DNA from: Nocardioides jiangsuensis
Lineage (GTDB): Bacteria; Actinomycetota; Actinomycetes; Propionibacteriales; Nocardioidaceae
Direction: 5' to 3'
Length of the DNA: 64,000 nt
Assembly: GCF_019679455.1 (NCBI RefSeq)
Contig: NZ_JAIEZQ010000003.1
Location: 496,001 to 560,000, forward strand
Shown piece by piece: positions 1 to 64,000 of this stretch (position 1 is the stretch's first letter; each line of letters begins with the position of its first letter). Both the position numbers and the translations under genes were made by a program. The notes beneath the pieces were generated by a model that saw only the letters and a list, made by a program, of their open reading frames with translations, was not told the origin of the DNA and searched no databases.

Positions 1-216
1 GAGTTCCTCACGATCACCGAGCCGGTCGGCCCGCTGTCGGGGAAGACCATCGGTGCCGTCATCATCTGGCTCGTGGCCTGGGCTGTGCTGCACCTGATGT
101 ACCGCACCAAGGAGGTCGAGTCCCGGAAGGCGCTGACCGTCACGCTCGTCCTCATCGGGCTCGGGGTCCTCGGTACCTTCCCGATCTTCTTCCAGGCGTT
201 CGCGCCCCCGGAGTAG
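1..216 (+). CDS. C-terminal part of a membrane protein (5' end outside window)
   Basis: The frame is open from the first base to a TAG at 214-216, giving 71 residues. Two hydrophobic stretches are visible: about residues 17-31 (GKTIGAVIIWLVAWAVL) and about 45-65 (LTVTLVLIGLGVLGTFPIFF). They are separated by a short charged loop (MYRTKEVESRK), typical of two membrane spans. The start lies upstream of the window, so family and function cannot be assigned. The next gene is convergent. Confidence 0.6.
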   Translation, partial: EFLTITEPVGPLSGKTIGAVIIWLVAWAVLHLMYRTKEVESRKALTVTLVLIGLGVLGTFPIFFQAFAPPE

Positions 217-266
217 TCGCGTGACGCACTGACAGCGGCCGCGGACGACGACGTGCCCTTTGGGGG

Positions 267-731
267 TTACGAAGGTCGTACCGCCCGGTCGGAGGGACGG
301 GTCGTCACACCCTTGGCGAAGGAGACGCACGCGGTAACGAGGCCGATGGCGCTGCCGACGATCCCCAGACCCAGCAGGATGCGCACGACGAGCGTCCAGC
401 CGGCCCAGTCGCCGCTGAAGTCGAAGGGGAACACCTGCCACATCCGCACCAGCGCGACGAGCCCGACCGCGGTCGTGAGCAGGTCGCCCAGCGCTCTCAG
501 CCAGCGGGGGTCACGGACCAGGTACACCAGGTTGGCGGCCAGGTTCACGACGATCGAGGCGTTCACCAACCCCAGGACCAGCACCAGGTCGGCGGTGAGG
601 AACGGCAGGACCTCCCAGCCCGGCCAGCGGTTGACGGCGTACAGCATGGCCGCGTTGACCAGCACCGCCACGACGTAGCCGAAGCGGCGCGCGCCGACGG
701 TCGGACGCGTGCGTGTCGCCGTCTTCGTCAT
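267..731 (-). CDS. Four-helix integral membrane protein of unknown function
   Basis: 154 residues with a basic N-terminus (MTKTATRTRPT) followed by four clear hydrophobic segments, near residues 18-37, 42-67, 80-98 and 115-140. Start: an upstream in-frame ATG at 758 exists, but the ATG at 731 has GGAGG about 6 nt upstream and is preferred. No enzymatic motif is visible, so no function is assigned. Its upstream region is the 22-bp repeat array at 819-998, the only non-coding stretch over 300 nt in this part of the window. Confidence 0.6.
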   Translation of the reverse strand: MTKTATRTRPTVGARRFGYVVAVLVNAAMLYAVNRWPGWEVLPFLTADLVLVLGLVNASIVVNLAANLVYLVRDPRWLRALGDLLTTAVGLVALVRMWQVFPFDFSGDWAGWTLVVRILLGLGIVGSAIGLVTACVSFAKGVTTRPSDRAVRPS

Positions 732-818
732 GAGGGCCTCCGGGGGCTGTCGGGCCACTCCTCACGCTAGGCAGCTGCCGTGGTGGCGGTGAGGGGCGAA
801 GGTCACCCCTCCGCCGTT

Positions 819-998
819 CAGGCGTCACTCGTTCGGTGTCGAGGCGTCACTCAGTCGGCGTTGAGGCGTCACTCGTTCGGGGCCGAGGAGTCAGTCGTAC
901 GGCGCCACCGGCACGACTGACCTCTCAAGACCGCACGGCTGACCTCTCAAGACCGCACGACTGACCTCTCAACACCGCACGACTGACCTCTCAACGAG
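819..998. repeat. Two-arm array of eight 22-bp repeats (4 direct + 4 inverted)
   Basis: Left arm: four 22-bp units at 819-840, 841-862, 863-884 and 885-906, of the type GAGGCGTCACTCGTTCGG plus 4 variable bases. Right arm: four 22-bp units at 911-932, 933-954, 955-976 and 977-998, of the type GCACGACTGACCTCTCAAG plus 3. The right-arm reverse complement (TTGAGAGGTCAGTCGTGCGG) is a diverged form of the left-arm unit, so the arms are inverted around a 4-nt centre. The innermost pair (885-898 with 913-926) matches at 12 of 14 positions, so a long hairpin is possible. No frame through it looks coding. It fills most of the gene-free stretch 732-1064. Confidence 0.75.
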
Positions 999-1064
999 CC
1001 CCGAACGGGCGACAGGCGGATGCCGCTCCGACGGGCGGCGGAACGTCCCGGACTGCGGCTGTTG

Positions 1065-1772
1065 CTACGGCTTGGGGTGCCGGCGATGCCGGTGGTGCTC
1101 CATCACCTTCGCGTCGTGGTCGAGCAGCGGGTCGGCGACCAGGTACTGCGCGAGAAGGCTGTCGTGACGGCGCGGCGGGGGCCTCACGGGCTCCGGGACG
1201 ACCCGGCCCTCGGCGGTGTCCCAGAACCGGTCCGCGACCGCGAACACCCGCCGGGCCACCGTGCCCGCCATCCCGGTGTGCGGCAGGTGCGGGTGCGGCC
1301 GGGTCGGCGCCTTGGTCTCGGCGTCGAAGACCCGCTGCGCCATCAGGTCCAGCTCGGCTGGCGGCCCGTGCGTCAGCAGCGCGCTGACCAGCTCCCGCTC
1401 AGCCTGGTTCTGGGCGTGCAGCTGCCGCTCGACGACCGCCCACAGCTCCTGCCAGGGCAGGTAGATCGCGTGCGCCTCGCCGTACAAGCGCGCCTTCACC
1501 AGCGCCAGGGTCAGCTCCAGCCGCCTGGCCGCTCCGAGGTAGCGCTGCACCAGCGCCTCCCCGTCGGGCACGGCCCGGGAGACCGGTCGCAGCAGCACGA
1601 CCTCGACGGCGGCGAGGTGCCGGCTGGCGGAGGCGAGGAAGCCGTCGGTGTCCGCGTAGGTCTCGCGCGGCCGGGTCAGGTCCCGGTGCGGGGCCGTCGC
1701 CGCGGCCATGCGCTCGTCCAGGGCCCGGTGCGTGGCATCGATCGTCTGCTCCAGCGAATGCCCGTGCGTCAC
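1065..1772 (-). CDS. Hemerythrin-like helical protein (tentative)
   Basis: 235 residues, mostly helical, with histidines spaced as in HHE/hemerythrin bundles: THRALDE near residue 15, RHLAAVEVVLLRPV near 55, and HAQNQAERELVSALL near 120. The C-terminus is basic and His-rich (HHRHRRHPKP). Start: GTG at 1772, with GGGAGGTGAGG immediately upstream. The frame stays open far beyond this, but that part is the antisense of the FAD oxidoreductase gene. If truly hemerythrin-like it would bind a di-iron centre or oxygen, but the metal-ligand set is not convincing by eye. An uncharacterised helical protein is equally possible. Confidence 0.5.
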   Translation of the reverse strand: MTHGHSLEQTIDATHRALDERMAAATAPHRDLTRPRETYADTDGFLASASRHLAAVEVVLLRPVSRAVPDGEALVQRYLGAARRLELTLALVKARLYGEAHAIYLPWQELWAVVERQLHAQNQAERELVSALLTHGPPAELDLMAQRVFDAETKAPTRPHPHLPHTGMAGTVARRVFAVADRFWDTAEGRVVPEPVRPPPRRHDSLLAQYLVADPLLDHDAKVMEHHRHRRHPKP

Positions 1773-1907
1773 GGTCCTCACCTCCCGAGGATGGGCCCGA
1801 CGCGGCCGCGAGCGGCACCGGACCGCTGCTTCCAGTGTGGCCCCGGCCACAACCAAGGACAATGCGCGAAGAACATCGTTCGACATCCGACCGCCACACC
1901 TGACCGC

Positions 1908-1913
1908 TACGTT
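1908..1913 (+). promoter_or_regulatory. Candidate -10 (TACGTT) for leaderless tmsA transcript
   Basis: TACGTT ends 6 nt before the GTG at 1920. No Shine-Dalgarno fits in between, which suggests that transcription starts at or next to the start codon. The same spacing recurs at several genes in this window. Confidence 0.4.
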
Positions 1914-1919
1914 GGATCG

Positions 1920-3317
1920 GTGACCGGTCTGGTGGGTCAGCACGCTCATGAGGCCGCGGTGCATCGTCTCCGCCAGTCCTACGAGGCGATCCCCGCGGGC
2001 GCCCCCGTGCGCCTGGCCAAGCGGACCTCGAACCTGTTCCGCCCCCGTGCCGACGTCACCACCCCCGGCCTCGACGTCTCGGGTCTCCGCGGCGTCGTCG
2101 CGCTCGACCCGCGGGCCCGCACCGCCGACGTGCAGGGGATGTGCACCTACGAGGACCTCGTCGACGTCACCCTCGCGCACGGCCTGATGCCGCTCGTCGT
2201 ACCGCAGCTTCGCACGATCACGCTCGGCGGTGCCGTCACCGGGCTCGGCATCGAGTCCACGTCGTTCCGCAACGGGCTGCCGCACGAGTCGGTGCTGGAG
2301 ATGGACGTGCTCACCGGCGCCGGTGACCTGGTCACCGCGACCCGGGACGGTGACCACGCGGACCTGTTCACGACCTTCCCCAACTCCTACGGCAGCCTCG
2401 GTTACGCCACCCGGCTGCGGATCGAGCTCGAGCCGGTCTCCCGGTACGTCGCCCTCCGGCACGTGCGCTTCGACGACCTCGACGCGCTCGCCAAGGCCGT
2501 CGACGGGATCGTCGCCGACCGGTCCTGGGAGGGCACCCGGATCGACGGGGTCGACGGGGTGGTCTTCGAGCCCGGCGAGGCCTACCTGACGCTGGCGACC
2601 TGGACCCACGACCCGGGCGGGGCGACCCCGAGCGACTACACCGGTCAGGACGTCTACTACCGGTCGCTGCAGCGGCGCGAGACGGACCTGCTCACCTGCC
2701 ACGACTACCTCTGGCGGTGGGACACCGACTGGTTCTGGTGCTCCCGGGCGTTCGGCGCCCAGGACCCGCGGGTGCGCCGGCTGTGGCCGCGCCGGTATCG
2801 CCGCAGCGACGTCTACCACCGGCTGGTCGGGCTGGAGAACCGCCTCGGGCTGGTGGCGCGGGTGGACCGGTGGCGGGGGAGACCGGCCCGCGAGCGGGTG
2901 ATCCAGGACGTCGAGGTGCCGGTGGAGAACCTGGCCGCGTTCCTCCGCTGGTTCGACGACGCGGTGGGGATGCGGCCGGTGTGGCTGTGCCCGCTGCGGC
3001 TGCGCGAGCCGACCGGGCCCGGGAGCGCGACGGCGTGGCCGTCGTACCCGCTGCTGCCCGGCACCACCTACGTCAACGCCGGCTTCTGGGGGACGGTGCC
3101 GATCGCCCCGGGCGCGCGGGACGGTGACGTCAACCGCGCGGTGGAGGCGCGGGTGACCGAGCTCGGCGGCCACAAGTCGCTGTACTCCGACGCCTACTAC
3201 GACCGGGCCACGTTCGACCGCCTCTACGACGGGGCGAACCTGGCGCGGGTGAAGGACACCTACGACCCCGAGGGCCGGCTCACCGGTCTCTACGAGAAGG
3301 CGGTGACGCGTCGATGA
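1920..3317 (+). CDS. tmsA: FAD-binding oxidoreductase, 10-methylene fatty acid reductase type
   Basis: 465 residues. The N-terminal half carries a PP-loop (FAD_binding_4-like) fold: a VVALDPRARTADVQG segment near residue 60 and the glycine-rich TLGGAVTGLGIESTSFRNGL near 100. The C-terminal half resembles DHCR24-type flavoproteins. The stop overlaps the start of the adjacent SAM-dependent fatty-acid methyltransferase by 4 bp (ATGA). This pair is the actinobacterial tmsA-tmsB (bfaA-bfaB) arrangement that makes 10-methyl branched (tuberculostearic-type) acyl chains: TmsB adds a methylene group to oleoyl lipid and TmsA reduces it. Start GTG 1920 was chosen for its -10 motif and because upstream frame content is antisense to another gene. 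The assignment rests on family and context. Confidence 0.8.
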   Translation: MTGLVGQHAHEAAVHRLRQSYEAIPAGAPVRLAKRTSNLFRPRADVTTPGLDVSGLRGVVALDPRARTADVQGMCTYEDLVDVTLAHGLMPLVVPQLRTITLGGAVTGLGIESTSFRNGLPHESVLEMDVLTGAGDLVTATRDGDHADLFTTFPNSYGSLGYATRLRIELEPVSRYVALRHVRFDDLDALAKAVDGIVADRSWEGTRIDGVDGVVFEPGEAYLTLATWTHDPGGATPSDYTGQDVYYRSLQRRETDLLTCHDYLWRWDTDWFWCSRAFGAQDPRVRRLWPRRYRRSDVYHRLVGLENRLGLVARVDRWRGRPARERVIQDVEVPVENLAAFLRWFDDAVGMRPVWLCPLRLREPTGPGSATAWPSYPLLPGTTYVNAGFWGTVPIAPGARDGDVNRAVEARVTELGGHKSLYSDAYYDRATFDRLYDGANLARVKDTYDPEGRLTGLYEKAVTRR

Positions 3318-4603
3318 CGCTGACGACGACCGAGCAGATCACCATCGGCGAGGCGGTCACCCGGCTGATGCCGGACGGCGTCCCGTTCCGGATGACGGCG
3401 TACGACGGCAGCGCGGTCGGCCCGGAGGACGCCCCGATCGTGCTGCACCTGCGCACGCAGCGCGGGCTCGCCTACCTGCTGACCGCCCCCGGTGACCTCG
3501 GGGTGGCCCGGGCGTACGTGATGGGCGACCTCGACGTCGAGGGCGCGCACCCCGGCGACCCCTACGAGGTGATGCGGATGCTGATGAGCCGGCTCCGCTT
3601 CCGGGTGCCGCCGCCCGCCGAGCTGCTCCGGATCGTCCGCGGCCTCGGACTGAACAACCTCAAGCCACCCCCGCCCCCGCCGCAGGAGCACCTCCCGCGC
3701 TGGCGCCGGGTGCTGGAGGGGATGCGGCACTCCAAGGAGCGGGACGCGGTCGCGATCCAGCACCACTACGACGTGTCGAACCGCTTCTACGAGCTGGTGC
3801 TGGGACCGTCGATGACCTACACCTGCGCGGTCTTCGGCGCCGAGGACACCTCGCTGGAGGACGCGCAGGCCGAGAAGTACGACCTGGTCTGCCGCAAGCT
3901 CGGGCTGCGCCCGGGGCAGCGGCTGCTCGACATCGGCAGCGGCTGGGGCGGCATGGTCCGCCACGCCGCGCGGGAGTACGGCGTCACCGCGCTCGGCGTC
4001 ACGCTCTCCCGGCAGCAGGCCCTGTGGGCCCAGCGCGAGATCGAGCGGCAGGGCCTCGCGGACCGCGCCGAGGTGCGGCACAGCGACTACCGCGACGTGG
4101 TGGAGGGCGGCTTCGACGCGGTCAGCTCGATCGGCCTCACCGAGCACGTCGGGGTGCGCAACTACCCGTCGTACTTCGAGTTCATCCGGTCCCGGCTGCG
4201 CCCCGGCGGCCGGTTGCTCAACCACTGCATCACCCGGCCGGACAACCGGGCGAGGGACACCGGTGCCTTCATCGACCGTTACGTCTTCCCGGACGGCGAG
4301 CTGACCGGGTCGGGCCGGATCATCACCGAAATGCAGGACGCCGGCCTCGAGGTGCGCCACGAGGAGAACCTGCGCGAGCACTACGCTCTGACCCTGGCCG
4401 GGTGGAGCCGGAACCTGGTGGCGCACTGGGACGAGTGCGTCGCCGAGGTCGGCGAGGGCACGGCCAAGGTGTGGGGCGTGTACATGGCCGGGTCGCGGCT
4501 CGGCTTCGAGCGCAACGAGATCCAGCTGCACCAGGTGCTCGCCTCCCGCACCGATGCGGCGGGCAACTCCGGCTTCCCGTTGCGCCCGACCTGGCCGGGT
4601 TGA
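3314..4603 (+). CDS. tmsB: Cyclopropane-fatty-acyl-phospholipid-synthase-family methyltransferase
   Basis: 429 residues, the usual CFA/mycolic-acid methyltransferase size. Visible motifs are the substrate-side signature HHYDVSNRFYELVLGPSMTY near residue 155, the SAM-binding motif LLDIGSGWGGM near 205, and SSIGLTEHVG near 275. It is translationally coupled to the upstream FAD oxidoreductase (ATG overlaps TGA). Such methyltransferases use SAM to methylenate the double bond of phospholipid-bound oleate. With the reductase partner the expected product is a 10-methyl acyl chain, not a cyclopropane. Without lipid data a true cyclopropane synthase cannot be excluded, though the pairing argues against it. 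Confidence 0.82.
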   Translation: MTLTTTEQITIGEAVTRLMPDGVPFRMTAYDGSAVGPEDAPIVLHLRTQRGLAYLLTAPGDLGVARAYVMGDLDVEGAHPGDPYEVMRMLMSRLRFRVPPPAELLRIVRGLGLNNLKPPPPPPQEHLPRWRRVLEGMRHSKERDAVAIQHHYDVSNRFYELVLGPSMTYTCAVFGAEDTSLEDAQAEKYDLVCRKLGLRPGQRLLDIGSGWGGMVRHAAREYGVTALGVTLSRQQALWAQREIERQGLADRAEVRHSDYRDVVEGGFDAVSSIGLTEHVGVRNYPSYFEFIRSRLRPGGRLLNHCITRPDNRARDTGAFIDRYVFPDGELTGSGRIITEMQDAGLEVRHEENLREHYALTLAGWSRNLVAHWDECVAEVGEGTAKVWGVYMAGSRLGFERNEIQLHQVLASRTDAAGNSGFPLRPTWPG

Positions 4604-4620
4604 GGTCCCTCTCAACCTTT
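4598..4620 (+). terminator. Possible weak terminator after tmsB
   Basis: Inverted repeat GGTTGAG / CTCAACC (4598-4604 and 4611-4617) with a 6-nt loop, followed by TTT. The left arm includes the tmsB stop codon. The stem is only 7 bp, and the right arm overlaps the candidate ECF -35 element. Confidence 0.35.
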
Positions 4621-4638
4621 CGGCGTCCGGTGGGGTCT
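4613..4638 (+). promoter_or_regulatory. Candidate ECF sigma promoter (CAACC-17-GTCT)
   Basis: CAACC at 4613-4617 and GTCT at 4635-4638 are separated by 17 nt, the layout of ECF-type promoters, about 45 nt before the sigma factor gene. This would make the sigma factor autoregulated. Confidence 0.4.
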
Positions 4639-4683
4639 GTACCTGTGACACACCGATGACGACGGGCTCGACCAGGGGGACCG

Positions 4684-5199
4684 ATGAGGGACAGCGACGA
4701 GGTCGCGTTCGGCGACTTCATGGCCGCACGATGGACGGCGCTGTTCCGCACGGCGTACCTGATCACCGGCGACCGGCACGAGGCCGAGGACCTGCTCCAG
4801 ACCTCGCTCGCGAAGACCTTCGTCAGCTGGAGGCGCGTGCGGGACAAGGGTGCTGCCGACGCCTACGTCCGGCGGGTGATGGTGAACACCGCCGCCAGCC
4901 GCTGGCGCAGCGGGCGGCACGAGCAGGCCACCGACGTGCTGCCCGACGCCGGCCACGACGGCGGCGTCGAGTCGGCCACCACCCAGGTCGTCCTCTGGCA
5001 GCGGATCAGCGAGCTGCCACCGCGGATGCGCGCCACCTTGGTGCTGCGCTACTACGAGGACCTGACCGAGGCCGAGACCGCCCGCGAGATGGGCTGCTCC
5101 GTCGGTGCCGTCAAGAGCCAGACCCACCACGCACTCAAGCGGCTGCGCTCGTCCCTCGGGGACGAGATGCTCGCCGGGATCTCCCAGGGGGCACGATGA
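4684..5199 (+). CDS. SigE-family ECF RNA polymerase sigma factor
   Basis: 171 residues. Region 2 is seen at about residues 10-75 (LFRTAYLITGDRHEAEDLLQ, then SWRRVRDKGAADAYVRRVM). Region 4 is at about 105-160 (ISELPPRMRATLVLRYYEDL, then an HTH in ETAREMGCSVGAVKS). This is the short SigE-type ECF architecture common in actinobacteria. The ATG follows a purine-rich CAGGGGGACCG. The stop overlaps the next gene by 4 bp (ATGA), so sigma factor and membrane partner are co-translated. The inducing signal is unknown. Confidence 0.88.
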   Translation: MRDSDEVAFGDFMAARWTALFRTAYLITGDRHEAEDLLQTSLAKTFVSWRRVRDKGAADAYVRRVMVNTAASRWRSGRHEQATDVLPDAGHDGGVESATTQVVLWQRISELPPRMRATLVLRYYEDLTEAETAREMGCSVGAVKSQTHHALKRLRSSLGDEMLAGISQGAR

Positions 5200-6401
5200 A
5201 CACCGACCTCACCGACCAGGTGCACGACGCGTTCGTACGACGGGCGAACGACGTCGAGGCGCCCCCGATCGACCACGTCGCCTTCGAGGCGAAGGTCGGG
5301 CGTGCCCGCACTCGCCGCCGGGCCGGGGTCGCCGGCGCCGTGGCGGCGGTCGCGGCGGTCTCTGCCGTGACGCTGACCGCCGGCCTCGGGCTGTCCGACC
5401 TGACGGCCACCCCGGCCCCGCCGGTCGGCTCGTCCGCGCCGGACCCCGCCGGTCCCGTGGCGCCGCTGCGCAGCAAGGTCGTCTGGGTCGACGAGGGCGC
5501 GGTCACGATCTTCCAGCGAGGGGCCACCTACGCCTTCGGGTACGACGACTTGGGCCGCTTCGAGGACGCCTACCGCACCGTCGACGGCGTGCTCGTCATC
5601 GACGGGGAGAGCGGCCTGGTGCGGATGAGGCTCTCCGGGGACGGGACCGGCAAGGCGCCGCTGTCATCCCGCCGGGTCACCGCCCCCGTCGACGGCGCGG
5701 TGCAGGCGGTCGCGGTCTCCCGGGACGGCCGGACCGCGGCCTGGCTCACCCTCGGGGACCAGTTCGTGCTGCACGACCTCGTCGAGGACGAGACGGTGGC
5801 GACGTCCGAGGTCTCCCCGGGGGCGGCGGTCCTCGCCGCCGGTGAGGACCGGGCGGTGCTGTGGGACCGGGGCAGACTGGTGCTCCACGGGGACGGTGCC
5901 CCGCTGGTCGTGCCCACGTCCGACGCGATGCCCCGCGACGCCGACCTGGCCGGGCAGGTCCTCTCGGTGACGGAGTACGGCGCGAGCGGGTCGATGACCA
6001 CGCGGTTCTACGACGTCGGCGCCGGCGAGCCGGCCGGTCTGCCCGGCGGGGAGGTGCCCGCCGGCCCGGGGGCGCTCTCCGCGGACGGCACCCGCTACCT
6101 CGCCGAGACGCCCGAGGCCGAGGAGCCGGCCCTGGCCGAGAACCCGGCCGCGGTCGCCCTGTTCGACACCGGGACGGGGGAGCGCGCCGACTTCACCGGG
6201 CTGCCGCTGTGGGTGCACGAGTACGTCTGGGTCGACGCGGACACGGTCGCGGTGACCGGCAGCGACCTGGCGGGCGACGGGCAGGACGAGCGGCGCGACG
6301 TGTACACCTGCGACCTCGGCAGCATGCGGTGCGTGCTGCGGGCGCCCGACGCGAACCTGGAGGACCGGGCGCCGTACCTGGTCGGCGGCTACGCCGGCTG
6401 A
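5196..6401 (+). CDS. Single-pass membrane protein, putative partner of the ECF sigma factor
   Basis: 401 residues. The cytoplasmic N-terminus of about 45 residues (VHDAFVRRANDVEAPPIDHV) is followed by one membrane helix near 46-68 (AGVAGAVAAVAAVSAVTLTA) and a long extracytoplasmic part. That part has repeated WD/TolB-like strands (VSRDGRTAAWLTLGDQ, LSADGTRYLAETPEA), suggesting a beta-propeller-like sensor domain. The ATGA overlap with the sigma gene fits an anti-sigma role, but no zinc-finger anti-sigma motif (HxxxCxxC) is present in the N-terminus. It may be an alternative-type anti-sigma factor or only a linked sensor. Confidence 0.65.
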   Translation: MNTDLTDQVHDAFVRRANDVEAPPIDHVAFEAKVGRARTRRRAGVAGAVAAVAAVSAVTLTAGLGLSDLTATPAPPVGSSAPDPAGPVAPLRSKVVWVDEGAVTIFQRGATYAFGYDDLGRFEDAYRTVDGVLVIDGESGLVRMRLSGDGTGKAPLSSRRVTAPVDGAVQAVAVSRDGRTAAWLTLGDQFVLHDLVEDETVATSEVSPGAAVLAAGEDRAVLWDRGRLVLHGDGAPLVVPTSDAMPRDADLAGQVLSVTEYGASGSMTTRFYDVGAGEPAGLPGGEVPAGPGALSADGTRYLAETPEAEEPALAENPAAVALFDTGTGERADFTGLPLWVHEYVWVDADTVAVTGSDLAGDGQDERRDVYTCDLGSMRCVLRAPDANLEDRAPYLVGGYAG

Positions 6402-6448
6402 GCCGACGCCCGGTCACCTCCGACGACGGCGCCCCGCACGGAGGGTGG

Positions 6449-6454
6449 GACAAT
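6449..6454 (+). promoter_or_regulatory. Candidate -10 (GACAAT) for leaderless era
   Basis: GACAAT ends exactly 6 nt before the era GTG. No ribosome-binding site lies between. Confidence 0.35.
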
Positions 6455-6460
6455 CACCGG

Positions 6461-7390
6461 GTGCCTGACAACGCTCCCTCCTTCCGCAGCGGGTTCGCCT
6501 CGTTCGTCGGACGACCGAACGCCGGCAAGTCGACGCTGACCAACGCCATGGTCGGCACGAAGGTGGCGATCACGTCCTCGCGGCCGCAGACCACCCGGAC
6601 CGTCGTCCGCGGCATCGTGTCCCGGCCCGACGCCCAGCTCGTCCTGGTCGACACCCCCGGTCTGCACCGGCCCCGGACGTTGCTGGGGGAGCGGCTCAAC
6701 GACCTGGTCAAGACGACCTGGGCGGAGGTGGACGTGGTCGCGGTCTGCTTCCCGGCCAACGAGAAGATCGGCCCCGGCGACCGGTTCATCGTCAACGAGC
6801 TGTCCAAGGTGCGTCGCACGGTCAAGGTCGCGGTGGCCACCAAGACCGACCTCGCCACGCCGGAGCAGCTCGGCGAGCACCTGCTCGCCATCGCCAGGCT
6901 CGGCGAGGAGACCGGCACCGACTGGGCCGAGATCGTGCCCGTCTCCGCGAAGTCCGGGGACCAGGTCGGCCTGCTCGCCGACCTCCTCGTCTCGCGACTG
7001 CCCGAGGGGCCGATGCTCTACCCCGACGGGGAGCTGACCGACGCGCCCGAGGAGGCGATCGTCGCCGAGCTGATCCGGGAGGCGGCCCTCGAGGGCGTGC
7101 GCGACGAGCTGCCGCACTCGATCGCGGTCGTCGTGGAGGAGATGGGTCTGCGTGAGGGACGGTCCGAGGACAAGCCGCTGCTCGACATCCACGCGAACCT
7201 GTTCGTGGAGCGGTCCTCGCAGAAGGGGATCGTGATCGGGCACAAGGGCAGCCGGCTGCGCGAGGTCGGCAGCGACGCCCGCAAGCAGATCGAGGCGATG
7301 CTCGGCACGCCGGTCTACCTCGACCTGCACGTGAAGATCGCCAAGGACTGGCAGCGCGACCCCAAGCAGCTCCGGCGCCTCGGCTTCTAG
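6461..7390 (+). CDS. era: GTPase Era
   Basis: 309 residues, normal for Era. G1 GRPNAGKST is near residue 16, G3 VDTPGLHRPR near 65, and G4 TKTDLA near 127. A C-terminal KH domain carries the RNA-binding loop GIVIGHKGSRLREVG near 260. Era binds the 3' end of 16S rRNA and assists 30S assembly. GTG 6461 gives the canonical N-terminus (SGFASFVGRPNAGKST). The frame is open further upstream but there is antisense or unrelated. The next gene is convergent, with only 27 nt between stops. Confidence 0.97.
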   Translation: MPDNAPSFRSGFASFVGRPNAGKSTLTNAMVGTKVAITSSRPQTTRTVVRGIVSRPDAQLVLVDTPGLHRPRTLLGERLNDLVKTTWAEVDVVAVCFPANEKIGPGDRFIVNELSKVRRTVKVAVATKTDLATPEQLGEHLLAIARLGEETGTDWAEIVPVSAKSGDQVGLLADLLVSRLPEGPMLYPDGELTDAPEEAIVAELIREAALEGVRDELPHSIAVVVEEMGLREGRSEDKPLLDIHANLFVERSSQKGIVIGHKGSRLREVGSDARKQIEAMLGTPVYLDLHVKIAKDWQRDPKQLRRLGF

Positions 7391-7417
7391 GCCGCCCGCC
7401 GGTACCCGACGGGACGG

Positions 7418-8344
7418 TCAGTCCGGGGCCCAGCAGAAGCCGTAGTGCTGGCCCTGCTTCCACTGCGCGCGGGTCGGCCACTCCCAGCCGTACTCGAACC
7501 GGGTCGCCGACCCCGCGCCCTCGCTCGCCACGTCGCGGCAGTCGTCGTCGCCGGCGCCCCGCACCGAGGCCGTGCCCGGGTAGCTCTCGTCGTCCCCGAG
7601 GTCGATGGTGGCCACCGCGCGCCAGGAGTGGTCACGCGAGCAGATCACCCGCGAGAACCCCGAGGTGCCGGGCGCGGCGGTGCCGCACAGCCCCCAGGTG
7701 TCCAGGGCGCCCTCCTCGTCGAGGACCGACTCGAGGCGGGAGGGGCGGGGCAGGTCGGCGAGCCGGTCGCTGGTGGCGAAGGCGACCAGGTCGCAGCGGA
7801 ACCAGGTGGCGCCGCGGTCGGACTGCTCCAGGGTGGGGCTGTACCAGACCACCTCGAAGCGGCTCAGCGCCCGCAGCTGCCGGGAGCCTGCGACGTACGA
7901 CGCCAGCTCGCCCGAGCACGTGCCGGCGAGCTGGTCCTGCACGACCCAGGAGTCCACGGCCACCGAGTGCCCGTCGACGACCGTGTCGAGCTCGCCGACG
8001 TGGATGGTCTGGGCGTTGTGCGCGTCGGTGCAGGGGACCGGGTCCCGCGAGCTGGTCGGCTCGGTCAGCTCCCGCAGCCGCAGCCGGTAGCAGGCGTCCT
8101 CCGGCGGGGCGGGCGGGACCTCGACGGTGGGCTCGGCGGAGGTCGTGGACTCCGACGGCCCGGCCGGCCGTGAGGTGCCCGCGGACGTCGGGGCGTCCGT
8201 CGTGCCGGTGCCGTCCGGGGAGCCGGCGGAGGCGCTCGCGCTCGTGGCCGGCGAGGCCGGGGTCGCGGTCGGCTCGCCGGTGTCACAGCCGGCGAGCAGC
8301 AGCAGCGAGGCCACCGCGGTGGCCGTCGTACGCAGGGGGGTCAA
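7418..8344 (-). CDS. Septum-formation-family lipoprotein (copy 1)
   Basis: 308 residues. Lipoprotein signal with lipobox LLAGC near residue 18, then a Ser/Thr/Pro-rich linker to about 75 and a cysteine-containing extracellular domain. That domain has CYRL, PCTDAHNAQTIHVGEL, TWFRCDLVAF, VICSRDHSWRAVATIDLG and FCWAPD. The blocks match those of the neighbouring upstream gene, so the two are tandem paralogues of the Septum_form type. No ATG is available. TTG 8344 with GGAG 9 nt upstream sits 16 nt after the upstream stop and is the likely start. Role inferred: cell-envelope lipoprotein. Confidence 0.68.
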   Translation of the reverse strand: MTPLRTTATAVASLLLLAGCDTGEPTATPASPATSASASAGSPDGTGTTDAPTSAGTSRPAGPSESTTSAEPTVEVPPAPPEDACYRLRLRELTEPTSSRDPVPCTDAHNAQTIHVGELDTVVDGHSVAVDSWVVQDQLAGTCSGELASYVAGSRQLRALSRFEVVWYSPTLEQSDRGATWFRCDLVAFATSDRLADLPRPSRLESVLDEEGALDTWGLCGTAAPGTSGFSRVICSRDHSWRAVATIDLGDDESYPGTASVRGAGDDDCRDVASEGAGSATRFEYGWEWPTRAQWKQGQHYGFCWAPD

Positions 8345-8360
8345 CGGGGTCCGCTCCGGG

Positions 8361-9161
8361 CTACTGGTCGGTCTTCGCCCAGCAGATCGAGCGGCGGTTG
8401 CCGGCGGTCCACTCGGCCTCGTGGAAGTAGGTGTACCCGTAGTCGTAGTCGACCGGGTAGTTGAGCCAGGCACCCACCGAGTCGGAGCAGTAGTCGCGCG
8501 ACTGCACCTCCACCATCCGGTCCCCGGGGTAGGGGTCCTTCTCCTCGCCCAGCTTGATCGTGGTCACCGCGCGCCAGTCGTGAGGCTCGCTGCAGGGGAT
8601 CTTCGGCGACCCCGCCACGGTGTCGCCGTCGACGCAGGTCATCCACTGGTCGTCGGGCTTGCCGCGGAGCAGGCCCTTCGCGGTCTCGGGCAGGCTCACG
8701 AACGACTCGGACTGCTCACCGCCGCCGACCACGTCGCAGCGGTACCAGCGCGCGCCCTTGTCCCAGGCCTCCTGCGAGGGCCGGAACCAGGCCCAGGTGA
8801 GCATCGACCGCATGACCAGGCTCTCGTCACCGCCGAGGAACGCCTGGAAGCGCTTGTTGCACGTGTCGTAGATGTAGGCGCCGAGGTCGGGGTCGTCGAT
8901 GTCGTCACCGACCGCGAGCCCACCCGGGAAGGTGCCGACGGTGAACGTCTCCGCGGTGTGCTCCTCGGCGCAGTCGACGACCGCGGAGGCGTTGTCCGGC
9001 CGGGTGACGTCCTCCGGCGTCAACACCCGGCAGGCACCGACCTCGGGGACCTCGATCGAGTCGCTGCTCCCGCTGGGCTCCTCGGCGGTGAGCCCCGCCG
9101 AGCACGCGCCGAGCGCGAGGAGCACCAGCGTGGTGGCCGGTGCGGCCAGGCGGGAGAGCAC
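8361..9161 (-). CDS. Septum-formation-family lipoprotein (copy 2)
   Basis: 266 residues. Lipobox LGACS near residue 18 gives a lipid-anchored N-terminus. The mature domain has paired-cysteine blocks ACRVLTPEDV, DCAEEHTAETFTVGTFPG, RWYRCDVVGG, PCSEPHDWRAVTTIKLGEE and ICWAKTD, aligned in order with the gene just downstream. Septum_form-type domains occur in actinobacterial secreted proteins, but the biochemical role is not established. The downstream paralogue follows at 16 nt, consistent with one operon. Confidence 0.7.
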   Translation of the reverse strand: MLSRLAAPATTLVLLALGACSAGLTAEEPSGSSDSIEVPEVGACRVLTPEDVTRPDNASAVVDCAEEHTAETFTVGTFPGGLAVGDDIDDPDLGAYIYDTCNKRFQAFLGGDESLVMRSMLTWAWFRPSQEAWDKGARWYRCDVVGGGEQSESFVSLPETAKGLLRGKPDDQWMTCVDGDTVAGSPKIPCSEPHDWRAVTTIKLGEEKDPYPGDRMVEVQSRDYCSDSVGAWLNYPVDYDYGYTYFHEAEWTAGNRRSICWAKTDQ

Positions 9162-9171
9162 AGCGGAACCT

Positions 9172-9672
9172 CTAGGCGTCGGGGGCGATCAGTGCAGCGA
9201 TGGTACCCCCGAGCTCGTACGCCGAACCCCGGTGCTCGTCGCCGACGTCACCCACCACCTCGAGCACCTCGGCGGCCTGTCGCCAGGACAGTGCCTGCAC
9301 GATCGACAGCACCGAGCGGACGGCGCCGGCGGTGTCGTAGCGGCCGTGCACGTAGAGCCCGAACGGCCGTCCGGACGTGCGACCTGCGGACTCGTCGGCC
9401 GAGCCCGTGCTCGACAGCGCCCCGCCGACCCTGAGGAACGTGGTGTCGAAGAAGTGCTTGAGCGCGCCGCCCATGTAGCCGAAGTTGGCGGGCGTGCCGA
9501 GCACGTACCCGTCGGCGGCGAGCACGTCCTCCGCGGTCGCCTCGAGCGCCGGTCGTACGACGACGTCGACGCCCTCGATCGCGTCGTCCCGGGCACCTGC
9601 GAGCACCGCCTCGGTCAGCGCCTCCACGGACGGCGTGGGGGAGTGGTGCACGACGAGCAGGGTGGCGGTCAT
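9172..9672 (-). CDS. Flavodoxin/NADPH-dependent FMN reductase-like protein
   Basis: 166 residues with a flavodoxin fold: N-terminal strand and phosphate loop LLVVHHSPTPSVEALTE, middle FMN-contact loop LGTPANFGYMGGALKHFFD near residue 60, and FGLYVHGRYDTAGA near 105. The start overlaps the stop of the GNAT gene by 4 bp, so the two are coupled. Probably cytoplasmic, FMN-binding redox activity; substrate unknown. Confidence 0.75.
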   Translation of the reverse strand: MTATLLVVHHSPTPSVEALTEAVLAGARDDAIEGVDVVVRPALEATAEDVLAADGYVLGTPANFGYMGGALKHFFDTTFLRVGGALSSTGSADESAGRTSGRPFGLYVHGRYDTAGAVRSVLSIVQALSWRQAAEVLEVVGDVGDEHRGSAYELGGTIAALIAPDA

Positions 9673-10676
9673 CGGGTCAGCCTGTGGGTGACGTACCGGG
9701 CGACGACCCGGGCGCCGAGCAGCTCGTTGACCGCGATCATGTGGTGGTTGCCGACCGCGTTCCAGGTGTCGGTCGCGCCGACCTCGGGGCGCTCCTGGCC
9801 GATCCAGCGCAGCATCTCGGTCTTCATCAGCAGCCCGAGGCCGTGCCCGCGGTGGGAGCGGACCACCGAGGTGTCCTCCTGGAAGCCGGTCGCAGGTGCG
9901 AACTCGTCGACGCACAGCACCGAGTGCCCGGCCCACTCGCCGGTCTCGCGGTGCCGCGCGATGACCCGGTAGACCGTCTGCCGGCGGGCCGCCATCGCCG
10001 TGTCATAGGCGGCGACCCGGTCCGCGGTCCAGTGGTCGTCCTCCTTGTCGGCGTCCTCGCTGGGGGCGTCGTTGATGATCGCGAACAGCGCCACCATGTC
10101 CTCGAGCTGCTCGACGGGCGTGGGGCCGACCATCCGGACCAGCTCGTAGTCGCCGGCCTTCGCGGCCGCCTGCGCGTGCAACCGGTCCCACAGCCCGGGC
10201 TGCGTGTCGTGCAGGGAGATCCGCCGGATGACGTTGGTGCCGACCGGCTCGTAGCGGAGCGCCGCGAGCGCGGGGATCCCGTCGGTGCCCTCGAACGCCC
10301 CCGTGTAGACCTTCGTGCGGCCCGCCTCGGCGGCCACCTCGAGCAGCGCGTCGTGCAGGGCGCGGCCACCGCCGCGGCGCCGTACGTCGGGGTGCACCAC
10401 GCCGCGGTAGTAGAAGCTGTCGGTGTTGTCGCGCCACGGCAGGTCGGCGTGCACCCGCCCGACGACACGGTCGCCGTCGCGCAGCACCCACAGCGCCCCC
10501 GCGGGCGTTCCGTCCCAGCCGTGCCGGGCGGCGTGGAGCAGGGTCGGGCCGGTCACCGGCGGGATCGGCACCCCGCCGGCCGCGTCCGAGGCCCGGACCA
10601 CCTCCGCCATGGCGTCGGCGGTGTCGAGGTCGAGGTCGTGGGGGTCGATGCGTTCGATGTGCACCGGCACATCCAA
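9669..10676 (-). CDS. Tandem-domain GNAT N-acetyltransferase
   Basis: 335 residues with two GNAT folds. The first has the acetyl-CoA pyrophosphate loop VHPDVRRRGGGRALHDALLE near residue 95. The second has a degenerate counterpart, TSVVRSHRGHGLGLLMKTE, near 280. Two-domain GNATs of this size are frequent in actinobacteria and include mycothiol-synthase-like enzymes, but nothing here ties it to mycothiol. Coupled to the flavodoxin-like gene. Acceptor substrate unknown. Confidence 0.8.
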   Translation of the reverse strand: MDVPVHIERIDPHDLDLDTADAMAEVVRASDAAGGVPIPPVTGPTLLHAARHGWDGTPAGALWVLRDGDRVVGRVHADLPWRDNTDSFYYRGVVHPDVRRRGGGRALHDALLEVAAEAGRTKVYTGAFEGTDGIPALAALRYEPVGTNVIRRISLHDTQPGLWDRLHAQAAAKAGDYELVRMVGPTPVEQLEDMVALFAIINDAPSEDADKEDDHWTADRVAAYDTAMAARRQTVYRVIARHRETGEWAGHSVLCVDEFAPATGFQEDTSVVRSHRGHGLGLLMKTEMLRWIGQERPEVGATDTWNAVGNHHMIAVNELLGARVVARYVTHRLTR

Positions 10677-10825
10677 ACAGAGGGGCCCCGCCGCCGCGCG
10701 GGGATATCAGGCCGGGGAGGAGGTGCGGGTCCTGCCGCCCGTCTCAGATCCGGCCGCTCGGCGTGCGGCCTCGGGTGGTGCGGGCTAGGCTGGTCGCCAT
10801 CATGACGCAGCAGCTTCTCCTCCTT

Positions 10826-12640
<1,815 letters not shown>

Positions 12641-12660
12641 CCGTTGCGGACCCAGGGCGC

Positions 12661-13440
12661 TCAGGCGTCCGGGGGCTCCGCGACGCACGCCGTGCCGACC
12701 CGGACGAAGCCGACCCGCTCGTAGACCCGGGCGACGGCGTCGTCCTGAGCGGAGAGGAACACCGTCTCCACACCACGGCGGCGGGCGTCCTCGACCAGGG
12801 CGTGGGTGATCGCGGCGCCGACCCCGAGCCGGCGTGCCCGGGGCACCACCGCGATCCCGGCCAGCTCGGTGGTGGTGCCGCGCGGCGAGTGGGAGCCCCC
12901 GCCGACGGGCCCTCGCCCGTCGTACGCGCCGGCGACGGCGAGCAGCCCGCGCTCCATCGTCCGCGGCTGGCTGCCCGGGTCGCGCGGGGTGACCTCGTCG
13001 CTGCCGGCGAAGCCCGCGCCGACGGCGGCGAGCACCGCGCCGAGCGTGGGGGAGTCGGGGGCGAGCAGGTCGACCCGGAGGCCGTCGGGGAGCGCGGGCA
13101 GCTTCGGGTCGGCGTCCTCGGGCAGCACCAGCAGCGGGCACTCGTGGACGTGCAGCCCGGACTCGCGAGCGGCGGACAGCAGTGTGGGGGTGGTCTCGTG
13201 CACCCACTCCAGCGCCTCGGGCACGCCGAGGTCGCGCTGACGCTCCCGCACCGCGTCGACGGCGGCGGCGGTGAACGGCACCTCGCCGCCCAGCCGCGGC
13301 CGTGCGTAGTACGGCCAGCCGGTCGGCTCGGTCTTCACGAACAGCGTGAAGGGGCCGGCCTCCTCGGCGGAGGCGGCCGCCCGGGGCACGGTGTCGTAGT
13401 AGGTCTCCAGCGTCTCCAGAACGGTCACGCGGGTGAGCAT
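12661..13440 (-). CDS. GNAT-family N-acetyltransferase
   Basis: 259 residues. The C-terminal GNAT core has the strand-4/pyrophosphate-loop motif TELAGIAVVPRARRLGVGAA near residue 185 and the typical ending VYERVGFVRVG near 245. The N-terminal half (ALEWVHETTPTLLSAARESG) is a substrate-side extension without recognisable function. ATG 13440, preceded by AGGTGAC, is preferred over an ATG eight codons upstream. Convergent with leuA. Confidence 0.78.
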   Translation of the reverse strand: MLTRVTVLETLETYYDTVPRAAASAEEAGPFTLFVKTEPTGWPYYARPRLGGEVPFTAAAVDAVRERQRDLGVPEALEWVHETTPTLLSAARESGLHVHECPLLVLPEDADPKLPALPDGLRVDLLAPDSPTLGAVLAAVGAGFAGSDEVTPRDPGSQPRTMERGLLAVAGAYDGRGPVGGGSHSPRGTTTELAGIAVVPRARRLGVGAAITHALVEDARRRGVETVFLSAQDDAVARVYERVGFVRVGTACVAEPPDA

Positions 13441-13478
13441 GTCACCTGAGCTCCCGTCGCGCACGGAGGTTTCGCAGG

Positions 13479-16325
13479 TCAGCGGGCCCCGGCCCCGGCG
13501 AGCTCGGCCGGCGCGACCAGCGGGAGCTGCACCAGCACCCGGGTGCCGACCAGGTGCTCGGACTGCACGTAGATCTCGCCGCCGTGGCTGCGCACGATCG
13601 ACTGCACGATGGACAGGCCGAGGCCGGTGCCCTGGATCGCGCGCTCACGGGCGGTGGTGGAGCGGAAGAACCGGGTGAACAACGCCGCCTGCTCCTGTGC
13701 TGGGATGCCGATCCCGGTGTCGCCCACCTCGAGGTGGGCGTGCGTCCCGTGCTGGTCGAGCCGGCAGGTGACCCGTCCTCCGTCGTCGGTGAACTTGACC
13801 GCGTTCCCGACCAGGTTCAGCACCACCCGCTCGAGCTGGCCGCGGTCGCCGAGCACGAGCACGGGCTCGTCCGGGACCTCGAACCTGACGTCGAGCCGGC
13901 GGTCGGCGACCATCGGCCGGAGCGTCTCGTGCGCGCGGGTGAGCACCGTGCGCAGGTCGACGGTCGACTTCTCGAGGACGAACGTGCCGGCCTCGATCCG
14001 CGAGAGCGTGAGCAGGTCCTCGATCAGCACGATCAGGCGCTCGCCGTTGCGGCGGACCGCGTCGACGAGCCGGTCCTGGTCGGGGGACACCGCGCCGGCG
14101 ACCCCGTCCTGGAGCATCTCGGTGTAGCCGACGATGCTGGTGATCGGGGTGCGCAGCTCGTGGCTGATGGTGGAGACGAAGTCGTTCTTGGCCCGGTCGA
14201 GGTCACGCAGCCGCTCCGCGGCCTGCCGCTCCTTCTCCAGCGTGGCCTCGAGCAGCCGCTGCCCCTCGCGCTGCTCGGTGACGTCGCGGCCGACGGCGAG
14301 GTAGCCGATGTGCTGGCCGAGCGCGTCGCGGACGGCGGTGAGCGTGACCGCGACCAGCGAGGTGCTCCCGTCCTTGTGGACGTAGGTCCAGTCGCGGGTC
14401 TCGGCGCCCCCGTCGACGTTCGCCACGAGTGCGGCGAAGCCCGGGGCGGTGCCGAGCTCCTCGGCGCGCGCCGCGAGCTCGTCGGGGTCGTGTACGTCGT
14501 CCAGCCGGGCGTGCCCGACCAGCTCCTGGGCGGAGTAGCCGAGCAGCGCCTCGGCGCCGGAGTTGAACACGGTGATCGTGCCCCGGACGTTGGTGCCGAT
14601 GAACGACGTCGCGGACGCGGCCTGGAGCAGGTGGTCGAGCAGGCGGCGGGTGGTGCGCTCCTCGGTGACGTCGATCCCGGTCATCACCACGTGGCTGTGC
14701 CCGCCGTCCTCGTCGTGGAGGAAGGCGTTGGACCACACCACCCGGCGGCGCCGGCCGGAGGCGGTCAGCAGGTCGCCCTCGAAACCGGCGGGCGCCCCTC
14801 CGGACGCGGGGTGGGCGAGCATGCGGCTCACGGTCGCCCGGTCCTCCGCGGGGACGAGCCTCTCCCACAGCTTCGAGCCGGCCACCCGCTCCTCGTCGTA
14901 CCCGCTGGCCCGCTGCGCGGCCGGGTTCATCCCGACCACGGTGCCGTCGACGTGCACGACCACGATCAGGCAGCCGGTGGTGTCGAGCACCGCCGAGGTG
15001 AAGTCCTTCTCGGTCCGCAGCCGCTGTGACGCCTCGTGCGCGGAGGTGACGTCGATCAGCTGGGCGGTGAACATCGGCTCGTCGCTGTCGGTGGACAGCA
15101 GCGACATCGCCACGCCGACGCGGTGGCCCGGGTTCGACGCCAGCCAGGTCTCCTCGCGCCAGCCGGCGAGCGTGCCGGCCAGCAGCGCGTCGGCGACCTC
15201 GTCGACCGGGGTCTCGGTCGCCAGCATCGGTGTCCAGGCGCGGCCCTCGAGGTCCTCGGCGGGGGCGCCCAGGATCTCGGCGGCGGTCTGGTTGAGCTGG
15301 GCGATCCGCAGCCCGTCCCCGTCCCGGCGCAGCAGCAGCATGCCGACGAAGGACTCGTCGAAGCTCTTGCGGAACAGCTGCTCGCTGGCCTGCAGCCGGG
15401 CCGTGGCCGTCCGCTTCTGCTCGACGACCACGGCGAGCGTCAGGGCGATCACCGCCGTGGCGATCAGGAAGGTCTGCACGAGCGAGACGGTGGTGCCGAG
15501 GTCGGTGACGCCGGTCGCGGCGCTCACCGCGAACGGTCCCCAGCCACGCACGGTGAGCGCGGAGGTGAGCACCCCGACGAGCACCAGCTCGACGGAGACG
15601 GCGCGCAGACCGAGCCGCAGCGCGCCCCAGATCAGCAGCGGCAGGACCAGGAAGGTGAGCCCGAGGTCCTGGCCGGGCGAGAAGACGAGGGCGGTGGCCG
15701 TGAGCAGGAGGCTCAGCTGGGCCGCGGCCTCCGCACGGCGCGCGCGGAGCGGGGAGGCGCCCACCCGCAGGGCGAGTGGCGCGATCACCAGGATCGCCGC
15801 GCCGTGCGAGGCCGTCACGGTGCGCGCGGCGGCGAGGGCGTCCCCGCCGAGGAGCAGGCCGACGGTGGCGCCGACACCGGCCCCGATCACGAGCGCGCCG
15901 AGGACGGTGGCGACCAGGAGCCGGCGCAGGTCGTCCATGGTCCTCAGGGACGGGCGGCCGCCGGTGCCGCGGGTCAGCCACCACGCCACGACGTACGCCT
16001 CGGCGGCATTGGCGAGCCCGAAGCCGGCCGCCACGGGCACCGGCCGCCCGGCCGCGGAGTTGGCCAGCGCGCTGACCAGCGCCACGGCGAGGACCAGGTA
16101 GGGACGCCAGGCGCGCGGCGCGAGGAGCAGCAGGACGGCCGACAGGCCCGCCGCGGGCCACCACACCGCCACCCGGGTGTCGGCCGGCGCGAGGAGCACC
16201 GAGGTCACGCCCAGCAGGAACACGGCGGAGAGCAGCACGGCCACGAGCAGCAGCGGGTGCCTCGTGACGAAGGCAGGCCGGGGCCCGGTCCTTCCCGGGG
16301 GACCGGCGGGGAGGCGAGGGCTCAT
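13479..16325 (-). CDS. Membrane-bound hybrid-free sensor histidine kinase (MASE1-PAS-PAS-PAS-HisKA-HATPase)
   Basis: 948 residues. About residues 20-310 form a MASE1-like block of about 8 membrane helices. Three PAS/PAC units follow (about 330-445, 460-580, 585-705). The kinase core is FVSTISHELRTP with phospho-acceptor His near 720, N-box VVLNLVGNAVKFTDDGG near 840, and G-boxes VGDTGIGIP and GTGLGLS. No response-regulator gene lies beside it, so it is an orphan kinase whose partner is elsewhere. ATG 16325 is the only in-frame ATG at a sensible position, although its RBS is weak. The antisense of the upstream hydrolase extends the open frame misleadingly. Confidence 0.86.
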   Translation of the reverse strand: MSPRLPAGPPGRTGPRPAFVTRHPLLLVAVLLSAVFLLGVTSVLLAPADTRVAVWWPAAGLSAVLLLLAPRAWRPYLVLAVALVSALANSAAGRPVPVAAGFGLANAAEAYVVAWWLTRGTGGRPSLRTMDDLRRLLVATVLGALVIGAGVGATVGLLLGGDALAAARTVTASHGAAILVIAPLALRVGASPLRARRAEAAAQLSLLLTATALVFSPGQDLGLTFLVLPLLIWGALRLGLRAVSVELVLVGVLTSALTVRGWGPFAVSAATGVTDLGTTVSLVQTFLIATAVIALTLAVVVEQKRTATARLQASEQLFRKSFDESFVGMLLLRRDGDGLRIAQLNQTAAEILGAPAEDLEGRAWTPMLATETPVDEVADALLAGTLAGWREETWLASNPGHRVGVAMSLLSTDSDEPMFTAQLIDVTSAHEASQRLRTEKDFTSAVLDTTGCLIVVVHVDGTVVGMNPAAQRASGYDEERVAGSKLWERLVPAEDRATVSRMLAHPASGGAPAGFEGDLLTASGRRRRVVWSNAFLHDEDGGHSHVVMTGIDVTEERTTRRLLDHLLQAASATSFIGTNVRGTITVFNSGAEALLGYSAQELVGHARLDDVHDPDELAARAEELGTAPGFAALVANVDGGAETRDWTYVHKDGSTSLVAVTLTAVRDALGQHIGYLAVGRDVTEQREGQRLLEATLEKERQAAERLRDLDRAKNDFVSTISHELRTPITSIVGYTEMLQDGVAGAVSPDQDRLVDAVRRNGERLIVLIEDLLTLSRIEAGTFVLEKSTVDLRTVLTRAHETLRPMVADRRLDVRFEVPDEPVLVLGDRGQLERVVLNLVGNAVKFTDDGGRVTCRLDQHGTHAHLEVGDTGIGIPAQEQAALFTRFFRSTTARERAIQGTGLGLSIVQSIVRSHGGEIYVQSEHLVGTRVLVQLPLVAPAELAGAGAR

Positions 16326-16487
16326 CGGCCGTCGCCCGCACGCCTGAGGTGGGTCCCGAGAAGGCTCATGGAGCAATCCTGATGCATCCGCACCGGCGCG
16401 CGGGGCGTTTCCCGTGCTCTCGGGAGGGGCGCGGGTGTGGCCTCCACTACGCTCGGGAACCTGTTCACCTACCGACGGGATGTGCGG

Positions 16488-17351
16488 ATGGCGACCTTGG
16501 TCTCGGAGCGGATCGGCCAGTTCTTCCTCGACGAGGACCGGATCGAGTACACCGAGTACGGAGCCGGTGACCGCTGGGTGGTGCTCGTGCACGGCCAGCT
16601 GATGCCGCGCCGCATGCACCAGCCGCTTGCCCGCACCCTCGCAGGCGAGGGCTTCCACGTGGTCGCCGTGGACCTCCTCGGACACGGCCGCTCCGACCGG
16701 CCCACCGACCCGATGCAGTACTCGATGACCGCGTTCGGCGAGCAGGTGGTCGCCCTGCTCGACCACCTCGACGCCCCGCAGGCGGTGGTGGGGGGTACGT
16801 CGCTGGGCGCGAACGTCTCGCTCGAGGTGGCCGCCGCCGCGCCGGACCGGGTCCGGGGCCTGCTGCTCGAGATGCCCGTGCTCGACAACGCCGTGGAGGC
16901 CGGCATCATCGCGTTCGCGCCGCTGATGTTCGCGGCCCGCTTCGTGCCGGCCTCGGTGAGCGCCGTACGGGCGGTGAGCAGGATGGTGCCGCGCGGCCTC
17001 GTGCCGTTCTGGGCCGGCGTGGTGCTCGACACGCTGAACCAGCGTCCGGCGCCCATGGCGGCCACGATCCACGGCATCTTCTTCGGCCGGATCGCGCCCG
17101 CCACCGGGCTGCGCCGCACGATCACCGCGCCGGCGATGGTGGTCGGCCACCCGCGCGACCCGGTGCACCCGTGGGCGGACGCCGCGATGCTCGCCGAGGA
17201 GATGCCGCACGCCCGCTTCGTGCAGGCAGGCGGCATCCTCGAGTGGCGGATGCGCCCGGCCCGCCTCGACAAGGAGGCGATCGCCTTCGTCGAGGAGTGC
17301 TGGCGCCCCGCGGCCCGCCGCAGGCCCCGCAAGACCGCCCGACCGGGCTGA
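16488..17351 (+). CDS. Alpha/beta-fold hydrolase
   Basis: 287 residues. Oxyanion region VVLVHGQLMP near residue 30, DLLGHGRSDRP near 65, and nucleophile elbow VVGGTSLGANVS (G-T-S-L-G) near 102. An acid/His pair is plausible in the C-terminal third (GHPRDPVHPWADA near 225), but no classical final His is obvious (GGILEWRM). The substrate is unknown. Start: ATG 16488, because a TACGCT hexamer at 16447-16452 could be its -10. An in-frame GTG at 16437 with GGGAGGGG upstream is an alternative, giving 304 residues. Divergent from the MASE1 kinase. Confidence 0.75.
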   Translation: MATLVSERIGQFFLDEDRIEYTEYGAGDRWVVLVHGQLMPRRMHQPLARTLAGEGFHVVAVDLLGHGRSDRPTDPMQYSMTAFGEQVVALLDHLDAPQAVVGGTSLGANVSLEVAAAAPDRVRGLLLEMPVLDNAVEAGIIAFAPLMFAARFVPASVSAVRAVSRMVPRGLVPFWAGVVLDTLNQRPAPMAATIHGIFFGRIAPATGLRRTITAPAMVVGHPRDPVHPWADAAMLAEEMPHARFVQAGGILEWRMRPARLDKEAIAFVEECWRPAARRRPRKTARPG

Positions 17352-17373
17352 CCGGAGGGCCTCGCGGGAGCGG

Positions 17374-17898
17374 TCAGCCGGCGGTGACCCCGAGGGCCGC
17401 GCGGGCCCGGGCCATTACCTCGGACAGGGGCGCGGCCACGTCGACCACCACGCCGCGCTCGTCGTCCTCGAGCGGCTCGAGGGTGTCGAACTGCGAGCGG
17501 AGCAGCGAGGGCGGCATGAAGTGCTCGCGCTCCCGCATCCGCCGCTCGAGCACGGCGAAGTCGGCGTGCAGGTGCACGAAGAACGACTCCGTGCCGGGGA
17601 CGCCCTCACGGAGGACGTCGCGGTAGCAGCGGCGTAGCGCGGAGCAGGTCAGCACGGTGGACAACCCCTCGGCGTGCCGGTCCCGGGTGACCTGGGCCAG
17701 CGCGCGCAGCCACGGCATCCGGTCCTCGTCGGTGAGCGGCGTGCCCGACGACATCTTCGCGATGTTCGCCGCCGGGTGGTAGCTGTCGCCCTCCACCAGG
17801 GTGACCCCGAGGTCCGCGGCGAGCAGCGCCCCGACGGTGGACTTGCCGGTCCCGGACACCCCCATCACGACGACGTGCAGCGGCGCGGCGGGCGTCAT
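17374..17898 (-). CDS. gntK: Gluconokinase
   Basis: 174 residues, the standard small P-loop gluconokinase. Walker A VMGVSGTGKST is near residue 11, followed by EGDSYHPAANIAKMSSGTPL near 38, DEDRMPWL near 58 and CSALRRCYRD near 85, all diagnostic of GntK. It phosphorylates D-gluconate to 6-phosphogluconate for the pentose phosphate pathway. Divergent from the GntR regulator with 47 nt between, and close to the gluconate permease. Confidence 0.95.
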   Translation of the reverse strand: MTPAAPLHVVVMGVSGTGKSTVGALLAADLGVTLVEGDSYHPAANIAKMSSGTPLTDEDRMPWLRALAQVTRDRHAEGLSTVLTCSALRRCYRDVLREGVPGTESFFVHLHADFAVLERRMREREHFMPPSLLRSQFDTLEPLEDDERGVVVDVAAPLSEVMARARAALGVTAG

Positions 17899-17932
17899 CG
17901 CCGCACCTCCCCGGTGCGGCTCGTGCGCTCGC

Positions 17933-17938
17933 TAGGCT
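17933..17938 (+). promoter_or_regulatory. Candidate -10 (TAGGCT) for leaderless gntR
   Basis: TAGGCT ends 7 nt before the ATG at 17946, inside the 47-nt gntK/gntR divergent spacer. Confidence 0.4.
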
Positions 17939-17945
17939 GCCTGGC

Positions 17946-18653
17946 ATGGCCACCCTGCACAGCGACGTCCTCGCCGACCTCGGCCCGCGCATCGTGGGCG
18001 GGGCGCTGCCGGAGGGTGCGACGCTCACCCTGGAGTGGCTCGGCGAGGAGTACGGCGTCTCGCGGACCGTGGCCCGCGAGGTGATCCAGGTGCTCGTGTC
18101 CATGGGGCTCGTGGAGAGCCGGCGCCGTACCGGCATCCGGGTCCGTCCACGCCAGGAGTGGGACGCCTTCGACCCCGCCGTGATCCGCTGGCGGCTCGCC
18201 GGCGCCGGCCGGTCGACCCACCTGCACGAGCTGTCGCAGCTGCGCGCCGCCGTCGAGCCGGCGTCCGCCGCGCTCGCCGCCGACCACGCCACCGCCGAGC
18301 AGCGCCGCGAGGTGGTCCGCCTGGCCGAGGAGCTCGAGGTGACCGGCGCCGCGGGTGACCTCCGCACCTTCCTCGAGCACGACATCGCCTTCCACCGGCT
18401 GCTGCTCGAGGCCTCGGGCAACGTGATGTTCGCGGGGCTCGGGGAGGTCGTGGAGGAGGTGCTGCGGGGCCGCACCGACCACCACCTGATGCCGCCGGAG
18501 CCCAAGCCCGAGGCCCGCCGCCTGCACCAGATGGTGGCGCAGGCGGTGGCCTCCGGCGAGCCGGACGTCGCCCGCGCCGCGATGACGACGATCTGCCTGG
18601 AGGTCGCGACCGAGGTCGCCTCCACGATCGGCGGCACCCGCGACGCGAGCTGA
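17946..18653 (+). CDS. FadR-subfamily GntR transcriptional regulator of gluconate genes
   Basis: 235 residues. N-terminal winged HTH at about 15-75 (LEWLGEEYGVSRTVAREVIQ, then GLVESRRRTGIRV) and an all-helical FCD effector domain at about 95-225 with DIAFHRLLLEASGN. Metal-ligand-type residues sit in D..H (DIAFH) and later His positions. Flanked by gntK and gntP, so gluconate or 6-phosphogluconate is the likely effector. A palindrome fitting the FadR-type GT-N3-AC rule lies ahead of gntP at 20215-20229. It probably represses the module. Confidence 0.87.
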   Translation: MATLHSDVLADLGPRIVGGALPEGATLTLEWLGEEYGVSRTVAREVIQVLVSMGLVESRRRTGIRVRPRQEWDAFDPAVIRWRLAGAGRSTHLHELSQLRAAVEPASAALAADHATAEQRREVVRLAEELEVTGAAGDLRTFLEHDIAFHRLLLEASGNVMFAGLGEVVEEVLRGRTDHHLMPPEPKPEARRLHQMVAQAVASGEPDVARAAMTTICLEVATEVASTIGGTRDAS

Positions 18654-18664
18654 ACGTCCGAAGG

Positions 18665-20161
18665 TCACGTCACGACCCACAGCACGGAGGCGATCGCGAA
18701 CGCGGTGACGCCGAGCGTCGTCTCCATCACGGTCCAGGTCTTCAGCGTGGTCTTCTCGTCCATCCCGAAGAACCGGCTGACCAGCCAGAAGCCGGAGTCG
18801 TTCACGTGCGAGAGCACGGTGGCGCCGGCGGCGATCGCGACCACGACGAGGGCGAGCTTGAAGTCGGTGAGCGCGGCCTCGTCGGCCTGACCCGCGATCA
18901 GACCGGCCGTGGTGGTCAGCGCGACGGTGGCCGACCCCTGCGCCACGCGCAGCGCGGTCGCGATCAGGAACGCCGCGAGCAGCAGCGGGATGCCGACGTT
19001 CTCCAGCGACTCGGTCAGCGCCGTGCCGATGCCGCTGGTGCGCAGCACGAAGCCGAACATGCCGCCCGCGCCGGTGATCAGGATGATCGAGCAGATCGGG
19101 GCCAGCGCCGCGTCGAGGATGTCGCTGGTCTCCGCGAGCGAGCGGCCGCGGGTGCCGAGGACGGCGATCGCGACGAGCAGCGTGATCAGCAGGGCCACCG
19201 GGGTGTTGCCGGCGAGCTGGAGGTACTCCACCCAGACGTTGCCCTCGGGGATCGCGCCGGTGGTGACCAAGGTGGTGAGCACGGTGTTGAAGGAGATCAG
19301 CGCGAGCGGGAGGAGCAGCAGGCCGAACACGGTGCCGAAGGAGGGCGTCGTGCGGGTCCGGGTGAGCACGGTGCCGGAGGCGGTGCCCGCGTCCGTGCCG
19401 GTCGCGCCGCCCCGGGTGCCGGTGGTGTCGTCGTACGTCGTACCGGGAGTGGTGCCGCCGTTGACCTCGCCGAACAGCAGGTCGGGCAGCGGGATGTCGA
19501 AGCGGGCGCCGAGCACCTTCGAGACGAGGTAGACGCCGACGTACCAGGAGACGATCGCGACGGGCAGGCCCACGAGGAGGACCACGCCGATGTCCGCGCT
19601 GATGGCCTCACCGGCGGCGACCGGTCCGGGGTGCGGCGGGACGAGCGCGTGCATCGCGGCGAAGGCGCCGGCCGCGGGGATCGCGTAGTAGAGCACGGAG
19701 CCGCCGAAGCGGCGGGCCACGGTGAGGATGATCGGCAGGAAGACCACGAGGCCGGCGTCGAAGAAGATCGGGAAGCCGAAGATCAGCGCGGCGACACCGA
19801 GCGCGAAGGGCGCCCGCTTCTCGCCGAAGCGGTTGATCAGGGTGTCGGCGAGGACCTGGGCCCCGCCGGTGACCTCGAGCAGCCGGCCGAGCATGACCCC
19901 GAAACCGACCAGGAGCGCGACGGCGCCCAGGGTGCCGCCGAAGCCGAAGAGCAGTGTCGCGGGCACGTCGGCGACCGGGATTCCCGCGACGACCGCGGTG
20001 ATGAGGCTGACCAGCACGAGCGACACGAACGCGTGCAGCCGCAGCTTCATGATCAGGAACAGCAGGAGGGCGACGGCGACGGCGGCGATGACCAGCAGGG
20101 TGGCCGTGCCGTGGACCGGTGCAATGGGATCCACGAGTGGTCTCCAGGGGTTCGAGGGCAT
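18665..20161 (-). CDS. gntP: Gluconate:H+ symporter (GntP family)
   Basis: 498 residues with about 12-14 hydrophobic segments. GntP-type hallmarks include MLGRLLEVTGGAQVLADTL near residue 90, FGFPIFFDAGLVVFLPII near 130 and HALVPPHPGPVAAGE near 168. A hydrophilic Gly/Thr-rich loop near 235-275 (GTTPGTTYDDTTGT) is longer and lower in complexity than usual. It imports gluconate for GntK. Convergent with gntR, with an 11-nt gap, and downstream of a perfect palindrome likely bound by GntR. Confidence 0.92.
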   Translation of the reverse strand: MPSNPWRPLVDPIAPVHGTATLLVIAAVAVALLLFLIMKLRLHAFVSLVLVSLITAVVAGIPVADVPATLLFGFGGTLGAVALLVGFGVMLGRLLEVTGGAQVLADTLINRFGEKRAPFALGVAALIFGFPIFFDAGLVVFLPIILTVARRFGGSVLYYAIPAAGAFAAMHALVPPHPGPVAAGEAISADIGVVLLVGLPVAIVSWYVGVYLVSKVLGARFDIPLPDLLFGEVNGGTTPGTTYDDTTGTRGGATGTDAGTASGTVLTRTRTTPSFGTVFGLLLLPLALISFNTVLTTLVTTGAIPEGNVWVEYLQLAGNTPVALLITLLVAIAVLGTRGRSLAETSDILDAALAPICSIILITGAGGMFGFVLRTSGIGTALTESLENVGIPLLLAAFLIATALRVAQGSATVALTTTAGLIAGQADEAALTDFKLALVVVAIAAGATVLSHVNDSGFWLVSRFFGMDEKTTLKTWTVMETTLGVTAFAIASVLWVVT

Positions 20162-20192
20162 CGGTGTGATGCCGGGCTGTGATGCCCGTTAC

Positions 20193-20229
20193 AGGGCGCG
20201 CCCTACTGTGACCGAAAGGTATTACCTTT
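20193..20229 (-). promoter_or_regulatory. gntP operator region: FadR-type palindrome plus GC palindrome
   Basis: AAAGGTATTACCTTT (20215-20229) is a perfect 15-bp palindrome containing GT-ATT-AC, matching the FadR-subfamily rule GT-N(1-3)-AC. It lies 54 nt ahead of gntP. A second perfect palindrome, AGGGCGCGCCCT, is at 20193-20204. The first is a strong candidate GntR site. Confidence 0.55.
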
Positions 20230-20298
20230 GGCAAGCCCTGGTGACGGAATCATGTCGGCTCCGCGGGAGGTCGGCTCGGACATCGTGGCCCGGCGAGG

Positions 20299-20304
20299 GA
20301 GAAT
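20299..20304 (+). promoter_or_regulatory. Candidate -10 (GAGAAT) for leaderless recO
   Basis: GAGAAT ends exactly 6 nt before the recO GTG, with no SD between. Confidence 0.35.
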
Positions 20305-20310
20305 GGCGAC

Positions 20311-21039
20311 GTGGGTCTCTACCGTGACGAAGCCGTGGTGCTGCGCACCCAGAAGCTGGGTGAGGCGGACCGGATCATCACGCTGCTGACCCGGGGCAAC
20401 GGCCGGGTCCGCGCGGTCGCGAAGGGCGTCCGCCGTACCAGCTCCCGGTTCGGGTCCCGGCTGGAGCCGTTCACGTACGTCGACCTCCAGCTCGCCGAGG
20501 GCCGGTCCCTCGACGTGGTGACCCAGGCCGAGACGCTCTCGCCGTTCGCGGCCAGGATCGGCTCCGACTACGAGCGCTACACCGCCGGCACGGTGATGCT
20601 CGAGACCGCCGAGCGGCTGGTCATCGAGGACAAGGAGCCGGCGCTCCAGCAGTTCCTGCTGCTGATCGGGGCCCTCCGGGCGATGTCGTCGGGGGAGCGG
20701 TCGCCCTCGGCGGTGCTCGACTCGTTCCTGCTGCGCTCGCTGTCGGTGGCCGGCTACGCGCCGTCGTTCGACGGGTGTGCCCGCTGTGGCCTCGAGGGGC
20801 CGCACCGCGCCTTCAGCCCCTCCGGGGGCGGGATGCTCTGCTCCACCTGCCGCGTCCCGGGGTCGGCCAGCCCCGCCGTGGAGACCGTCGCGCTGCTCGG
20901 CGCCCTGCTCGCCGGTGACTGGGCGGTCGTCGAGGCCAGCGAGCCGCGGCACCGCAAGGAGGCGACCGGGCTGGTCGCGGCCTACCTCGCCTGGCACCTC
21001 GAGCGCGGGCTCAAGTCCCTCTCGCACGTGGAGCGCTGA
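20311..21039 (+). CDS. recO: DNA repair protein RecO
   Basis: 242 residues. N-terminal OB fold begins [20 protein letters not shown] and includes [17 protein letters not shown] near residue 35. The C-terminal part has the zinc-binding pairs CARC near 153 and CSTC near 175. RecO loads RecA on SSB-coated DNA with RecR in the RecFOR pathway. It ends directly against the convergent MarR gene. Confidence 0.94.
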
Positions 21040-21486
21040 TCAGGAGGAGCGCTCCAGCAGCGCGTCCATCGAGGTGTTGAACTTCTCGAGCAGCCGGCCG
21101 AGCTCGGCGCGGTCGTCGTCGGACCAGTCGGCGAGGATCTCGTCGAGCCGGTGGCGGCGGAACTCCCGGGTGCGCTCGAGCACCACCCGGCCCTCGTCGG
21201 TCAGGTCCAGGATCGAGGCCCGCCGGTCGGCGGAGTCGGTGTGCCGCTCGGCCAGGCCGGCGCGCTCGAGAGCCTGCACCTGGCGGGTGATCGTGGAGGG
21301 GTCGAGGCCGAACGCGGAGGCGAAGGAGCCGAGCCGCTGGGGGCCCTCGTCGGCCACCCGGCACATGATCCCGTAGGCCGAGCGGTCGAGTTCCATCTCC
21401 CCGGAGGAGGTGGAGATGTGGATGCGCTGCACGCGCCGCAGCAGCGTCGTCATCTGCTGCTCGATCTTGTCGTTGCCGCCGGCCAT
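21040..21486 (-). CDS. MarR-family transcriptional regulator
   Basis: 148 residues. Winged HTH with LGSFASAFGLDPSTITRQVQ near residue 50 and wing AERHTDSADRRASILDLTDE near 80, flanked by dimerisation helices. The canonical D-x-R-[AS] wing element is intact. Start ATG 21486; the longer open frame upstream is antisense to uppS. It is divergent from uppS across about 90 nt, but the regulated gene is not evident. Confidence 0.86.
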   Translation of the reverse strand: MAGGNDKIEQQMTTLLRRVQRIHISTSSGEMELDRSAYGIMCRVADEGPQRLGSFASAFGLDPSTITRQVQALERAGLAERHTDSADRRASILDLTDEGRVVLERTREFRRHRLDEILADWSDDDRAELGRLLEKFNTSMDALLERSS

Positions 21487-21576
21487 GGTCCGTCCTGCTT
21501 CCGGGGTCCTGGCCCATGTCCCACGGGTGAGGCATAGGTTTGTCGGCATCATACGGCCGGACCAGGGAGGACGAGG

Positions 21577-22377
21577 GTGGCTCGAGGCAGGAAGGTGACG
21601 TCGCGTCCGCCGGTGCGCGCACCCCGTCCCCATCCCTCCGGCGCCACGCCTCCGGCGATCCCCTCCGAGCTCGTCCCGCACCACGTCGCGGTGGTGATGG
21701 ACGGCAACGGCCGGTGGGCGAAGGAGCGCGGACTGCCGCGCACCGCCGGGCACGAGCAGGGCGAGCACTCGCTGTTCGACGTGGTCGAGGGTGCCATCGA
21801 GATCGGCGTGAAGGCGGTGTCGGCGTACGCCTTCTCCACCGAGAACTGGAAGCGCTCGCCGGACGAGGTCCGCTTCCTCATGGGCTTCAACCGCGACGTG
21901 ATCCGCCGTCGGCGCGACGAGATGCACGAGCTCGGTGTCCGGGTCCGCTGGGCCGGTCGCGAGCCGAGGCTCTGGCGCTCGGTGGTCAAGGAGCTCAAGG
22001 AGGCCGAGGAGCTCACCCGCGACAACGACGTGCTGACGCTGACGATGTGCGTGAACTACGGCGGCCGCGCCGAGCTCGCCGACGCCGCGCGCTCGATCGC
22101 CCGGGAGGTCGCGGCCGGGAGGCTCGACCCGGAGAAGGTCGACGAGAAGACCTTCGCGCGGCACCTCTACGTCCCCGAGCTGTCCGAGGCCGACCTGGTC
22201 TGGCGGACGTCGGGGGAGGAGCGGCTCTCGAACTTCATGCTCTGGCAGGCGGCGTACTCCGAGCTCGTCTTCAGCGACGTGCTCTGGCCCGACGTGGACC
22301 GTCGCCACCTGTGGCAGGCCGTGGACACCTACGCACGCCGCGACCGGCGGTACGGCGGCGCGCTCCCCAACGCCTGA
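21577..22377 (+). CDS. uppS: Isoprenyl (cis-polyprenyl) diphosphate synthase
   Basis: 266 residues. Conserved blocks [20 protein letters not shown] (Asp of MDGNGRWA is catalytic) near residue 35, [13 protein letters not shown] near 85, and [19 protein letters not shown] near 205 followed by SELVF and WPD. It extends farnesyl or geranyl diphosphate to the lipid carrier for peptidoglycan. GTG 21577 follows AGGGAGGACGAG. A basic N-terminal extension of about 30 residues precedes the catalytic core. Confidence 0.95.
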
Positions 22378-22387
22378 CGGGGGCCGC

Positions 22388-22885
22388 TCAGGCCTCGGGG
22401 CCGGTGAGGTCCAGGTACATCACGTGCAGGCCGACGAAGCCGTGCACGGGGTGCCGGAACGCGCCGGGCACGGTGCCCAGGACCTCGAAGCCGAGCGCCT
22501 GCCACAGGTGCACGGCGGCCTCGTTGGTCTCCACGACCGCGTTGAACTGCATGCCGCGGTAGCCGGCCGCCCGCGCCCAGTCCACGGTGTGCCGGCCCAG
22601 CGCCCGGCCGACGCCGCGGCCGTGTGCCGCCGGGTCGACCATGAAGCTCGCGGTGGCCACGTGGTCACCGCGACCGGGGCGGTTCGGGCCCATCTTCGCC
22701 GAGCCGAGGACCCGGCCGGCGTCCACCGCGACCACGGTGCGGCCCGGCGGCCGCTCCATCCACAGCGAGCGCGCCTCGTCGTACCGCGGCTCGGGGAAGG
22801 CGTAGGTCTCCCCGGCGACGACGATCGCCTCGTAGATCGGCCAGATCGCGTCCCAGTCGGCGTCGGTGGCGGTGCGGATCTCCAT
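22388..22885 (-). CDS. GNAT-family N-acetyltransferase (phosphinothricin acetyltransferase-like)
   Basis: 165 residues. N-terminus IRTATDADWDAIWPIYEAIV resembles Pat/YncA-type GNATs, with the CoA loop VDPAAHGRGVGRALGRHTV near residue 92 and C-terminal NEAAVHLWQALGFEVLGTVP near 130. Start ATG 22885. Substrate unknown. Its upstream spacer holds two copies of a 23-bp repeat with a hairpin between them. Confidence 0.83.
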   Translation of the reverse strand: MEIRTATDADWDAIWPIYEAIVVAGETYAFPEPRYDEARSLWMERPPGRTVVAVDAGRVLGSAKMGPNRPGRGDHVATASFMVDPAAHGRGVGRALGRHTVDWARAAGYRGMQFNAVVETNEAAVHLWQALGFEVLGTVPGAFRHPVHGFVGLHVMYLDLTGPEA

Positions 22886-23023
22886 GCCGCGCAGGCTAGC
22901 GGCGTGCGCCGCCGGTCCGCGAGCCGGTTCACCGGTGCAGGCGGGCCTCGTAGCCGGGCAGCTCCGCGTCCCGCCCGGAAAGTTCCGCGGCGCTCCCCGC
23001 CCTCCTGCCCCGGACGTCACGAA

Positions 23024-23097
23024 CCGCACACGTGTGGAGCTGTGACACGTCCCGGCACGAGGACCGTGCCACGACCGCACACGTGTGCCGTTGTGAC
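23024..23097. repeat. Pair of 23-bp direct repeats with CACACGTGTG core flanking a hairpin
   Basis: Copies at 23024-23046 and 23075-23097 share 20 of 23 bases (CCGCACACGTGTG, then TGTGAC) and each contains the perfect palindrome CACACGTGTG. Between them GGCACG / CGTGCC can form a hairpin (around 23053-23071). The element sits in the 234-nt spacer between zur and the GNAT gene and has no coding frame. Confidence 0.6.
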
Positions 23098-23119
23098 TGG
23101 CCGCGGTGCCGCCCCCGCG

Positions 23120-23551
23120 TCAGGCGCAGGTGGGGCAGGTGCCGAAGATCTCGAGCGTGTGGCTGACGTCGGTGAAGCCGTGCTGCGCGGCGACGGAGTC
23201 CGACCACTTCTCGACGGCCGGCCCCTCGACCTCCACGGTGCGGCCACAGGCGCGGCAGACCAGGTGGTGGTGGTGCGAGGTGCTGCACCGGCGGTAGATC
23301 GCCTCGCCCTCCTCGGTGCGCAGCATGTCGACGTCGCCGTTGTCCGCGAGCGCCTGGAGGGTGCGGTAGACCGTGGACAGCCCGACGTTCTCGCCGCTGC
23401 GGCGGAGCAGGTCGTGGATGTCCTGGGCGCTGCGGAAGTCGTCGAAGGACTGCAGCGCCGACGCCACCGCGCGCCGCTGGCGGGTGGGCCGCGCCCCGGC
23501 GATCGACGGGGCGGTGGCCGGGTCCTCGGTCTTCCGGCTAGTGCTCGTCAT
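23120..23551 (-). CDS. zur: Fur-family zinc uptake regulator
   Basis: 143 residues. HTH region TRQRRAVASALQSFDDFRSA and GLSTVYRTLQALADNGDVDM, then the His-rich metal site RRCSTSHHHHLVCRACGRTV near residue 92 and a C-terminal CPTC. The CRAC/CPTC pairs form the structural zinc site. It is the last gene of the znuA-znuC-znuB-zur operon: its ATG (23551) lies 14 nt inside the end of znuB. Two Zur-type boxes precede znuA, so the operon is probably autoregulated by zinc. Confidence 0.9.
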   Translation of the reverse strand: MTSTSRKTEDPATAPSIAGARPTRQRRAVASALQSFDDFRSAQDIHDLLRRSGENVGLSTVYRTLQALADNGDVDMLRTEEGEAIYRRCSTSHHHHLVCRACGRTVEVEGPAVEKWSDSVAAQHGFTDVSHTLEIFGTCPTCA

Positions 23552-24545
23552 AGTGGCTCCCGTGGGGTGCGTGCCGGTGGCCGTCGTGGACGTAGTCCAC
23601 GTGGTCGCCGTGGGGGACGGCGGCATGCCCGCAGTCCTCGCCGTGCTCGTGGGCGTGGGACTCCGGTACGACGGTGTGGTCGGCGGCGAGCGCGAGGTCG
23701 TCCTCGGCCGTCGCGACGAAGGGGGCGGCGAGCCGCTGCCGGCGGCGCAGCCACACGCCGAGCGGCCAGGCCGCCATGAAGCCGGCCAGGGCGAGGAGCA
23801 CGATCGTCGACCCGGGCGGGATGTTCGGCACGTAGGCCGCCGTGACCAGCCCGCCGGTCGACGCGAGCGTGCCGAGGCCCATGGCGAGCAGGAGCGTCGT
23901 GCGGAAGCCGCGGGTGACCTGCTGTGCGGTGGCCACCGGCACGACCATCAGCGCGCTGACCAGGAGCAGGCCCACCGTGCGCATCGCCACGGTCACGGTG
24001 ACCGCGGCCATCACGGCGACCAGGATGTTGTAGAACCGCACGTTGAGTCCGGCCACCCGGGCGAACTCCGCGTCCTGGGCGACCGCGAACAGTTGCGGAG
24101 ACAGCCCGACCGCGACGACGACCACGACCGCGGCGAGCACGACGGTGACCCACACGTCCCCCGAGTCGATCGCCAGGATCGAGCCGAACAGGTAGGTCTG
24201 GAGCGTGTTGGCGCCCTGCCCGGCGAGACCGATCAGCATGACGCCGCCGGCGATGCCGCCGTAGAACAGCAGGGCCAGGGCGACGTCGCCGCTGGTGCGG
24301 CCCTGCTCGCGGATCACCTCGATCACCACGGCGCCGATGATCGCGACGACCACCGCGGTCACAGTGGGGGAGGTGCCGGTGAGCAGGCCGAGCGCGACGC
24401 CGGTGACCGCGATGTGGCCGATCCCGTCGCCCATCAGCGAGAGCCGGCGCTGCACGAGGTAGGTGCCGACCGCCGGGGCGGCGAGACCGGTGAAGAGCGC
24501 GGCGACGAGCGCGCGGACCAGGAAGTCGTACTCCAGGAAGCTCAT
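23538..24545 (-). CDS. znuB: Zinc ABC transporter permease with histidine-rich C-terminal tail
   Basis: 335 residues. About eight membrane helices cover residues 10-265 (ABC-3 family), with LSLMGDGIGHIAVTGVALG near 36. The last 60 or so residues are hydrophilic and rich in His (SHAHEHGEDCGH, HGDHVDYVHDGHRHAPHGSH), a tail not needed for the ABC-3 fold and likely to bind zinc. Start overlaps the stop of znuC by 4 bp. It moves Zn(II) across the membrane with ZnuC and ZnuA. Confidence 0.92.
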   Translation of the reverse strand: MSFLEYDFLVRALVAALFTGLAAPAVGTYLVQRRLSLMGDGIGHIAVTGVALGLLTGTSPTVTAVVVAIIGAVVIEVIREQGRTSGDVALALLFYGGIAGGVMLIGLAGQGANTLQTYLFGSILAIDSGDVWVTVVLAAVVVVVAVGLSPQLFAVAQDAEFARVAGLNVRFYNILVAVMAAVTVTVAMRTVGLLLVSALMVVPVATAQQVTRGFRTTLLLAMGLGTLASTGGLVTAAYVPNIPPGSTIVLLALAGFMAAWPLGVWLRRRQRLAAPFVATAEDDLALAADHTVVPESHAHEHGEDCGHAAVPHGDHVDYVHDGHRHAPHGSHYDEH

Positions 24546-25360
24546 GCGTCACCTCGTCGCGCGCTCTGGTCGAGCGGGGAGGTCACGACCGGGATGTGGT
24601 CGGAGGGCCTGCCCTGCAGGTCGGGGTGGTGGTGCCCCTGCCCGGCGAGCCCGGCGTGCTCCACCTCGTGCGCGGTCGCCACCGGGGCGCCGTCGTACGC
24701 CACCCGGCCGTCGCGCATCACCACGGTCCGGCCGATCAGCGGCGCCAGCGGGCCGAGCTCGTGGGCGACGAGGATGATCGTCGCGCCGCGGTCGACGAGC
24801 GCGCCCAGCGCGTCGGCGAATGCCTGCTGGCTGACCAGGTCGACGCCGGCGGTCGGCTCGTCGAGGACGAGGACGTCCGGGTCCCCGGCGAGCGCCCGGG
24901 CGATCAGCACCCGCTGCTGCTGGCCGCCGGAGAGGGTGGCGCAGCCGTCCTTGGCGCGGTCGGAGAGGCCGACCGCCGCGATCGCGTCGCGTACGGCGGC
25001 GCGGTCCTCGGCGCGCAGGGGCCGGAGGAACGGTCGGCGGGCGAGCCGCCCCGAGGCCACGACCTCCCACACGGTGGCCGGCACGCCGGAGGTGGCGCTG
25101 ACCCGCTGGGGGACGAAGCCGATCCGCTGCCAGTCGTGGAAGTCGTCCAGCGGCGTGCCGAAGAGGGACACCTCGCCGCGGCTGGTCGGGACCAGCCCCA
25201 TCATCGCGCGGACCAGCGTCGACTTGCCCGACCCGTTCGCGCCGAGGACCGCGACGACCTCGCCCTGCTGGACGGTGAGGTCGATGCCGCGCAGGACGGG
25301 GCGGCCGCCGAGCGCGACCGCGCCGTCGCGGATCCGGACCACCGGCTCGGGGGCGCTCAT
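24542..25360 (-). CDS. znuC: Zinc ABC transporter ATP-binding protein
   Basis: 272 residues. Walker A GANGSGKST near residue 38, Q-loop FVPQRV near 85, signature LSGGQQQR near 143, Walker B VLVLDEPTAG near 163, and H-loop AHELG near 198. A His-containing C-terminal stretch (GLAGQGHHHPD) follows. It overlaps both znuA and znuB by 4 bp, so the three are translationally coupled. It powers zinc import. Confidence 0.93.
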   Translation of the reverse strand: MSAPEPVVRIRDGAVALGGRPVLRGIDLTVQQGEVVAVLGANGSGKSTLVRAMMGLVPTSRGEVSLFGTPLDDFHDWQRIGFVPQRVSATSGVPATVWEVVASGRLARRPFLRPLRAEDRAAVRDAIAAVGLSDRAKDGCATLSGGQQQRVLIARALAGDPDVLVLDEPTAGVDLVSQQAFADALGALVDRGATIILVAHELGPLAPLIGRTVVMRDGRVAYDGAPVATAHEVEHAGLAGQGHHHPDLQGRPSDHIPVVTSPLDQSARRGDA

Positions 25361-26307
25361 CGGCAGCCGTTCGCCTGCTGGAGGGCCCGGAGGTTGGCAC
25401 GCATGAGGGAAAGGTAGTCCTCCTGGCCGGAGTCGGCGGGGAGTCCCTCGACCGGGTCGAGCACGCCGGTCTCCAGGTCGAGGTCGGAGGCGAGGGTCCG
25501 GGCCATGGCCGGGCTGGCGAGCGTCTCCGAGAAGACGGTGGTGACCCCGGTCTCCCGGATCAGGTCCTCGAGCTCGGCGAGGTGGGCCGGGGAGGGCTCG
25601 ACGTCGGGGGAGAGCCCGGCGACGGCCTCGAAGGTGAGGCCGTACTTCTCCAGGTAGCCGAACGCGTCGTGGCTGACCACGACCGTGTCGAGCTCGCAGC
25701 CGGTCAGACCCTCGCGGTAGTCCGCGTCGAGCTGCTCGAGGTCGGCCCGGAGGTCGGCGAGGTTGGCGCGGTAGTCCGCGGCGTGGTCGGGGTCGACCTC
25801 GGCCATCTGCTCGGTGAACGCGGTCGCCGCCTCGCCGAGGAGCACGGGGTCGAGCCAGAAGTGCGGGTCGCCGGCCTCACCCTCGTGCGCGGCGTGCTCC
25901 TCGGCGCTCTCGCCCTCGTGCCCGGGCTCCTCCTCCGCGGCGTGCAGCGAGACCACCTCGGCCGCGTCCACGACCGAACCGGAGGCGTTCTGCTCGACCG
26001 CCTCGTCGACGGCGGGCTGGTACCCGCGCAGGTAGAACGTGAGGTCGGCGCCGGCGATCGCGGCGGTCTTCTCGACGTTGAGCTCCAGGTCGTGCGACTC
26101 GACCCCGGGCGCGGTCAGCTGCTCGACCTCCACGTGCTCCCCGGCCACCCGCTCCGCGACGTACTCCAGGGGGTAGAACGACGCCACGACCCGCGGACCG
26201 GTGCCCGTTCCGCCGCCGCCCAGCGGGTCGCCGCACGCGGCGAGAAGGGGCGCGAGGAGGGCGAGCGCAGCGACGGCACGGAGACGCGGCGCCGGTGACT
26301 TCTTCAT
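25357..26307 (-). CDS. znuA: Zinc ABC transporter substrate-binding lipoprotein
   Basis: 316 residues. Lipoprotein signal MKKSPAPRLRAVAALALLAP with lipobox LAAC near residue 25. A cluster-9 binding fold follows: VVASFYPLEYVAERV, ESHDLELNV (zinc His), a His/Glu-rich loop near 125-145 (EEHAAHEGEAGDPHFW), and SHDAFGYLEKYGL. The acidic-His loop is a ZnuA hallmark. ATG 26307 is preferred to the upstream ATG at 26322 because the first Zur palindrome begins exactly at this start codon. Confidence 0.92.
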   Translation of the reverse strand: MKKSPAPRLRAVAALALLAPLLAACGDPLGGGGTGTGPRVVASFYPLEYVAERVAGEHVEVEQLTAPGVESHDLELNVEKTAAIAGADLTFYLRGYQPAVDEAVEQNASGSVVDAAEVVSLHAAEEEPGHEGESAEEHAAHEGEAGDPHFWLDPVLLGEAATAFTEQMAEVDPDHAADYRANLADLRADLEQLDADYREGLTGCELDTVVVSHDAFGYLEKYGLTFEAVAGLSPDVEPSPAHLAELEDLIRETGVTTVFSETLASPAMARTLASDLDLETGVLDPVEGLPADSGQEDYLSLMRANLRALQQANGCR

Positions 26308-26321
26308 GAGAATCATTCTCA
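26307..26321 (-). promoter_or_regulatory. Zur box 1
   Basis: TGAGAATCATTCTCA is a perfect 15-bp palindrome of the actinobacterial Zur type. It abuts the znuA start codon, where bound Zur would block transcription initiation. Confidence 0.75.
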
Positions 26322-26328
26322 ATGCGAT

Positions 26329-26343
26329 TGGGAACCATTGTCA
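26329..26343 (-). promoter_or_regulatory. Zur box 2 (degenerate)
   Basis: TGGGAACCATTGTCA matches box 1 at 12 of 15 positions and lies 22 bp away, about two helical turns, allowing side-by-side dimers. Confidence 0.55.
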
Positions 26344-26394
26344 AACGGGCTGGTTGTGGCACGCCCTCGCGGCGGGCGGGCGGCCGCGCGGGCG

Positions 26395-26400
26395 TAGGGT
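26395..26400 (+). promoter_or_regulatory. Candidate -10 (TAGGGT) for the ABM-domain gene
   Basis: TAGGGT ends 6 nt before the GTG at 26407, consistent with a leaderless mRNA. The divergent znuA promoter lies less than 100 nt away. Confidence 0.4.
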
Positions 26401-26406
26401 CGCCCC

Positions 26407-26733
26407 GTGCTGGTGGTGAACAGGTTCAGGGTCGCGGAGGCCGATGCGGCGTCGTTCCGGGGCGACCTGGAGACGGCGCACGGACTGCTGGCTTCGCGGC
26501 CCGGGTACGTCGACGGGACGGTCGGCCGGAACGTCGACGACCCGTCGCTGTGGGTGCTGCAGACCCGGTGGGCCGACGTGGGCAGCTACCGGCGCGCGCT
26601 GTCGGCGTACGACGTCAAGCTCGGCGCCGTACCGCTGCTGTCGCGCGCCCTCGACGAGCCGTCCGCCTACGAGGTCGTCGACCCCGGCGACGGCGCCGTG
26701 CTGAACGAGGCCAGGCCGCGCGATCTGCGCTGA
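26407..26733 (+). CDS. Antibiotic biosynthesis monooxygenase (ABM)-fold protein
   Basis: 108 residues. Opens with VVNRFRVAEADAASFRGDLE and continues ASRPGYVDGTVGRNVDDPSLW and LQTRWADVGSYRRALSAYD, the ferredoxin-like ABM/dimeric alpha-beta barrel pattern. Some ABM proteins are IsdG-type haem oxygenases and others are quinol or small-molecule monooxygenases. No haem-degrading signature is clear, so the substrate is open. It lies divergent from the zinc operon but has its own start-proximal -10. Confidence 0.7.
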   Translation: MLVVNRFRVAEADAASFRGDLETAHGLLASRPGYVDGTVGRNVDDPSLWVLQTRWADVGSYRRALSAYDVKLGAVPLLSRALDEPSAYEVVDPGDGAVLNEARPRDLR

Positions 26734-26825
26734 CCCACGGGGATTCCCGATTGACCCGCAGCGATAGTCTGAGTCTTCGCTGTCAGCCAGGCAGTGCCCC
26801 CGACTGATGGAGCCGGAAGCCCAAG

Positions 26826-28226
26826 ATGAGCAAGCAAAAAGCGAGTGCCAACGTCGACAACATCGTCTCTCTCTGCAAGCGCCGGGGCTTCGTGTACCCG
26901 TGCGGCGAGATCTACGGCGGCACCCGGTCGGCCTGGGACTACGGACCGCTCGGCGTGGAGCTGAAGGAGAACATCAAGCGTCAGTGGTGGCGCTCCATGG
27001 TGCAGTCCCGCGAGGACGTCGTCGGCCTCGACTCGTCGGTGATCCTGCCCACCAAGGTGTGGGAGGCCTCGGGCCACCTGTCGGCCTTCGTGGACCCGCT
27101 CATCGAGTGCCAGTCCTGCCACAAGCGCTTCCGCCAGGACCACCTGCAGGAGGCGTACGCGGAGAAGAAGGGCCTCGACGACCCCGACGCGGTCGGCATG
27201 GACCTCATCGCCTGCCCCAACTGCGGCACGAAGAACGCCTGGACCGAGCCGCGGATGTTCAACGGCCTGCTCAAGACGTTCCTCGGCCCCGTCGAGTCCG
27301 AGGAGGGCCTGCACTTCCTCCGCCCGGAGACCGCGCAGGGCATCTTCGTGAACTTCGCGAACGTGATGAACTCCTCGCGCCGCAAGCCGCCGTTCGGCAT
27401 CGGCCAGATCGGCAAGAGCTTCCGCAACGAGATCACCCCGGGCAACTTCATCTTCCGCACCCGCGAGTTCGAGCAGATGGAGTTGGAGTTCTTCGTCAAG
27501 CCCGGTGAGGACGAGGGCTGGCACCAGGCCTGGATCGACCTGCGCACCGAGTGGTACACCGACCTCGGCATCGACCCCGACAACCTGCGCCACTACGAGC
27601 ACCCGACCGAGAAGCTGTCGCACTACTCCAAGCGCACCGTCGACATCGAGTACCGCTTCCAGTTCCAGGGCTCGGAGTGGGGCGAGCTCGAGGGCGTCGC
27701 GAACCGCACCGACTTCGACCTCAGCACGCACGCCAAGCACTCCGGCCAGGACCTGTCGTACTTCGACCAGGCCACCGGCGAGCGCTGGACGCCGTACGTC
27801 ATCGAGCCCGCAGCCGGCGTGAACCGCTCGATGATGGCGTTCCTCATCGACGCCTACGCCGAGGACGAGGCGCCCAACGCCAAGGGCGGCGTCGACAAGC
27901 GCACCGTGCTCAAGCTCGACCACCGGCTCGCGCCGGTCAAGGTCGCGGTGCTGCCGCTGTCGCGCAACGCCGACCTCTCGCCGAAGGCCAAGGGCCTCGC
28001 CGCGGACCTGCGCACGGTGTGGAACGTGGAGTTCGACGACGCGGGCGCGATCGGCCGCCGCTACCGCCGCCAGGACGAGATCGGCACGCCGTACTGCGTG
28101 ACCGTCGACTTCGACACCCTCGAGGACAACGCGGTCACCGTGCGCGAGCGCGACACCATGAAGCAGGAGCGGATCGGCCTCGACCAGATCAAGTCCTACT
28201 TCGCCGAGCGCCTGCTCGGCTGCTGA
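26826..28226 (+). CDS. glyS: Glycyl-tRNA synthetase (class II, single-chain alpha2 type)
   Basis: 466 residues. Motifs include [20 protein letters not shown] near residue 20, a zinc-binding pair (CQSCHKRF near 97, CPNCGTKN near 136), [16 protein letters not shown] near 162, and motif 2 [20 protein letters not shown] near 198. It ends with the anticodon-binding domain. It charges tRNA-Gly in one polypeptide, distinct from the E. coli alpha2-beta2 enzyme. ATG 26826. A strong intrinsic terminator follows. Confidence 0.97.
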
Positions 28227-28261
28227 TCGCAGGACCCGACCGGGACACCCCCGACCGTCGG

Positions 28262-28297
28262 CGCCGCCGGAGCCCTCCAGGGCTCCGGCGGCGTTTT
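28262..28297 (+). terminator. Intrinsic terminator after glyS
   Basis: Perfect 14-bp stem (28262-28275 with 28280-28293), 4-nt loop TCCA, then TTTT. It is the clearest rho-independent terminator in the window. Confidence 0.88.
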
Positions 28298-28316
28298 GCC
28301 GTGTACGGGCGATGTG

Positions 28317-28322
28317 CACAAT
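28317..28322 (+). promoter_or_regulatory. Candidate -10 (CACAAT) for the following lipoprotein gene
   Basis: CACAAT ends exactly 6 nt before the GTG at 28329; leaderless initiation is likely. Confidence 0.35.
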
Positions 28323-28328
28323 GAACGG

Positions 28329-29030
28329 GTGCGTCCTACGAAGAACACCACCCTGCCCATCCGCTCGCTGACCCTCGCGGCCGCCTCCGCGCTCGTCCTC
28401 GCCGGGTGCGGATCAGGCGGCGACGAGGCGTCGCAGACCCCGAGCAGCACGGTCAGCGTCTCGCCCTCCCCGAGCAGCACGGTCTCCGTGCCCGCGGGTG
28501 CCGAGCTGACCGAGATCGGCGCGGACCTCGCCTTCGGCGACACCGCGACGGTGATCTACGAGCCGAACCAGAAGAAGGGGACCGTCCTCGACCTCACGGT
28601 GGAGAGCGCCCGGCGGGGCTCGACCAAGGACTTCTCCGGGTTCATCCTCGACGAGGCCGCCCGCGCCTCGACGCCGTACTACGTCGACGTGAAGGTGAGG
28701 AACACCGGCGAGGGCGAGCTCGGCGGGACGCCGGTCCCGCTGTGGGGCGTCGACGACCGGAACACCCTGCTGCCCCCGGCGGCGTTCACCACGACCTTCC
28801 CGACGTGCGCGTCGAAGCCGCTGCCGGACGAGTTCAAGCCCGGATCGTCGTTCTCGACCTGCCTGGTCTTCCTGGCCCCGGACCGCGGCACGATGACCGC
28901 GGTCAGCTTCCGGCCCAACCAGGACTTCGACCCGATCGAGTGGACCGGCGACATCGCCACCCCCAAGCCGGAGCCGAAGAAGGACACCAAGAAGCCCGAC
29001 GTGCAGAAGCAGGGCGAGAAACAGCGCTGA
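28329..29030 (+). CDS. Secreted lipoprotein of unknown function (DUF4352-like)
   Basis: 233 residues. Signal peptide (TLPIRSLTLAAASALVLAGC) with lipobox LAGC near residue 24, then a Ser/Thr/Val linker with a repeated PSSTVSVS. A beta-rich domain (VESARRGSTKDFSGFILDE, YYVDVKVRNTGEGEL) resembles the DUF4352/Ig-like fold of extracellular lipoproteins. The tail is Lys/Pro-rich (KPEPKKDTKKPDVQKQ). Function unknown. Start GTG 28329 rests on the adjacent -10. Confidence 0.68.
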   Translation: MRPTKNTTLPIRSLTLAAASALVLAGCGSGGDEASQTPSSTVSVSPSPSSTVSVPAGAELTEIGADLAFGDTATVIYEPNQKKGTVLDLTVESARRGSTKDFSGFILDEAARASTPYYVDVKVRNTGEGELGGTPVPLWGVDDRNTLLPPAAFTTTFPTCASKPLPDEFKPGSSFSTCLVFLAPDRGTMTAVSFRPNQDFDPIEWTGDIATPKPEPKKDTKKPDVQKQGEKQR

Positions 29031-29088
29031 CCCTGCGAGCGAAGGTGCGCCCGGGACGCCGGATTTGGGCGGTCGGGCGGCCCCCGGG

Positions 29089-29094
29089 GACAAT
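29089..29094 (+). promoter_or_regulatory. Candidate -10 (GACAAT) with -35 TTGGGC for dusB
   Basis: TTGGGC (29065-29070), 18-nt spacer, GACAAT, then 6 nt to the GTG. It is the most complete promoter among the leaderless candidates. Confidence 0.45.
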
Positions 29095-29100
29095 GGTCCG

Positions 29101-30249
29101 GTGACCACTACCGCCGCCGCCGTACCCCGGGAGCTCGTCCTGGGGCCGTTGCGCGTGGGCCCGCCCGTGGTGCTCGCGCCGATGGCCGGGATCACCAACG
29201 CGGCGTACCGGCGGCTGTGCCGCGAGCAGGGCGCCGGGCTCTACGTCTGCGAGATGATCACCTCCCGCGGGATCGTGGAGCGCGACGAGGTCACCTTGTC
29301 GATGCTCGTCTTCGACGAGCTCGAGGACGTCCGGTCGGTGCAGCTCTACGGCACCGACCCGGTCTACGTCGGCAAGGCCGCGGAGATCCTCTGCGCGGAG
29401 TACGGCGTCGCCCACATCGACCTGAACTTCGGCTGCCCGGTGCCCAAGGTCACCCGCAAGGGCGGGGGAGGGGCGCTGCCGTGGAAGCGGCGGCTGCTCG
29501 GCGACATCCTCACCGCCGCGGTGAAGGCCGCCGAGCCGTACGGCGTCCCGGTGACGATGAAGACCCGCAAGGGCATCGACGACGACCACCTGACCTACCT
29601 CGACGCGGGCCGTGTCGCGCAGGAATCCGGCGCCGCCGCGATCGCGCTGCACGGGCGCACCGTGAGCCAGGCCTACTCCGGCACCGCGGACTGGGAGGCG
29701 ATCGGCAACCTCGTGTCCCACGTCGACATCCCGGTGCTCGGCAACGGTGACATCTGGGAGGCGGCCGACGCGATCCGGATGGTCACCGAGACCGGGGCCG
29801 CCGGCGTCGTGGTGGGTCGCGGCTGCCTCGGCCGGCCCTGGCTGTTCCGCGACCTCGCGGCCGCGTTCGCCGGCCAGCAGGTCGCCACCCTGCCCACGCT
29901 CGGCGAGGTCGCGGCGATGATGCGCCGCCACGCCGAGCTGCTGTGCCAGCACATGGGCGAGGAGCGCGGCTGCAAGGAGTTCCGCAAGCACGTCTCGTGG
30001 TACCTCAAGGGGTTCGCGGCCGGGGGCGAGCTGCGTCGCTCGCTCGCGCTGGTCACCTCGCTGCGTGCCCTCGACGAGCTGCTGGCCCGGCTCGACCCCG
30101 ACGAGGCGTTCCCGGTGGCCGAGCTCGGCACCCCGCGCGGGCGCCAGGGCAGCCCGCGCCGCGTCGTACTCCCCGAGGGTTGGCTCGACGACACCGACGG
30201 CACCGGTACGGCGCTGCGCGAGGACGCTGCGGAGATGTCGGGCGGCTGA
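29101..30249 (+). CDS. dusB: tRNA-dihydrouridine synthase
   Basis: 382 residues. FMN-binding TIM barrel with VVLAPMAGITNAAYRRLCRE near residue 22, the catalytic-Cys region HIDLNFGCPVPKVTRKGGG near 110, TMKTRKGIDDDHL near 155, LHGRTVSQAYSGTADW near 183 and GNGDIWEAADA near 212. It reduces specific uridines in tRNA to dihydrouridine. The C-terminal 60 or so residues extend beyond the barrel helical domain. GTG 29101 was chosen from the -10 spacing. Confidence 0.93.
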   Translation: MTTTAAAVPRELVLGPLRVGPPVVLAPMAGITNAAYRRLCREQGAGLYVCEMITSRGIVERDEVTLSMLVFDELEDVRSVQLYGTDPVYVGKAAEILCAEYGVAHIDLNFGCPVPKVTRKGGGGALPWKRRLLGDILTAAVKAAEPYGVPVTMKTRKGIDDDHLTYLDAGRVAQESGAAAIALHGRTVSQAYSGTADWEAIGNLVSHVDIPVLGNGDIWEAADAIRMVTETGAAGVVVGRGCLGRPWLFRDLAAAFAGQQVATLPTLGEVAAMMRRHAELLCQHMGEERGCKEFRKHVSWYLKGFAAGGELRRSLALVTSLRALDELLARLDPDEAFPVAELGTPRGRQGSPRRVVLPEGWLDDTDGTGTALREDAAEMSGG

Positions 30250-30384
30250 CCCGGTTCGGACAAAACGGGCGGTGTGTGTTTCACCACCACGACAGGGTCG
30301 AATTTGGAGACGGCGGGGGGCGTCATGTTTCACTCGACGTTCTGTTCCGGTTTCCCCTGTCGATCCCCTGGTTGGTGATTTGCC

Positions 30385-31311
30385 GTGGCGTTCTTCCGCC
30401 ACAAGTCCGCGTCCTCCTCGTCCATGCCGCTGCCGGCGCGCCTCGTCCGGGTCGGGGTCCCGGTCGCCGCGGCAGCGGTCCTGGGCACCTCGGCCGCCGC
30501 GGTCGCCTGGCCCGAGACGAAGGCGCAGTCCACGTCCGCGATCTCGATGCCCGCGCCGGAGGTGCGGGTGAAGCCCGAGGCGGTGCCCGTCCGCGTGGCG
30601 CCGATCTCGCGCTCCGCGGACCGGGTCGAGCTGAAGGAGAAGCCCCCGAAGGTCGAGGACCAGGAGTACGCCAGCACGCTGCTCAACGTCTGGTCCGAGC
30701 CGACCGAGAAGAGCAAGCTGGTCGACGTGCTCGACGAGCGGGAGAAGATCGCCGTCTCCGAGGACGTCCAGGGCGCCTGGGCCGAGGTCGTCGTGGACAA
30801 GAAGTCGCTGTGGGTGCACCGCGCCTACCTCGTCGAGAACAAGCCGGAGCCGCCCGAGCCCGAGCCCGTGCCGGAGCCCGCTCCCGCTGAGGAGTCGGCC
30901 CCCGCGGCCGCGCCCGAGGAGGAGGAGGTCGCCTCCTCCGGCGGCCTGTCGACGGCCGAGTGCGCGTCCGGCTCCGACGTCGAGAGCGGTCTGGTGCCCA
31001 ACGCCGTGGCCGTGCACCGCGCGGTCTGCGCCGCGTTCCCCGAGGTGACCACGTACGGCGGCGTCCGCCCCGGTGACGACGACGAGCACGGCACCGGCCA
31101 GGCGCTGGACATCATGATCAGCGACTCGGGCACCGGTGACGCGATCGCCGACTTCGCGCGGGACAACGCGGACGCCCTCGGCGTCAGCGAGGTCATCTGG
31201 GCCCAGCAGATCTGGACCGTGGAACGCAGCAGCGAGGGCTGGCGTTACATGGAGGACCGTGGTTCCGACACGGCCAACCACTACGACCACGTCCACGTCA
31301 CCGTCTACTGA
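30385..31311 (+). CDS. Secreted SH3b-type protein with M15/VldE-like C-terminal domain
   Basis: 308 residues. N-terminal membrane/signal helix near 18-40 (ARLVRVGVPVAAAAVLGTSA), then an SH3-like domain near 90-150 (YASTLLNVWSEPTEKSKLVD, KSLWVHRAYL). A Pro/Glu linker near 155-190 is followed by a C-terminal domain with THxY-type elements TTYGGVRPGDDDEHGTGQAL and HYDHVHVTVY. The His/Asp set (DEHGTGQALD, HYDHVH) is that of peptidase-M15-like/ARB_07466 domains. A cell-wall-associated role is inferred. GTG 30385. The 135-nt gap upstream shows no recognised element. Confidence 0.72.
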   Translation: MAFFRHKSASSSSMPLPARLVRVGVPVAAAAVLGTSAAAVAWPETKAQSTSAISMPAPEVRVKPEAVPVRVAPISRSADRVELKEKPPKVEDQEYASTLLNVWSEPTEKSKLVDVLDEREKIAVSEDVQGAWAEVVVDKKSLWVHRAYLVENKPEPPEPEPVPEPAPAEESAPAAAPEEEEVASSGGLSTAECASGSDVESGLVPNAVAVHRAVCAAFPEVTTYGGVRPGDDDEHGTGQALDIMISDSGTGDAIADFARDNADALGVSEVIWAQQIWTVERSSEGWRYMEDRGSDTANHYDHVHVTVY

Positions 31312-31334
31312 CCCAGCCTCAGGGGGAAACTGCC

Positions 31335-32021
31335 GTGAGACCGCCGTCCGTCGTCGTCCTCGACGTCAACGAGACCCTGTCGGACCTGCGTCCGATGGGG
31401 CAGCGGTTCGCGGAGGTCGGCGCGGACCCGTCCCTGGCACGGCTGTGGTTCGCCTCGGTCCTGCGGGACGGGTTCGCGCTGACCGCTGCCCGGAGCACCG
31501 CCACCTTCCGGGACCTCGGCGCCGACCTGCTGCGTGAGCTGCTGCCCCGGGAGGTGTCCGCGGTGCCCGGCGAGGGGCCGGAGCTCGAGCGGGCCGTGGA
31601 GCACGTGCTGTCCGGGTTCATGGAGCTGCCGCTCTACCCCGACGTGGCCCCGGGCGTGCGTGCCCTCGCCGAGCAGGGGCTGCGCGTCGTGACGCTGAGC
31701 AACGGGTCGGCCGAGGTCGCGGAGCGCCTGCTCGGCGACGCGGGCCTGCGCGACCTGTTCTCCGACGTCCTCTCCGTCGAGGACGCCGGGGTGTGGAAGC
31801 CGGGGCCCGGCGCCTACGAGCACGCCGCCGACGTCTGCGGCACCCCGCTCCCGGACATGCTGATGGTCGCGGTGCACCCCTGGGACGTCGACGGCGCTGC
31901 CCGCGCCGGCATGCAGACCGCGTGGGTCGACCGCGACCGCCGGCCCTACCCGTCGTACGCCACGCCGCCGGTGCTCACCGTCGCCTCGCTCGTCGAGCTG
32001 GCCGGGACGCTCGGCGCCTGA
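31335..32021 (+). CDS. Haloacid dehalogenase-like hydrolase (type II)
   Basis: 228 residues. Catalytic loop VVLDVNETLSDLRPM near residue 7 (Asp nucleophile), Ser/Asn motif II VVTLSNGSAEV near 118, Lys motif III EDAGVWKPGPGAYEHAA near 150 and acidic motif IV VAVHPWDVDGAARAG near 178. The VNETL variant is seen in L-2-haloacid-dehalogenase-like proteins. The physiological substrate is unknown. GTG 31335 follows AGGGGGAA. Confidence 0.85.
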   Translation: MRPPSVVVLDVNETLSDLRPMGQRFAEVGADPSLARLWFASVLRDGFALTAARSTATFRDLGADLLRELLPREVSAVPGEGPELERAVEHVLSGFMELPLYPDVAPGVRALAEQGLRVVTLSNGSAEVAERLLGDAGLRDLFSDVLSVEDAGVWKPGPGAYEHAADVCGTPLPDMLMVAVHPWDVDGAARAGMQTAWVDRDRRPYPSYATPPVLTVASLVELAGTLGA

Positions 32022-32059
32022 GGGGTTCGCCACCGGCCCGGGGTGTCGGTGCCGCGCAG

Positions 32060-32065
32060 TACGCT
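32060..32065 (+). promoter_or_regulatory. Candidate -10 (TACGCT) for dgt
   Basis: TACGCT ends 8 nt before the ATG at 32074. Confidence 0.4.
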
Positions 32066-32073
32066 CGCCTGCG

Positions 32074-33348
32074 ATGGGGTCGATGACGAGCAGGTACGAC
32101 GAGGCCGCGTGCGCCCGCTGGGTGGACGAGCCTCCGAAGCGCGCCGAGCGGACGCCGTTCGAGCGCGACCGGGCCCGCCTGGTGCACTCGGCCGCGCTGC
32201 GCCGTCTCGCCGCGAAGACCCAGGTCGTGGGGCCGCAGTCCGACGACTTCGTCCGCAACCGGCTGACCCACACGCTCGAGGTGGCCCAGGTCGCCCGTGA
32301 CCTCGCCAAGACCCTGGGGTGTGACCCCGACGTGGTCGAGACCGCCGCGCTCGCGCACGACATCGGCCACCCGCCGTTCGGGCACAACGGCGAGCGGGTC
32401 CTCGCCGAGCTGAGCGCCGCGTGCGGGGGCTTCGAGGGCAACGCGCAGACGCTGCGGATCCTCACCCGGCTGGAGGCCAAGTCGGTCGACGCCGCGGGGC
32501 GCTCGGTCGGACTGAACCTCACCCGGGCCACCCTCGACGCGAGCACGAAGTACCCCTGGCCGCGCACCGGGGCGACCGACCCGCGCGGCGTCCACGCCGA
32601 CGGCACGGCCAGCGCGGTGCGCAAGTTCGGGGTGTACGACGACGACCTGCCGGTGTTCAGCTGGATGCGTGCCGGCGCCGAGCCGGGCCGGCGCTGCCTG
32701 GAGGCGCAGGTCATGGATCTCTCCGACGACGTGGCCTACTCCGTGCACGACCTGGAGGACGCGGTCGTGGCCGGGCGGATCGACCTGTCCTGGCTGCGGG
32801 ACACCGGCCGCCGCCGCGAGGTGTGGGGCACGGTGCGCGACTGGTACCTGCCCGACGCCTCCGACGCCGAGCTCGACGAGGCCCTCGACGCCCTGTCCGC
32901 GACGGGCGCGTGGCCCACGGCGCCGTACGACGGGAGCCGCTCCGCGCAGGCCGCGCTGAAGAACCTGACCAGCGACCTGATCGGCCGGTTCTGCACGAGC
33001 GTCCAGCACGCCACGCACGAGAAGTACGGCACCGGTCCGCTGGTGCGCTACGACGCAGACCTGGTCGTGCCGCGCGCGACCGGGCTGGAGATCGGCTGCC
33101 TCAAGGGGATCGCCGCGCACTACGTGATGCGCGCCGACGACCGGGTCTCGGTGATGGTCACCCAGCGAGAGGTGGTCGCCGACCTGGTCACCGCGCTGCG
33201 GGACGGGCCGCCCGACCTGTTCGAGCCGGCCTTCCGCGCCGACCTCGCGGAGGCCGGCTCCGACGCGGCCCGGCTGCGGGTGGTGGTGGACCAGGTAGCC
33301 TCGCTGACCGACGCCTCCGCCCTCGCCTGGCACGCCCGGCTGCGCTGA
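32074..33348 (+). CDS. dgt: Deoxyguanosinetriphosphate triphosphohydrolase-like protein
   Basis: 424 residues. HD-domain metal ligands lie in RLTHTLEVAQVARDLAKTLG near residue 65 and ALAHDIGHPPFGHNGERVL near 92, with a distal Asp in VMDLSDDVAYSVHDLEDAV near 213. This family cleaves dNTPs to deoxynucleoside plus triphosphate and helps set dNTP pools. It is followed 105 nt later by dnaG, a frequent actinobacterial order, which supports a link to DNA replication. Confidence 0.93.
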   Translation: MGSMTSRYDEAACARWVDEPPKRAERTPFERDRARLVHSAALRRLAAKTQVVGPQSDDFVRNRLTHTLEVAQVARDLAKTLGCDPDVVETAALAHDIGHPPFGHNGERVLAELSAACGGFEGNAQTLRILTRLEAKSVDAAGRSVGLNLTRATLDASTKYPWPRTGATDPRGVHADGTASAVRKFGVYDDDLPVFSWMRAGAEPGRRCLEAQVMDLSDDVAYSVHDLEDAVVAGRIDLSWLRDTGRRREVWGTVRDWYLPDASDAELDEALDALSATGAWPTAPYDGSRSAQAALKNLTSDLIGRFCTSVQHATHEKYGTGPLVRYDADLVVPRATGLEIGCLKGIAAHYVMRADDRVSVMVTQREVVADLVTALRDGPPDLFEPAFRADLAEAGSDAARLRVVVDQVASLTDASALAWHARLR

Positions 33349-33439
33349 CGGCGGCGTGCTCGCGGGCGTCGTGAAACGGCCCGACGAGACCGGTTCCACA
33401 GTGTCCGGGAACCGGGTCAACGGCCGCTCGGGCACGACG

Positions 33440-33445
33440 TAGACT
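33440..33445 (+). promoter_or_regulatory. Candidate -10 (TAGACT) for dnaG
   Basis: TAGACT ends 8 nt before the dnaG GTG. Confidence 0.45.
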
Positions 33446-33453
33446 CGCACCTC

Positions 33454-35376
33454 GTGGCAGGCCTGATCCGAGAGGAAGACATCGCGCAGGTGCGCGAGCG
33501 CGCCCGGATCGAGGAGGTCGTCGCCTCCTACGTCACGCTGCGCAACGCCGGCGGCGGCTCGGAGAAGGGCCTGTGCCCCTTCCACGACGAGAAGTCCCCG
33601 TCGTTCCACGTCACCCCGTCCCGCAACGTCTTCTACTGCTTCGGGTGCGGTGAGGGCGGCGACGTCATCGGATTCCTGCAGAAGATCGAGGGCCTCGGGT
33701 TCACCGGCGCCGTCGAGCGGCTCGCGGAGAAGTACGGCGTCCAGCTGCGCTACACCGAGGGCGACGGCCCAGCGAAGCCGCGCCGCGACACCAACCTGAG
33801 GCCCCGGCTGATCGAGGCGCACAAGGTAGCGGGGGAGTACTACGTCGACCGGCTCGGTTCCGCGGAGGGGGTCGCGGGTCGGCAGTTCCTCTCCGAGCGC
33901 GGCTTCGACAAGGCCGCTGCCGAGCGCTTCGGCGTCGGGTTCGCACCGCGCGACGGCGACGCGCTCTACAAGCACCTGCGCCAGAAGGGCTTCAAGGACG
34001 AGGAGCTCGTCACCGGCGGTCTGGTCGCGCAGGGCCAGCGAGGTCACTACGACCGGTTCCGCGGCCGACTGCTCTGGCCGATCCGCGACACCTCCGGCGA
34101 CACCATCGGCTTCGGCGCGCGGCGGCTGTTCGACGACGACCGGATCGACGCGAAGTACCTGAACACCCCCGAGAGCCCGATCTACAAGAAGAGCCACGTG
34201 CTCTACGGGATCGACCTCGCCCGCCGCGACATCGCCCGCTCGTCCCAGGCGGTGGTCGTCGAGGGGTACACCGACGTGATGGCCGCGCACCTGGCCGGAG
34301 TCCCGACCGCGGTCGCGACCTGCGGCACCGCGTTCGGTGAGGACCACGCCCGGGTGCTGCGCCGGCTGCTGCACGACCACGAGGAGTTCCGCGGTGAGGT
34401 GATCTTCACCTTCGACGGGGACGAGGCCGGCCAGCGGGCGGCGCTGCGTGCCTTCGGCGGCGACCAGCAGTTCGTCGGGCAGACCTATGTCGCGGTGGAG
34501 CCCGACGGGCTCGACCCCTGCGACCTGCGGCTGCAGAAGGGCGACGCCGCGGTCCGGGAGCTCGTCGCGCGACGGATCCCGCTGTACCGGTTCGTGTTGA
34601 GCAACGTGGTCTCCCGCTACGACCTCGACCGCGCCGACGGCCGGGTCGACGCGCTGCGCGAGGCCGCGAAGCTCGTGTCGAGCATCCGCGACAAGTCCAA
34701 GGTGGACGCGTTCGCCCGCGAGCTGGCCGGCATGGTCGGCATCGACGTCGACGAGGCCCGGGCCGAGGTACGCCGCGCCGCCTTCCGTCCCGCGAAGAGC
34801 GGCGACGACCGCCGTCGACCGGGCACGGACCGCGGGGCGCCGTACGCCCAGGCCCCCGAGCAGCCGGAGCGGCCCGCCGCCCCGCCGCTGCCCGACCTGC
34901 GCGACCCGCGGTTCTCCCTCGAACGGGAGACCCTGAAGCTCGTCGTGCAGCACCCGCTCGTCGTGGGCCGCGCCGCGAAGGACGTCGACGCCGACGACTT
35001 CACCCACCCGACGTACCGCGGGGTGTGGGAGGCGGTCAGCGCCTGTGGAGGTCCGTCCGCCGCGCCCGGGAACGACGTCTGGGTGGCGAAGCTGCAGGAG
35101 AACGTCGCCGAGCCCGCGGTCGCGCAGGCGCTGAACGCGCTCGCGGTCGAGCCGCTGCTGTCGATGAAGGAGCCGAACGACGCCTACGTCGCCGCGCATG
35201 TCTACCGGCTCCAGGAGGTGACGGTGATGCGGCGGATCGCGGACGTGAAGTCGAAGCTGCAACGCACCAACCCGGTCGAGCACGCCACCGAGTACAACCG
35301 GATGTTCGGCGAGCTGGTCGCCCTCGAGCAGCACCGCCGCAACCTGCGCGAGCGGGCGATCGGCGGGGAGGCGTAG
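33454..35376 (+). CDS. dnaG: DNA primase
   Basis: 640 residues. CHC2 zinc finger (LCPFHDEKSPSFHV, then FYCFGCGEGGDVI) near residues 40-75, catalytic core with RLLWPIRDTSGDTIGFGARR near 205, Toprim VVVEGYTDVMAAHLAG near 268 and FTFDGDEAGQRAAL near 318, then a helicase-binding C-terminal domain. It makes RNA primers at the replication fork. GTG 33454. Its stop overlaps the next gene by one base. Confidence 0.97.
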   Translation: MAGLIREEDIAQVRERARIEEVVASYVTLRNAGGGSEKGLCPFHDEKSPSFHVTPSRNVFYCFGCGEGGDVIGFLQKIEGLGFTGAVERLAEKYGVQLRYTEGDGPAKPRRDTNLRPRLIEAHKVAGEYYVDRLGSAEGVAGRQFLSERGFDKAAAERFGVGFAPRDGDALYKHLRQKGFKDEELVTGGLVAQGQRGHYDRFRGRLLWPIRDTSGDTIGFGARRLFDDDRIDAKYLNTPESPIYKKSHVLYGIDLARRDIARSSQAVVVEGYTDVMAAHLAGVPTAVATCGTAFGEDHARVLRRLLHDHEEFRGEVIFTFDGDEAGQRAALRAFGGDQQFVGQTYVAVEPDGLDPCDLRLQKGDAAVRELVARRIPLYRFVLSNVVSRYDLDRADGRVDALREAAKLVSSIRDKSKVDAFARELAGMVGIDVDEARAEVRRAAFRPAKSGDDRRRPGTDRGAPYAQAPEQPERPAAPPLPDLRDPRFSLERETLKLVVQHPLVVGRAAKDVDADDFTHPTYRGVWEAVSACGGPSAAPGNDVWVAKLQENVAEPAVAQALNALAVEPLLSMKEPNDAYVAAHVYRLQEVTVMRRIADVKSKLQRTNPVEHATEYNRMFGELVALEQHRRNLRERAIGGEA

Positions 35377-35933
35377 TGCGCAAGCCGTTCCGGCGCGGTG
35401 TCGAGGTGCCCGCCGAGGTGGTCGAGCGGGCCGAGCTCGGCCGCGGCGAGAAGGTGCTCGCCGGCGCCAGGACCGGGGACGGAGGCTGGCTGCTGGGCAC
35501 GCGTGACGTGCTGCTGGTGGTGCCCGCGTCCGGTGCGCAGACCGTCTCGGAGACCGGGGGCGCGGCCGCCGTGACCCGGATCCCGTGGCAGCGGGTCGAG
35601 ACCGCGGACTGGAAGCGTGACGACGAGCAGCTGCGGGTCGTCGAGGTCGGCGACTTCGGTCGTGAGCGGCCGGTGCACACGTTCTCCATCGGCGACCCCG
35701 GCTTGCTGGTCGAGCTGGTGCGGGAGCGGGTCACCGCCTCCGTGGTGCTCCAGCGGCGGGTCGTGGTCGAGGGCAAGCGCGGGCTCTACGTGATCGCGCG
35801 GCGGCCGCCCCGCGGTGACGGCGAGGTGACCTGGGTCTACGAGTTCGACCCCGGGATCGACCCGGAGGACCCGGCCGTGATGGCGGCCGCGGAGGCCGGT
35901 CTGGTGGCCGCCCAGGAGGAGCTCGGGCTCTGA
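35376..35933 (+). CDS. Conserved hypothetical protein coupled to dnaG
   Basis: 185 residues, probably cytoplasmic, with no signal peptide or membrane helix. Beta-rich N-terminal half (EKVLAGARTGDGGWLLGTRD, TRIPWQRVETADWKRDDEQL) in a PH-like strand pattern, then a basic ERVTASVVLQRRVVVEGKRG segment and a C-terminal EFDPGIDPEDPAVMAAAEAG. GTG 35376 shares a base with the dnaG stop, so translation is coupled. Function unknown; a PH-like domain is a guess from the strand pattern. Confidence 0.7.
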   Translation: MRKPFRRGVEVPAEVVERAELGRGEKVLAGARTGDGGWLLGTRDVLLVVPASGAQTVSETGGAAAVTRIPWQRVETADWKRDDEQLRVVEVGDFGRERPVHTFSIGDPGLLVELVRERVTASVVLQRRVVVEGKRGLYVIARRPPRGDGEVTWVYEFDPGIDPEDPAVMAAAEAGLVAAQEELGL

Positions 35934-36013
35934 CGCCGCCGCTCCGCCCTCGATTTAGCGGAGCAGCAGTTGACTTGCTAACCTATGCGGGCCGCGGCGT
36001 TCGCGCCGCTTGA

Positions 36014-36086
36014 TCCCCTGTAGCTCAATTGGCAGAGCATTCGGCTGTTAACCGGAGGGTTGTTGGTTCGAGTCCAACCGGGGGAG
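36014..36086 (+). tRNA. tRNA-Asn (anticodon GTT)
   Basis: 73 nt. Acceptor stem TCCCCTG/CGGGGGA, D-arm TAGCTCAATTGGCAGAGC, anticodon loop CTGTTAA with GTT, T-arm GTTGG-TTCGAGT-CCAAC, discriminator G. No encoded CCA. All four stems close. Confidence 0.95.
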
Positions 36087-36097
36087 CTTCACGCGAT

Positions 36098-36124
36098 AGG
36101 GCCCTGAGGGGCCCTTCGTCGTTT
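36098..36124. terminator. Possible terminator between tRNA-Asn and the PIG-L gene
   Basis: AGGGCCC / GGGCCCT (36098-36104 and 36109-36115) with a 4-nt loop, then TCGTCGTTT. The tail is weak. It could serve both converging transcripts. Confidence 0.45.
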
Positions 36125-36148
36125 CCGGAGTCGTCTCGTGCGCCCGGC

Positions 36149-36910
36149 TCAGTCGCCCCAGCCCATCGAGAACACCTCGAACGGCGCCGCGTGGGCAACC
36201 CCGAGCCGGCTGCCGGACGCGCGGGACATCCCCTCCAGGAACTCGGCCGGGTCGAAGTCCTCCCAGCCCAGTCCGTCGATGTAGGCCCGGTGCGCGCGCA
36301 ACGACGCCACGCCCTTGTCGAAGGTGGCGGTGATGTCGGCCGCGTGGCGGGCGTCGGGGGAGGCCGCCGCCCACACCTGGGACACCCCGCCCCACGGCTC
36401 GAGGCCGTCCTCGACCTGCTCGTGGAAGACCCACCGGTTCCCCGCGTCACGGACCGCGTCCAGCGTGGCCTTGCCGGTGGCGATGTGGTCGGCCTGGTTG
36501 AGGTTCCGGCCGCCCCAGCTGTCGCGGAAGTTGTTGGTGATCACTACGTCGGGCCGGTGCCGGCGTACGGCGGCGGTAATGGCACGCCGCAGCGGGACGC
36601 CGTACTCGAGGATCCCGTCGGGCAGCCCGAGGAAGTCCACCCCGTCGACCCCCACGATCCGCGCGGACTCGATCTGCTCGGCCTCGCGGACCGCCTTCGC
36701 CTCGGACGGGTGCATGCCGTCGATGCCCGCCTCGCCGCTGGTGACCATGCAGTAGACGACGTCCTTGCCCTGGCCGGTCCAGCGGGCGACGGCCGCGGCC
36801 GCGCCGAACTCCATGTCGTCGGGGTGCGCGACGACGCACAGGGCGCGCTGCCAGTCCTCCGTGACGTGCTCGAACGGGGGAGGGGCCTGGTCCGGGACGC
36901 TGTCGCTCAT
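36149..36910 (-). CDS. PIG-L/LmbE-family deacetylase
   Basis: 253 residues. Zinc-site motif VVAHPDDMEFGAAAAVARW near residue 27, second motif HPSEAKAVREAEQIESARIV near 65, and the metal His in NLNQADHIATGKAT near 140. Members remove acetyl groups from GlcNAc-type substrates. MshB (mycothiol) and Mca belong here, but without residue-level comparison the substrate is unresolved. ATG 36910 is preferred to a start 12 codons upstream. Convergent with tRNA-Asn and followed on the other strand by tRNA-Met. Confidence 0.85.
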   Translation of the reverse strand: MSDSVPDQAPPPFEHVTEDWQRALCVVAHPDDMEFGAAAAVARWTGQGKDVVYCMVTSGEAGIDGMHPSEAKAVREAEQIESARIVGVDGVDFLGLPDGILEYGVPLRRAITAAVRRHRPDVVITNNFRDSWGGRNLNQADHIATGKATLDAVRDAGNRWVFHEQVEDGLEPWGGVSQVWAAASPDARHAADITATFDKGVASLRAHRAYIDGLGWEDFDPAEFLEGMSRASGSRLGVAHAAPFEVFSMGWGD

Positions 36911-37004
36911 GCGTCGAGCATGGCACGTGGGTCTGCCCGAGGACATGGTCTTGCTGGCGGTAGGCTTCCGGGTCGGAGCGGCTGCGGTCTGGCGGCGCTC
37001 GAGC

Positions 37005-37078
37005 GGGGCGGTAGCTCAGTCGGTTAGAGCAGAGGACTCATAATCCTTGGGTCGTGGGTTCGAGTCCCACCCGCCCTA
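37005..37078 (+). tRNA. tRNA-Met (anticodon CAT)
   Basis: 74 nt. Acceptor GGGGCGG/CCGCCCT (one G-U), D-arm TAGCTCAGTCGGTTAGAGC, anticodon CAT at 37039-37041, T-arm GTGGG-TTCGAGT-CCCAC, discriminator A followed by CC. The G-C-rich body resembles the actinobacterial elongator tRNA-Met. A CAT tRNA-Ile2 is the alternative and cannot be excluded without the modification enzyme. Its 3' end is the left edge of a decayed region. Confidence 0.88.
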
Positions 37079-37320
37079 CCCTGTGATGTCTCGAGACATC
37101 GTGGACGCCCGAACCCTCAGGTCCGGGGCGTTGTTCGTCCTGATGGGGCCTCTGGGTGCTCCGGTGGCACCAAGCTGCACAAGCAACGCGACCTTGGCCA
37201 CCACGAATCCCAGCCTGAACAGAGCGATCCCCGTACGAAGCCACGTGAGAAGGCTGCGGTCATTGGCGAGCTCGTCACGGGTGAGGGGACGCAGGGGGCA
37301 GAACCATCGCTTCTGCCCGA
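37076..37320 (-). pseudogene. Truncated DUF202 (YidH-like) membrane protein remnant
   Basis: The frame encodes LTRDELANDRSLLTWLRTGI then ALFRLGFVVAKVALLVQL, the hallmark first helix region of DUF202 proteins. After this the frame loses similarity and stops inside the 3' end of the tRNA-Met gene (37076-37078). No ATG or GTG start lies in frame near the expected N-terminus. It looks like a fragment cut off at the tRNA junction, or an ORF that has lost its end. The gene just upstream overlaps it, as if the two once formed an operon. Confidence 0.55.
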
Positions 37321-37565
37321 GGACCGAGGTGGTCAAGCAACTCCTCCATCGCCTGCTTCCGGACCAACAACGGCACAAGGTCCCGGACAGGAGCGCCCTC
37401 GAAGTGAGACCAGAGGCACTCAACCAGGATTTTCACTTGATCGACCGTCACCGATGGAAACTGGACGTGGAGTTCGCGTTCGACCGATCTCTTGAGGTGA
37501 GCTTCGTCCGCCGCAGTGCGCTGCAGCGGGATCCGGGCGCGCGCGTCATCAGCCTCAATCGTCAT
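37275..37565 (-). CDS. Three-helix-bundle dimerisation-domain protein
   Basis: 96 residues: MTIEADDARARIPLQR, then a helical core VERELHVQFPSVTVDQVKIL, VECLWSHFEGAPVRDLVPLL and RKQAMEELLDHLG. The SVTVDQV...HFEGAPVRDLVPLL pattern is shared with small actinobacterial proteins annotated as three-helix bundle dimerisation domain; their role is unknown. It overlaps the DUF202 remnant by about 45 nt. Upstream on the same strand (to about 37650) lies a short open tail (LTDDGEAALLVLGDFASAER) that may be the C-terminus of a deleted neighbour. Confidence 0.6.
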   Translation of the reverse strand: MTIEADDARARIPLQRTAADEAHLKRSVERELHVQFPSVTVDQVKILVECLWSHFEGAPVRDLVPLLVRKQAMEELLDHLGPRAEAMVLPPASPHP

Positions 37566-37828
37566 GGCTCCCGTCCCTCTCCGCGGAGGCGAAATCGCCG
37601 AGGACCAGCAGCGCCGCCTCGCCATCGTCAGTTAGCTCACCGAGATCCCTTCAACAATGAGGGCGCCGACCCGGAGCCGCATCATCCGATGTGTAGGAGA
37701 GCCACCCCGGCGCTGTACCCGGACAAATTCAGCGGACAGCGCCTGCTGGAGAGTCACGTGCCGAACAGTCTGGCCGGGCCGCAGCCGTAGGAGAAGTCCC
37801 GTGCGTTGTTCCGCTGGCACTACTCCCA

Positions 37829-38279
37829 GTGATCCCAAGCTTGGACCGGCGTTGTCCGCAACTCACCCGAGACTTGGTTGCCCTCCGACGTCCCGAAGTG
37901 ATCGCAGTCGACGGCGTTGTTGGTTCCGGCAAGATGACCTTTGCGAGCCTACTTGCGTGGGCGATCGATGGCGCCGGACGACCGGCAGTCATCGTGCACG
38001 AGGACGACTTCCTGGCTCCGCGGAAGACCCGGTACCGCCTCGGCCAGGAGTCGCCGGAGGGATTCTTCCGCGACTCCTGGTGGACCGGTGGGACTGGTCA
38101 GTCTTCCTCGACGTGCCCTTCACCGAGACTGCTCGACGGATGGCACACAGGGACGGCAGCCACCCTGATCCGGAGCATCCGACGATGCGGCGCTGCGTCG
38201 AGGGTCAACGGATCTACTTCGCCGTGTGCCGACCCGGGCCACGGTGGTCATGGACAGCACGCACCCGGTTCCGAACTAG
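37829..38279 (+). pseudogene. Uridine-kinase-like pseudogene (frameshifts, internal deletion)
   Basis: Starts intact: PEVIAVDGVVGSGKMTFASL (P-loop with Met where Ser/Thr is usual) then HEDDFLAPRKTRYRLGQESP. After GFFRDSW the frame changes, and the next frame reads DWSVFLDVPFTETARRMAHR then DGSHPDPEHPTMRRCVEGQR. A second shift restores ATVVMDSTHPVPN and a stop at 38277-38279. Most of the region between GFFRDSW and DWSVFLD, about 80 residues in relatives, is missing. Two frameshifts plus a deletion make it non-functional. Confidence 0.75.
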
Positions 38280-38385
38280 GCACTCCATCGGCCGACGACC
38301 ATCGCCCGGGACTGCCGCGGTGCGTGCGGGGCTGCCCGGGTCTTGCCGCCTCCTTATGCTGGTTAGACGGTCGACCCAGCGCCAG

Positions 38386-38715
38386 CTACTCGGGGACGAC
38401 CTCCGGCCCTGGCGATCCGCTCTGCCATCGCGTTGTCACTCGACTCACTCCACTCCTCCGCCACCGTGAACCAAGCAGCTCTACCCGGTAAACCCCAGAC
38501 TCCCGATAGTGCGGATCAACAGGCTCCTCCAGGGGCACACCAGTCCGGACATAGTGCCACCAACGTCGAGTCGCGAGTCTCGGCAGACTGAAGACGAAGA
38601 GCACGGCCGCGACGGCCTGGAGCCACGAAGTTCTGCCACTGACACCGACGAGCAGCAAGAACGTGGTCATCAGCAACCTGGGTGCTGCCCGCTGGCACTC
38701 GTGCGCGTCTAGCAT
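38386..38715 (-). CDS. Small membrane protein (uncertain)
   Basis: 109 residues from ATG 38715: MLDAHECQRAAPRLLMTTFL followed by two hydrophobic segments (LLMTTFLLLVGVSG and WLQAVAAVLFVFSLP), then a basic C-terminus. The frame is open further upstream, but that would overlap the divergent gene at 38722. Lower third-position GC than the housekeeping genes, by eye. It may be real, acquired or spurious; there is no recognisable family. Confidence 0.35.
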   Translation of the reverse strand: MLDAHECQRAAPRLLMTTFLLLVGVSGRTSWLQAVAAVLFVFSLPRLATRRWWHYVRTGVPLEEPVDPHYRESGVYRVELLGSRWRRSGVSRVTTRWQSGSPGPEVVPE

Positions 38716-38721
38716 CTCCGT

Positions 38722-39288
38722 GTGCCGTCGCTCTATTTCTATGCTGTCGAGGACGACCATCCCTTGCTCGTCGACTGCCTGTTCGAGCCCGACCTGGATC
38801 TCAGAGCGTTTGAGACCCAGTCGCGTCCGAACGAAGGCATACGCGAGTTCCATTCTGCTGACGAGGTGCTGGGTGCTTGGCGGGGTTCGTCGCCCAGCCG
38901 CCTCACCCTCGTGCTTCTTGCCCCCGACAGTGGCGTGGCTCCTACGTTCCGGAAGGTCTCGCTGCGAGGTCCGTCCTACCGACGGGGTGACTACGACTTC
39001 CGCTGCGAGGGTTGGGGCTTGATTCACCTCCACGTGGGCCAGGTGACGCACGACCAACTGTCCCGCTCAACGCTGGGACACAACAGCGAAAGGCGCGCTG
39101 CGGGTCGGGCGCAGACCTACGACTGGCTCGGTGCTCCCGACGCGTGGAACTGGGAAGCGGTGACTGCGACTTCTCGTGCACTGAACCGAGGAATACGAAA
39201 GGCTGCCTCCGGCTTCGTCGGCTCTCGTCCAATTCTGCCGGCGGCATATCAGGCGAGCCAGTCAGGGTTGTTGCTCGACCCCGCCTGA
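38722..39288 (+). CDS. Conserved hypothetical protein
   Basis: 188 residues, soluble. Contains GWGLIHLHVGQVTHDQLSRS, LGHNSERRAAGRAQTYDWLG, AWNWEAVTATSRALNRGIRK and GSRPILPAAYQ. Nearly the same order of blocks (HNSEKRA, AWDW, LNRHIRKLA, GSRPVLP) is familiar from uncharacterised actinobacterial proteins, so the gene is probably genuine. No catalytic motif is recognised. GTG 38722 lies only 6 nt from the divergent ATG at 38715, leaving no room for separate promoters with leaders. Confidence 0.6.
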   Translation: MPSLYFYAVEDDHPLLVDCLFEPDLDLRAFETQSRPNEGIREFHSADEVLGAWRGSSPSRLTLVLLAPDSGVAPTFRKVSLRGPSYRRGDYDFRCEGWGLIHLHVGQVTHDQLSRSTLGHNSERRAAGRAQTYDWLGAPDAWNWEAVTATSRALNRGIRKAASGFVGSRPILPAAYQASQSGLLLDPA

Positions 39289-39321
39289 GCGCGCGAGCCT
39301 GAGGCCGCGGTGGTGGACTGT

Positions 39322-40287
39322 CTAGGTGGCGGCGCAGCGGAATCCCATGTTCCCGGTGGAGCTGTCCGGTGTGTTGGCTGTTCGGGCCGCGACGCGGTAC
39401 CGGTTGCAGTAGGAGTGGTGACACAGGTAAGAGCCGCCGCGGATGACCTTGGACTCGCCGCCCCGCGGACCTCTGGGGTCGGCCGTCGCGGTGTTCGGGT
39501 GGGTGGCGCTGAACCAGTCGGCGCACCATTCCCAGACGTTGCCCGCGACGTTGTGGAGACCGAAGCCGTTGGGGTCGAAGGCCTCGACCGGTGCGGTGCC
39601 GAGATAGCCGTCGGCCATGGTGTTCTCGGTGGGGAAGGTGCCTTGCCAGATGTTGCACATCCACCGGCCGCCGGGTGTCAGCTCGTCGCCCCACGCGTAC
39701 CTCGCGTTCTCGAGGCCGCCGCGAGCGGCGTACTCCCATTCGGCTTCCGTGGGAAGTCGCCGCCCGGCCCACTGGCAGTACGCGACAGCGTCGTTCCACG
39801 AGACATGCACCACCGGATGGTCCATCCGCTCGGTGAGTGACGAGCTTGGGCCCTCGGGGTGTCGCCAGTCGGCGCCATACACCTGCCGCCACCACGGTGC
39901 TTGCGTCACCGCGCTGGCGATCGGAAAGCCGGCAGGCAGCAGGCCGGCGAAGACGAACGACCAGCCGTACCGCTCGGCGTCGGTTCGGTAGTCGGTGGCG
40001 TTCACGAACTCCGCGAACCTCCGGTTGGAGGTGGCGTACCGGTCGATACGGAACGGTGAAAGGGTGACCCGGCGAATCGGGCCTTCGCCGTCGGCAGTGA
40101 ACCCGTCAGGGTCGTCGCCGCCCATCGTGAACGACCCGCCTGGCAGATGCAGCAGCGAGCTGTCCGCGGCGATGCTTGTGGTGGTGGCCTGCCCTGGGCC
40201 GGCACGCGAAGGCGCGGGGTTGTCGCCGCTGTCCCCGCGCGGTGCCGCACAGCAAACGGGTCGCGCGGCTGCTTGTCGCTCATCCAT
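39322..40287 (-). CDS. Formylglycine-generating enzyme (sulfatase-modifying factor)
   Basis: 321 residues. The FGE fold starts near residue 45 (LLHLPGGSFTMGGDDPDGF) with HPVVHVSWNDAVAYCQWAGR near 157, LPTEAEWEYAARGG near 178 and GNVWEWCADWF near 249. The active-site block GGSYLCHHSYCNRYRVAAR then TPDSSTGNMGFRCA retains both copper-binding Cys (about C289 and C294), so it should be catalytically competent. It oxidises the Cys of CxPxR in sulfatases to formylglycine using O2. It is the third gene of an operon with a CSPTR-type sulfatase, its evident substrate. The N-terminal 45 residues are low complexity. Confidence 0.9.
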   Translation of the reverse strand: MDERQAAARPVCCAAPRGDSGDNPAPSRAGPGQATTTSIAADSSLLHLPGGSFTMGGDDPDGFTADGEGPIRRVTLSPFRIDRYATSNRRFAEFVNATDYRTDAERYGWSFVFAGLLPAGFPIASAVTQAPWWRQVYGADWRHPEGPSSSLTERMDHPVVHVSWNDAVAYCQWAGRRLPTEAEWEYAARGGLENARYAWGDELTPGGRWMCNIWQGTFPTENTMADGYLGTAPVEAFDPNGFGLHNVAGNVWEWCADWFSATHPNTATADPRGPRGGESKVIRGGSYLCHHSYCNRYRVAARTANTPDSSTGNMGFRCAAT

Positions 40288-40295
40288 GGGCGTGT

Positions 40296-40850
40296 CTACG
40301 GCCCGGTCGCGGCCATCTGCTGCTGCGCGCCGGCGAGTGCGCCTCTGAGCGCCTGGACGTGGTGGCCGCTCGCTTCGCCATGTGCCTTGATGACCGCCCT
40401 GGTCATGACCGGTTCCACTGCGGTGGCTGAGGAACGCGGGTAGGCCAGGATCAGCGCGGCGCAGCCGAGCGGGATCACCGTCGCCGCCTGACCCTTGACC
40501 TTTGTCTCGGTGAGCAGGTGCAGCGCCTCGCCGAGGACCCCGCCCATCGCGGCACCGAAGCCGGTGGTGAAGGGGATCAGCGGCCAGGCGACCAGTCCGG
40601 TGAGGAATCCGAGGGTGCCGAGCCCTTGCGCGGCCTCGCGGACCATGTGGTCGGACTGTTCCACCGAGACCTTGCCAGTCAGGTCCCTGCCGACCAGGAT
40701 CGCGCCGTGCAGGTAGGCGCCGCAGGCCAGTGCGGCCTGGTAGTCGTCGTGGGCAGCGGTCTGGGACAGGTAGCTGCCGATCAGCACGTCGGTGGTCTCG
40801 TGGTCGAAGGGCAACGAGAGGACCTTGAGTCCGGCGGTGGCGGGGTTCAT
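40296..40850 (-). CDS. DUF1269-like glycine-zipper membrane-associated protein
   Basis: 184 residues. VLSLPFDHETTDVLIGSYLS at the N-terminus, a hydrophilic segment (HGAILVGRDLTGKVSVEQSD), then glycine-rich hydrophobic stretches (GLGTLGFLTGLVAWPLIPFT, TGFGAAMGGVLGEALHLL) and a C-terminal LGCAALILAYPRSSATAVEP domain. This is the layout of DUF1269-type proteins, whose function is unknown. ATG 40850 overlaps the sulfatase stop by 4 bp and FGE follows 8 nt later, so it is embedded in the sulfatase operon. A role in anchoring or stress response is only conjecture. Confidence 0.65.
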   Translation of the reverse strand: MNPATAGLKVLSLPFDHETTDVLIGSYLSQTAAHDDYQAALACGAYLHGAILVGRDLTGKVSVEQSDHMVREAAQGLGTLGFLTGLVAWPLIPFTTGFGAAMGGVLGEALHLLTETKVKGQAATVIPLGCAALILAYPRSSATAVEPVMTRAVIKAHGEASGHHVQALRGALAGAQQQMAATGP

Positions 40851-43255
40851 CCCGAGATCCCGTGTGCGGCGTGGGCGTGGTGGGCGAGCTTGTGGACGGC
40901 TTGCTCGTCCTCGACACTGAGATGCGGCTTGACGTCGAAGACGACTTTCTTGACCGTGCCGGTGAACGCGAACGGCCGCCGGTCGGCGTAGCTCAGGTCG
41001 ACCACGCCGCCGTTGTCCCGGCCGATGTCCATGCCCGAGTAGGCGGAGAAGCGCATCGGGACCGTGTGGTCCATCCGTCCGCCGCCGACCGGGGCGTCGT
41101 TCACGAACAGCGTGACCTGCCCACCGGTGGCGGGCTTGGCCGCGTCGGCGGCGAACTCCATCCGCACGTTCACCTCGCCGGTCGGTAGCGAGCTGTCGGC
41201 CTGTTGGCGATAGACGAACACGCCCATCATCGAGTAGGTGTGGGTCAGTCGGCCGGCGTCGACGAACAGCGAGAAGCCGCCAAGGTGGTCGGCCTCGGCG
41301 ACGATCACCCCTTCGACACCATCGTCGGGTACGACGAGGTCTGCGCTGATCGCGTAGGAGCGGTTGTAGATGCGCGGGATCATGCCGGGTGCGACGTTCT
41401 GGACATCACCGCGGAACTCCATCGTGTCGGTGTCGTCGAGGGGCGGCGTGATGCCGAAGAAGGACGACAGCGTGGCCAGAAGCGGCAGCACCTTGTACTT
41501 CTCTGCCTCCTGCCAGAACAGGTCCTTGAGGTCCTGGACCTTCTCGGGGTGGTCGGCGGCCAGATCGTGGGCCTGGGTGAAGTCGTCGGGCAGGTAGTAC
41601 AGCTCGGCCGGGTCGGCGTCGGGATCCCATACGTCCGGGGCGTAGGGCCGCAGAGCCTCGGGGGTGACCACCCACGGGATGCGCGGGGTCCTCATCGCCA
41701 GCCACCAGCCGTCCTGGTACATGGCGCGGTTGCCGATCGTCTCGAAGTACTGCTGGGTGTGCGTCTCCGGCGCCGCCTCGTCGACCAGCGAGTCGGCGAA
41801 GGTGAAGCCGTGCAGCGGTTCCTGGTCGACCCCGTCCACCCGGGTCGGGGCGGGGATGCCGGCGATGTCGAGAATGGTCGCGCCGACATCGGTCACGTGG
41901 GTGAACTGGGAACGCAGACCGCCAGGCTCGACGATGCGCTCGGGCCAGTGGATCACCATCGGGTTGCGGGTGCCGCCGAGGTGCGAGCAGACCTGTTTTC
42001 CCCACTTGAACGGGGTGTTCCCGGCCCATGCCCAGGCAGCCGAGTAGTGCGGGTCCATGATGGGCCCGCCCCAGGACTCGTTGCCGCCGTACCGCTCGGC
42101 GAGCTGGAGCTGCATCTCGTCGGTGAGCGGGATGCCGTTCTGCATCGTCATCTCGTTGAACGATCCGGTGACGGTGCCTTCGAGGCTGGCGCCGTTGTCG
42201 CCCCAGATCCAGATGACCACAGTGTTGTCGAGCTCGCCCAGCTCCTCGATCGCGTCGATGACCCGACCGACGTTGTGGTCGGCGTTCTCCGAGTAGCCGG
42301 CGTACACCTCCATCTGACGTGCGTAGAGAGCCTGCAGTCGTGGAGGGACGTCGTCCCAGGCCGGGATGGCGTCGTCTCTCGGCGTCAGCTCCGCGTCTTC
42401 GGGGACGACCCCGAGCCGCTTCTGCCGCTCGAAGACCTCTTCCCGCAACCGGTCCCAGCCCTGGTCGAACTGGCCCTTGTACTTGTCTGCCCACTCCGAG
42501 GCGACGTGATGCGGGGCGTGGCTGCATCCGGTGGAGAAGTAGACGAAGAATGGCTTGTGCGCCTCCTGACCACGCACCCCGTGCAGCCATTCGATGGTCT
42601 TGTCGGCCATCGCGTCGGGCAGGTAGTAGGGGTTCTCCTCGTCGTAGTACTCCGCCGGGGTCCCGATGATCTTCTGGTTCTCCGCCAGGCAAGGGTCCCA
42701 CTGGCCGGAGTCGCCGCCGAGGAAGCCGTAGAAGTAATCGAAACCCCAACCGTTCGGCCAGCGTCCGAGGGGGCCGGCCGGGCCCTGCTGCCCGTCTGGC
42801 GTCAGATGCCACTTCCCGAATGCGGCGGTGCTGTAGCCGTTGTCGCGCAGGATCCGCGGCAGCGGAGCACACTCGAGCGGAAGCATCGCGGTGTAGCCGG
42901 GGAAGCCGCTGGAGAACTCACCCACCGACCCGAAACCGACCGCGTGGTTGTTCCGGGCCGTCAGCAAGGCCGCGCGCGTCGGGGAGCACAGCGCCGTGAC
43001 ATGGAACCGGTTGTACCGCAACCCCGCCTCGGCCAGCCGTGTGTAGTTCGGGGTCTGAATCGGCCCCCCGAACGTGCTCGGATTCCCGAACCCGGCGTCG
43101 TCGATCAGCACCAACAACACGTTCGGCGCGCCCTGAGGAGGTTCGGGATGACGGATCAGGTTCCAGTCCGGTTCGGAGCCTCGAAGGGTATGGTTCGCCG
43201 TCCCTGCGAACTCCGGTGCGCTCAGCGGCAGGATCGTGCGGTCGGGCTCGGTCAT
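40847..43255 (-). CDS. Type I sulfatase (arylsulfatase family)
   Basis: 802 residues, large for an arylsulfatase. N-terminal metal Asp pair APNVLLVLIDDAGFGNPSTF near 43-62; formylglycine motif C90-S-P-T-R94 in VTALCSPTRAALLTARNNHA; second metal/His site in FGKWHLTPDGQQ near 145 and the later WGDNGASLEGT near 355. No signal peptide is visible, implying a cytosolic enzyme activated before or without export. The C-terminal 200 residues form a beta-rich domain. It hydrolyses sulfate esters; the substrate is unknown. ATG 43255 (MTEPDRTIL). Confidence 0.9.
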   Translation of the reverse strand: MTEPDRTILPLSAPEFAGTANHTLRGSEPDWNLIRHPEPPQGAPNVLLVLIDDAGFGNPSTFGGPIQTPNYTRLAEAGLRYNRFHVTALCSPTRAALLTARNNHAVGFGSVGEFSSGFPGYTAMLPLECAPLPRILRDNGYSTAAFGKWHLTPDGQQGPAGPLGRWPNGWGFDYFYGFLGGDSGQWDPCLAENQKIIGTPAEYYDEENPYYLPDAMADKTIEWLHGVRGQEAHKPFFVYFSTGCSHAPHHVASEWADKYKGQFDQGWDRLREEVFERQKRLGVVPEDAELTPRDDAIPAWDDVPPRLQALYARQMEVYAGYSENADHNVGRVIDAIEELGELDNTVVIWIWGDNGASLEGTVTGSFNEMTMQNGIPLTDEMQLQLAERYGGNESWGGPIMDPHYSAAWAWAGNTPFKWGKQVCSHLGGTRNPMVIHWPERIVEPGGLRSQFTHVTDVGATILDIAGIPAPTRVDGVDQEPLHGFTFADSLVDEAAPETHTQQYFETIGNRAMYQDGWWLAMRTPRIPWVVTPEALRPYAPDVWDPDADPAELYYLPDDFTQAHDLAADHPEKVQDLKDLFWQEAEKYKVLPLLATLSSFFGITPPLDDTDTMEFRGDVQNVAPGMIPRIYNRSYAISADLVVPDDGVEGVIVAEADHLGGFSLFVDAGRLTHTYSMMGVFVYRQQADSSLPTGEVNVRMEFAADAAKPATGGQVTLFVNDAPVGGGRMDHTVPMRFSAYSGMDIGRDNGGVVDLSYADRRPFAFTGTVKKVVFDVKPHLSVEDEQAVHKLAHHAHAAHGISG

Positions 43256-43376
43256 GAGAGATCTCCACGTCAGTCATCCACGCCTTGACTCGGTCGGCGC
43301 GGGCGCCCCACTGGGCCGGTGTGCACGTCGAGCACACTCGTTCCTACGACCATCCGACGACCCGAAGACGATGTAA

Positions 43377-43393
43377 TCATCCGCGACGGATGA
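43377..43393. promoter_or_regulatory. Palindrome upstream of the sulfatase operon
   Basis: TCATCCG-CGA-CGGATGA, perfect 7+3+7, lies 122 nt ahead of the sulfatase start in a 284-nt gene-free spacer. It may be an operator; no regulator gene is nearby. Confidence 0.35.
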
Positions 43394-43539
43394 CCTCGAT
43401 CAGACCGACCGTAGACCTCGGCGGGCGCTCGCAGAGCCCCTGGTCGCGAGCTCGTAGACCTGCGCCACCCGCTCGTCCGCCACACGATGACCGACGACTC
43501 GTTGGCCCCGGAGGGTGTCGGTCGGCTGAGACCTGCGGG

Positions 43540-44352
43540 TCACTCATCCATTCCTTGAGCTGACTCGGTCACCCGACCGGACTCGCAGGCGCGCGCCGGC
43601 GGCGCCTCGCCGTCACAGATTGCGGCGGCTAGCGCTACCGCCTCACTCTCACGCTTCGCGGCCAGGGCGACCCACGGCCAGGTCGCCAGCGCCCACACCG
43701 CGGCGATGATCATGATCTCTGCCAGCACGTACCACGGCCATGCACCGAACAGGTCGAGAATCGACGCCGCACCCGGCTTTGCGTTGAGGTAGCCGTAGTT
43801 GGTGTCCGCCACGACGTTGAACGCGAAGACGGTCGCCGCCCACACCGTCGTCACCATCATCGACGTCCGGTAGGTGCGCCAGTCCGGGGTCAGGCCCAGG
43901 CCCCACGTCAGGTAGATGGCGGCCCACACGACCAGAAGATGCATCGCCCAGAACAGCAGGAAGACGGGGTCGGGGAAGTCGGACACGAGGTCCGGCGTGA
44001 TGATTGCCTGGGTGGTGAGGGTGAGGCCCCAGAAGTACGTGAGGCCGACCGCCCACCACCGATGGGTCCACAGGGCGTAGGCCGCAACCAGCGAGGCCAG
44101 GTCACACAGCTGCAGGGGCAGCGTGCGCTCGAGATCCCAGTAGCCGGGCGTGAAGTAGAGGATCTGCAACGGGAGCGTGGACGCCAGCATCGCCACCGCG
44201 AGCGGCCTGCCGAGGCGATCCGCACGATCGCTCGTTCGGTAGGCTCGGCCGACCCAGACGAGGGCGACAGCGACCACGACGAGCAGGATGATCGCGAGCT
44301 GATGCGACGTGCCGTAGGGCGAGAACTGCTCTGCGCTGTCCCCAGTGGTCAT
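43540..44352 (-). CDS. YwaF/TMEM164-type integral membrane protein (TIGR02206-like)
   Basis: 270 residues with seven clear hydrophobic segments. Conserved-looking blocks are QFSPYGTSHQLAIILLVVVA, LPLQLCDLASLVAAYALW near 80, YFWGLTLTTQAIITPDL near 106 and AFNVVADTNYGYLNAKPGA near 180, all features of the TIGR02206 family. Biochemical role unknown. The Cys/Glu-rich C-terminal tail (ICDGEAPPARACESGRVT) is unusual. Same strand as the sulfatase operon but separated by about 280 nt. Confidence 0.8.
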   Translation of the reverse strand: MTTGDSAEQFSPYGTSHQLAIILLVVVAVALVWVGRAYRTSDRADRLGRPLAVAMLASTLPLQILYFTPGYWDLERTLPLQLCDLASLVAAYALWTHRWWAVGLTYFWGLTLTTQAIITPDLVSDFPDPVFLLFWAMHLLVVWAAIYLTWGLGLTPDWRTYRTSMMVTTVWAATVFAFNVVADTNYGYLNAKPGAASILDLFGAWPWYVLAEIMIIAAVWALATWPWVALAAKRESEAVALAAAICDGEAPPARACESGRVTESAQGMDE

Positions 44353-44597
44353 GATCGATCCCCGCCTTCTCGTTCAGCCGGACCTCGTGCGCCTGGAATG
44401 CACGCTCCATGTCTCTCACTGTCGACGGTGGTGACCGCGGGCACATCCGCTCACCTACTCAGATCCCGTGATCCACCCGTCCACCAGCCGCCGGAGCGGT
44501 GCATGCGCGTCAGGTAGTGCGAACGAGGCAGAGACAAGGGCTCGCAGGGACGGGATGCTGGTCACGGTCGAGTCGCCGGCCCAGTGGGGGAGAGAGC

Positions 44598-45032
44598 ATG
44601 CGTACGTCATCAGTCAGACCACTCGTGGCCGCCGCACTGGTGGCCGTGTCAGTCCTCCTCGGGGCCACGGCGCCGGCGTCCGCCACGAACAGCAGGCGCG
44701 TGGACAACACCCTTTGCCAGGTGGAGGACGGAGTCACGATCTGCCAGACCGTGACCGGGACCTACAGCCTGAGCACGACTCCCTCGGGCCGGTGGATCCT
44801 GACCGTCCACCTCGTGCAGGAGGAGTACATCTATGCCGAGACGACGTACTACGCGAGCCTCGAGATCGACGAGCAGTACGTCTACCGGAACGGCGAGCCC
44901 GTGGTCGTGGTCTCCAGCCGCCTCCAGCAGATCGAGCAGGACGGTGACCTCACGAGCTGCACCGACTTCGGACGGCTGGTCTTCGCGAACGGTCAGGTTC
45001 GGTTCGAGTCGACCACGACGGACTGCACCTAG
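44598..45032 (+). CDS. Small secreted protein of unknown function
   Basis: 144 residues. Sec signal peptide MRTSSVRPLVAAALVAVSVL ending in APASA near residue 29, then a beta-strand-rich mature domain with four Cys (TLCQVEDGVTICQ, SCTDFG, TTTDCT), suggesting disulfides. ATG 44598 follows GGGGGAGAGAGC. No family recognised. The 245 nt upstream show no other feature. Confidence 0.6.
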   Translation: MRTSSVRPLVAAALVAVSVLLGATAPASATNSRRVDNTLCQVEDGVTICQTVTGTYSLSTTPSGRWILTVHLVQEEYIYAETTYYASLEIDEQYVYRNGEPVVVVSSRLQQIEQDGDLTSCTDFGRLVFANGQVRFESTTTDCT

Positions 45033-45110
45033 CCAACGCGCAGCAGACGCCGAGAAGCGTGGGACCTTCGCCTCTGCAGCGAGGGGTGCGGGCGTCCCAC
45101 CGTGGTGGGT

Positions 45111-46604
45111 ATGGGTGACGCCATCGCGACCGCGCACGGCAGGCTGCGCGGCAGCGTCGTCGACGGTGTGCACGCGTTCCTGGGCGTTCCGTACGCAGCG
45201 CCGCCGTCGGGTGCGAACCGGCTCCGCCCGCCCCGGCCGGTGGAACCGTGGAGTGGTGAGCGTGACGCCACCAGGTACGGACCGTCGCCGCCTCAGGTGG
45301 CGGCTCCGGAGGCGGCCGGGACGGACTGGGACACCGCCCTGACCGGTGAGGACTGCCTGCTCCTCAACGTCTGGACTCCCGACCCCGGCGGCGCCGGGCT
45401 GCCGGTGATGGTGTGGATCCAGGGCGGCGCGTTCACGATCTCGTCGACGGCGTCGTACGACGGGAGCCACTTCGCCCGCGACGGCGTGGTCTGCGTGGTC
45501 ATCAACTGGCGCGTCGGGGCCGACGGGTTCCTGTACCTCGGCGACGATGTCGCGAACGTCGGTCTGCTCGACCAGGTCGCGGCACTGGAGTGGGTGCGGG
45601 AGAACATCGCCGCGTTCGGCGGTGACCCCGGCAACGTCACCGTGTTCGGGGAGTCGGCCGGCGCGATGAGCATCGGCACCCTGCTCTCCATGCCCCGCGC
45701 CGAGGGGCTGTTCCGCCGCGCGATCCCGCAGAGCGGCGCGGCGCATCAGGTCAGCTCGCCGACGACCGCATCGCGGATCGGCCGGTCATTGGCCGAGAAG
45801 CTGGGGGTGCCGCCGACTCGTGAGGAGATCGCCGCCGTGCCGGTGGACCGGCGGCTGGCGGCGCAGACGGAGCTGGAGGCAGAGGTTTTCGCGGACCAGG
45901 AGCGCTGGGGTCCGGAGATGGTCGGCAGCTCGATGCCGTGGCAGCCGGTGGTCGACGGCGACGTCGTCCCCGGTCCGCCGCTGGAGCGGATCGCGGCCGG
46001 CGCCGGTACTCAGGTGGACCTCCTGGTCGGCACCAACACCGACGACTGGAGGCTGTTCCTGGTCATCACCGGTGCGATCGATCAGGTCACCGAGCAGGAC
46101 CTGACCGCACCCGTCACCGTCTCCGGGAACCGGTCCCTGGCTGCCTACGGCCTCCCGGTCGAGAGCGCCCTCGCGGCGTACCGGTCCCGGTATCCCGACG
46201 CGAGTCCCGGGGAGCTGCTCGCCGCGGTGCAGACCGACTGGTGGGTGCGCATCCCCGCCATCCGCCTGGCCGACGCCCACGTGAACGACACCTCGAACAG
46301 CTACATGTACGAGTTCGCCTGGTCCGCCCCGGGCCTCGGCGCTGTCCACGCCGTCGAGATCCCGTTCGTCTTCGACACCGTGAGCAAGGACGCCCGGCTC
46401 TTCGGGCCGCTGCTGGGGGAGGACCCGCCGCAGGAGCTCGCCGACACCATGCACGCCGCCTGGGTCTCCTTCGCCACGAGCGGTGACCCGGGCTGGCCGA
46501 CGTACGACCTGGGCAGCCGCGCCACGATGCGCTTCGACACGACGTCCCAGGTCGTGGAAGATCCCCGGACCTGGGAACGCGCGCTCTGGGAAGGCCTCCG
46601 CTAG
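45111..46604 (+). CDS. Carboxylesterase type B
   Basis: 497 residues. Substrate-side start HGRLRGSVVDGVHAFLGVPY, oxyanion region VMVWIQGGAFTISS near 105, nucleophile elbow VTVFGESAGAMSIGT with catalytic Ser near 183, and a distal His in GLGAVHAVEIPFVFD near 405, the usual triad spacing of p-nitrobenzyl-esterase-like enzymes. No signal peptide. ATG 45111 is preferred; an in-frame GTG is three codons upstream. Substrate unknown. Confidence 0.88.
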   Translation: MGDAIATAHGRLRGSVVDGVHAFLGVPYAAPPSGANRLRPPRPVEPWSGERDATRYGPSPPQVAAPEAAGTDWDTALTGEDCLLLNVWTPDPGGAGLPVMVWIQGGAFTISSTASYDGSHFARDGVVCVVINWRVGADGFLYLGDDVANVGLLDQVAALEWVRENIAAFGGDPGNVTVFGESAGAMSIGTLLSMPRAEGLFRRAIPQSGAAHQVSSPTTASRIGRSLAEKLGVPPTREEIAAVPVDRRLAAQTELEAEVFADQERWGPEMVGSSMPWQPVVDGDVVPGPPLERIAAGAGTQVDLLVGTNTDDWRLFLVITGAIDQVTEQDLTAPVTVSGNRSLAAYGLPVESALAAYRSRYPDASPGELLAAVQTDWWVRIPAIRLADAHVNDTSNSYMYEFAWSAPGLGAVHAVEIPFVFDTVSKDARLFGPLLGEDPPQELADTMHAAWVSFATSGDPGWPTYDLGSRATMRFDTTSQVVEDPRTWERALWEGLR

Positions 46605-46651
46605 CGACAGCCAGCGGCGCGTTCGTGGCGGCGTCAGGGCGTCCGGCCGGG

Positions 46652-47218
46652 TCACGACAGGCGGCTGAGGAACGCGAGGGTGCGGTCGGTCAGCAGGCGG
46701 GCGGACTCGGGCTCGTAGTCCACCGAGCCCGAGTCGGCGAACAGATGGCCCGAGCCCGGGTACAGGTACAGCTCCGCGGAGTCGATCTCCTCGGCCAGCG
46801 CCTGGCACACGTCGACGTCGCCCAGCTCGTCACCCTCCATGACGTGCATCTGGAGTGGCACCCCCGCGGGCCACGGCCGCTCGAACTCCGACGTGGGAGC
46901 CCCCGCGTGGAACAGCAACGCACCCGCGGCCCCCGACCGGGTCTGCGCAAGCTCCTGGGCCGGCATCACCCCGAGGGAGAACCCGGCGTAGACGATCTCG
47001 TGCGGCAGGTCGTCGGCGGCGGCGAGGCCCCTGGCGTGGAGCTCGCCGAAACCCGTCTTCCTGGCGAAGGCGAGACCGGCCTCGAGGTCGGAGAAGACGT
47101 TCCCGTCGTACACGTCCGGCGTGTGCACCGTGTGGCCGGCGCCGCGAAGCTGCTCGGCGAACTCGAGGACGCCGGGCGTGAGCCCCAGGGCGTGGTGGAA
47201 AAGAAGGATCTCTGTCAT
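46652..47218 (-). CDS. Dienelactone-hydrolase-family protein
   Basis: 188 residues. ILLFHHALGLTPGVLEFAEQ, then HTPDVYDGNVFSDLEAG near 33, nucleophile region IVYAGFSLGVMPAQELAQ near 77 (Ser in G-F-S-L-G where DLH often has Cys), and HVMEGDELGDVDVCQAL near 125. The catalytic His is likely in YPGSGHLFADSG near 155. Start ATG 47218; the frame stays open far upstream without being coding. Divergent from the SRPBCC gene. Confidence 0.83.
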   Translation of the reverse strand: MTEILLFHHALGLTPGVLEFAEQLRGAGHTVHTPDVYDGNVFSDLEAGLAFARKTGFGELHARGLAAADDLPHEIVYAGFSLGVMPAQELAQTRSGAAGALLFHAGAPTSEFERPWPAGVPLQMHVMEGDELGDVDVCQALAEEIDSAELYLYPGSGHLFADSGSVDYEPESARLLTDRTLAFLSRLS

Positions 47219-47299
47219 CCCTCGCACGCTAGAGCACGCCACCCCCACTTTCGCCGAAAGCACGCACCCCGCCGGCCCCGCGCCCTCTCGGGCGACCCG

Positions 47300-47305
47300 T
47301 ACCGT
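47300..47305 (+). promoter_or_regulatory. Candidate -10 (TACCGT) for the SRPBCC gene
   Basis: TACCGT ends 7 nt before the GTG at 47313, selecting this start over an in-frame GTG at 47304 that would overlap the motif. Confidence 0.35.
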
Positions 47306-47312
47306 GGGCACC

Positions 47313-47732
47313 GTGCGGAGCCACAGCGAGCGCGTGTACGAGGTCGAGGCCGCCGCCTCGTCGGAGCTGGCCTGGTCCCTGGTCGCGCGGCCGTCCCGGT
47401 GGCCCCGGTGGGCGCCGCACCTCCGGGGCGCGTGGGGTCTCGGGAGCCCGGAGGTGCGTGAGGGCGCCCGCGGCGCCGTACGCCTGCTGGGACTGGTGCC
47501 GGTGCCGGCGCGGATCGTCTCGGTCGATGCCGGCCGGGCGTGGACGTGGCAGGTGGGGCCGGTGCACCTGGTCCACGCGGTGGAGCCACTGGACGCCGGG
47601 TGTCGCCTGGTCTTCCGCCTGAGCGGCCCCGCCGTCGTCGTGCGGCCGTACGGACCCGTGGTCCACCTGCTCCTGCGAAACCTCGGTCGCGTCGCCGAGC
47701 AGGAGGCCGCGCACGGGGCCGCGGAGTCCTGA
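47313..47732 (+). CDS. SRPBCC-fold (polyketide cyclase/START-like) protein
   Basis: 139 residues. SERVYEVEAAASSELAWSLV opens the fold, followed by ARPSRWPRWAPHLRGAWGLG, GLVPVPARIVSVDAGRAWTW, LVHAVEPLDAGCRLVFRLS and a C-terminal helix HLLLRNLGRVAEQEAA. These are the helix-grip strands of SRPBCC lipid-binding-type proteins. Ligand unknown. Confidence 0.72.
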   Translation: MRSHSERVYEVEAAASSELAWSLVARPSRWPRWAPHLRGAWGLGSPEVREGARGAVRLLGLVPVPARIVSVDAGRAWTWQVGPVHLVHAVEPLDAGCRLVFRLSGPAVVVRPYGPVVHLLLRNLGRVAEQEAAHGAAES

Positions 47733-47930
47733 GCCGCGTGGCCTGTGGGGCCGAGACGCGGGCGTCCTTCCCCGCCGTGGGAGCCCTCACCGAGGCCTGT
47801 CGAGCACCATCGGCTCGGTAGATCCCGAGGTAGCGCACCAGATCCCCCATTTTGGCCACAACCGGGCGGAGACGGGCTTAATCTTTGCCTCGCCACGGGA
47901 GTCGTGGCACATCACAACTCGGGAGACCCC

Positions 47931-48560
47931 TTGACCCGCTCCGCCCTGCGTCGCGCTGCCCTGGCTGCCGCTGCGGCCGTCGCTCTGTCCACCATCGGCA
48001 CCGGCGTCGCGCACGCCGAGCGCCTGGCCTTCACCGACCGGCGCGGCGACGTCTGGTCGGTCGACCTCGACGCGCTGGTCGAGGAGGAGATCACGTCTCC
48101 CGAGGACATCCCCTTCGAGGCGGAGCCGAAGGTGAAGAACGGCGACATCGAGCGCACCGTCCTCCGCCATGGGCGGCGGACCGTGTCGGTTCACGTCGAC
48201 TTCGCGGAGCTCCGTCGAGTCGGGGAGTTCCGGGGCGACTTCCTGACCTTCCGCACCGACACCGGCGCCCGACGCATGGTGATGCTCTTCGCCGGGCAGG
48301 GCCTGTGGCGGGGCGGGATGGAGGTCATCCGGCCGGGAGCCGGGGAGATTCTCGACTGCGGGGCGACCCACAAGATCGACTACGCCGAGAACACCGTCGA
48401 CCTCCGCTTCCCGCGTGCCTGCTTCGGTGAGCCGCGCTGGCTGCAGATGCGTGCGGAGAGCGGCTGGGCGCGGCTCGAGGCGGGCCGCGTGTACGGCGAC
48501 AACGCCCACAACCGTGCGCCCCAGAACTGGCAGTTCACCCAGCGGGTCTTCTCCAACTAG
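47931..48560 (+). CDS. Secreted protein of unknown function
   Basis: 209 residues from TTG 47931, which has CGGGAG 5 nt upstream; no ATG is available nearby. Signal peptide TRSALRRAALAAAAAVALST with cleavage near AHA (residue 29). Mature part starts ERLAFTDRRGDVWSVDLDAL and contains a Cys pair (EILDCGATH, RACFGEPRW). No catalytic motif. The last codons (QRVFSN) are part of the 682-bp duplicated segment that begins at 48541. Confidence 0.65.
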   Translation: MTRSALRRAALAAAAAVALSTIGTGVAHAERLAFTDRRGDVWSVDLDALVEEEITSPEDIPFEAEPKVKNGDIERTVLRHGRRTVSVHVDFAELRRVGEFRGDFLTFRTDTGARRMVMLFAGQGLWRGGMEVIRPGAGEILDCGATHKIDYAENTVDLRFPRACFGEPRWLQMRAESGWARLEAGRVYGDNAHNRAPQNWQFTQRVFSN

Positions 48561-48566
48561 TCCCAC

Positions 48567-48599
48567 CGGCCGGCGCAGGTGGGCCGCCTGCGCCGGCCG
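48567..48599 (+). terminator. Strong hairpin after the secreted-protein gene (copy 1)
   Basis: 13-bp perfect stem (48567-48579 with 48587-48599), 7-nt loop, no U-run. It lies 6 nt after the stop codon. The same hairpin recurs at 49249-49281 in the duplicate. Confidence 0.5.
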
Positions 48600-48649
48600 T
48601 TCAGCCACGAGCGGCTGACAGTGTCCATCGCCGGTGCGTTAATGGACTG

Positions 48650-49222
48650 ATGGGGTGGCGAAGGACGCTTCACCAGCATCGAGTCGCCGTGCGTGTCGGC
48701 GCCGTGCTCGCGCCCCTGCTCGTCTGTGCGGCGATGTCGCTCCGGCGCGAGGCCTTCACCAACTCCACCGCGGTGCTCGTGCTCGCCACCGTCATCGTGG
48801 CGGTGGCGTCGGCGTGCGACCGGTACGCCGGTGTGCTGGCCGCGGTGTCGAGCGGTGCCTGGTTCGACTTCTTCCTGACCGAGCCCTACCTGCGTTTCAC
48901 GATCGACGACCCGGACGACATCGGGGACATGGTGCTGCTGGTTGTGATCGGGCTGGCCGTCACCGAGATCGCCCTCTGGGATGAGCGTGAGCAGGCGCGG
49001 GCCAGCGGTCGTACCGGCCCGCCTCGACGTCGTCCTCGGCACCGCCGAGCCGGTGCTCGCCCCGCACGACTCGGTCGACGACCTGATCGACCGGGTCACC
49101 GGGCAGATCACCGAGATGCTGGGGGTCACCCGGACGCGCTTCGTCGCCGGACCGGTCCATGACAGCCGGCTCGCCGTGCTCGGCCACGATGGGATGGTCA
49201 CCCGGCGGGACGCAAGTCACGC
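48650..49222 (+). pseudogene. Degraded duplicate of the DUF4118 sensor gene
   Basis: MGWRRTLHQHRVAVRVGAVL onward matches the intact gene at 49332 closely through FDFFLTEPYLRFTIDDPDDI and the segment ending REQARAS. Then a one-base insertion (near 49018, CCGGCCCGCC versus CCGGCTACC) shifts the frame. The old reading resumes in the next frame as VVLGTAEPVLAPHDSVDDLI, and the copy ends at 49222 without the last 66 or so codons of the intact gene. It is the left copy of a tandem duplication. Confidence 0.8.
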
Positions 49223-49248
49223 AGCGGGTCTTCTCCCACTAGTCCCAC

Positions 49249-49281
49249 CGGCCGGCGCAGGTGGGCCGCCTGCGCCGGCCG
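49249..49281 (+). terminator. Duplicated hairpin (copy 2)
   Basis: Same 13-bp stem and loop as 48567-48599. In this copy it lies between the pseudogene and the intact DUF4118 gene and may insulate the latter. Confidence 0.4.
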
Positions 49282-49331
49282 ATGCGGCACGAGCGGCTGA
49301 CAGTGCCCACCGTCGGTGGGTTAATGGACGG

Positions 49332-50090
49332 ATGGGGTGGCGAGAGACCCTTCACCAGCATCGAGGCGCCGTGCGTGTCGGCGCTGTGCTCGCGCCTCTG
49401 GTCGCCTGTGCGGTGATGTCGCTCTGGCGCGAGTCCGTCACCGACTCCACCGCGGTGCTCGTGCTCGCCGCCGTCATCGTGGCGGCGGCGTCGGTGGGTG
49501 ACCGGTACGCGGGTGTGCTGGCCGCGGTGTCGAGCGGTGCCTGGTTCGACTTCTTCCTGACCGAGCCCTACCTGCGTTTCACGATCGACGACCCGGACGA
49601 CATCGGGGACATGGTGCTGCTGGTCCTGATCGGGGTGGCCGTCACCGAGATCGCCCTCTGGGGTGAGCGCGAGCAGGCGCGGGCCAGCCGTCGTACCGGC
49701 TACCTCGACGGCGTCCTGGGCACCGCCGAGCTGGTGCTGGCCACGCCCGTCTCGGTCGACGACCTGATCGATCGGGTCACCGGCCAGATCACCGAGGTGC
49801 TGGGGGTCACCCGCACGCGCTTCGTCGCCGGACCGGTCCACGACAACCGGCTCGCCGTGCTCGACCACGACGGGGTGGTCACCCGGGCGGGACGGAGGGT
49901 CGACGTCAGTCGCGACGGGCTGCCGACCGACGAGGAGACCGCGCTGCTGGTCGTGCGGGACGGCGAGACGCTGGGGTACTTCGTGGTCACCTCGGCCACC
50001 GACATCGCCCGCCCCTCGGTCGAGCAACGGCGCGTCGCCGTGCTGATGGCCGACCAGGTCGCCTCGCTGCTCGGCCGACGCCTGGGCTGA
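49332..50090 (+). CDS. DUF4118-type membrane sensor protein without kinase domain
   Basis: 252 residues. Three or four membrane helices near 15-120 (GAVLAPLVACAVMSLW, AVLVLAAVIVAAASVGDRYA, AWFDFFLTEPYLRFTIDDPD, GDMVLLVLIGVAVTEIALW) match the KdpD DUF4118 domain, followed by a GAF-like soluble half (LDGVLGTAELVLATPVSVDD, TALLVVRDGETLGYFVVTS). No histidine-kinase core follows, so it is a detached KdpD-like sensor module. A related segment occurs in kdpD at 56242-58860. ATG 49332. Role unknown; possibly a modulator of two-component signalling. Confidence 0.75.
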   Translation: MGWRETLHQHRGAVRVGAVLAPLVACAVMSLWRESVTDSTAVLVLAAVIVAAASVGDRYAGVLAAVSSGAWFDFFLTEPYLRFTIDDPDDIGDMVLLVLIGVAVTEIALWGEREQARASRRTGYLDGVLGTAELVLATPVSVDDLIDRVTGQITEVLGVTRTRFVAGPVHDNRLAVLDHDGVVTRAGRRVDVSRDGLPTDEETALLVVRDGETLGYFVVTSATDIARPSVEQRRVAVLMADQVASLLGRRLG

Positions 50091-50148
50091 CCCGGCCACC
50101 GGATGCCGGACGATGAGGCAGACGTCCGCACGATGGTCTACCCTGGCT

Positions 50149-50165
50149 TAGGTAAGCCTTACCTA
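50149..50165 (+). promoter_or_regulatory. DtxR/IdeR-type iron box
   Basis: TAGGTAAGCCTTACCTA is a perfect 17-bp palindrome (TTAGGTAAGCCTTACCTAC including flanks) close to the DtxR/IdeR consensus TTAGGTTAGGCTAACCTAA. It ends 14 nt before the Bfd start and should place the bfd-bfr pair under iron control. Confidence 0.82.
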
Positions 50166-50179
50166 CTCATGGGGGTGCC

Positions 50180-50383
50180 GTGATCGTCTGCCACTGCGGG
50201 GTCGTGAACGACCGAGCCGTCGTCGACGCGATCGAGTCCGGTGCGCAGACGTTGGGAGGCGTGTGCAGGGCGACCGGCGCCGGCCAGAGCTGCGGTGCGT
50301 GTGTCTTCTCCCTGCGGCGCCTGCTGTGCGAGCATGAGCCGACCGTCGCATCCCTGCCGGAGGTCGAAGTTGCAGCCAGCTAG
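50180..50383 (+). CDS. bfd: Bacterioferritin-associated ferredoxin (2Fe-2S)
   Basis: 67 residues. [2Fe-2S] ligands in CHCGVVNDR (C4 and C6), then LGGVCRATGAGQSCGACVFS giving a CxC + Cx(n)CxxC Bfd-type pattern. Bfd donates electrons for release of Fe(II) from bacterioferritin. GTG 50180 follows GGGGG. It overlaps the start of bfr by 14 nt, and an iron box lies just upstream. Confidence 0.88.
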   Translation: MIVCHCGVVNDRAVVDAIESGAQTLGGVCRATGAGQSCGACVFSLRRLLCEHEPTVASLPEVEVAAS

Positions 50384-50858
50384 CCCCCGCATCGTGGACC
50401 TGCTCAACGACGCGCTCACCTTCGAGCTGACCGTCACCAACACCTACTTCCTGCACGCCCGCATGCTCGACAGCTGGGGCTTCGGTCGGCTCGGCAAGGT
50501 GTTCTACGACCTCTCCATCGACGAGATGCGGGACGCCGACGACCTCATCAACCGGATCCTGCTCTTCGACGGGCACCCCAACGTCCAGCGGCTCAACGCC
50601 ATCCAGGTGGGGGAGAACGCCGAGGAGATGCTGCGCCTCGCCCTCGAGAGCGAGAAGGCCGCCGTCGCGCAGTTCAACGCGAGCGCCAAGGAGTGTCGCG
50701 AGCTCGGGGACCACGGCAGCGCCGCGGTGTTCGAGGAGATGGTGCGTGACGAGGAGAAGCACGCCGACTGGTTCGAGAGCCAGCTCGACGCGATCGAACG
50801 GGTCGGCGTCAACCAGTACCTCGCCCAGCAGATCGACCCCGGCGGGCCGTTCGACTGA
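50370..50858 (+). CDS. bfr: Bacterioferritin with altered ferroxidase ligand
   Basis: 162 residues from TTG 50370, which has GGAGG 6 nt upstream inside bfd. Ferritin-like bundle: FELTVTNTYFLHARMLDSWG (first-helix Glu near 19), SIDEMRDADDLINRILLF (Glu52, haem Met53), ESEKAAVAQF (Glu near 95) and VRDEEKHADW (Glu128, His131). The position of the E. coli ferroxidase His54 is Asp55 here (DEMRDAD versus DEMKHAD), so one metal ligand differs. Stores iron as ferric mineral. Overlaps bfd, so they are co-expressed. Confidence 0.92.
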   Translation: MQPASPRIVDLLNDALTFELTVTNTYFLHARMLDSWGFGRLGKVFYDLSIDEMRDADDLINRILLFDGHPNVQRLNAIQVGENAEEMLRLALESEKAAVAQFNASAKECRELGDHGSAAVFEEMVRDEEKHADWFESQLDAIERVGVNQYLAQQIDPGGPFD

Positions 50859-50923
50859 AGTGGCGTGGTCTGGCCCACGGCCGTCACCCGCCCGGAATCA
50901 GGGAACGCTCACGCGCGACGGGC

Positions 50924-50929
50924 TACATT
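50924..50929 (+). promoter_or_regulatory. Candidate -10 (TACATT) for the SpoIIE gene
   Basis: TACATT ends 6 nt before the GTG at 50936. Confidence 0.4.
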
Positions 50930-50935
50930 GCGGCG

Positions 50936-52531
50936 GTGCGTAACTACTTCGACGACCTCGGGACCCTGGGGTCTGTCTACGAGACGGTGGACTGGGCTGC
51001 AACTCCGCTCGGACCAGTCGCGTCCTGGAGCGAGGCGCTGGTCACCACCGTCGACCTCATGACCAAGACCCGGTTCCCCGTCACGCTCATGTGGGGGCCG
51101 GAGCTCGTCCTCGTCTACAACGAGGCGTTCGTCCCGCTGATCGCCGACAAGCACCCGAGTGCCCTGGGCACGCCGGCACGCGACGTGTTCCCGGAGGCGT
51201 GGCCGCTGATCGGCCCCATGCTGCACGGGGTGCTGGACGGGAACGACGCCACCTGGGTCGAGGACGAGTACGTACCACTGCACCGGCGCGGCTTCCTCGA
51301 GGAGTGCTACTTCACGTTCTCCTACTCGCCGGTGCGGGGCCGCGACAACCGCGTCGAGGGCGTCATGGACATCGCCGCGGAGACCACGGAGGAGGTCCTC
51401 TCCCGGCGTCGCCTGCAGCTGCTGAGCCGGCTCAACGAACGTCTCGCCCACGTCGAGCTTCCCGAGGAGATGCGCGACAACGCACTGCCGCTCCTGCGGG
51501 CCGCGGCCCACGACTTCCCCGAGGCCGACATCCGGCTCAGCACGGTCGGTGGCGCCGCCGCGGGGCCGGTACCCGACGACCCGGCGGAGGTCGTCGCCCT
51601 CGGGTACGGCGTGCTCGAGACCCGGGGTGACCGCCGGGTGGCGCGGCTGCCGCTGAGCTCCTCCGACGCGGGGGAGCAGTGCCTCCTCGTGGTCACGCTC
51701 AGCCCGTTCCTGGCCCTGGACGACGACTACCTGGGGTTCCTCCGCCTGGTCGCGGCCGCGCTCCGGGAGGCGCTGGAGCGGGTGCGGGTGAGGAGCGCCG
51801 AACGGCACATGGCCGAGGTCCAGCGGGGGATGTCCGAGGCATTCCAGCGCAGCCTGCTCCCACGGTTCATCCGGTCGCAGCGCCCGGAGGTGGCGGTGCG
51901 CTACCAGCCGGCGGTCGAGCTGGCCCAGATCGGCGGGGACTGGTACGACCTGTTCGAGCTGTCCGACGGCTCGCTGACGGTGGTGATCGGTGACGTCGCC
52001 GGCCACGACCAGCAGGCCGCCGCGGCGATGGCCGAGGTGCGCAACATGTTGCGCGGAGTCGCCTACACGATGCATCCCGACGCGCCCGGCCAGGTGCTGC
52101 GGGGGGTCGACCGGGTCATGCTGGCGACCGCGCAGGACATCGTCGCCACCGCCGTACTCGCGCAGGTGAGCGGTGACGGCCGGGGGCCGCTGACGCTCCG
52201 CTGGTCCAACGCCGGGCACCCGCCGCCGGTGCTGATCGAGCCGGACGGACGGACTCGTCTGCTCGAGGACGCTCCCGACCTGCTGCTCGGCGTGGACGCC
52301 ACGACGTCGCGGGGGGACCACTGCGTCACCCTGCCGCCGGGAACCACCGTGGTCCTCTACACCGACGGCCTCATCGAACGTCGTGGCGTCCCGGTCGCCG
52401 AGGGGCTTGCCTGGATCGTCGAGGTGCTGCGGGACTGCCACCGCCTGGGCGTGGAGGAGCTGTGCGACCACCTGCTGCGCAGCTCGGTCGCGGCCGAGGA
52501 CGACATCGCCCTGCTCGTCCTCCGGGCCTGA
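50936..52531 (+). CDS. PAS-GAF-SpoIIE (PP2C-type) serine phosphatase
   Basis: 531 residues. PAS near 20-150 (FPVTLMWGPELVLVYNEAFV, EECYFTFSYSPVRGRDNRV), a GAF-like middle (near 165-285), and a SpoIIE/RsbU catalytic domain near 300-525: SLLPRFIRSQRPEVAVRYQP, GGDWYDLFELSDGSLTVVIG, DVAGHDQQAAAAMAEVRNML, SNAGHPPPVL and LYTDGLIERRG. The Asp residues of GGDWYD and DVAGHD are the metal ligands. This architecture acts in partner-switching pathways that release sigma factors. No anti-sigma or STAS gene is adjacent, so the target is elsewhere. Confidence 0.9.
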   Translation: MRNYFDDLGTLGSVYETVDWAATPLGPVASWSEALVTTVDLMTKTRFPVTLMWGPELVLVYNEAFVPLIADKHPSALGTPARDVFPEAWPLIGPMLHGVLDGNDATWVEDEYVPLHRRGFLEECYFTFSYSPVRGRDNRVEGVMDIAAETTEEVLSRRRLQLLSRLNERLAHVELPEEMRDNALPLLRAAAHDFPEADIRLSTVGGAAAGPVPDDPAEVVALGYGVLETRGDRRVARLPLSSSDAGEQCLLVVTLSPFLALDDDYLGFLRLVAAALREALERVRVRSAERHMAEVQRGMSEAFQRSLLPRFIRSQRPEVAVRYQPAVELAQIGGDWYDLFELSDGSLTVVIGDVAGHDQQAAAAMAEVRNMLRGVAYTMHPDAPGQVLRGVDRVMLATAQDIVATAVLAQVSGDGRGPLTLRWSNAGHPPPVLIEPDGRTRLLEDAPDLLLGVDATTSRGDHCVTLPPGTTVVLYTDGLIERRGVPVAEGLAWIVEVLRDCHRLGVEELCDHLLRSSVAAEDDIALLVLRA

Positions 52532-52666
52532 CGGTTGGGGCGTTGGCGTCTCCCGCCGAGGAGGTCCGGCGTGGTCCGGCGTGGGGACCGACGGGTCTCG
52601 CCCCGCGACCGCAGCGCCACTAGGGTGCGAAGGGTCCGCACCGTTTCCTCGACCCAGGAGTCCGCG

Positions 52667-53080
52667 ATGGCCTCTCGACTCAACCCGTACATCAGCTTCG
52701 GCGGCGACGCCCGGCAGGCCATGGAGTTCTACCAGGCCGTCTTCGGCGGCAACCTGACCCTGAGCACCTTCGGCGAGTTCGGGGCTCCCGACCCCGGATC
52801 GGCCGACAAGATCATGCACGCCAATCTCGAGACCGACCGCGGGTTCACCCTGATGGGCGCCGACACCCCGCCCGGGATGGAGCACAACCCGGGCAACAAC
52901 ATCGCGGTGAGCCTCAGCGGGGACGACGCCGACGAGCTGCGTGGCTACTGGGAGAAGCTCTCCGCCAGCGGCAGCGTGTCGGTCCCGCTGGAGCGGCAGA
53001 TGTGGGGCGACGAGTTCGGCGCCTGCGAGGACCGGTTCGGGATCTCGTGGATGGTCAACATCGCCCAGCCCCAGGGCTGA
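52667..53080 (+). CDS. VOC-superfamily (PhnB/glyoxalase-like) protein
   Basis: 137 residues. RLNPYISFGGDARQAMEFYQ then AVFGGNLTLSTFGEFG, IMHANLETDRGFTLMGADTP, and C-terminal MWGDEFGACEDRFGISWMVN. This is the PhnB-type single-module vicinal-oxygen-chelate fold. A function is not assignable from sequence alone. ATG 52667 with AGGAG upstream. Its 3' end overlaps the convergent membrane-protein gene by 26 bp. Confidence 0.85.
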   Translation: MASRLNPYISFGGDARQAMEFYQAVFGGNLTLSTFGEFGAPDPGSADKIMHANLETDRGFTLMGADTPPGMEHNPGNNIAVSLSGDDADELRGYWEKLSASGSVSVPLERQMWGDEFGACEDRFGISWMVNIAQPQG

Positions 53081-53744
53081 GCACCGGACTCGCCCGCGGC
53101 AGCCGTACGGCGACCAGGGCGGCCGAGACCGCGGCGACCGCACCGCCGAGGGGCTGGACGACCGGGACGGGGATCCCGAGCAGCGCGAACACGACCAGAC
53201 CCGTGGCGTAGCCGTAGCCCGGCCAGCGGAGCTCCGGCGACGTCCGGGCGAGCGCGAGCCCGAAGACCACGGCACCGGCGACGAACAGCAGCAGGCCGAC
53301 CCCGGCGGTGCTGAACAGCGGCGTTCCGTACACGTCCGCGTCGATGTCGCGTGCGGTCTCGTCGCCGGCCAGGAACGCCCGACCGATCGCCGGCTGCGCG
53401 AACGCGGCGGCCGCGAAGACCGCGGTCAGCAGCGTGTTCGCGACGATGGTCAGCGACGTGGCCACGAGCGCCGGCACAGCCGCCGGGCCCCGGACCAGCA
53501 GGAGCAGCGCGGCGACCAGACCGACCAGGCCGAGCCCGGCGCCGAGGATGCTCGCGCCCAGGTGGCTGGCCAGGAAGAGGTCGGTGGTGACGTAGCGGGA
53601 GTAGCCCGCGAAGTCGGTCTCCGGGTCCGGCTGGTGGGTCAGCGTGGACAGGGTGAGCAGCACGCCGTACACCGGGAGCAGCCAGAGACCCGCCCGGACC
53701 AGGGCCAGCGTCCTGCTGGTCGGGTCCCCCGTCGGCGCGGTCAT
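53055..53744 (-). CDS. Integral membrane protein of unknown function
   Basis: 229 residues, six hydrophobic segments, ending with Arg-rich VRLPRASPVLSPGAGRC. Contains TDLFLASHLGASILGAGLGL near 57 and a loop with QPAIGRAFLAGDETARDIDA near 125. No transporter signature. ATG 53744 is chosen because the preceding 24 codons look non-coding. Confidence 0.6.
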   Translation of the reverse strand: MTAPTGDPTSRTLALVRAGLWLLPVYGVLLTLSTLTHQPDPETDFAGYSRYVTTDLFLASHLGASILGAGLGLVGLVAALLLLVRGPAAVPALVATSLTIVANTLLTAVFAAAAFAQPAIGRAFLAGDETARDIDADVYGTPLFSTAGVGLLLFVAGAVVFGLALARTSPELRWPGYGYATGLVVFALLGIPVPVVQPLGGAVAAVSAALVAVRLPRASPVLSPGAGRC

Positions 53745-53796
53745 GCGTCGACGGTAGGCCAGCCGCGGAGCCCGCCGACATGGCCCGGACGGACCC

Positions 53797-54459
53797 TCAG
53801 GCGTCCTGCTCGGCACGTTCCTTGATGCCGAGCAGCATCTTGCGTTCCATCGCGAAGTGCACGGGGGTGAGCGCGTACTTGTTCATCAGCCACCCCGCCG
53901 GGCTCGGCCGGAAGTCGCTCTGGAACCGGACCACGAGCCGCGTCCCGCCCCAGGAGGTGGGCCTCAGCCGGAACGTCCAGCACGGGTACGGCAGGTTGCC
54001 CGCGAGCGCGTCGGCGCGGCTGCCGGAGGGACCGAGCACGAGGACGTGCGGGGCCTCGAGCCGGGCCACGACGAAGCGCAGCGGCGGATCCGTCCCGGCG
54101 GGGACCAGCCGGACCACGTCGCCCACGGCGAGGTCCTGCAGCTCGGGGTGGATCCGGTCCGCGCTGTGCATGTGCAGGCCGACGAGGTTCTCCAGCCAGT
54201 CGTAGCTGTACATCCCGCCACGACCCTGCCCCAGCTGCACGAGCCACGGCCACACGCGCTCGACCGGTGCGTCGATCGTGACCGCATGGGTGGTGCGGTA
54301 CCTCGCCTCGCCGACGATCTCGTCGCCCGGCAGGGACTCCTCGGTCTCGTCGGGGGTGGCGCCCCAGTGCGTCATCGCCGGCCAGCGGGAGACGCCGTAC
54401 GCCGCGCCGGCCGCGACGGCCAGCGCGAGGGGCCTGGTGAGCATCCTGGTCGAGGGCAT
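53797..54459 (-). CDS. SRPBCC-fold membrane-anchored protein
   Basis: 220 residues. One N-terminal helix near 8-22 (LALAVAAGAAYGVSRW), then an SRPBCC domain from about 55: THAVTIDAPVERVWPWLVQL, GRGGMYSYDWLENLVGLHMH, VVRLVPAGTDPPLRFVVARL and TSWGGTRLVVRFQSDF. Such proteins bind hydrophobic ligands or act in polyketide-cyclase-like chemistry; the ligand is not known. Same strand as the next two genes. Confidence 0.72.
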   Translation of the reverse strand: MPSTRMLTRPLALAVAAGAAYGVSRWPAMTHWGATPDETEESLPGDEIVGEARYRTTHAVTIDAPVERVWPWLVQLGQGRGGMYSYDWLENLVGLHMHSADRIHPELQDLAVGDVVRLVPAGTDPPLRFVVARLEAPHVLVLGPSGSRADALAGNLPYPCWTFRLRPTSWGGTRLVVRFQSDFRPSPAGWLMNKYALTPVHFAMERKMLLGIKERAEQDA

Positions 54460-54504
54460 GCCTCGATCATGTGCCGTGGCGGCGCCGTACGACAGGGACG
54501 ATGG

Positions 54505-55479
54505 TCACGACCTCGGCGACGGGCGGGGACGTCGGAGCCGCTCGACCAGCCGGGCCCGGTGCGCGGAGACGCGGGACCAGACGACCTGCTGCGTCGCCAG
54601 GGTGATCCAGCCGGCGAGGGCCATGCCGGACAGGTTCAGCAGCAGCTGGAGCGAGCTGCCCCAGATCTCGTCGCCGGCGCCGAAGGCCAGCCCCAGGGCG
54701 ACGTTCCCGGCCGCCGGGACCGTCGTCACCGAGATGAACACCCCGGACAGCCCGCCGACGCGGGCCGAGGTGAGGGAGAGGACGCCGGCGGCCGCGGCGA
54801 TGACCGCGACGATGAACGACCACTTGTCGGGGGTGTAGATGAAGGCGGTGTCCGGCCGGTGGCCGGTCACGTCCGCGAGCGTCACCCAGCCCAGCGCGCG
54901 GCCGACCAGCGCCGCGGCCGTCGTCGCCGCGATCGCCACGGCGAAGCCGGCCAGGAGCGTGCGGACGGCGATCGCCAGCAGGGAGTAGCGACGACGCACG
55001 AGCGCCACGCCGAGCGCGGCGACCGCGCCGAACTCCGGGCCGAGCACCATCGCCCCGATCACCAGGATCTGGGAGTCGAGCACGATCGCGACGCCGGCGA
55101 TCAGGGTGGCCAGCACCATGAAGCTGACGTAGGTCCAGTTGAGCTCGGACTCCTCGTAGGACCGCTGCGTGACGTCCGCCCAGACGACGGCGTCGGCGCT
55201 GCTTCCCGGGGACCGCCGCTCCGCGTCGAACCCGGTCTGCGAGAGCCAGGCCCGTACCGGTTCCACGTGCAGGCTGCCCTCGTGGTGGACGCCGAGGTCG
55301 CGCAGCCGGTCGATGACGTCGTTGGCGGCCTCCCGGGCGACGTCGGCGAGCACCAGGTCGCCGCGCGGACGGACCGCCGCGCCCCGGATCGTGGACAGGC
55401 TGCTGACGGCCGGGTCGTCCAGGGCGGCCAGCACGTCGTCGGTCAGGTGGGTCGGTGCCGTGATCCGCAGGTGCAGCAT
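54505..55479 (-). CDS. DUF389 family membrane protein
   Basis: 324 residues. Soluble N-terminal domain (about 1-120, MLHLRITAPTHLTDDVLAAL) and a six-helix C-terminal membrane domain beginning NWTYVSFMVLATLIAGVAIV then LDSQILVIGAMVLGPEFGAV near 145, the DUF389/TIGR00341 signature. Function unproven. ATG 55479; a GTC/ATG stretch upstream would add 11 residues. Ends 45 nt before the SRPBCC gene start. Confidence 0.82.
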   Translation of the reverse strand: MLHLRITAPTHLTDDVLAALDDPAVSSLSTIRGAAVRPRGDLVLADVAREAANDVIDRLRDLGVHHEGSLHVEPVRAWLSQTGFDAERRSPGSSADAVVWADVTQRSYEESELNWTYVSFMVLATLIAGVAIVLDSQILVIGAMVLGPEFGAVAALGVALVRRRYSLLAIAVRTLLAGFAVAIAATTAAALVGRALGWVTLADVTGHRPDTAFIYTPDKWSFIVAVIAAAAGVLSLTSARVGGLSGVFISVTTVPAAGNVALGLAFGAGDEIWGSSLQLLLNLSGMALAGWITLATQQVVWSRVSAHRARLVERLRRPRPSPRS

Positions 55480-55537
55480 CCGCACAGTGTGCCGCAAGCG
55501 ACACCACGTCATCCCGAAGGCCGTGCGGGGGCACGAG

Positions 55538-56245
55538 TCAGTGACGCCGGACGTCGGTGCCGGGGTCGAACCGGTAGCCCATACCGGGCTCGTTGAGCAG
55601 GTAGCGCGGCCGCGCCGGGTCCGGCTCGAGCTTGCGGCGCAGCTGGGCCATGTAGAGCCGCAAGTTGCCCTGCGCGTTCTCGTACCCGGGCCCCCAGACC
55701 TCGCGGAGCAGCTGCTTCTGGCTGAGCAGCTTGCCGGGATGCCGCAGCAGCACCTCGAGCAGGTGCCACTCGGTCGGTGTCAGACGTACGTCGACGACGC
55801 CGTCCTCGTCGGTGTACGTGACCCTCCGGGCGGCGAGGTCGACGGTGGCCCGCCCGAGCTGCACCGCGGGCTGGCTCTCGGGCGACCCGGCGCGCCGGGT
55901 GAGGGCGCGCAGGCGGGCCAGCAGCTCGTCGACCCCGAACGGCTTGGTGAGGTAGTCGTCCGCGCCGGCGTCGAGGGCCTCGACCTTGTCGATGCTGTCG
56001 CTGCGCCCGGACAGGACGAGGATCGGCGCGCTGCTCCAGCCCCGCAGGCCCCGGATCACGTCGACCCCGTCGAGGTCCGGGAGGCCGAGGTCGAGGATCA
56101 CGAGGTCAGGCGGGTTGCGCGCCGCCGTCGCCAGCGCCTCCGCGCCGGTGGTGGCGGTGTGCACCTCGTACCGGCGGGCGCGCAGGTTGATGGCCAGGGC
56201 GCGCACGATCTGGGGCTCGTCGTCGACCACGAGGACCCGGTTCAC
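55538..56245 (-). CDS. kdpE: Response regulator KdpE
   Basis: 235 residues. Receiver domain VLVVDDEPQIVRALAINLRA with phospho-acceptor Asp52 in VILDLGLPDLDG, then TKPFGVDEL (Lys/switch region), and an OmpR-type winged helix near 140-230 (LTPTEWHLLEVLLRHPGKLL, LRLYMAQLRRKLEPDP, GMGYRF). It activates the kdp operon under potassium limitation. Overlaps kdpD by 4 bp. The direct-repeat array 63483-63542 is its likely target. Confidence 0.95.
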   Translation of the reverse strand: MNRVLVVDDEPQIVRALAINLRARRYEVHTATTGAEALATAARNPPDLVILDLGLPDLDGVDVIRGLRGWSSAPILVLSGRSDSIDKVEALDAGADDYLTKPFGVDELLARLRALTRRAGSPESQPAVQLGRATVDLAARRVTYTDEDGVVDVRLTPTEWHLLEVLLRHPGKLLSQKQLLREVWGPGYENAQGNLRLYMAQLRRKLEPDPARPRYLLNEPGMGYRFDPGTDVRRH

Positions 56246-58860
56246 GGCTCGGCCTCCGTCCGCGCCGCCGGCTCGGCACGTCGTTCACGGCGTCCCGGCT
56301 CGGGGGCCGGCGCCTGGTCTGGCGCCGGGACGGCGTTGAGCGACACGACCATGGTCAGCCCGCCGCCGGGCGTCTCCTCGGGGGTCAGCGTGCCACCCAT
56401 CACCTCGGTCAGGCCGCGGGCCAGGGCGAGGCCGAGGCCGACCCCGGTGGTGTTGTCGGTGTCGCCGAGCCGCTGGAACGGTGCGAAGACCCGCTCGCGC
56501 GCTTCCGGCGGGATCCCCGGTCCCCGGTCGATCACCCGGAGCTGCACGGTGCCCCTGAGGCGGCTCCCGGTGAGCGTGGGCGGTGCGGCGGCGGGGGAGT
56601 GGCGCACCGCGTTGGCGAGCAGGTTGGCGACGACCCGCTCCAGCAGCCCGGGGTCGGCGAGGACCTCGGGGAGGTCGTCGGGGAGGTCGATGACGACGTG
56701 CCGACCCTCGTCGCCGACGTCGTCGAGCGCGCGGGCGACCACCTCGAGCAGCGCGGTGGGGCGGGTGAGCACGTCGAGGGCACCGGCCTGGAGCCGGCTC
56801 AGGTCGAGCAGGTTGTCGACGAGTGCGGCCAGCTTGTCCAGCGACTCGTCGGCTGTCTCGAGGAGCTCCTCACGGTCCTCCTCGGACCAGTGGACGTCCC
56901 GGCTGAGCAGGCTGGTGACGGCGGCCTTGGCCGCGGCGAGCGGGGTCCGCAGGTCGTGGCCGACGGCGGCGAGCAGTGCGGTGCGCATCTTGTTCGCCTC
57001 GGCGAGGGGTACGGCGGCCGCCGCGGCCGCACTCAGCCTCTGCCGCTCCAGGACGACGGCGGCCTGCGCCGCGAACGCCCCCACGAGACGCTGCTCGTCG
57101 GCGTGCAGGGGGCGGCCCCGCAGCGCGAGGACCACGTCGTCGCCGAACGGCACCGCGGTGTCCGCCTCCTCGGGGCGGGTGCAGACGTCCGTGCCGGCTC
57201 CGGCCACCACCGACCAGTCGGCGGCCGGGCCCTGGGCCATGACCCCACCCCCGGCGCGGGGCGCGGGCCGGCGCTCGAGCAGGGTCGCCGAGGTGAGGGA
57301 GAACGACTCGCGGACCCGATCCAGGAGCGCCTGCAGGGCGTGCTCCCCGCGCAGCACGCTGCCGGCCAGCGTGGCGAGCGTCTCGGACTCGGCTGCCGAG
57401 CGCGCGGCCTGGCGGGTGCGCCGGGAGGCGAGGTCCACCACCGAGCTGACCAGGAGGGCGACCGCGACGAAGACGCCGAGGGCGAGCACGTTGTTGCCCT
57501 CGTTCACGGCGAACGTGTGCAGCGGCGGCGTGAAGTAGTAGTTGAGCAGGAGCGACCCGCCCACGGCCGCGACCAGCGCCGGCAGGAAGCCGCCGACCAG
57601 GGCGACCACCACCACGACCAGGAGGAAGACCAGCACGTCGCTGACGAGGTTCAAGGTGGCCCGGTGGGACGACAGCGTGAGCGTCAGCAGCGGGGGGAGC
57701 GCCACGGCCAGGACGAAGCCCTGGAACCGGCGGCGCGAGCTGAGCGTTCCGCGCAGCCGCGGGATCCGGGTTCCGCGGCCGGTCTCGCTGTGCGTGACGA
57801 TGTGGACGTCGATGTCGCCCGAGTCGCGGATCGTGGTGGCGCCGATGCCGGGACCCGAGAACAGGGTGGCCAGCCACGACCGCCGGCTCGCGCCGAGCAC
57901 CAGCTGGGTGGCGTTCTCGGCGCGGGCGAACGTGAGCAGGGCCTCGGGCACGTCCTCCCCGAGGATCTGGTGGTAGGTACCGCCGAGGGACTCGACGAGC
58001 CGTCGCTGGTCCGCGAGCGCGGCAGGGTCGGCGCCGGTGAGGCCGTCCGAGCGCGTGACGTGGACCGCGAGCAGCTCGCCTCCGGTCGACCGGGCGGCGA
58101 TCCGCGCCGCCCGACGGACCAGGGTCTCGCCCTCCGGCCCGCCGGTGAGCGCGACCACCACCCGCTCGCGCGTCTCCCAGGTGCCCTCGATCTCGTGCTC
58201 GGACCGGTAGGTCTGCAGGGCCTCGTCGACCTTGTCGGCGGTCCACAGCAGGGCGAGCTCGCGCAGCGCGGTCAGGTTGCCGACGCGGAAGTAGTTGCTC
58301 AGCGCCGCGTCCACCTTCTCGGCGGCGTAGACGTTGCCGTGAGCCATCCTGCGCCGCAGCGCCTCGGGTGCCATGTCGACGAGCTCCACCTGGTCGGCGG
58401 CGCGTACGACGGAGTCGGGAACCGTCTCGCGCTGGGCCACTCCGGTGATCTTGGCGACGACGTCGTTGACCGACTCGAGGTGCTGGATGTTCACCGTGGA
58501 GACCACGTCGATCCCGGCGCCGAGGAGCTCCTCGACGTCCTGCCAGCGCTTCTCGTTGCGCGACCCCGGCACGTTCGTGTGCGCGAGCTCGTCGACCAGC
58601 GCCACCGCGGGCCGGCGGGCGAGCACCGCGTCGACGTCCATCTCGGTGAACACGGCCTCGCGGTACCGCAGCTCGCGCCGGGAGACGATCTCCAGTCCCT
58701 CGGTCATCTCCGCGGTGTGCAGCCGGCCGTGGGTCTCGACGAAGCCGACGACCACGTCGGTGCCGCGCTCGAGGCGACGCCGGCCCTCGCCGAGCATGGC
58801 GTAGGTCTTGCCGACGCCGGGCGCGGCGCCCAGGTACACCCTCAACCGTCCTCGTGCCAT
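56242..58860 (-). CDS. kdpD: Sensor histidine kinase KdpD
   Basis: 872 residues. N-terminal KdpD domain with Walker A-like LGAAPGVGKTYAMLGEGRRR near 9, DELAHTNVPGSRNEKRWQD near 87 and a Usp domain near 245-360. DUF4118 with four membrane helices is near 385-490, GAF near 505-620, then HisKA AAVGHDLRTPLAAAK with phospho-His near 635 and HATPase VVANLLANAVRHSP and DRGPGIPPEAR. It senses K+ limitation or osmotic stress and phosphorylates KdpE. It lies 42 nt after kdpC and is coupled to kdpE. Confidence 0.96.
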   Translation of the reverse strand: MARGRLRVYLGAAPGVGKTYAMLGEGRRRLERGTDVVVGFVETHGRLHTAEMTEGLEIVSRRELRYREAVFTEMDVDAVLARRPAVALVDELAHTNVPGSRNEKRWQDVEELLGAGIDVVSTVNIQHLESVNDVVAKITGVAQRETVPDSVVRAADQVELVDMAPEALRRRMAHGNVYAAEKVDAALSNYFRVGNLTALRELALLWTADKVDEALQTYRSEHEIEGTWETRERVVVALTGGPEGETLVRRAARIAARSTGGELLAVHVTRSDGLTGADPAALADQRRLVESLGGTYHQILGEDVPEALLTFARAENATQLVLGASRRSWLATLFSGPGIGATTIRDSGDIDVHIVTHSETGRGTRIPRLRGTLSSRRRFQGFVLAVALPPLLTLTLSSHRATLNLVSDVLVFLLVVVVVALVGGFLPALVAAVGGSLLLNYYFTPPLHTFAVNEGNNVLALGVFVAVALLVSSVVDLASRRTRQAARSAAESETLATLAGSVLRGEHALQALLDRVRESFSLTSATLLERRPAPRAGGGVMAQGPAADWSVVAGAGTDVCTRPEEADTAVPFGDDVVLALRGRPLHADEQRLVGAFAAQAAVVLERQRLSAAAAAAVPLAEANKMRTALLAAVGHDLRTPLAAAKAAVTSLLSRDVHWSEEDREELLETADESLDKLAALVDNLLDLSRLQAGALDVLTRPTALLEVVARALDDVGDEGRHVVIDLPDDLPEVLADPGLLERVVANLLANAVRHSPAAAPPTLTGSRLRGTVQLRVIDRGPGIPPEARERVFAPFQRLGDTDNTTGVGLGLALARGLTEVMGGTLTPEETPGGGLTMVVSLNAVPAPDQAPAPEPGRRERRAEPAARTEAEP

Positions 58861-58902
58861 GCCACCTCCCGTCGGCTCGTGCGCGCGCGGCGTCGATTCC
58901 GT

Positions 58903-59583
58903 CTACTCCGAGTCTGCCTCGTCCGGCGTGCCGGCCTGCTCGTCGAGCGCCAGGTTCAGCAGCAGCACGTTGACGCGCGGCTCGCCGAGGAAGCCGAGGG
59001 ACCTGCCCTGCGTGAGGTCGTCGACCAGGCGGCGTACCTGCTCGGGGGCGAGGCCGCGCTCGCGGGCCACCCGCGCGGCCTGCAGGTGGGCGTAAGCCGG
59101 GCTGATGTGCGGGTCGAGCCCGGACCCGCTGGCGAGCAGGGCGTCCGGGGGCACCTGTTCGGGATCGACCCCGTCGAGCGCGGCGACGAGGGCCCGGCGC
59201 TCCTCCACCAGCGCGACGAGGTCCGGGTTCTCCGGGCCGTAGTTGGAGGCCGAGCTGGACAGCGGGTCGTAGCCCCCGCCCGCGGCCGAGGGCCGGTTCT
59301 GGAAGTACGCCGGGTCGGGCTCGGTGACCGGCACTCCGACGGCATCGGTGACGGGCTCACCGTCCTCGGTGACCGGCCGGGTGAAGGACTGCCCGAGGAG
59401 CTCCGAGCCGACCAGCCCGTCCCGGGACGCGACCAGCGAGCCGTCGGCGTGGTCGGGGAGGACCACCTGCGCGACGGCGGTCAGGAGCAGCGGGTAGGCC
59501 ACGCCCACGACGAGCGTCAGGACGAGCAGGGCGCGGAGCCCGGCGCCGAGCTGGCGCAGTGCGGCAGGAGTCGATGTCCTCAC
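58903..59583 (-). CDS. kdpC: K+-transporting ATPase subunit KdpC
   Basis: 226 residues. One N-terminal membrane helix near 10-35 (LRALLVLTLVVGVAYPLLLT) and a periplasmic domain with SLVASRDGLVGSELLGQSFT near 50, YFQNRPSAAGGGYDPLSSSA and SNYGPENPDL near 93, and SGSGLDPHISPAYAHLQAAR near 147, all KdpC hallmarks. It stabilises the KdpAB complex. It follows kdpB by 10 nt. Confidence 0.94.
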   Translation of the reverse strand: MRTSTPAALRQLGAGLRALLVLTLVVGVAYPLLLTAVAQVVLPDHADGSLVASRDGLVGSELLGQSFTRPVTEDGEPVTDAVGVPVTEPDPAYFQNRPSAAGGGYDPLSSSASNYGPENPDLVALVEERRALVAALDGVDPEQVPPDALLASGSGLDPHISPAYAHLQAARVARERGLAPEQVRRLVDDLTQGRSLGFLGEPRVNVLLLNLALDEQAGTPDEADSE

Positions 59584-59593
59584 GGGGTACCTC

Positions 59594-61615
59594 TCAGCCG
59601 ATTCCGGGGATCCGTGAGACCAGCAGGTCCAGGAGCTTGATGCCGACGAACGGGGCGACGACGCCGCCGAGGCCGTAGACCGTCAGGTTGCGGCGCAGCA
59701 TGGCCGCCGCCGAGGAGGGCCGGTACCGGACACCGCGCAGGGCCAACGGGATCAGCGCGACGATGACCAGCGCGTTGAAGACGACCGCGGACAGGATCGC
59801 CGACTGCGGCGTCGCCAGCCGCATGACGTTGAGCGTGTCCAGGCCGACGAAGACGCCGCTGAACATCGCCGGGATGATCGCGAAGTACTTCGCGACGTCG
59901 TTGGCGATCGAGAAGGTGGTCAGGGAGCCCCGCGTGATGAGCAGCTGCTTGCCGATGCCCACGATCTCGATGAGCTTCGTCGGGTTGGAGTCGAGGTCGA
60001 CCATGTTGCCGGCCTCCTTCGCCGCCGACGTACCGCTGTTCATCGCGACCCCGACGTCGGCCTGGGCCAGTGCGGGGGCGTCGTTGGTGCCGTCCCCGGT
60101 CATCGCGACGAGCCGGCCGCCTTCCTGCTCCCGCTTGATCAGCGCCATCTTGTCCTCGGGCGTCGCCTCGGCGAGGAAGTCGTCGACGCCGGCCTCCTCG
60201 GCGATCGCGCGCGCCGTGAGGGGGTTGTCGCCGGTGATCATCACGGTGCGGATCCCCATCCGGCGCATCTCGTCGAAGCGCTCGCGCATGCCTTCCTTGA
60301 CGATGTCCTTGAGCCCGATCACGCCGAGGGCGCGGGCGGGCCCCCCGTCGAGGTGCTCGGCGACGACGAGCGGGGTCCCCCCGGCGGTGGAGATGGCGTC
60401 GACGATCGCGCCGACCTCCTCGGTGGGATGGCCGCCGTTCTCCCGGACCCACTTCATCACCGCGGCCGCGGCGCCCTTGCGGATCCGGCGGCCACCGTCG
60501 AGGTCGACGCCGGACATCCGGGTCTGCGCGGTGAACTCGACGAAGTGCGCGTGGGTCAGCTCACCGGGCCGACGCTCGCGCAGTCCGTGGTCGCGCTTGG
60601 CGAGCACGACGATCGACCGGCCTTCCGGGGTCTCGTCGGCGAGGCTGGACAGCTGGGCGGCACTCGCGACGGCCCGGGGGTCGACGCCGTCCACCGGGTG
60701 GAACTCGGAGGCCTGCCGGTTGCCCAGCGTGATGGTGCCGGTCTTGTCGAGCAGCAGCGTGTCGACGTCGCCGGCGGCCTCGACGGCGCGCCCGGACATG
60801 GCCAGCACGTTGTGTTGCACCAGGCGGTCCATGCCGGCGATGCCGATCGCGGACAGCAGCGCCCCGATCGTGGTCGGGATCAGGCACACCAGCAGCGCCA
60901 CCAGGACGATGAGCGACTGCTCGGCGCCGGAGTAGATCGCGAACGGCTGGAGGGTGACCGTGGCGGCCAGGAAGATGACGGTCAGGCTGGCCAGCAGGAT
61001 GTCGAGGGCGATCTCGTTGGGCGTCTTCTGCCGGGAGGCGCCTTCGACGAGCGCGATCATCCGGTCGATGAAGCCCTCGCCGGGCTTCGCGGTGATCCGG
61101 ACCACGATCCGGTCCGAGAGCACCCTGGTGCCCCCGGTGACCGAGCTGCGGTCGCCGCCGGACTCGCGGATCACCGGGGCGGACTCGCCGGTGATCGCCG
61201 ACTCGTCGACGCTGGCGATCCCCTCGACCACGTCGCCGTCGCCGGGGATGATCTGCCCTGCCTCGACCACCACGTGGTCGCCGACCAGCAGGTCGGGAGC
61301 ACCGACCTGCTCCTCCGAGCCGTCCTCGCGCAGGCGCCGTGCCACGGTCTCGGTCTTGGCGCGGCGGAGCGTGGCGGCCTGCGCCTTGCCGCGTCCCTCG
61401 GCGACGGCCTCCGCCAGGTTCGCGAAGACGACGGTGAGCCACAGCCACGCCACCACCGACCAGGCGAAGGTGCTGGGGACGGTGACGGCCAGGACCGTCG
61501 ACAGCACGGCGCCGGTCTCGACCACGAACATGACGGGGTGCCTGACCATGGTTCGCGGGTCGAGCTTGCGCAGCGCGTCCGGGAGCGAGGACGCCAGCAG
61601 GTGGAGGGGGGTCAC
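59594..61615 (-). CDS. kdpB: K+-transporting P-type ATPase subunit KdpB
   Basis: 673 residues. P-type motifs: [15 protein letters not shown] near 150, phosphorylation loop [15 protein letters not shown] near 298, [19 protein letters not shown] near 460 and [20 protein letters not shown] near 508. It hydrolyses ATP to drive K+ through KdpA. GTG 61615 overlaps the kdpA stop by 4 bp (GTGA). The larger open frame upstream is antisense or out-of-phase within kdpA. Confidence 0.96.
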
Positions 61616-63273
61616 GACAGGCCCTCCGCGAGCGGACCGAGGGCGAGGACCGGGAAGAAGGTGAGCCCGGCGACGACGACGACCACGCCGGTCAGCATCC
61701 CGACGAACAGCGGGCGGTGGGTCGGCAGCGTCCCCGCCGTGGCCGGCACGTGCTGCTGGCCGGCCAGGGAGCCGGCGAGGGCCAGCACCAGCACGATCGG
61801 GACGAAGCGCACGAAGAGCATGGTGAGACCGAGCACGGTGTTGTACCAGGCGCTGTCGACCGAGAGGCCGGCGAACGCCGACCCGTTGTTGTTGCCGGCC
61901 GACATGAACGCGTAGAGCACCTCGGACAGCCCGTGCGGCCCCGGGTTGAGGATCGACTCCCGGGGGCCCGGCAGGGCCATCGACACCCCCGTGCCGGCCA
62001 GCACGACGACCGGCATCGTGAGGATGTACAGCGCGACCAGCTTCATCTCGCGGGCGCGGATCTTCTTGCGCAGGTACTCCGGCGTGCGGCCGACCATCAG
62101 ACCGGCCACGAACACGGCCAGGATCGCCAGCACGAGCATGCCGTACAGCCCGGAGCCGACCCCGCCCGGCGCCACCTCGCCGAGACCCATGTTGAGGAGC
62201 AGCAGTCCGCCCGACACCGCGGTGAACGAGGAGTGGAAGGAGTTGACCGCTCCGGCGGAGGTGCCGGTGGTGGACACCGCGAACAGCGACGACGCGGCCT
62301 CGCCGAAGCGAGTCTCCTTGCCCTCCATCGACGCTCCGGCGAGCCCGAACGCCGTACCCGGGTGTGACGCCTCGAGCGCGGTCACCCCGACGAGCAGCAC
62401 CGCCCAGATCACGCCCATCGCGGCGAGCACGGCGTACCCCTGCCGCGTGTCGCCGACCAGGACGCCGAACGTCCTGGTCAGCGCGACCGGGATCAGCAGG
62501 AGCAGGAAGACCTCGACCAGGTTGCTCACCGGGGTCGGGTTCTCGAAGGGGTGAGCGGCGTTGACGTTGTAGAAGCCGCCCCCGTTGGTGCCCAGCTCCT
62601 TGATGACCTCCTGCGACGCGACCGGGCCTCCGGTGATGGTCTGGGACTGACCGGTGAGCGTGGTGACCTCGATCCCGGCGCTCAGGTTCTGCACCGCCCC
62701 CAGCGCCACCAGGACGAGCGTGGCCAGGACCGCGATCGGCAGCAGGATACGCAGGGTGCCGCGGACCAGGTCCACCCAGAAGTTGCCGACGCGGTCGGTG
62801 CGGGCTCGCCGGAAGCCACGGACCAGCGCGACGGCGACGGCGATGCCGACCGCGGCCGAGACGAAGTTCTGCACCGCGAGCCCGGACATCTGCGTGAGGT
62901 GACCCATCGTCGACTCGCCGGAGTAGGACTGCCAGTTGGTGTTGGTGACGAACGAGGCAGCGGTGTTGAACGCCTGGTCGGGGGCGACACCGGGGAAGCC
63001 GAGGGAGAGCGGCAGCCGTGGCTGGAGGCGCTGGAGCGTGTACAGGCCCAGGACGCTCACGAACGAGAAGGCGAGGAGGGACCGGGCGTAGACCGCCCAC
63101 CGCTGGTCGGCATCGGGATCGACGCCCATCACGCGGTAGAGCCCGCGCTCGATCCGGGTGTGGTGCTCGTCGACGTAGACCCGGGCCATGTAGTCGCCGA
63201 GGGGACGGTAGGCCAGGGCCAGGGCCACGAGCAGCGTCACGACCTGGAGCAGGGCGGCGGTGGCGTCGGACAT
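61612..63273 (-). CDS. kdpA: K+-transporting ATPase subunit KdpA
   Basis: 553 residues, about ten membrane helices. The four selectivity-filter-type segments are visible: [15 protein letters not shown] near 110, [20 protein letters not shown] near 228, [16 protein letters not shown] near 340 and [20 protein letters not shown] near 460. It forms the K+ channel-like path. ATG 63273 follows the kdpF stop directly, so the two are coupled. Confidence 0.97.
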
Positions 63274-63363
63274 CTAGAAACGCTCCGGGAACAGCAGGGC
63301 CACCAGGAGGTAGCCGAGGAGGAGGACCGAGATGACGAGGGCGACTGAGTGTTCGGCGCTCAC
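63274..63363 (-). CDS. kdpF: KdpF small membrane subunit
   Basis: 29 residues, [20 protein letters not shown] then VALLFPERF: one helix with the ERF ending of KdpF. GTG 63363 overlaps the stop of the preceding small ORF (GTGA). The stop abuts the kdpA ATG. It stabilises the Kdp complex. Confidence 0.88.
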
Positions 63364-63443
63364 AGTCGCTCGACCGCCTTGACCACCAGAGCGGAGACGA
63401 CGAAGAACAGCGCGGTCAGCGCGATGAAGGTGAGGTCGGCCAT
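63360..63443 (-). CDS. 27-residue single-helix protein at the head of the kdp operon
   Basis: [20 protein letters not shown] then VKAVERL: one membrane helix plus a charged end. Its TGA overlaps the kdpF GTG by 4 bp, so it is translated with the operon. The predicted helix and coupling suggest a real accessory peptide of the pump or a leader for kdpF. I recall similar small ORFs ahead of kdpF in other actinobacteria, but this needs a database check. Confidence 0.65.
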
Positions 63444-63482
63444 GACTCGATTGAACGCCGCGCGACGCCGCAGCGGCATGCC

Positions 63483-63542
63483 CCTAACGGCGCCCTAACG
63501 GTGGTGCGGACGTCCCTGACGCGATCCTGACACGGTCCTCAC
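63483..63542 (-). promoter_or_regulatory. Five-repeat KdpE-type operator upstream of the kdp operon
   Basis: CCTAACGG at 63483-63490 and 63494-63501 are exactly 11 bp apart. CCTGAC at 63515-63520 and 63526-63531 and CCTCAC at 63537-63542 continue at exactly 11-bp spacing. On the operon strand these read as GT[T/C/G]AGG direct repeats, one helical turn apart, as for OmpR/PhoP-family regulators. They lie 40-100 nt before the first small ORF. Confidence 0.6.
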
Positions 63543-63615
63543 GAACACGGGCGACGGGAGCGGGTGACGAGGCGGGAACTGGGTACTCCCACGTCAGGTG
63601 AGGGAGGTGAGAGTC

Positions 63616-63981
63616 ATGCAGTTCTTTCGCGCGTTCGGAGGCGGGCTGCTCTGGATCGTGGCGTCCCTGGTCGGCCTGGTGGCCGGGATCCTGTGCGTCA
63701 CCGTGATCCTTCTTCCGCTGGGGATCCCGCTGCTGGGCCTGGCTCGCAAGCTCTTCGGTCAGGCGACGACGATGATGCTGCCGCGGTCGTTGTCCCATCC
63801 GGTCGAGGAGACGAAGAGGTCGTGGCGCAAGAAGAGGCGCAAGGCCAAGGGCACCGGCCCGGACGTGGGTCGCGTCGCCGAGAAGGGCAAGAAGCAGGTC
63901 GCCAAGGGCAAGAAGCAGGCTGCCAAGGGCAAGAAGCGTCTGGCCAAGAAGACGAAGCGCCGCAAGGGCCTCTTCGGCTGA
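63616..63981 (+). CDS. Membrane protein with lysine-rich C-terminal tail
   Basis: 121 residues. Two hydrophobic segments (FRAFGGGLLWIVASLVGLVA and GILCVTVILLPLGIPLLGLA), then an Arg/Lys-rich tail with repeated KGKK units (KGKKQVAKGKKQAAKGKKR). The tail might contact nucleic acid or membrane lipid; function unknown. ATG 63616 follows GGGAGGTGAG. Divergent from the kdp operon and next to its operator. Confidence 0.65.
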   Translation: MQFFRAFGGGLLWIVASLVGLVAGILCVTVILLPLGIPLLGLARKLFGQATTMMLPRSLSHPVEETKRSWRKKRRKAKGTGPDVGRVAEKGKKQVAKGKKQAAKGKKRLAKKTKRRKGLFG

Positions 63982-64000
63982 CCGGTGGTGGGTGGACCGG

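Follow-up and report, generated by a model that had tools for sequence, protein, structure and literature searches.

The kdp Operon and the Repeat Array Upstream of It

The window analyzed here is a stretch of 64,000 nucleotides of Nocardioides jiangsuensis DNA, the last 8.5 kb of which hold a minus-strand kdp operon consisting of a leader ORF followed by kdpF, kdpA, kdpB, kdpC, kdpD, and kdpE. The 27-codon leader ORF (MADLTF...VERL; 63360..63443, minus strand) matched no NCBIfam or Pfam family and lies directly before kdpF (63274..63363, minus strand; NCBIfam TIGR02115), whose GTG start overlaps the leader stop. These are followed by kdpA (61612..63273, minus strand; TIGR00680, 690.8 bits against a cut-off of 387.7), kdpB (59594..61615, minus strand; GTG start assumed, named from its position and sequence), kdpC (58903..59583, minus strand; TIGR00681, 178.6 bits against a cut-off of 152.55), and the sensor kinase gene kdpD (56242..58860, minus strand), for which the best NCBIfam model, NF007793 (KdpD), scored below its cut-off and PF02702 matched with an E-value of 2.3e-98. 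The initial annotation had placed kdpE in this operon, and we found it there as the last gene of kdpF-A-B-C-D-E (55538..56245, minus strand), encoding a response regulator of the OmpR/PhoB family that is the proposed binder of the array described below. The best NCBIfam model for its product was NF007820 (KdpE), below cut-off, and the match to Escherichia coli KdpE (4kny) had an E-value of 1.7e-64. Residues R193 and R200, described as required for DNA binding by E. coli KdpE (PMC3264566), correspond to R196 and R203 in the KdpE of the window, and T215 corresponds to N218. On the plus strand, a divergent gene (63616-63981) encodes a 121-residue membrane-protein-like product with a lysine-rich tail of KGKKQ repeats, for which no family match was obtained.

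The leader ORF (ATG at 63443) and the divergent gene (ATG at 63616) share a 172-bp intergenic region that contains the array. Direct reading of the sequence together with a script check confirmed five direct repeats with 11-bp steps within each group, as initially annotated: on the plus strand these are CCTAAC at 63483-63488 and 63494-63499, CCTGAC at 63515-63520 and 63526-63531, and CCTCAC at 63537-63542, with successive steps of 11, 21, 11, and 11 bp. In the kdp sense (minus strand, from 63542 to 63483) the array reads as five GTNAGG units with steps of 11, 11, 21, and 11 bp, the 11-bp steps being exact within both groups and the groups being joined by 21 bp, or two helical turns. We number the proposed KdpE half-sites in this direction, such that units 1 and 2 (both GTCAGG; 63526..63531 and 63515..63520, minus strand) form a distal pair and units 3 and 4 (both GTTAGG; 63494..63499 and 63483..63488, minus strand) form a promoter-proximal pair, and the outermost, extra half-site (GTGAGG; 63537..63542, minus strand) is referred to as the fifth unit.

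Conservation across Actinobacterial kdp Loci

In order to compare the array with those of relatives, we used 175 sequences upstream of kdpA, comprising 80 broad loci, 94 family upstreams, and the window. The broad loci were among the matches listed from at least 590 confirmed relatives in a species-level genome collection, the family sample covered 197 genomes (95 with KdpA, counting the genome of the window itself), and two duplicate loci from that same genome (L001 and L082) were left out of the set. When GTNAGG letters were counted at steps of 10 or 11, then 20-22, and then 11 bp, 60 of the 175 upstreams scored at least 16/20, compared with 1 of the 175 reversed controls and 6 of the 175 reverse-complemented ones. 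Distances between GTNARG pairs in the same upstreams peaked at 11 (83 loci), 21 (64), 32 (69), and 43 bp (14), and less strongly at 10 and 22; Markov controls gave 0.2-0.4 at the peak distances, and the opposite strand gave 18, 0, 3, and 1 loci, respectively, with a small peak at 11. The four main peaks are the differences expected from units starting at 0, 11, 32, and 43.

Cross-validation, in which the matrix was re-estimated inside each training half, gave the same layout a score above 12 bits in 72 of 80 broad loci with the matrix from the family half (reversed 0/80, reverse-complement 7/80) and in 74 of 95 family loci with the matrix from the broad half (reversed 1/95, reverse-complement 1/95), leaving 29 loci missed at that threshold. 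With only the 80 broad loci used for training, the matrix scored the window at 34.7 bits. The in-sample matrix exceeded 10 bits in 168 of 175 upstreams (3 reversed and 10 reverse-complemented), a count that is inflated by training. Part of the reverse-complement matches are real divergent operators, and none of these counts represents independent events, since the sequences are related. Conservation in other actinobacterial kdp promoters was a check suggested with the initial annotation, and it proved strong, in the form of a four-unit 11-21-11 layout before kdpFABC.

The consensus unit is CGTNA(A/G)G(A/G), with units 2-4 strong and unit 1, the weakest of the four in the profile, nonetheless carrying clear information at GT and A. 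Strict GTNARG was present at units 1, 2, 3, and 4 in 32, 92, 91, and 96 of the 167 array-bearing loci, respectively. A strict counterpart of the fifth unit occurred in only 4 of these 167 kdp upstreams, the window included, and its rarity marks it as a local feature that is not conserved in relatives. A unit inside the 21-bp join was found in 27 of 167 loci at offset 22 from unit 1 and in 8 of 167 at offset 21. By sequence, the conserved object is a set of four units arranged two plus two, in which the 21-bp join is itself conserved.

Promoter and Leader Region

In a profile of 146 loci, T was enriched at +33 (0.53), +34 (0.66), and +38 (0.58) from the start of unit 4, and no -35-like columns stood out. 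On the basis of these T-rich columns, TTCAAT (63450..63455, minus strand; 33 nt from the unit 4 start) is a putative -10 element, the position of which would set the transcription start site near 63443, the A of the leader ATG, and would put unit 4 at about -45 to -40. By eye, this element is unlike the SigF-like boxes proposed for Mycobacterium smegmatis (GTTC-N13-GGGCA), where the region before kdpF was reported as a 120-bp 5' UTR (PMC5401905). A search of 56000-64000 with Rfam at the gathering threshold found no RNA family; the known c-di-AMP riboswitch model was thus also without a match there.

Similar single-helix ORFs before kdpF were also observed in many actinobacterial loci; 84 of the 128 loci with a recognized kdpF (of 167) passed a simple hydrophobicity filter, at least two of which (L060 and L086) look unrelated. 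Additionally, five loci (L084, L089, L090, L094, and L002) have an extra membrane-protein-like ORF of about 115-130 codons between the operator and kdpF, which is absent from the window.

Comparison with Known KdpE Sites

In M. smegmatis, kdp is activated by KdpD/KdpE, and at low potassium kdpFABC is transcribed together with kdpDE (PMC5401905). According to the same study, KdpE protects 18 bp in that species and its binding needs a 22-bp sequence containing GTAAAG-N5-ATCAAG. This PkdpF site shares with the array the form of the half-site, the 11-bp step, and the place upstream of kdp, its second unit being ATCAAG; the array of the window accordingly has the two features of the M. smegmatis type of operator, an 11-bp GTNARG-like repeat and a position upstream of kdpFABC with kdpDE. 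The two differ in that a single KdpE site was reported for M. smegmatis (PMC5401905), whereas four conserved units (11-21-11) and a fifth are present here. The exact 22-mer was absent from 148 genomes of one genus (g31, taken for Mycobacterium), and with 2 mismatches it was found in 3 of the 148, coinciding with units 3-4 in all three. Among these three closest relatives of the 22-mer, the distal pair was also good in two and degenerate in the third (L257). In five named mycobacterial loci, the best match to the 22-mer (15-18 of 22 positions) lay at the distal pair in three and at the proximal pair in two. For Mycobacterium tuberculosis, the M. smegmatis paper reports that a similar sequence was not found, and it cites a study in which KdpE did not bind the kdp intergenic region (PMC5401905).

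In E. coli, the two half-sites that KdpE occupies are separated by an 11-bp step (PMC3264566). The E. coli kdpFABC-BS described there is AT-rich (TTTATA/TTTACA), consists of one pair, and spans -72 to -50, whereas the array here is built of GTNARG units in two pairs, with the proximal pair nearer to the inferred start. An assignment to the E. coli type of site, with AT-rich, TT-initial half-sites, was rejected, as the units are GTGAGG, GTCAGG, and GTTAGG.

The single M. smegmatis site bears on a reading in which KdpE binds the proximal pair only and the distal and fifth units are decoys, relics, or chance occurrences. The M. smegmatis footprint is one 18-bp stretch (PMC5401905), unit 1 is weak, the fifth unit is rare, and the distal pair of L257 is degenerate, all of which would fit such a reading. 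However, unit 2 is conserved to the same degree as units 3 and 4 (92, 91, and 96 of 167), and this conservation, together with the information at GT and A in unit 1, indicates that the distal pair has been kept in many lineages. We therefore regard proximal-only binding as rather unlikely.

Association of the Proposed Operator with KdpD and KdpE

To look beyond kdpA upstreams, we used R1, a sequence-only operator model of 55 sequences from many actinobacteria, the window included. Applied to the whole genome of N. jiangsuensis, R1 gave one strong match, which is the kdp array (37.8 bits, E-value 5.9e-9). A second strong operator was not found in this genome; the next of the 24 R1 matches listed (17.1 bits, E-value 0.02) was rejected as such, the matrix showing no four-unit array there.

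A class-level sample of 296 genomes contained R1 matches (E-value 1e-3) in 101, KdpA (E-value 1e-80) in 142, and KdpD (PF02702) in 161. Part of the R1 matches are in-sample, given that the training set includes some kdp loci from family genomes also present in the class sample. Operator and KdpD occurred together in 85 genomes, the operator only in 16, KdpD only in 76, and neither in 119 (Fisher p = 3.8e-14, uncorrected for relatedness). At this threshold R1 had no match in 60 of the 142 KdpA genomes and in 76 of the 161 KdpD genomes. Twenty hand-picked kdp upstreams from R1-negative lineages (f19, f21, f34, f37, and f39) were rescored with the matrix, and 14 exceeded 12 bits on the kdp strand and 2 on the opposite strand, with reversed scores never above 3.7; the six that did not exceed 12 bits included all three from family f21.

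Among the 16 operator genomes without PF02702, 13 have on the operator contig, beside the operator or about 2 kb from it, a gene for a truncated KdpD-like kinase that matches the KdpD of the window from residue 343-382 onward, and one (G201) has such a kinase on another contig. A KdpD-specific kinase match was obtained neither in G197, which gave no kinase, nor in G216, which gave a generic kinase match only, despite the operators in both. In all four truncated-kinase operons that were read further, a gene for a KdpE 60-65% identical to that of the window follows. The presence of truncated kdpD and kdpE beside operators suggests that the operator follows the kdpD and kdpE genes even where KdpA was not detected, the exceptions to this co-occurrence being G197, G216, and the 76 KdpD genomes without a match. 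Furthermore, four Nocardia loci (L025, L028, L045, and L066) carry back-to-back operators, one facing kdp and the other, in reverse orientation and scoring 27-37 bits, facing a divergent kdpD whose product is 52-54% identical to the KdpD of the window.

Proposed Operators before Other Genes

The 141 R1 matches in the class sample comprised at least 71 within 1.2 kb upstream of a same-strand kdpA (in at least 69 genomes) and 70 elsewhere, as judged among the kdpA places listed. From these 70 we inspected 49 loci, representing 47 distinct places. Eleven of the places lie before kdpD or truncated kdpD, eight before a gene for a KimA-like importer (with kdpD' next in one case), and eight before a lysA-like diaminopimelate decarboxylase gene, several of these with a small intervening ORF. 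The remainder were two places before a kdpA missing from the list and 18 without gene assignment, among them a decayed kdp locus (L251) with pieces of KdpB and KdpD. The KimA-like genes were named from L227, which matched the structure of KimA (PDB 6s3k) with an E-value of 6.1e-88, the other seven being 37-50% identical to L227. Similarly, the lysA-like places (L221, L222, L223, L238, L241, L243, L244, and L252) were named from L241 (TIGR01048, 394 bits against a cut-off of 298), to which the other seven are 52-59% identical, one over 105 residues only.

The order operator-kimA-kdpD'-kdpE was found at two loci (L279 in G208 and L282 in G433), with no KdpA detected and with a kinase that does not have the KdpD N-terminal domain. 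In two further genomes (G230, L189; G204, L234) the operator occurs with kimA and a kinase, again with no KdpA detected. We consider it an evenly balanced proposition that a KdpE operator of four half-sites is spread over much of the actinobacteria and that its predicted regulon adds KimA importers, some of them in kimA-kdpD'-kdpE operons without detected Kdp, and the lysA-like decarboxylase.

Two side observations concern other neighboring genes. In one locus (L218; G330:C14), a strong operator stands before a gene whose product, named by eye, looks like a universal-stress-type protein. In Nocardioidaceae-type relatives, a GTTAGG-like pair or triplet, made of 2-3 GTNARG units that are mostly spaced by 11 bp, faces a divergent protein that is transporter-like and has about 600 residues (L002:3-1820, minus strand; L083-L085, L088, L089, and L091-L093). 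This protein had no meaningful Pfam, PDB, or NCBIfam family, its sole Pfam line being far below cut-off, and a search without a positive control gave no homolog at an E-value of 1e-3 in the genome of the window.

Other Readings of the Array

Direct repeats at 11-bp steps are also used by other OmpR-family regulators of actinobacteria, including GlnR and MtrA. The PHO box read by PhoP in Streptomyces is made of GTTCACC units at 11-bp steps, and the GlnR box has the form GTNAC-N6-GTNAC. By inspection, neither box was recognized in the array, the units differing from GTTCACC and the fifth base being G in every unit and not C. In M. tuberculosis, PhoP sites consist of 7-bp repeats with a 4-bp spacer (PMC4832192). 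These PhoP sites and the Streptomyces PHO boxes resemble the array in their 11-bp direct repeats and OmpR-family reader and differ from it in the letters of the unit and in the target genes. Binding by a regulator of the PhoP, GlnR, or MtrA type, which would put kdp under phosphate, nitrogen, or envelope control, has the spacing in its favor (PMC4832192), but the GTNARG unit is unlike those of PhoP and GlnR, the operator accompanies kdp, kdpD, and kimA-kdpD'-kdpE genes, and the single strong copy in the genome is unlike what a global regulator would have. We judge this reading very unlikely.

A role of the array in the control of the divergent gene at 63616 (plus strand), equal to or in place of its role for kdp, is slightly less likely still. 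The shared 172-bp intergenic region would permit this, and some relatives have separate units facing the divergent gene. Against it, all five units point to kdp and lie at a conserved distance from the -10-like element of kdp, the divergent gene varies among relatives where the array is constant, and those divergent genes that do seem to be controlled carry reversed units of their own.

Although short repeats in two copies commonly arise by chance, the probability that the array is a chance product of GC-rich DNA is negligible, as the four-unit core, with as many as 3 mismatches allowed, matched once in the 64 kb window and never in 100 dinucleotide shuffles, and conservation in cross-validation already refutes it. 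When the letters were left free, a 6-mer repeated with at least 5 of 6 positions at the five array offsets occurred once in the window (both strands) and not at all with each of eight control spacings, an architecture that was picked after the array had been seen; the 3.97 Mb genome has a single occurrence of CCTNAC at three 11-bp steps.

Proposed Mechanism

The suggestion that the repeats are bound by an OmpR-family regulator, with KdpE as the candidate, gained support from the conservation of the array, from the published M. smegmatis site, from the operators before kdpD (divergent from kdp in the four Nocardia loci) and kimA-kdpD'-kdpE, and from the co-occurrence of operator and KdpD. Taken together, the sequence data indicate that the repeats are very probably a real, conserved KdpE operator. 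We further consider it highly likely that the array is the operator of kdpF-A-B-C-D-E, at which two tandem KdpE dimers sharing one DNA face would activate kdp and kdpDE at low potassium. KdpE binding in this organism, the dimer-of-dimers occupancy, the start site, and activation rather than repression are inferred here from sequence.

KdpE dimers bind head-to-tail. Phosphorylated KdpE would occupy units 1-2 with one such dimer and units 3-4 with another, and with unit starts at 0, 11, 32, and 43 bp the dimers would be 32 bp apart on the same face of the DNA. The proximal dimer would end about 40 bp before the inferred start, immediately ahead of the -35 region, and from there it could aid RNA polymerase at a promoter that has no conserved -35. 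Potassium scarcity would then yield more pump and, by readthrough, more KdpDE, which would constitute a positive loop. The spare fifth half-site may extend the array or permit alternative registers. Binding to the array may be cooperative, as the initial annotation had it, although the DNA-binding domain of E. coli KdpE bound its two half-sites with no discernible cooperativity (PMC3264566).

Significance

Among the top-listed open-access papers, we found none that describes an actinobacterial KdpE operator with four half-sites or that places kimA or lysA under KdpE. The layout is a variation on a known KdpE site, and the predicted regulon beyond Kdp is the more novel part. KdpE targets in actinobacteria are poorly mapped, and according to a 2023 review no Streptomyces model had been analyzed for KdpDE (PMC10117811). 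An operator with a fixed grammar would make such targets predictable from sequence, and the single published mycobacterial site may be half of such an operator. The prediction that follows is that KdpE governs KimA importers and kdpDE itself, and the lysA-like target, if true, would tie potassium starvation to amine or lysine metabolism.
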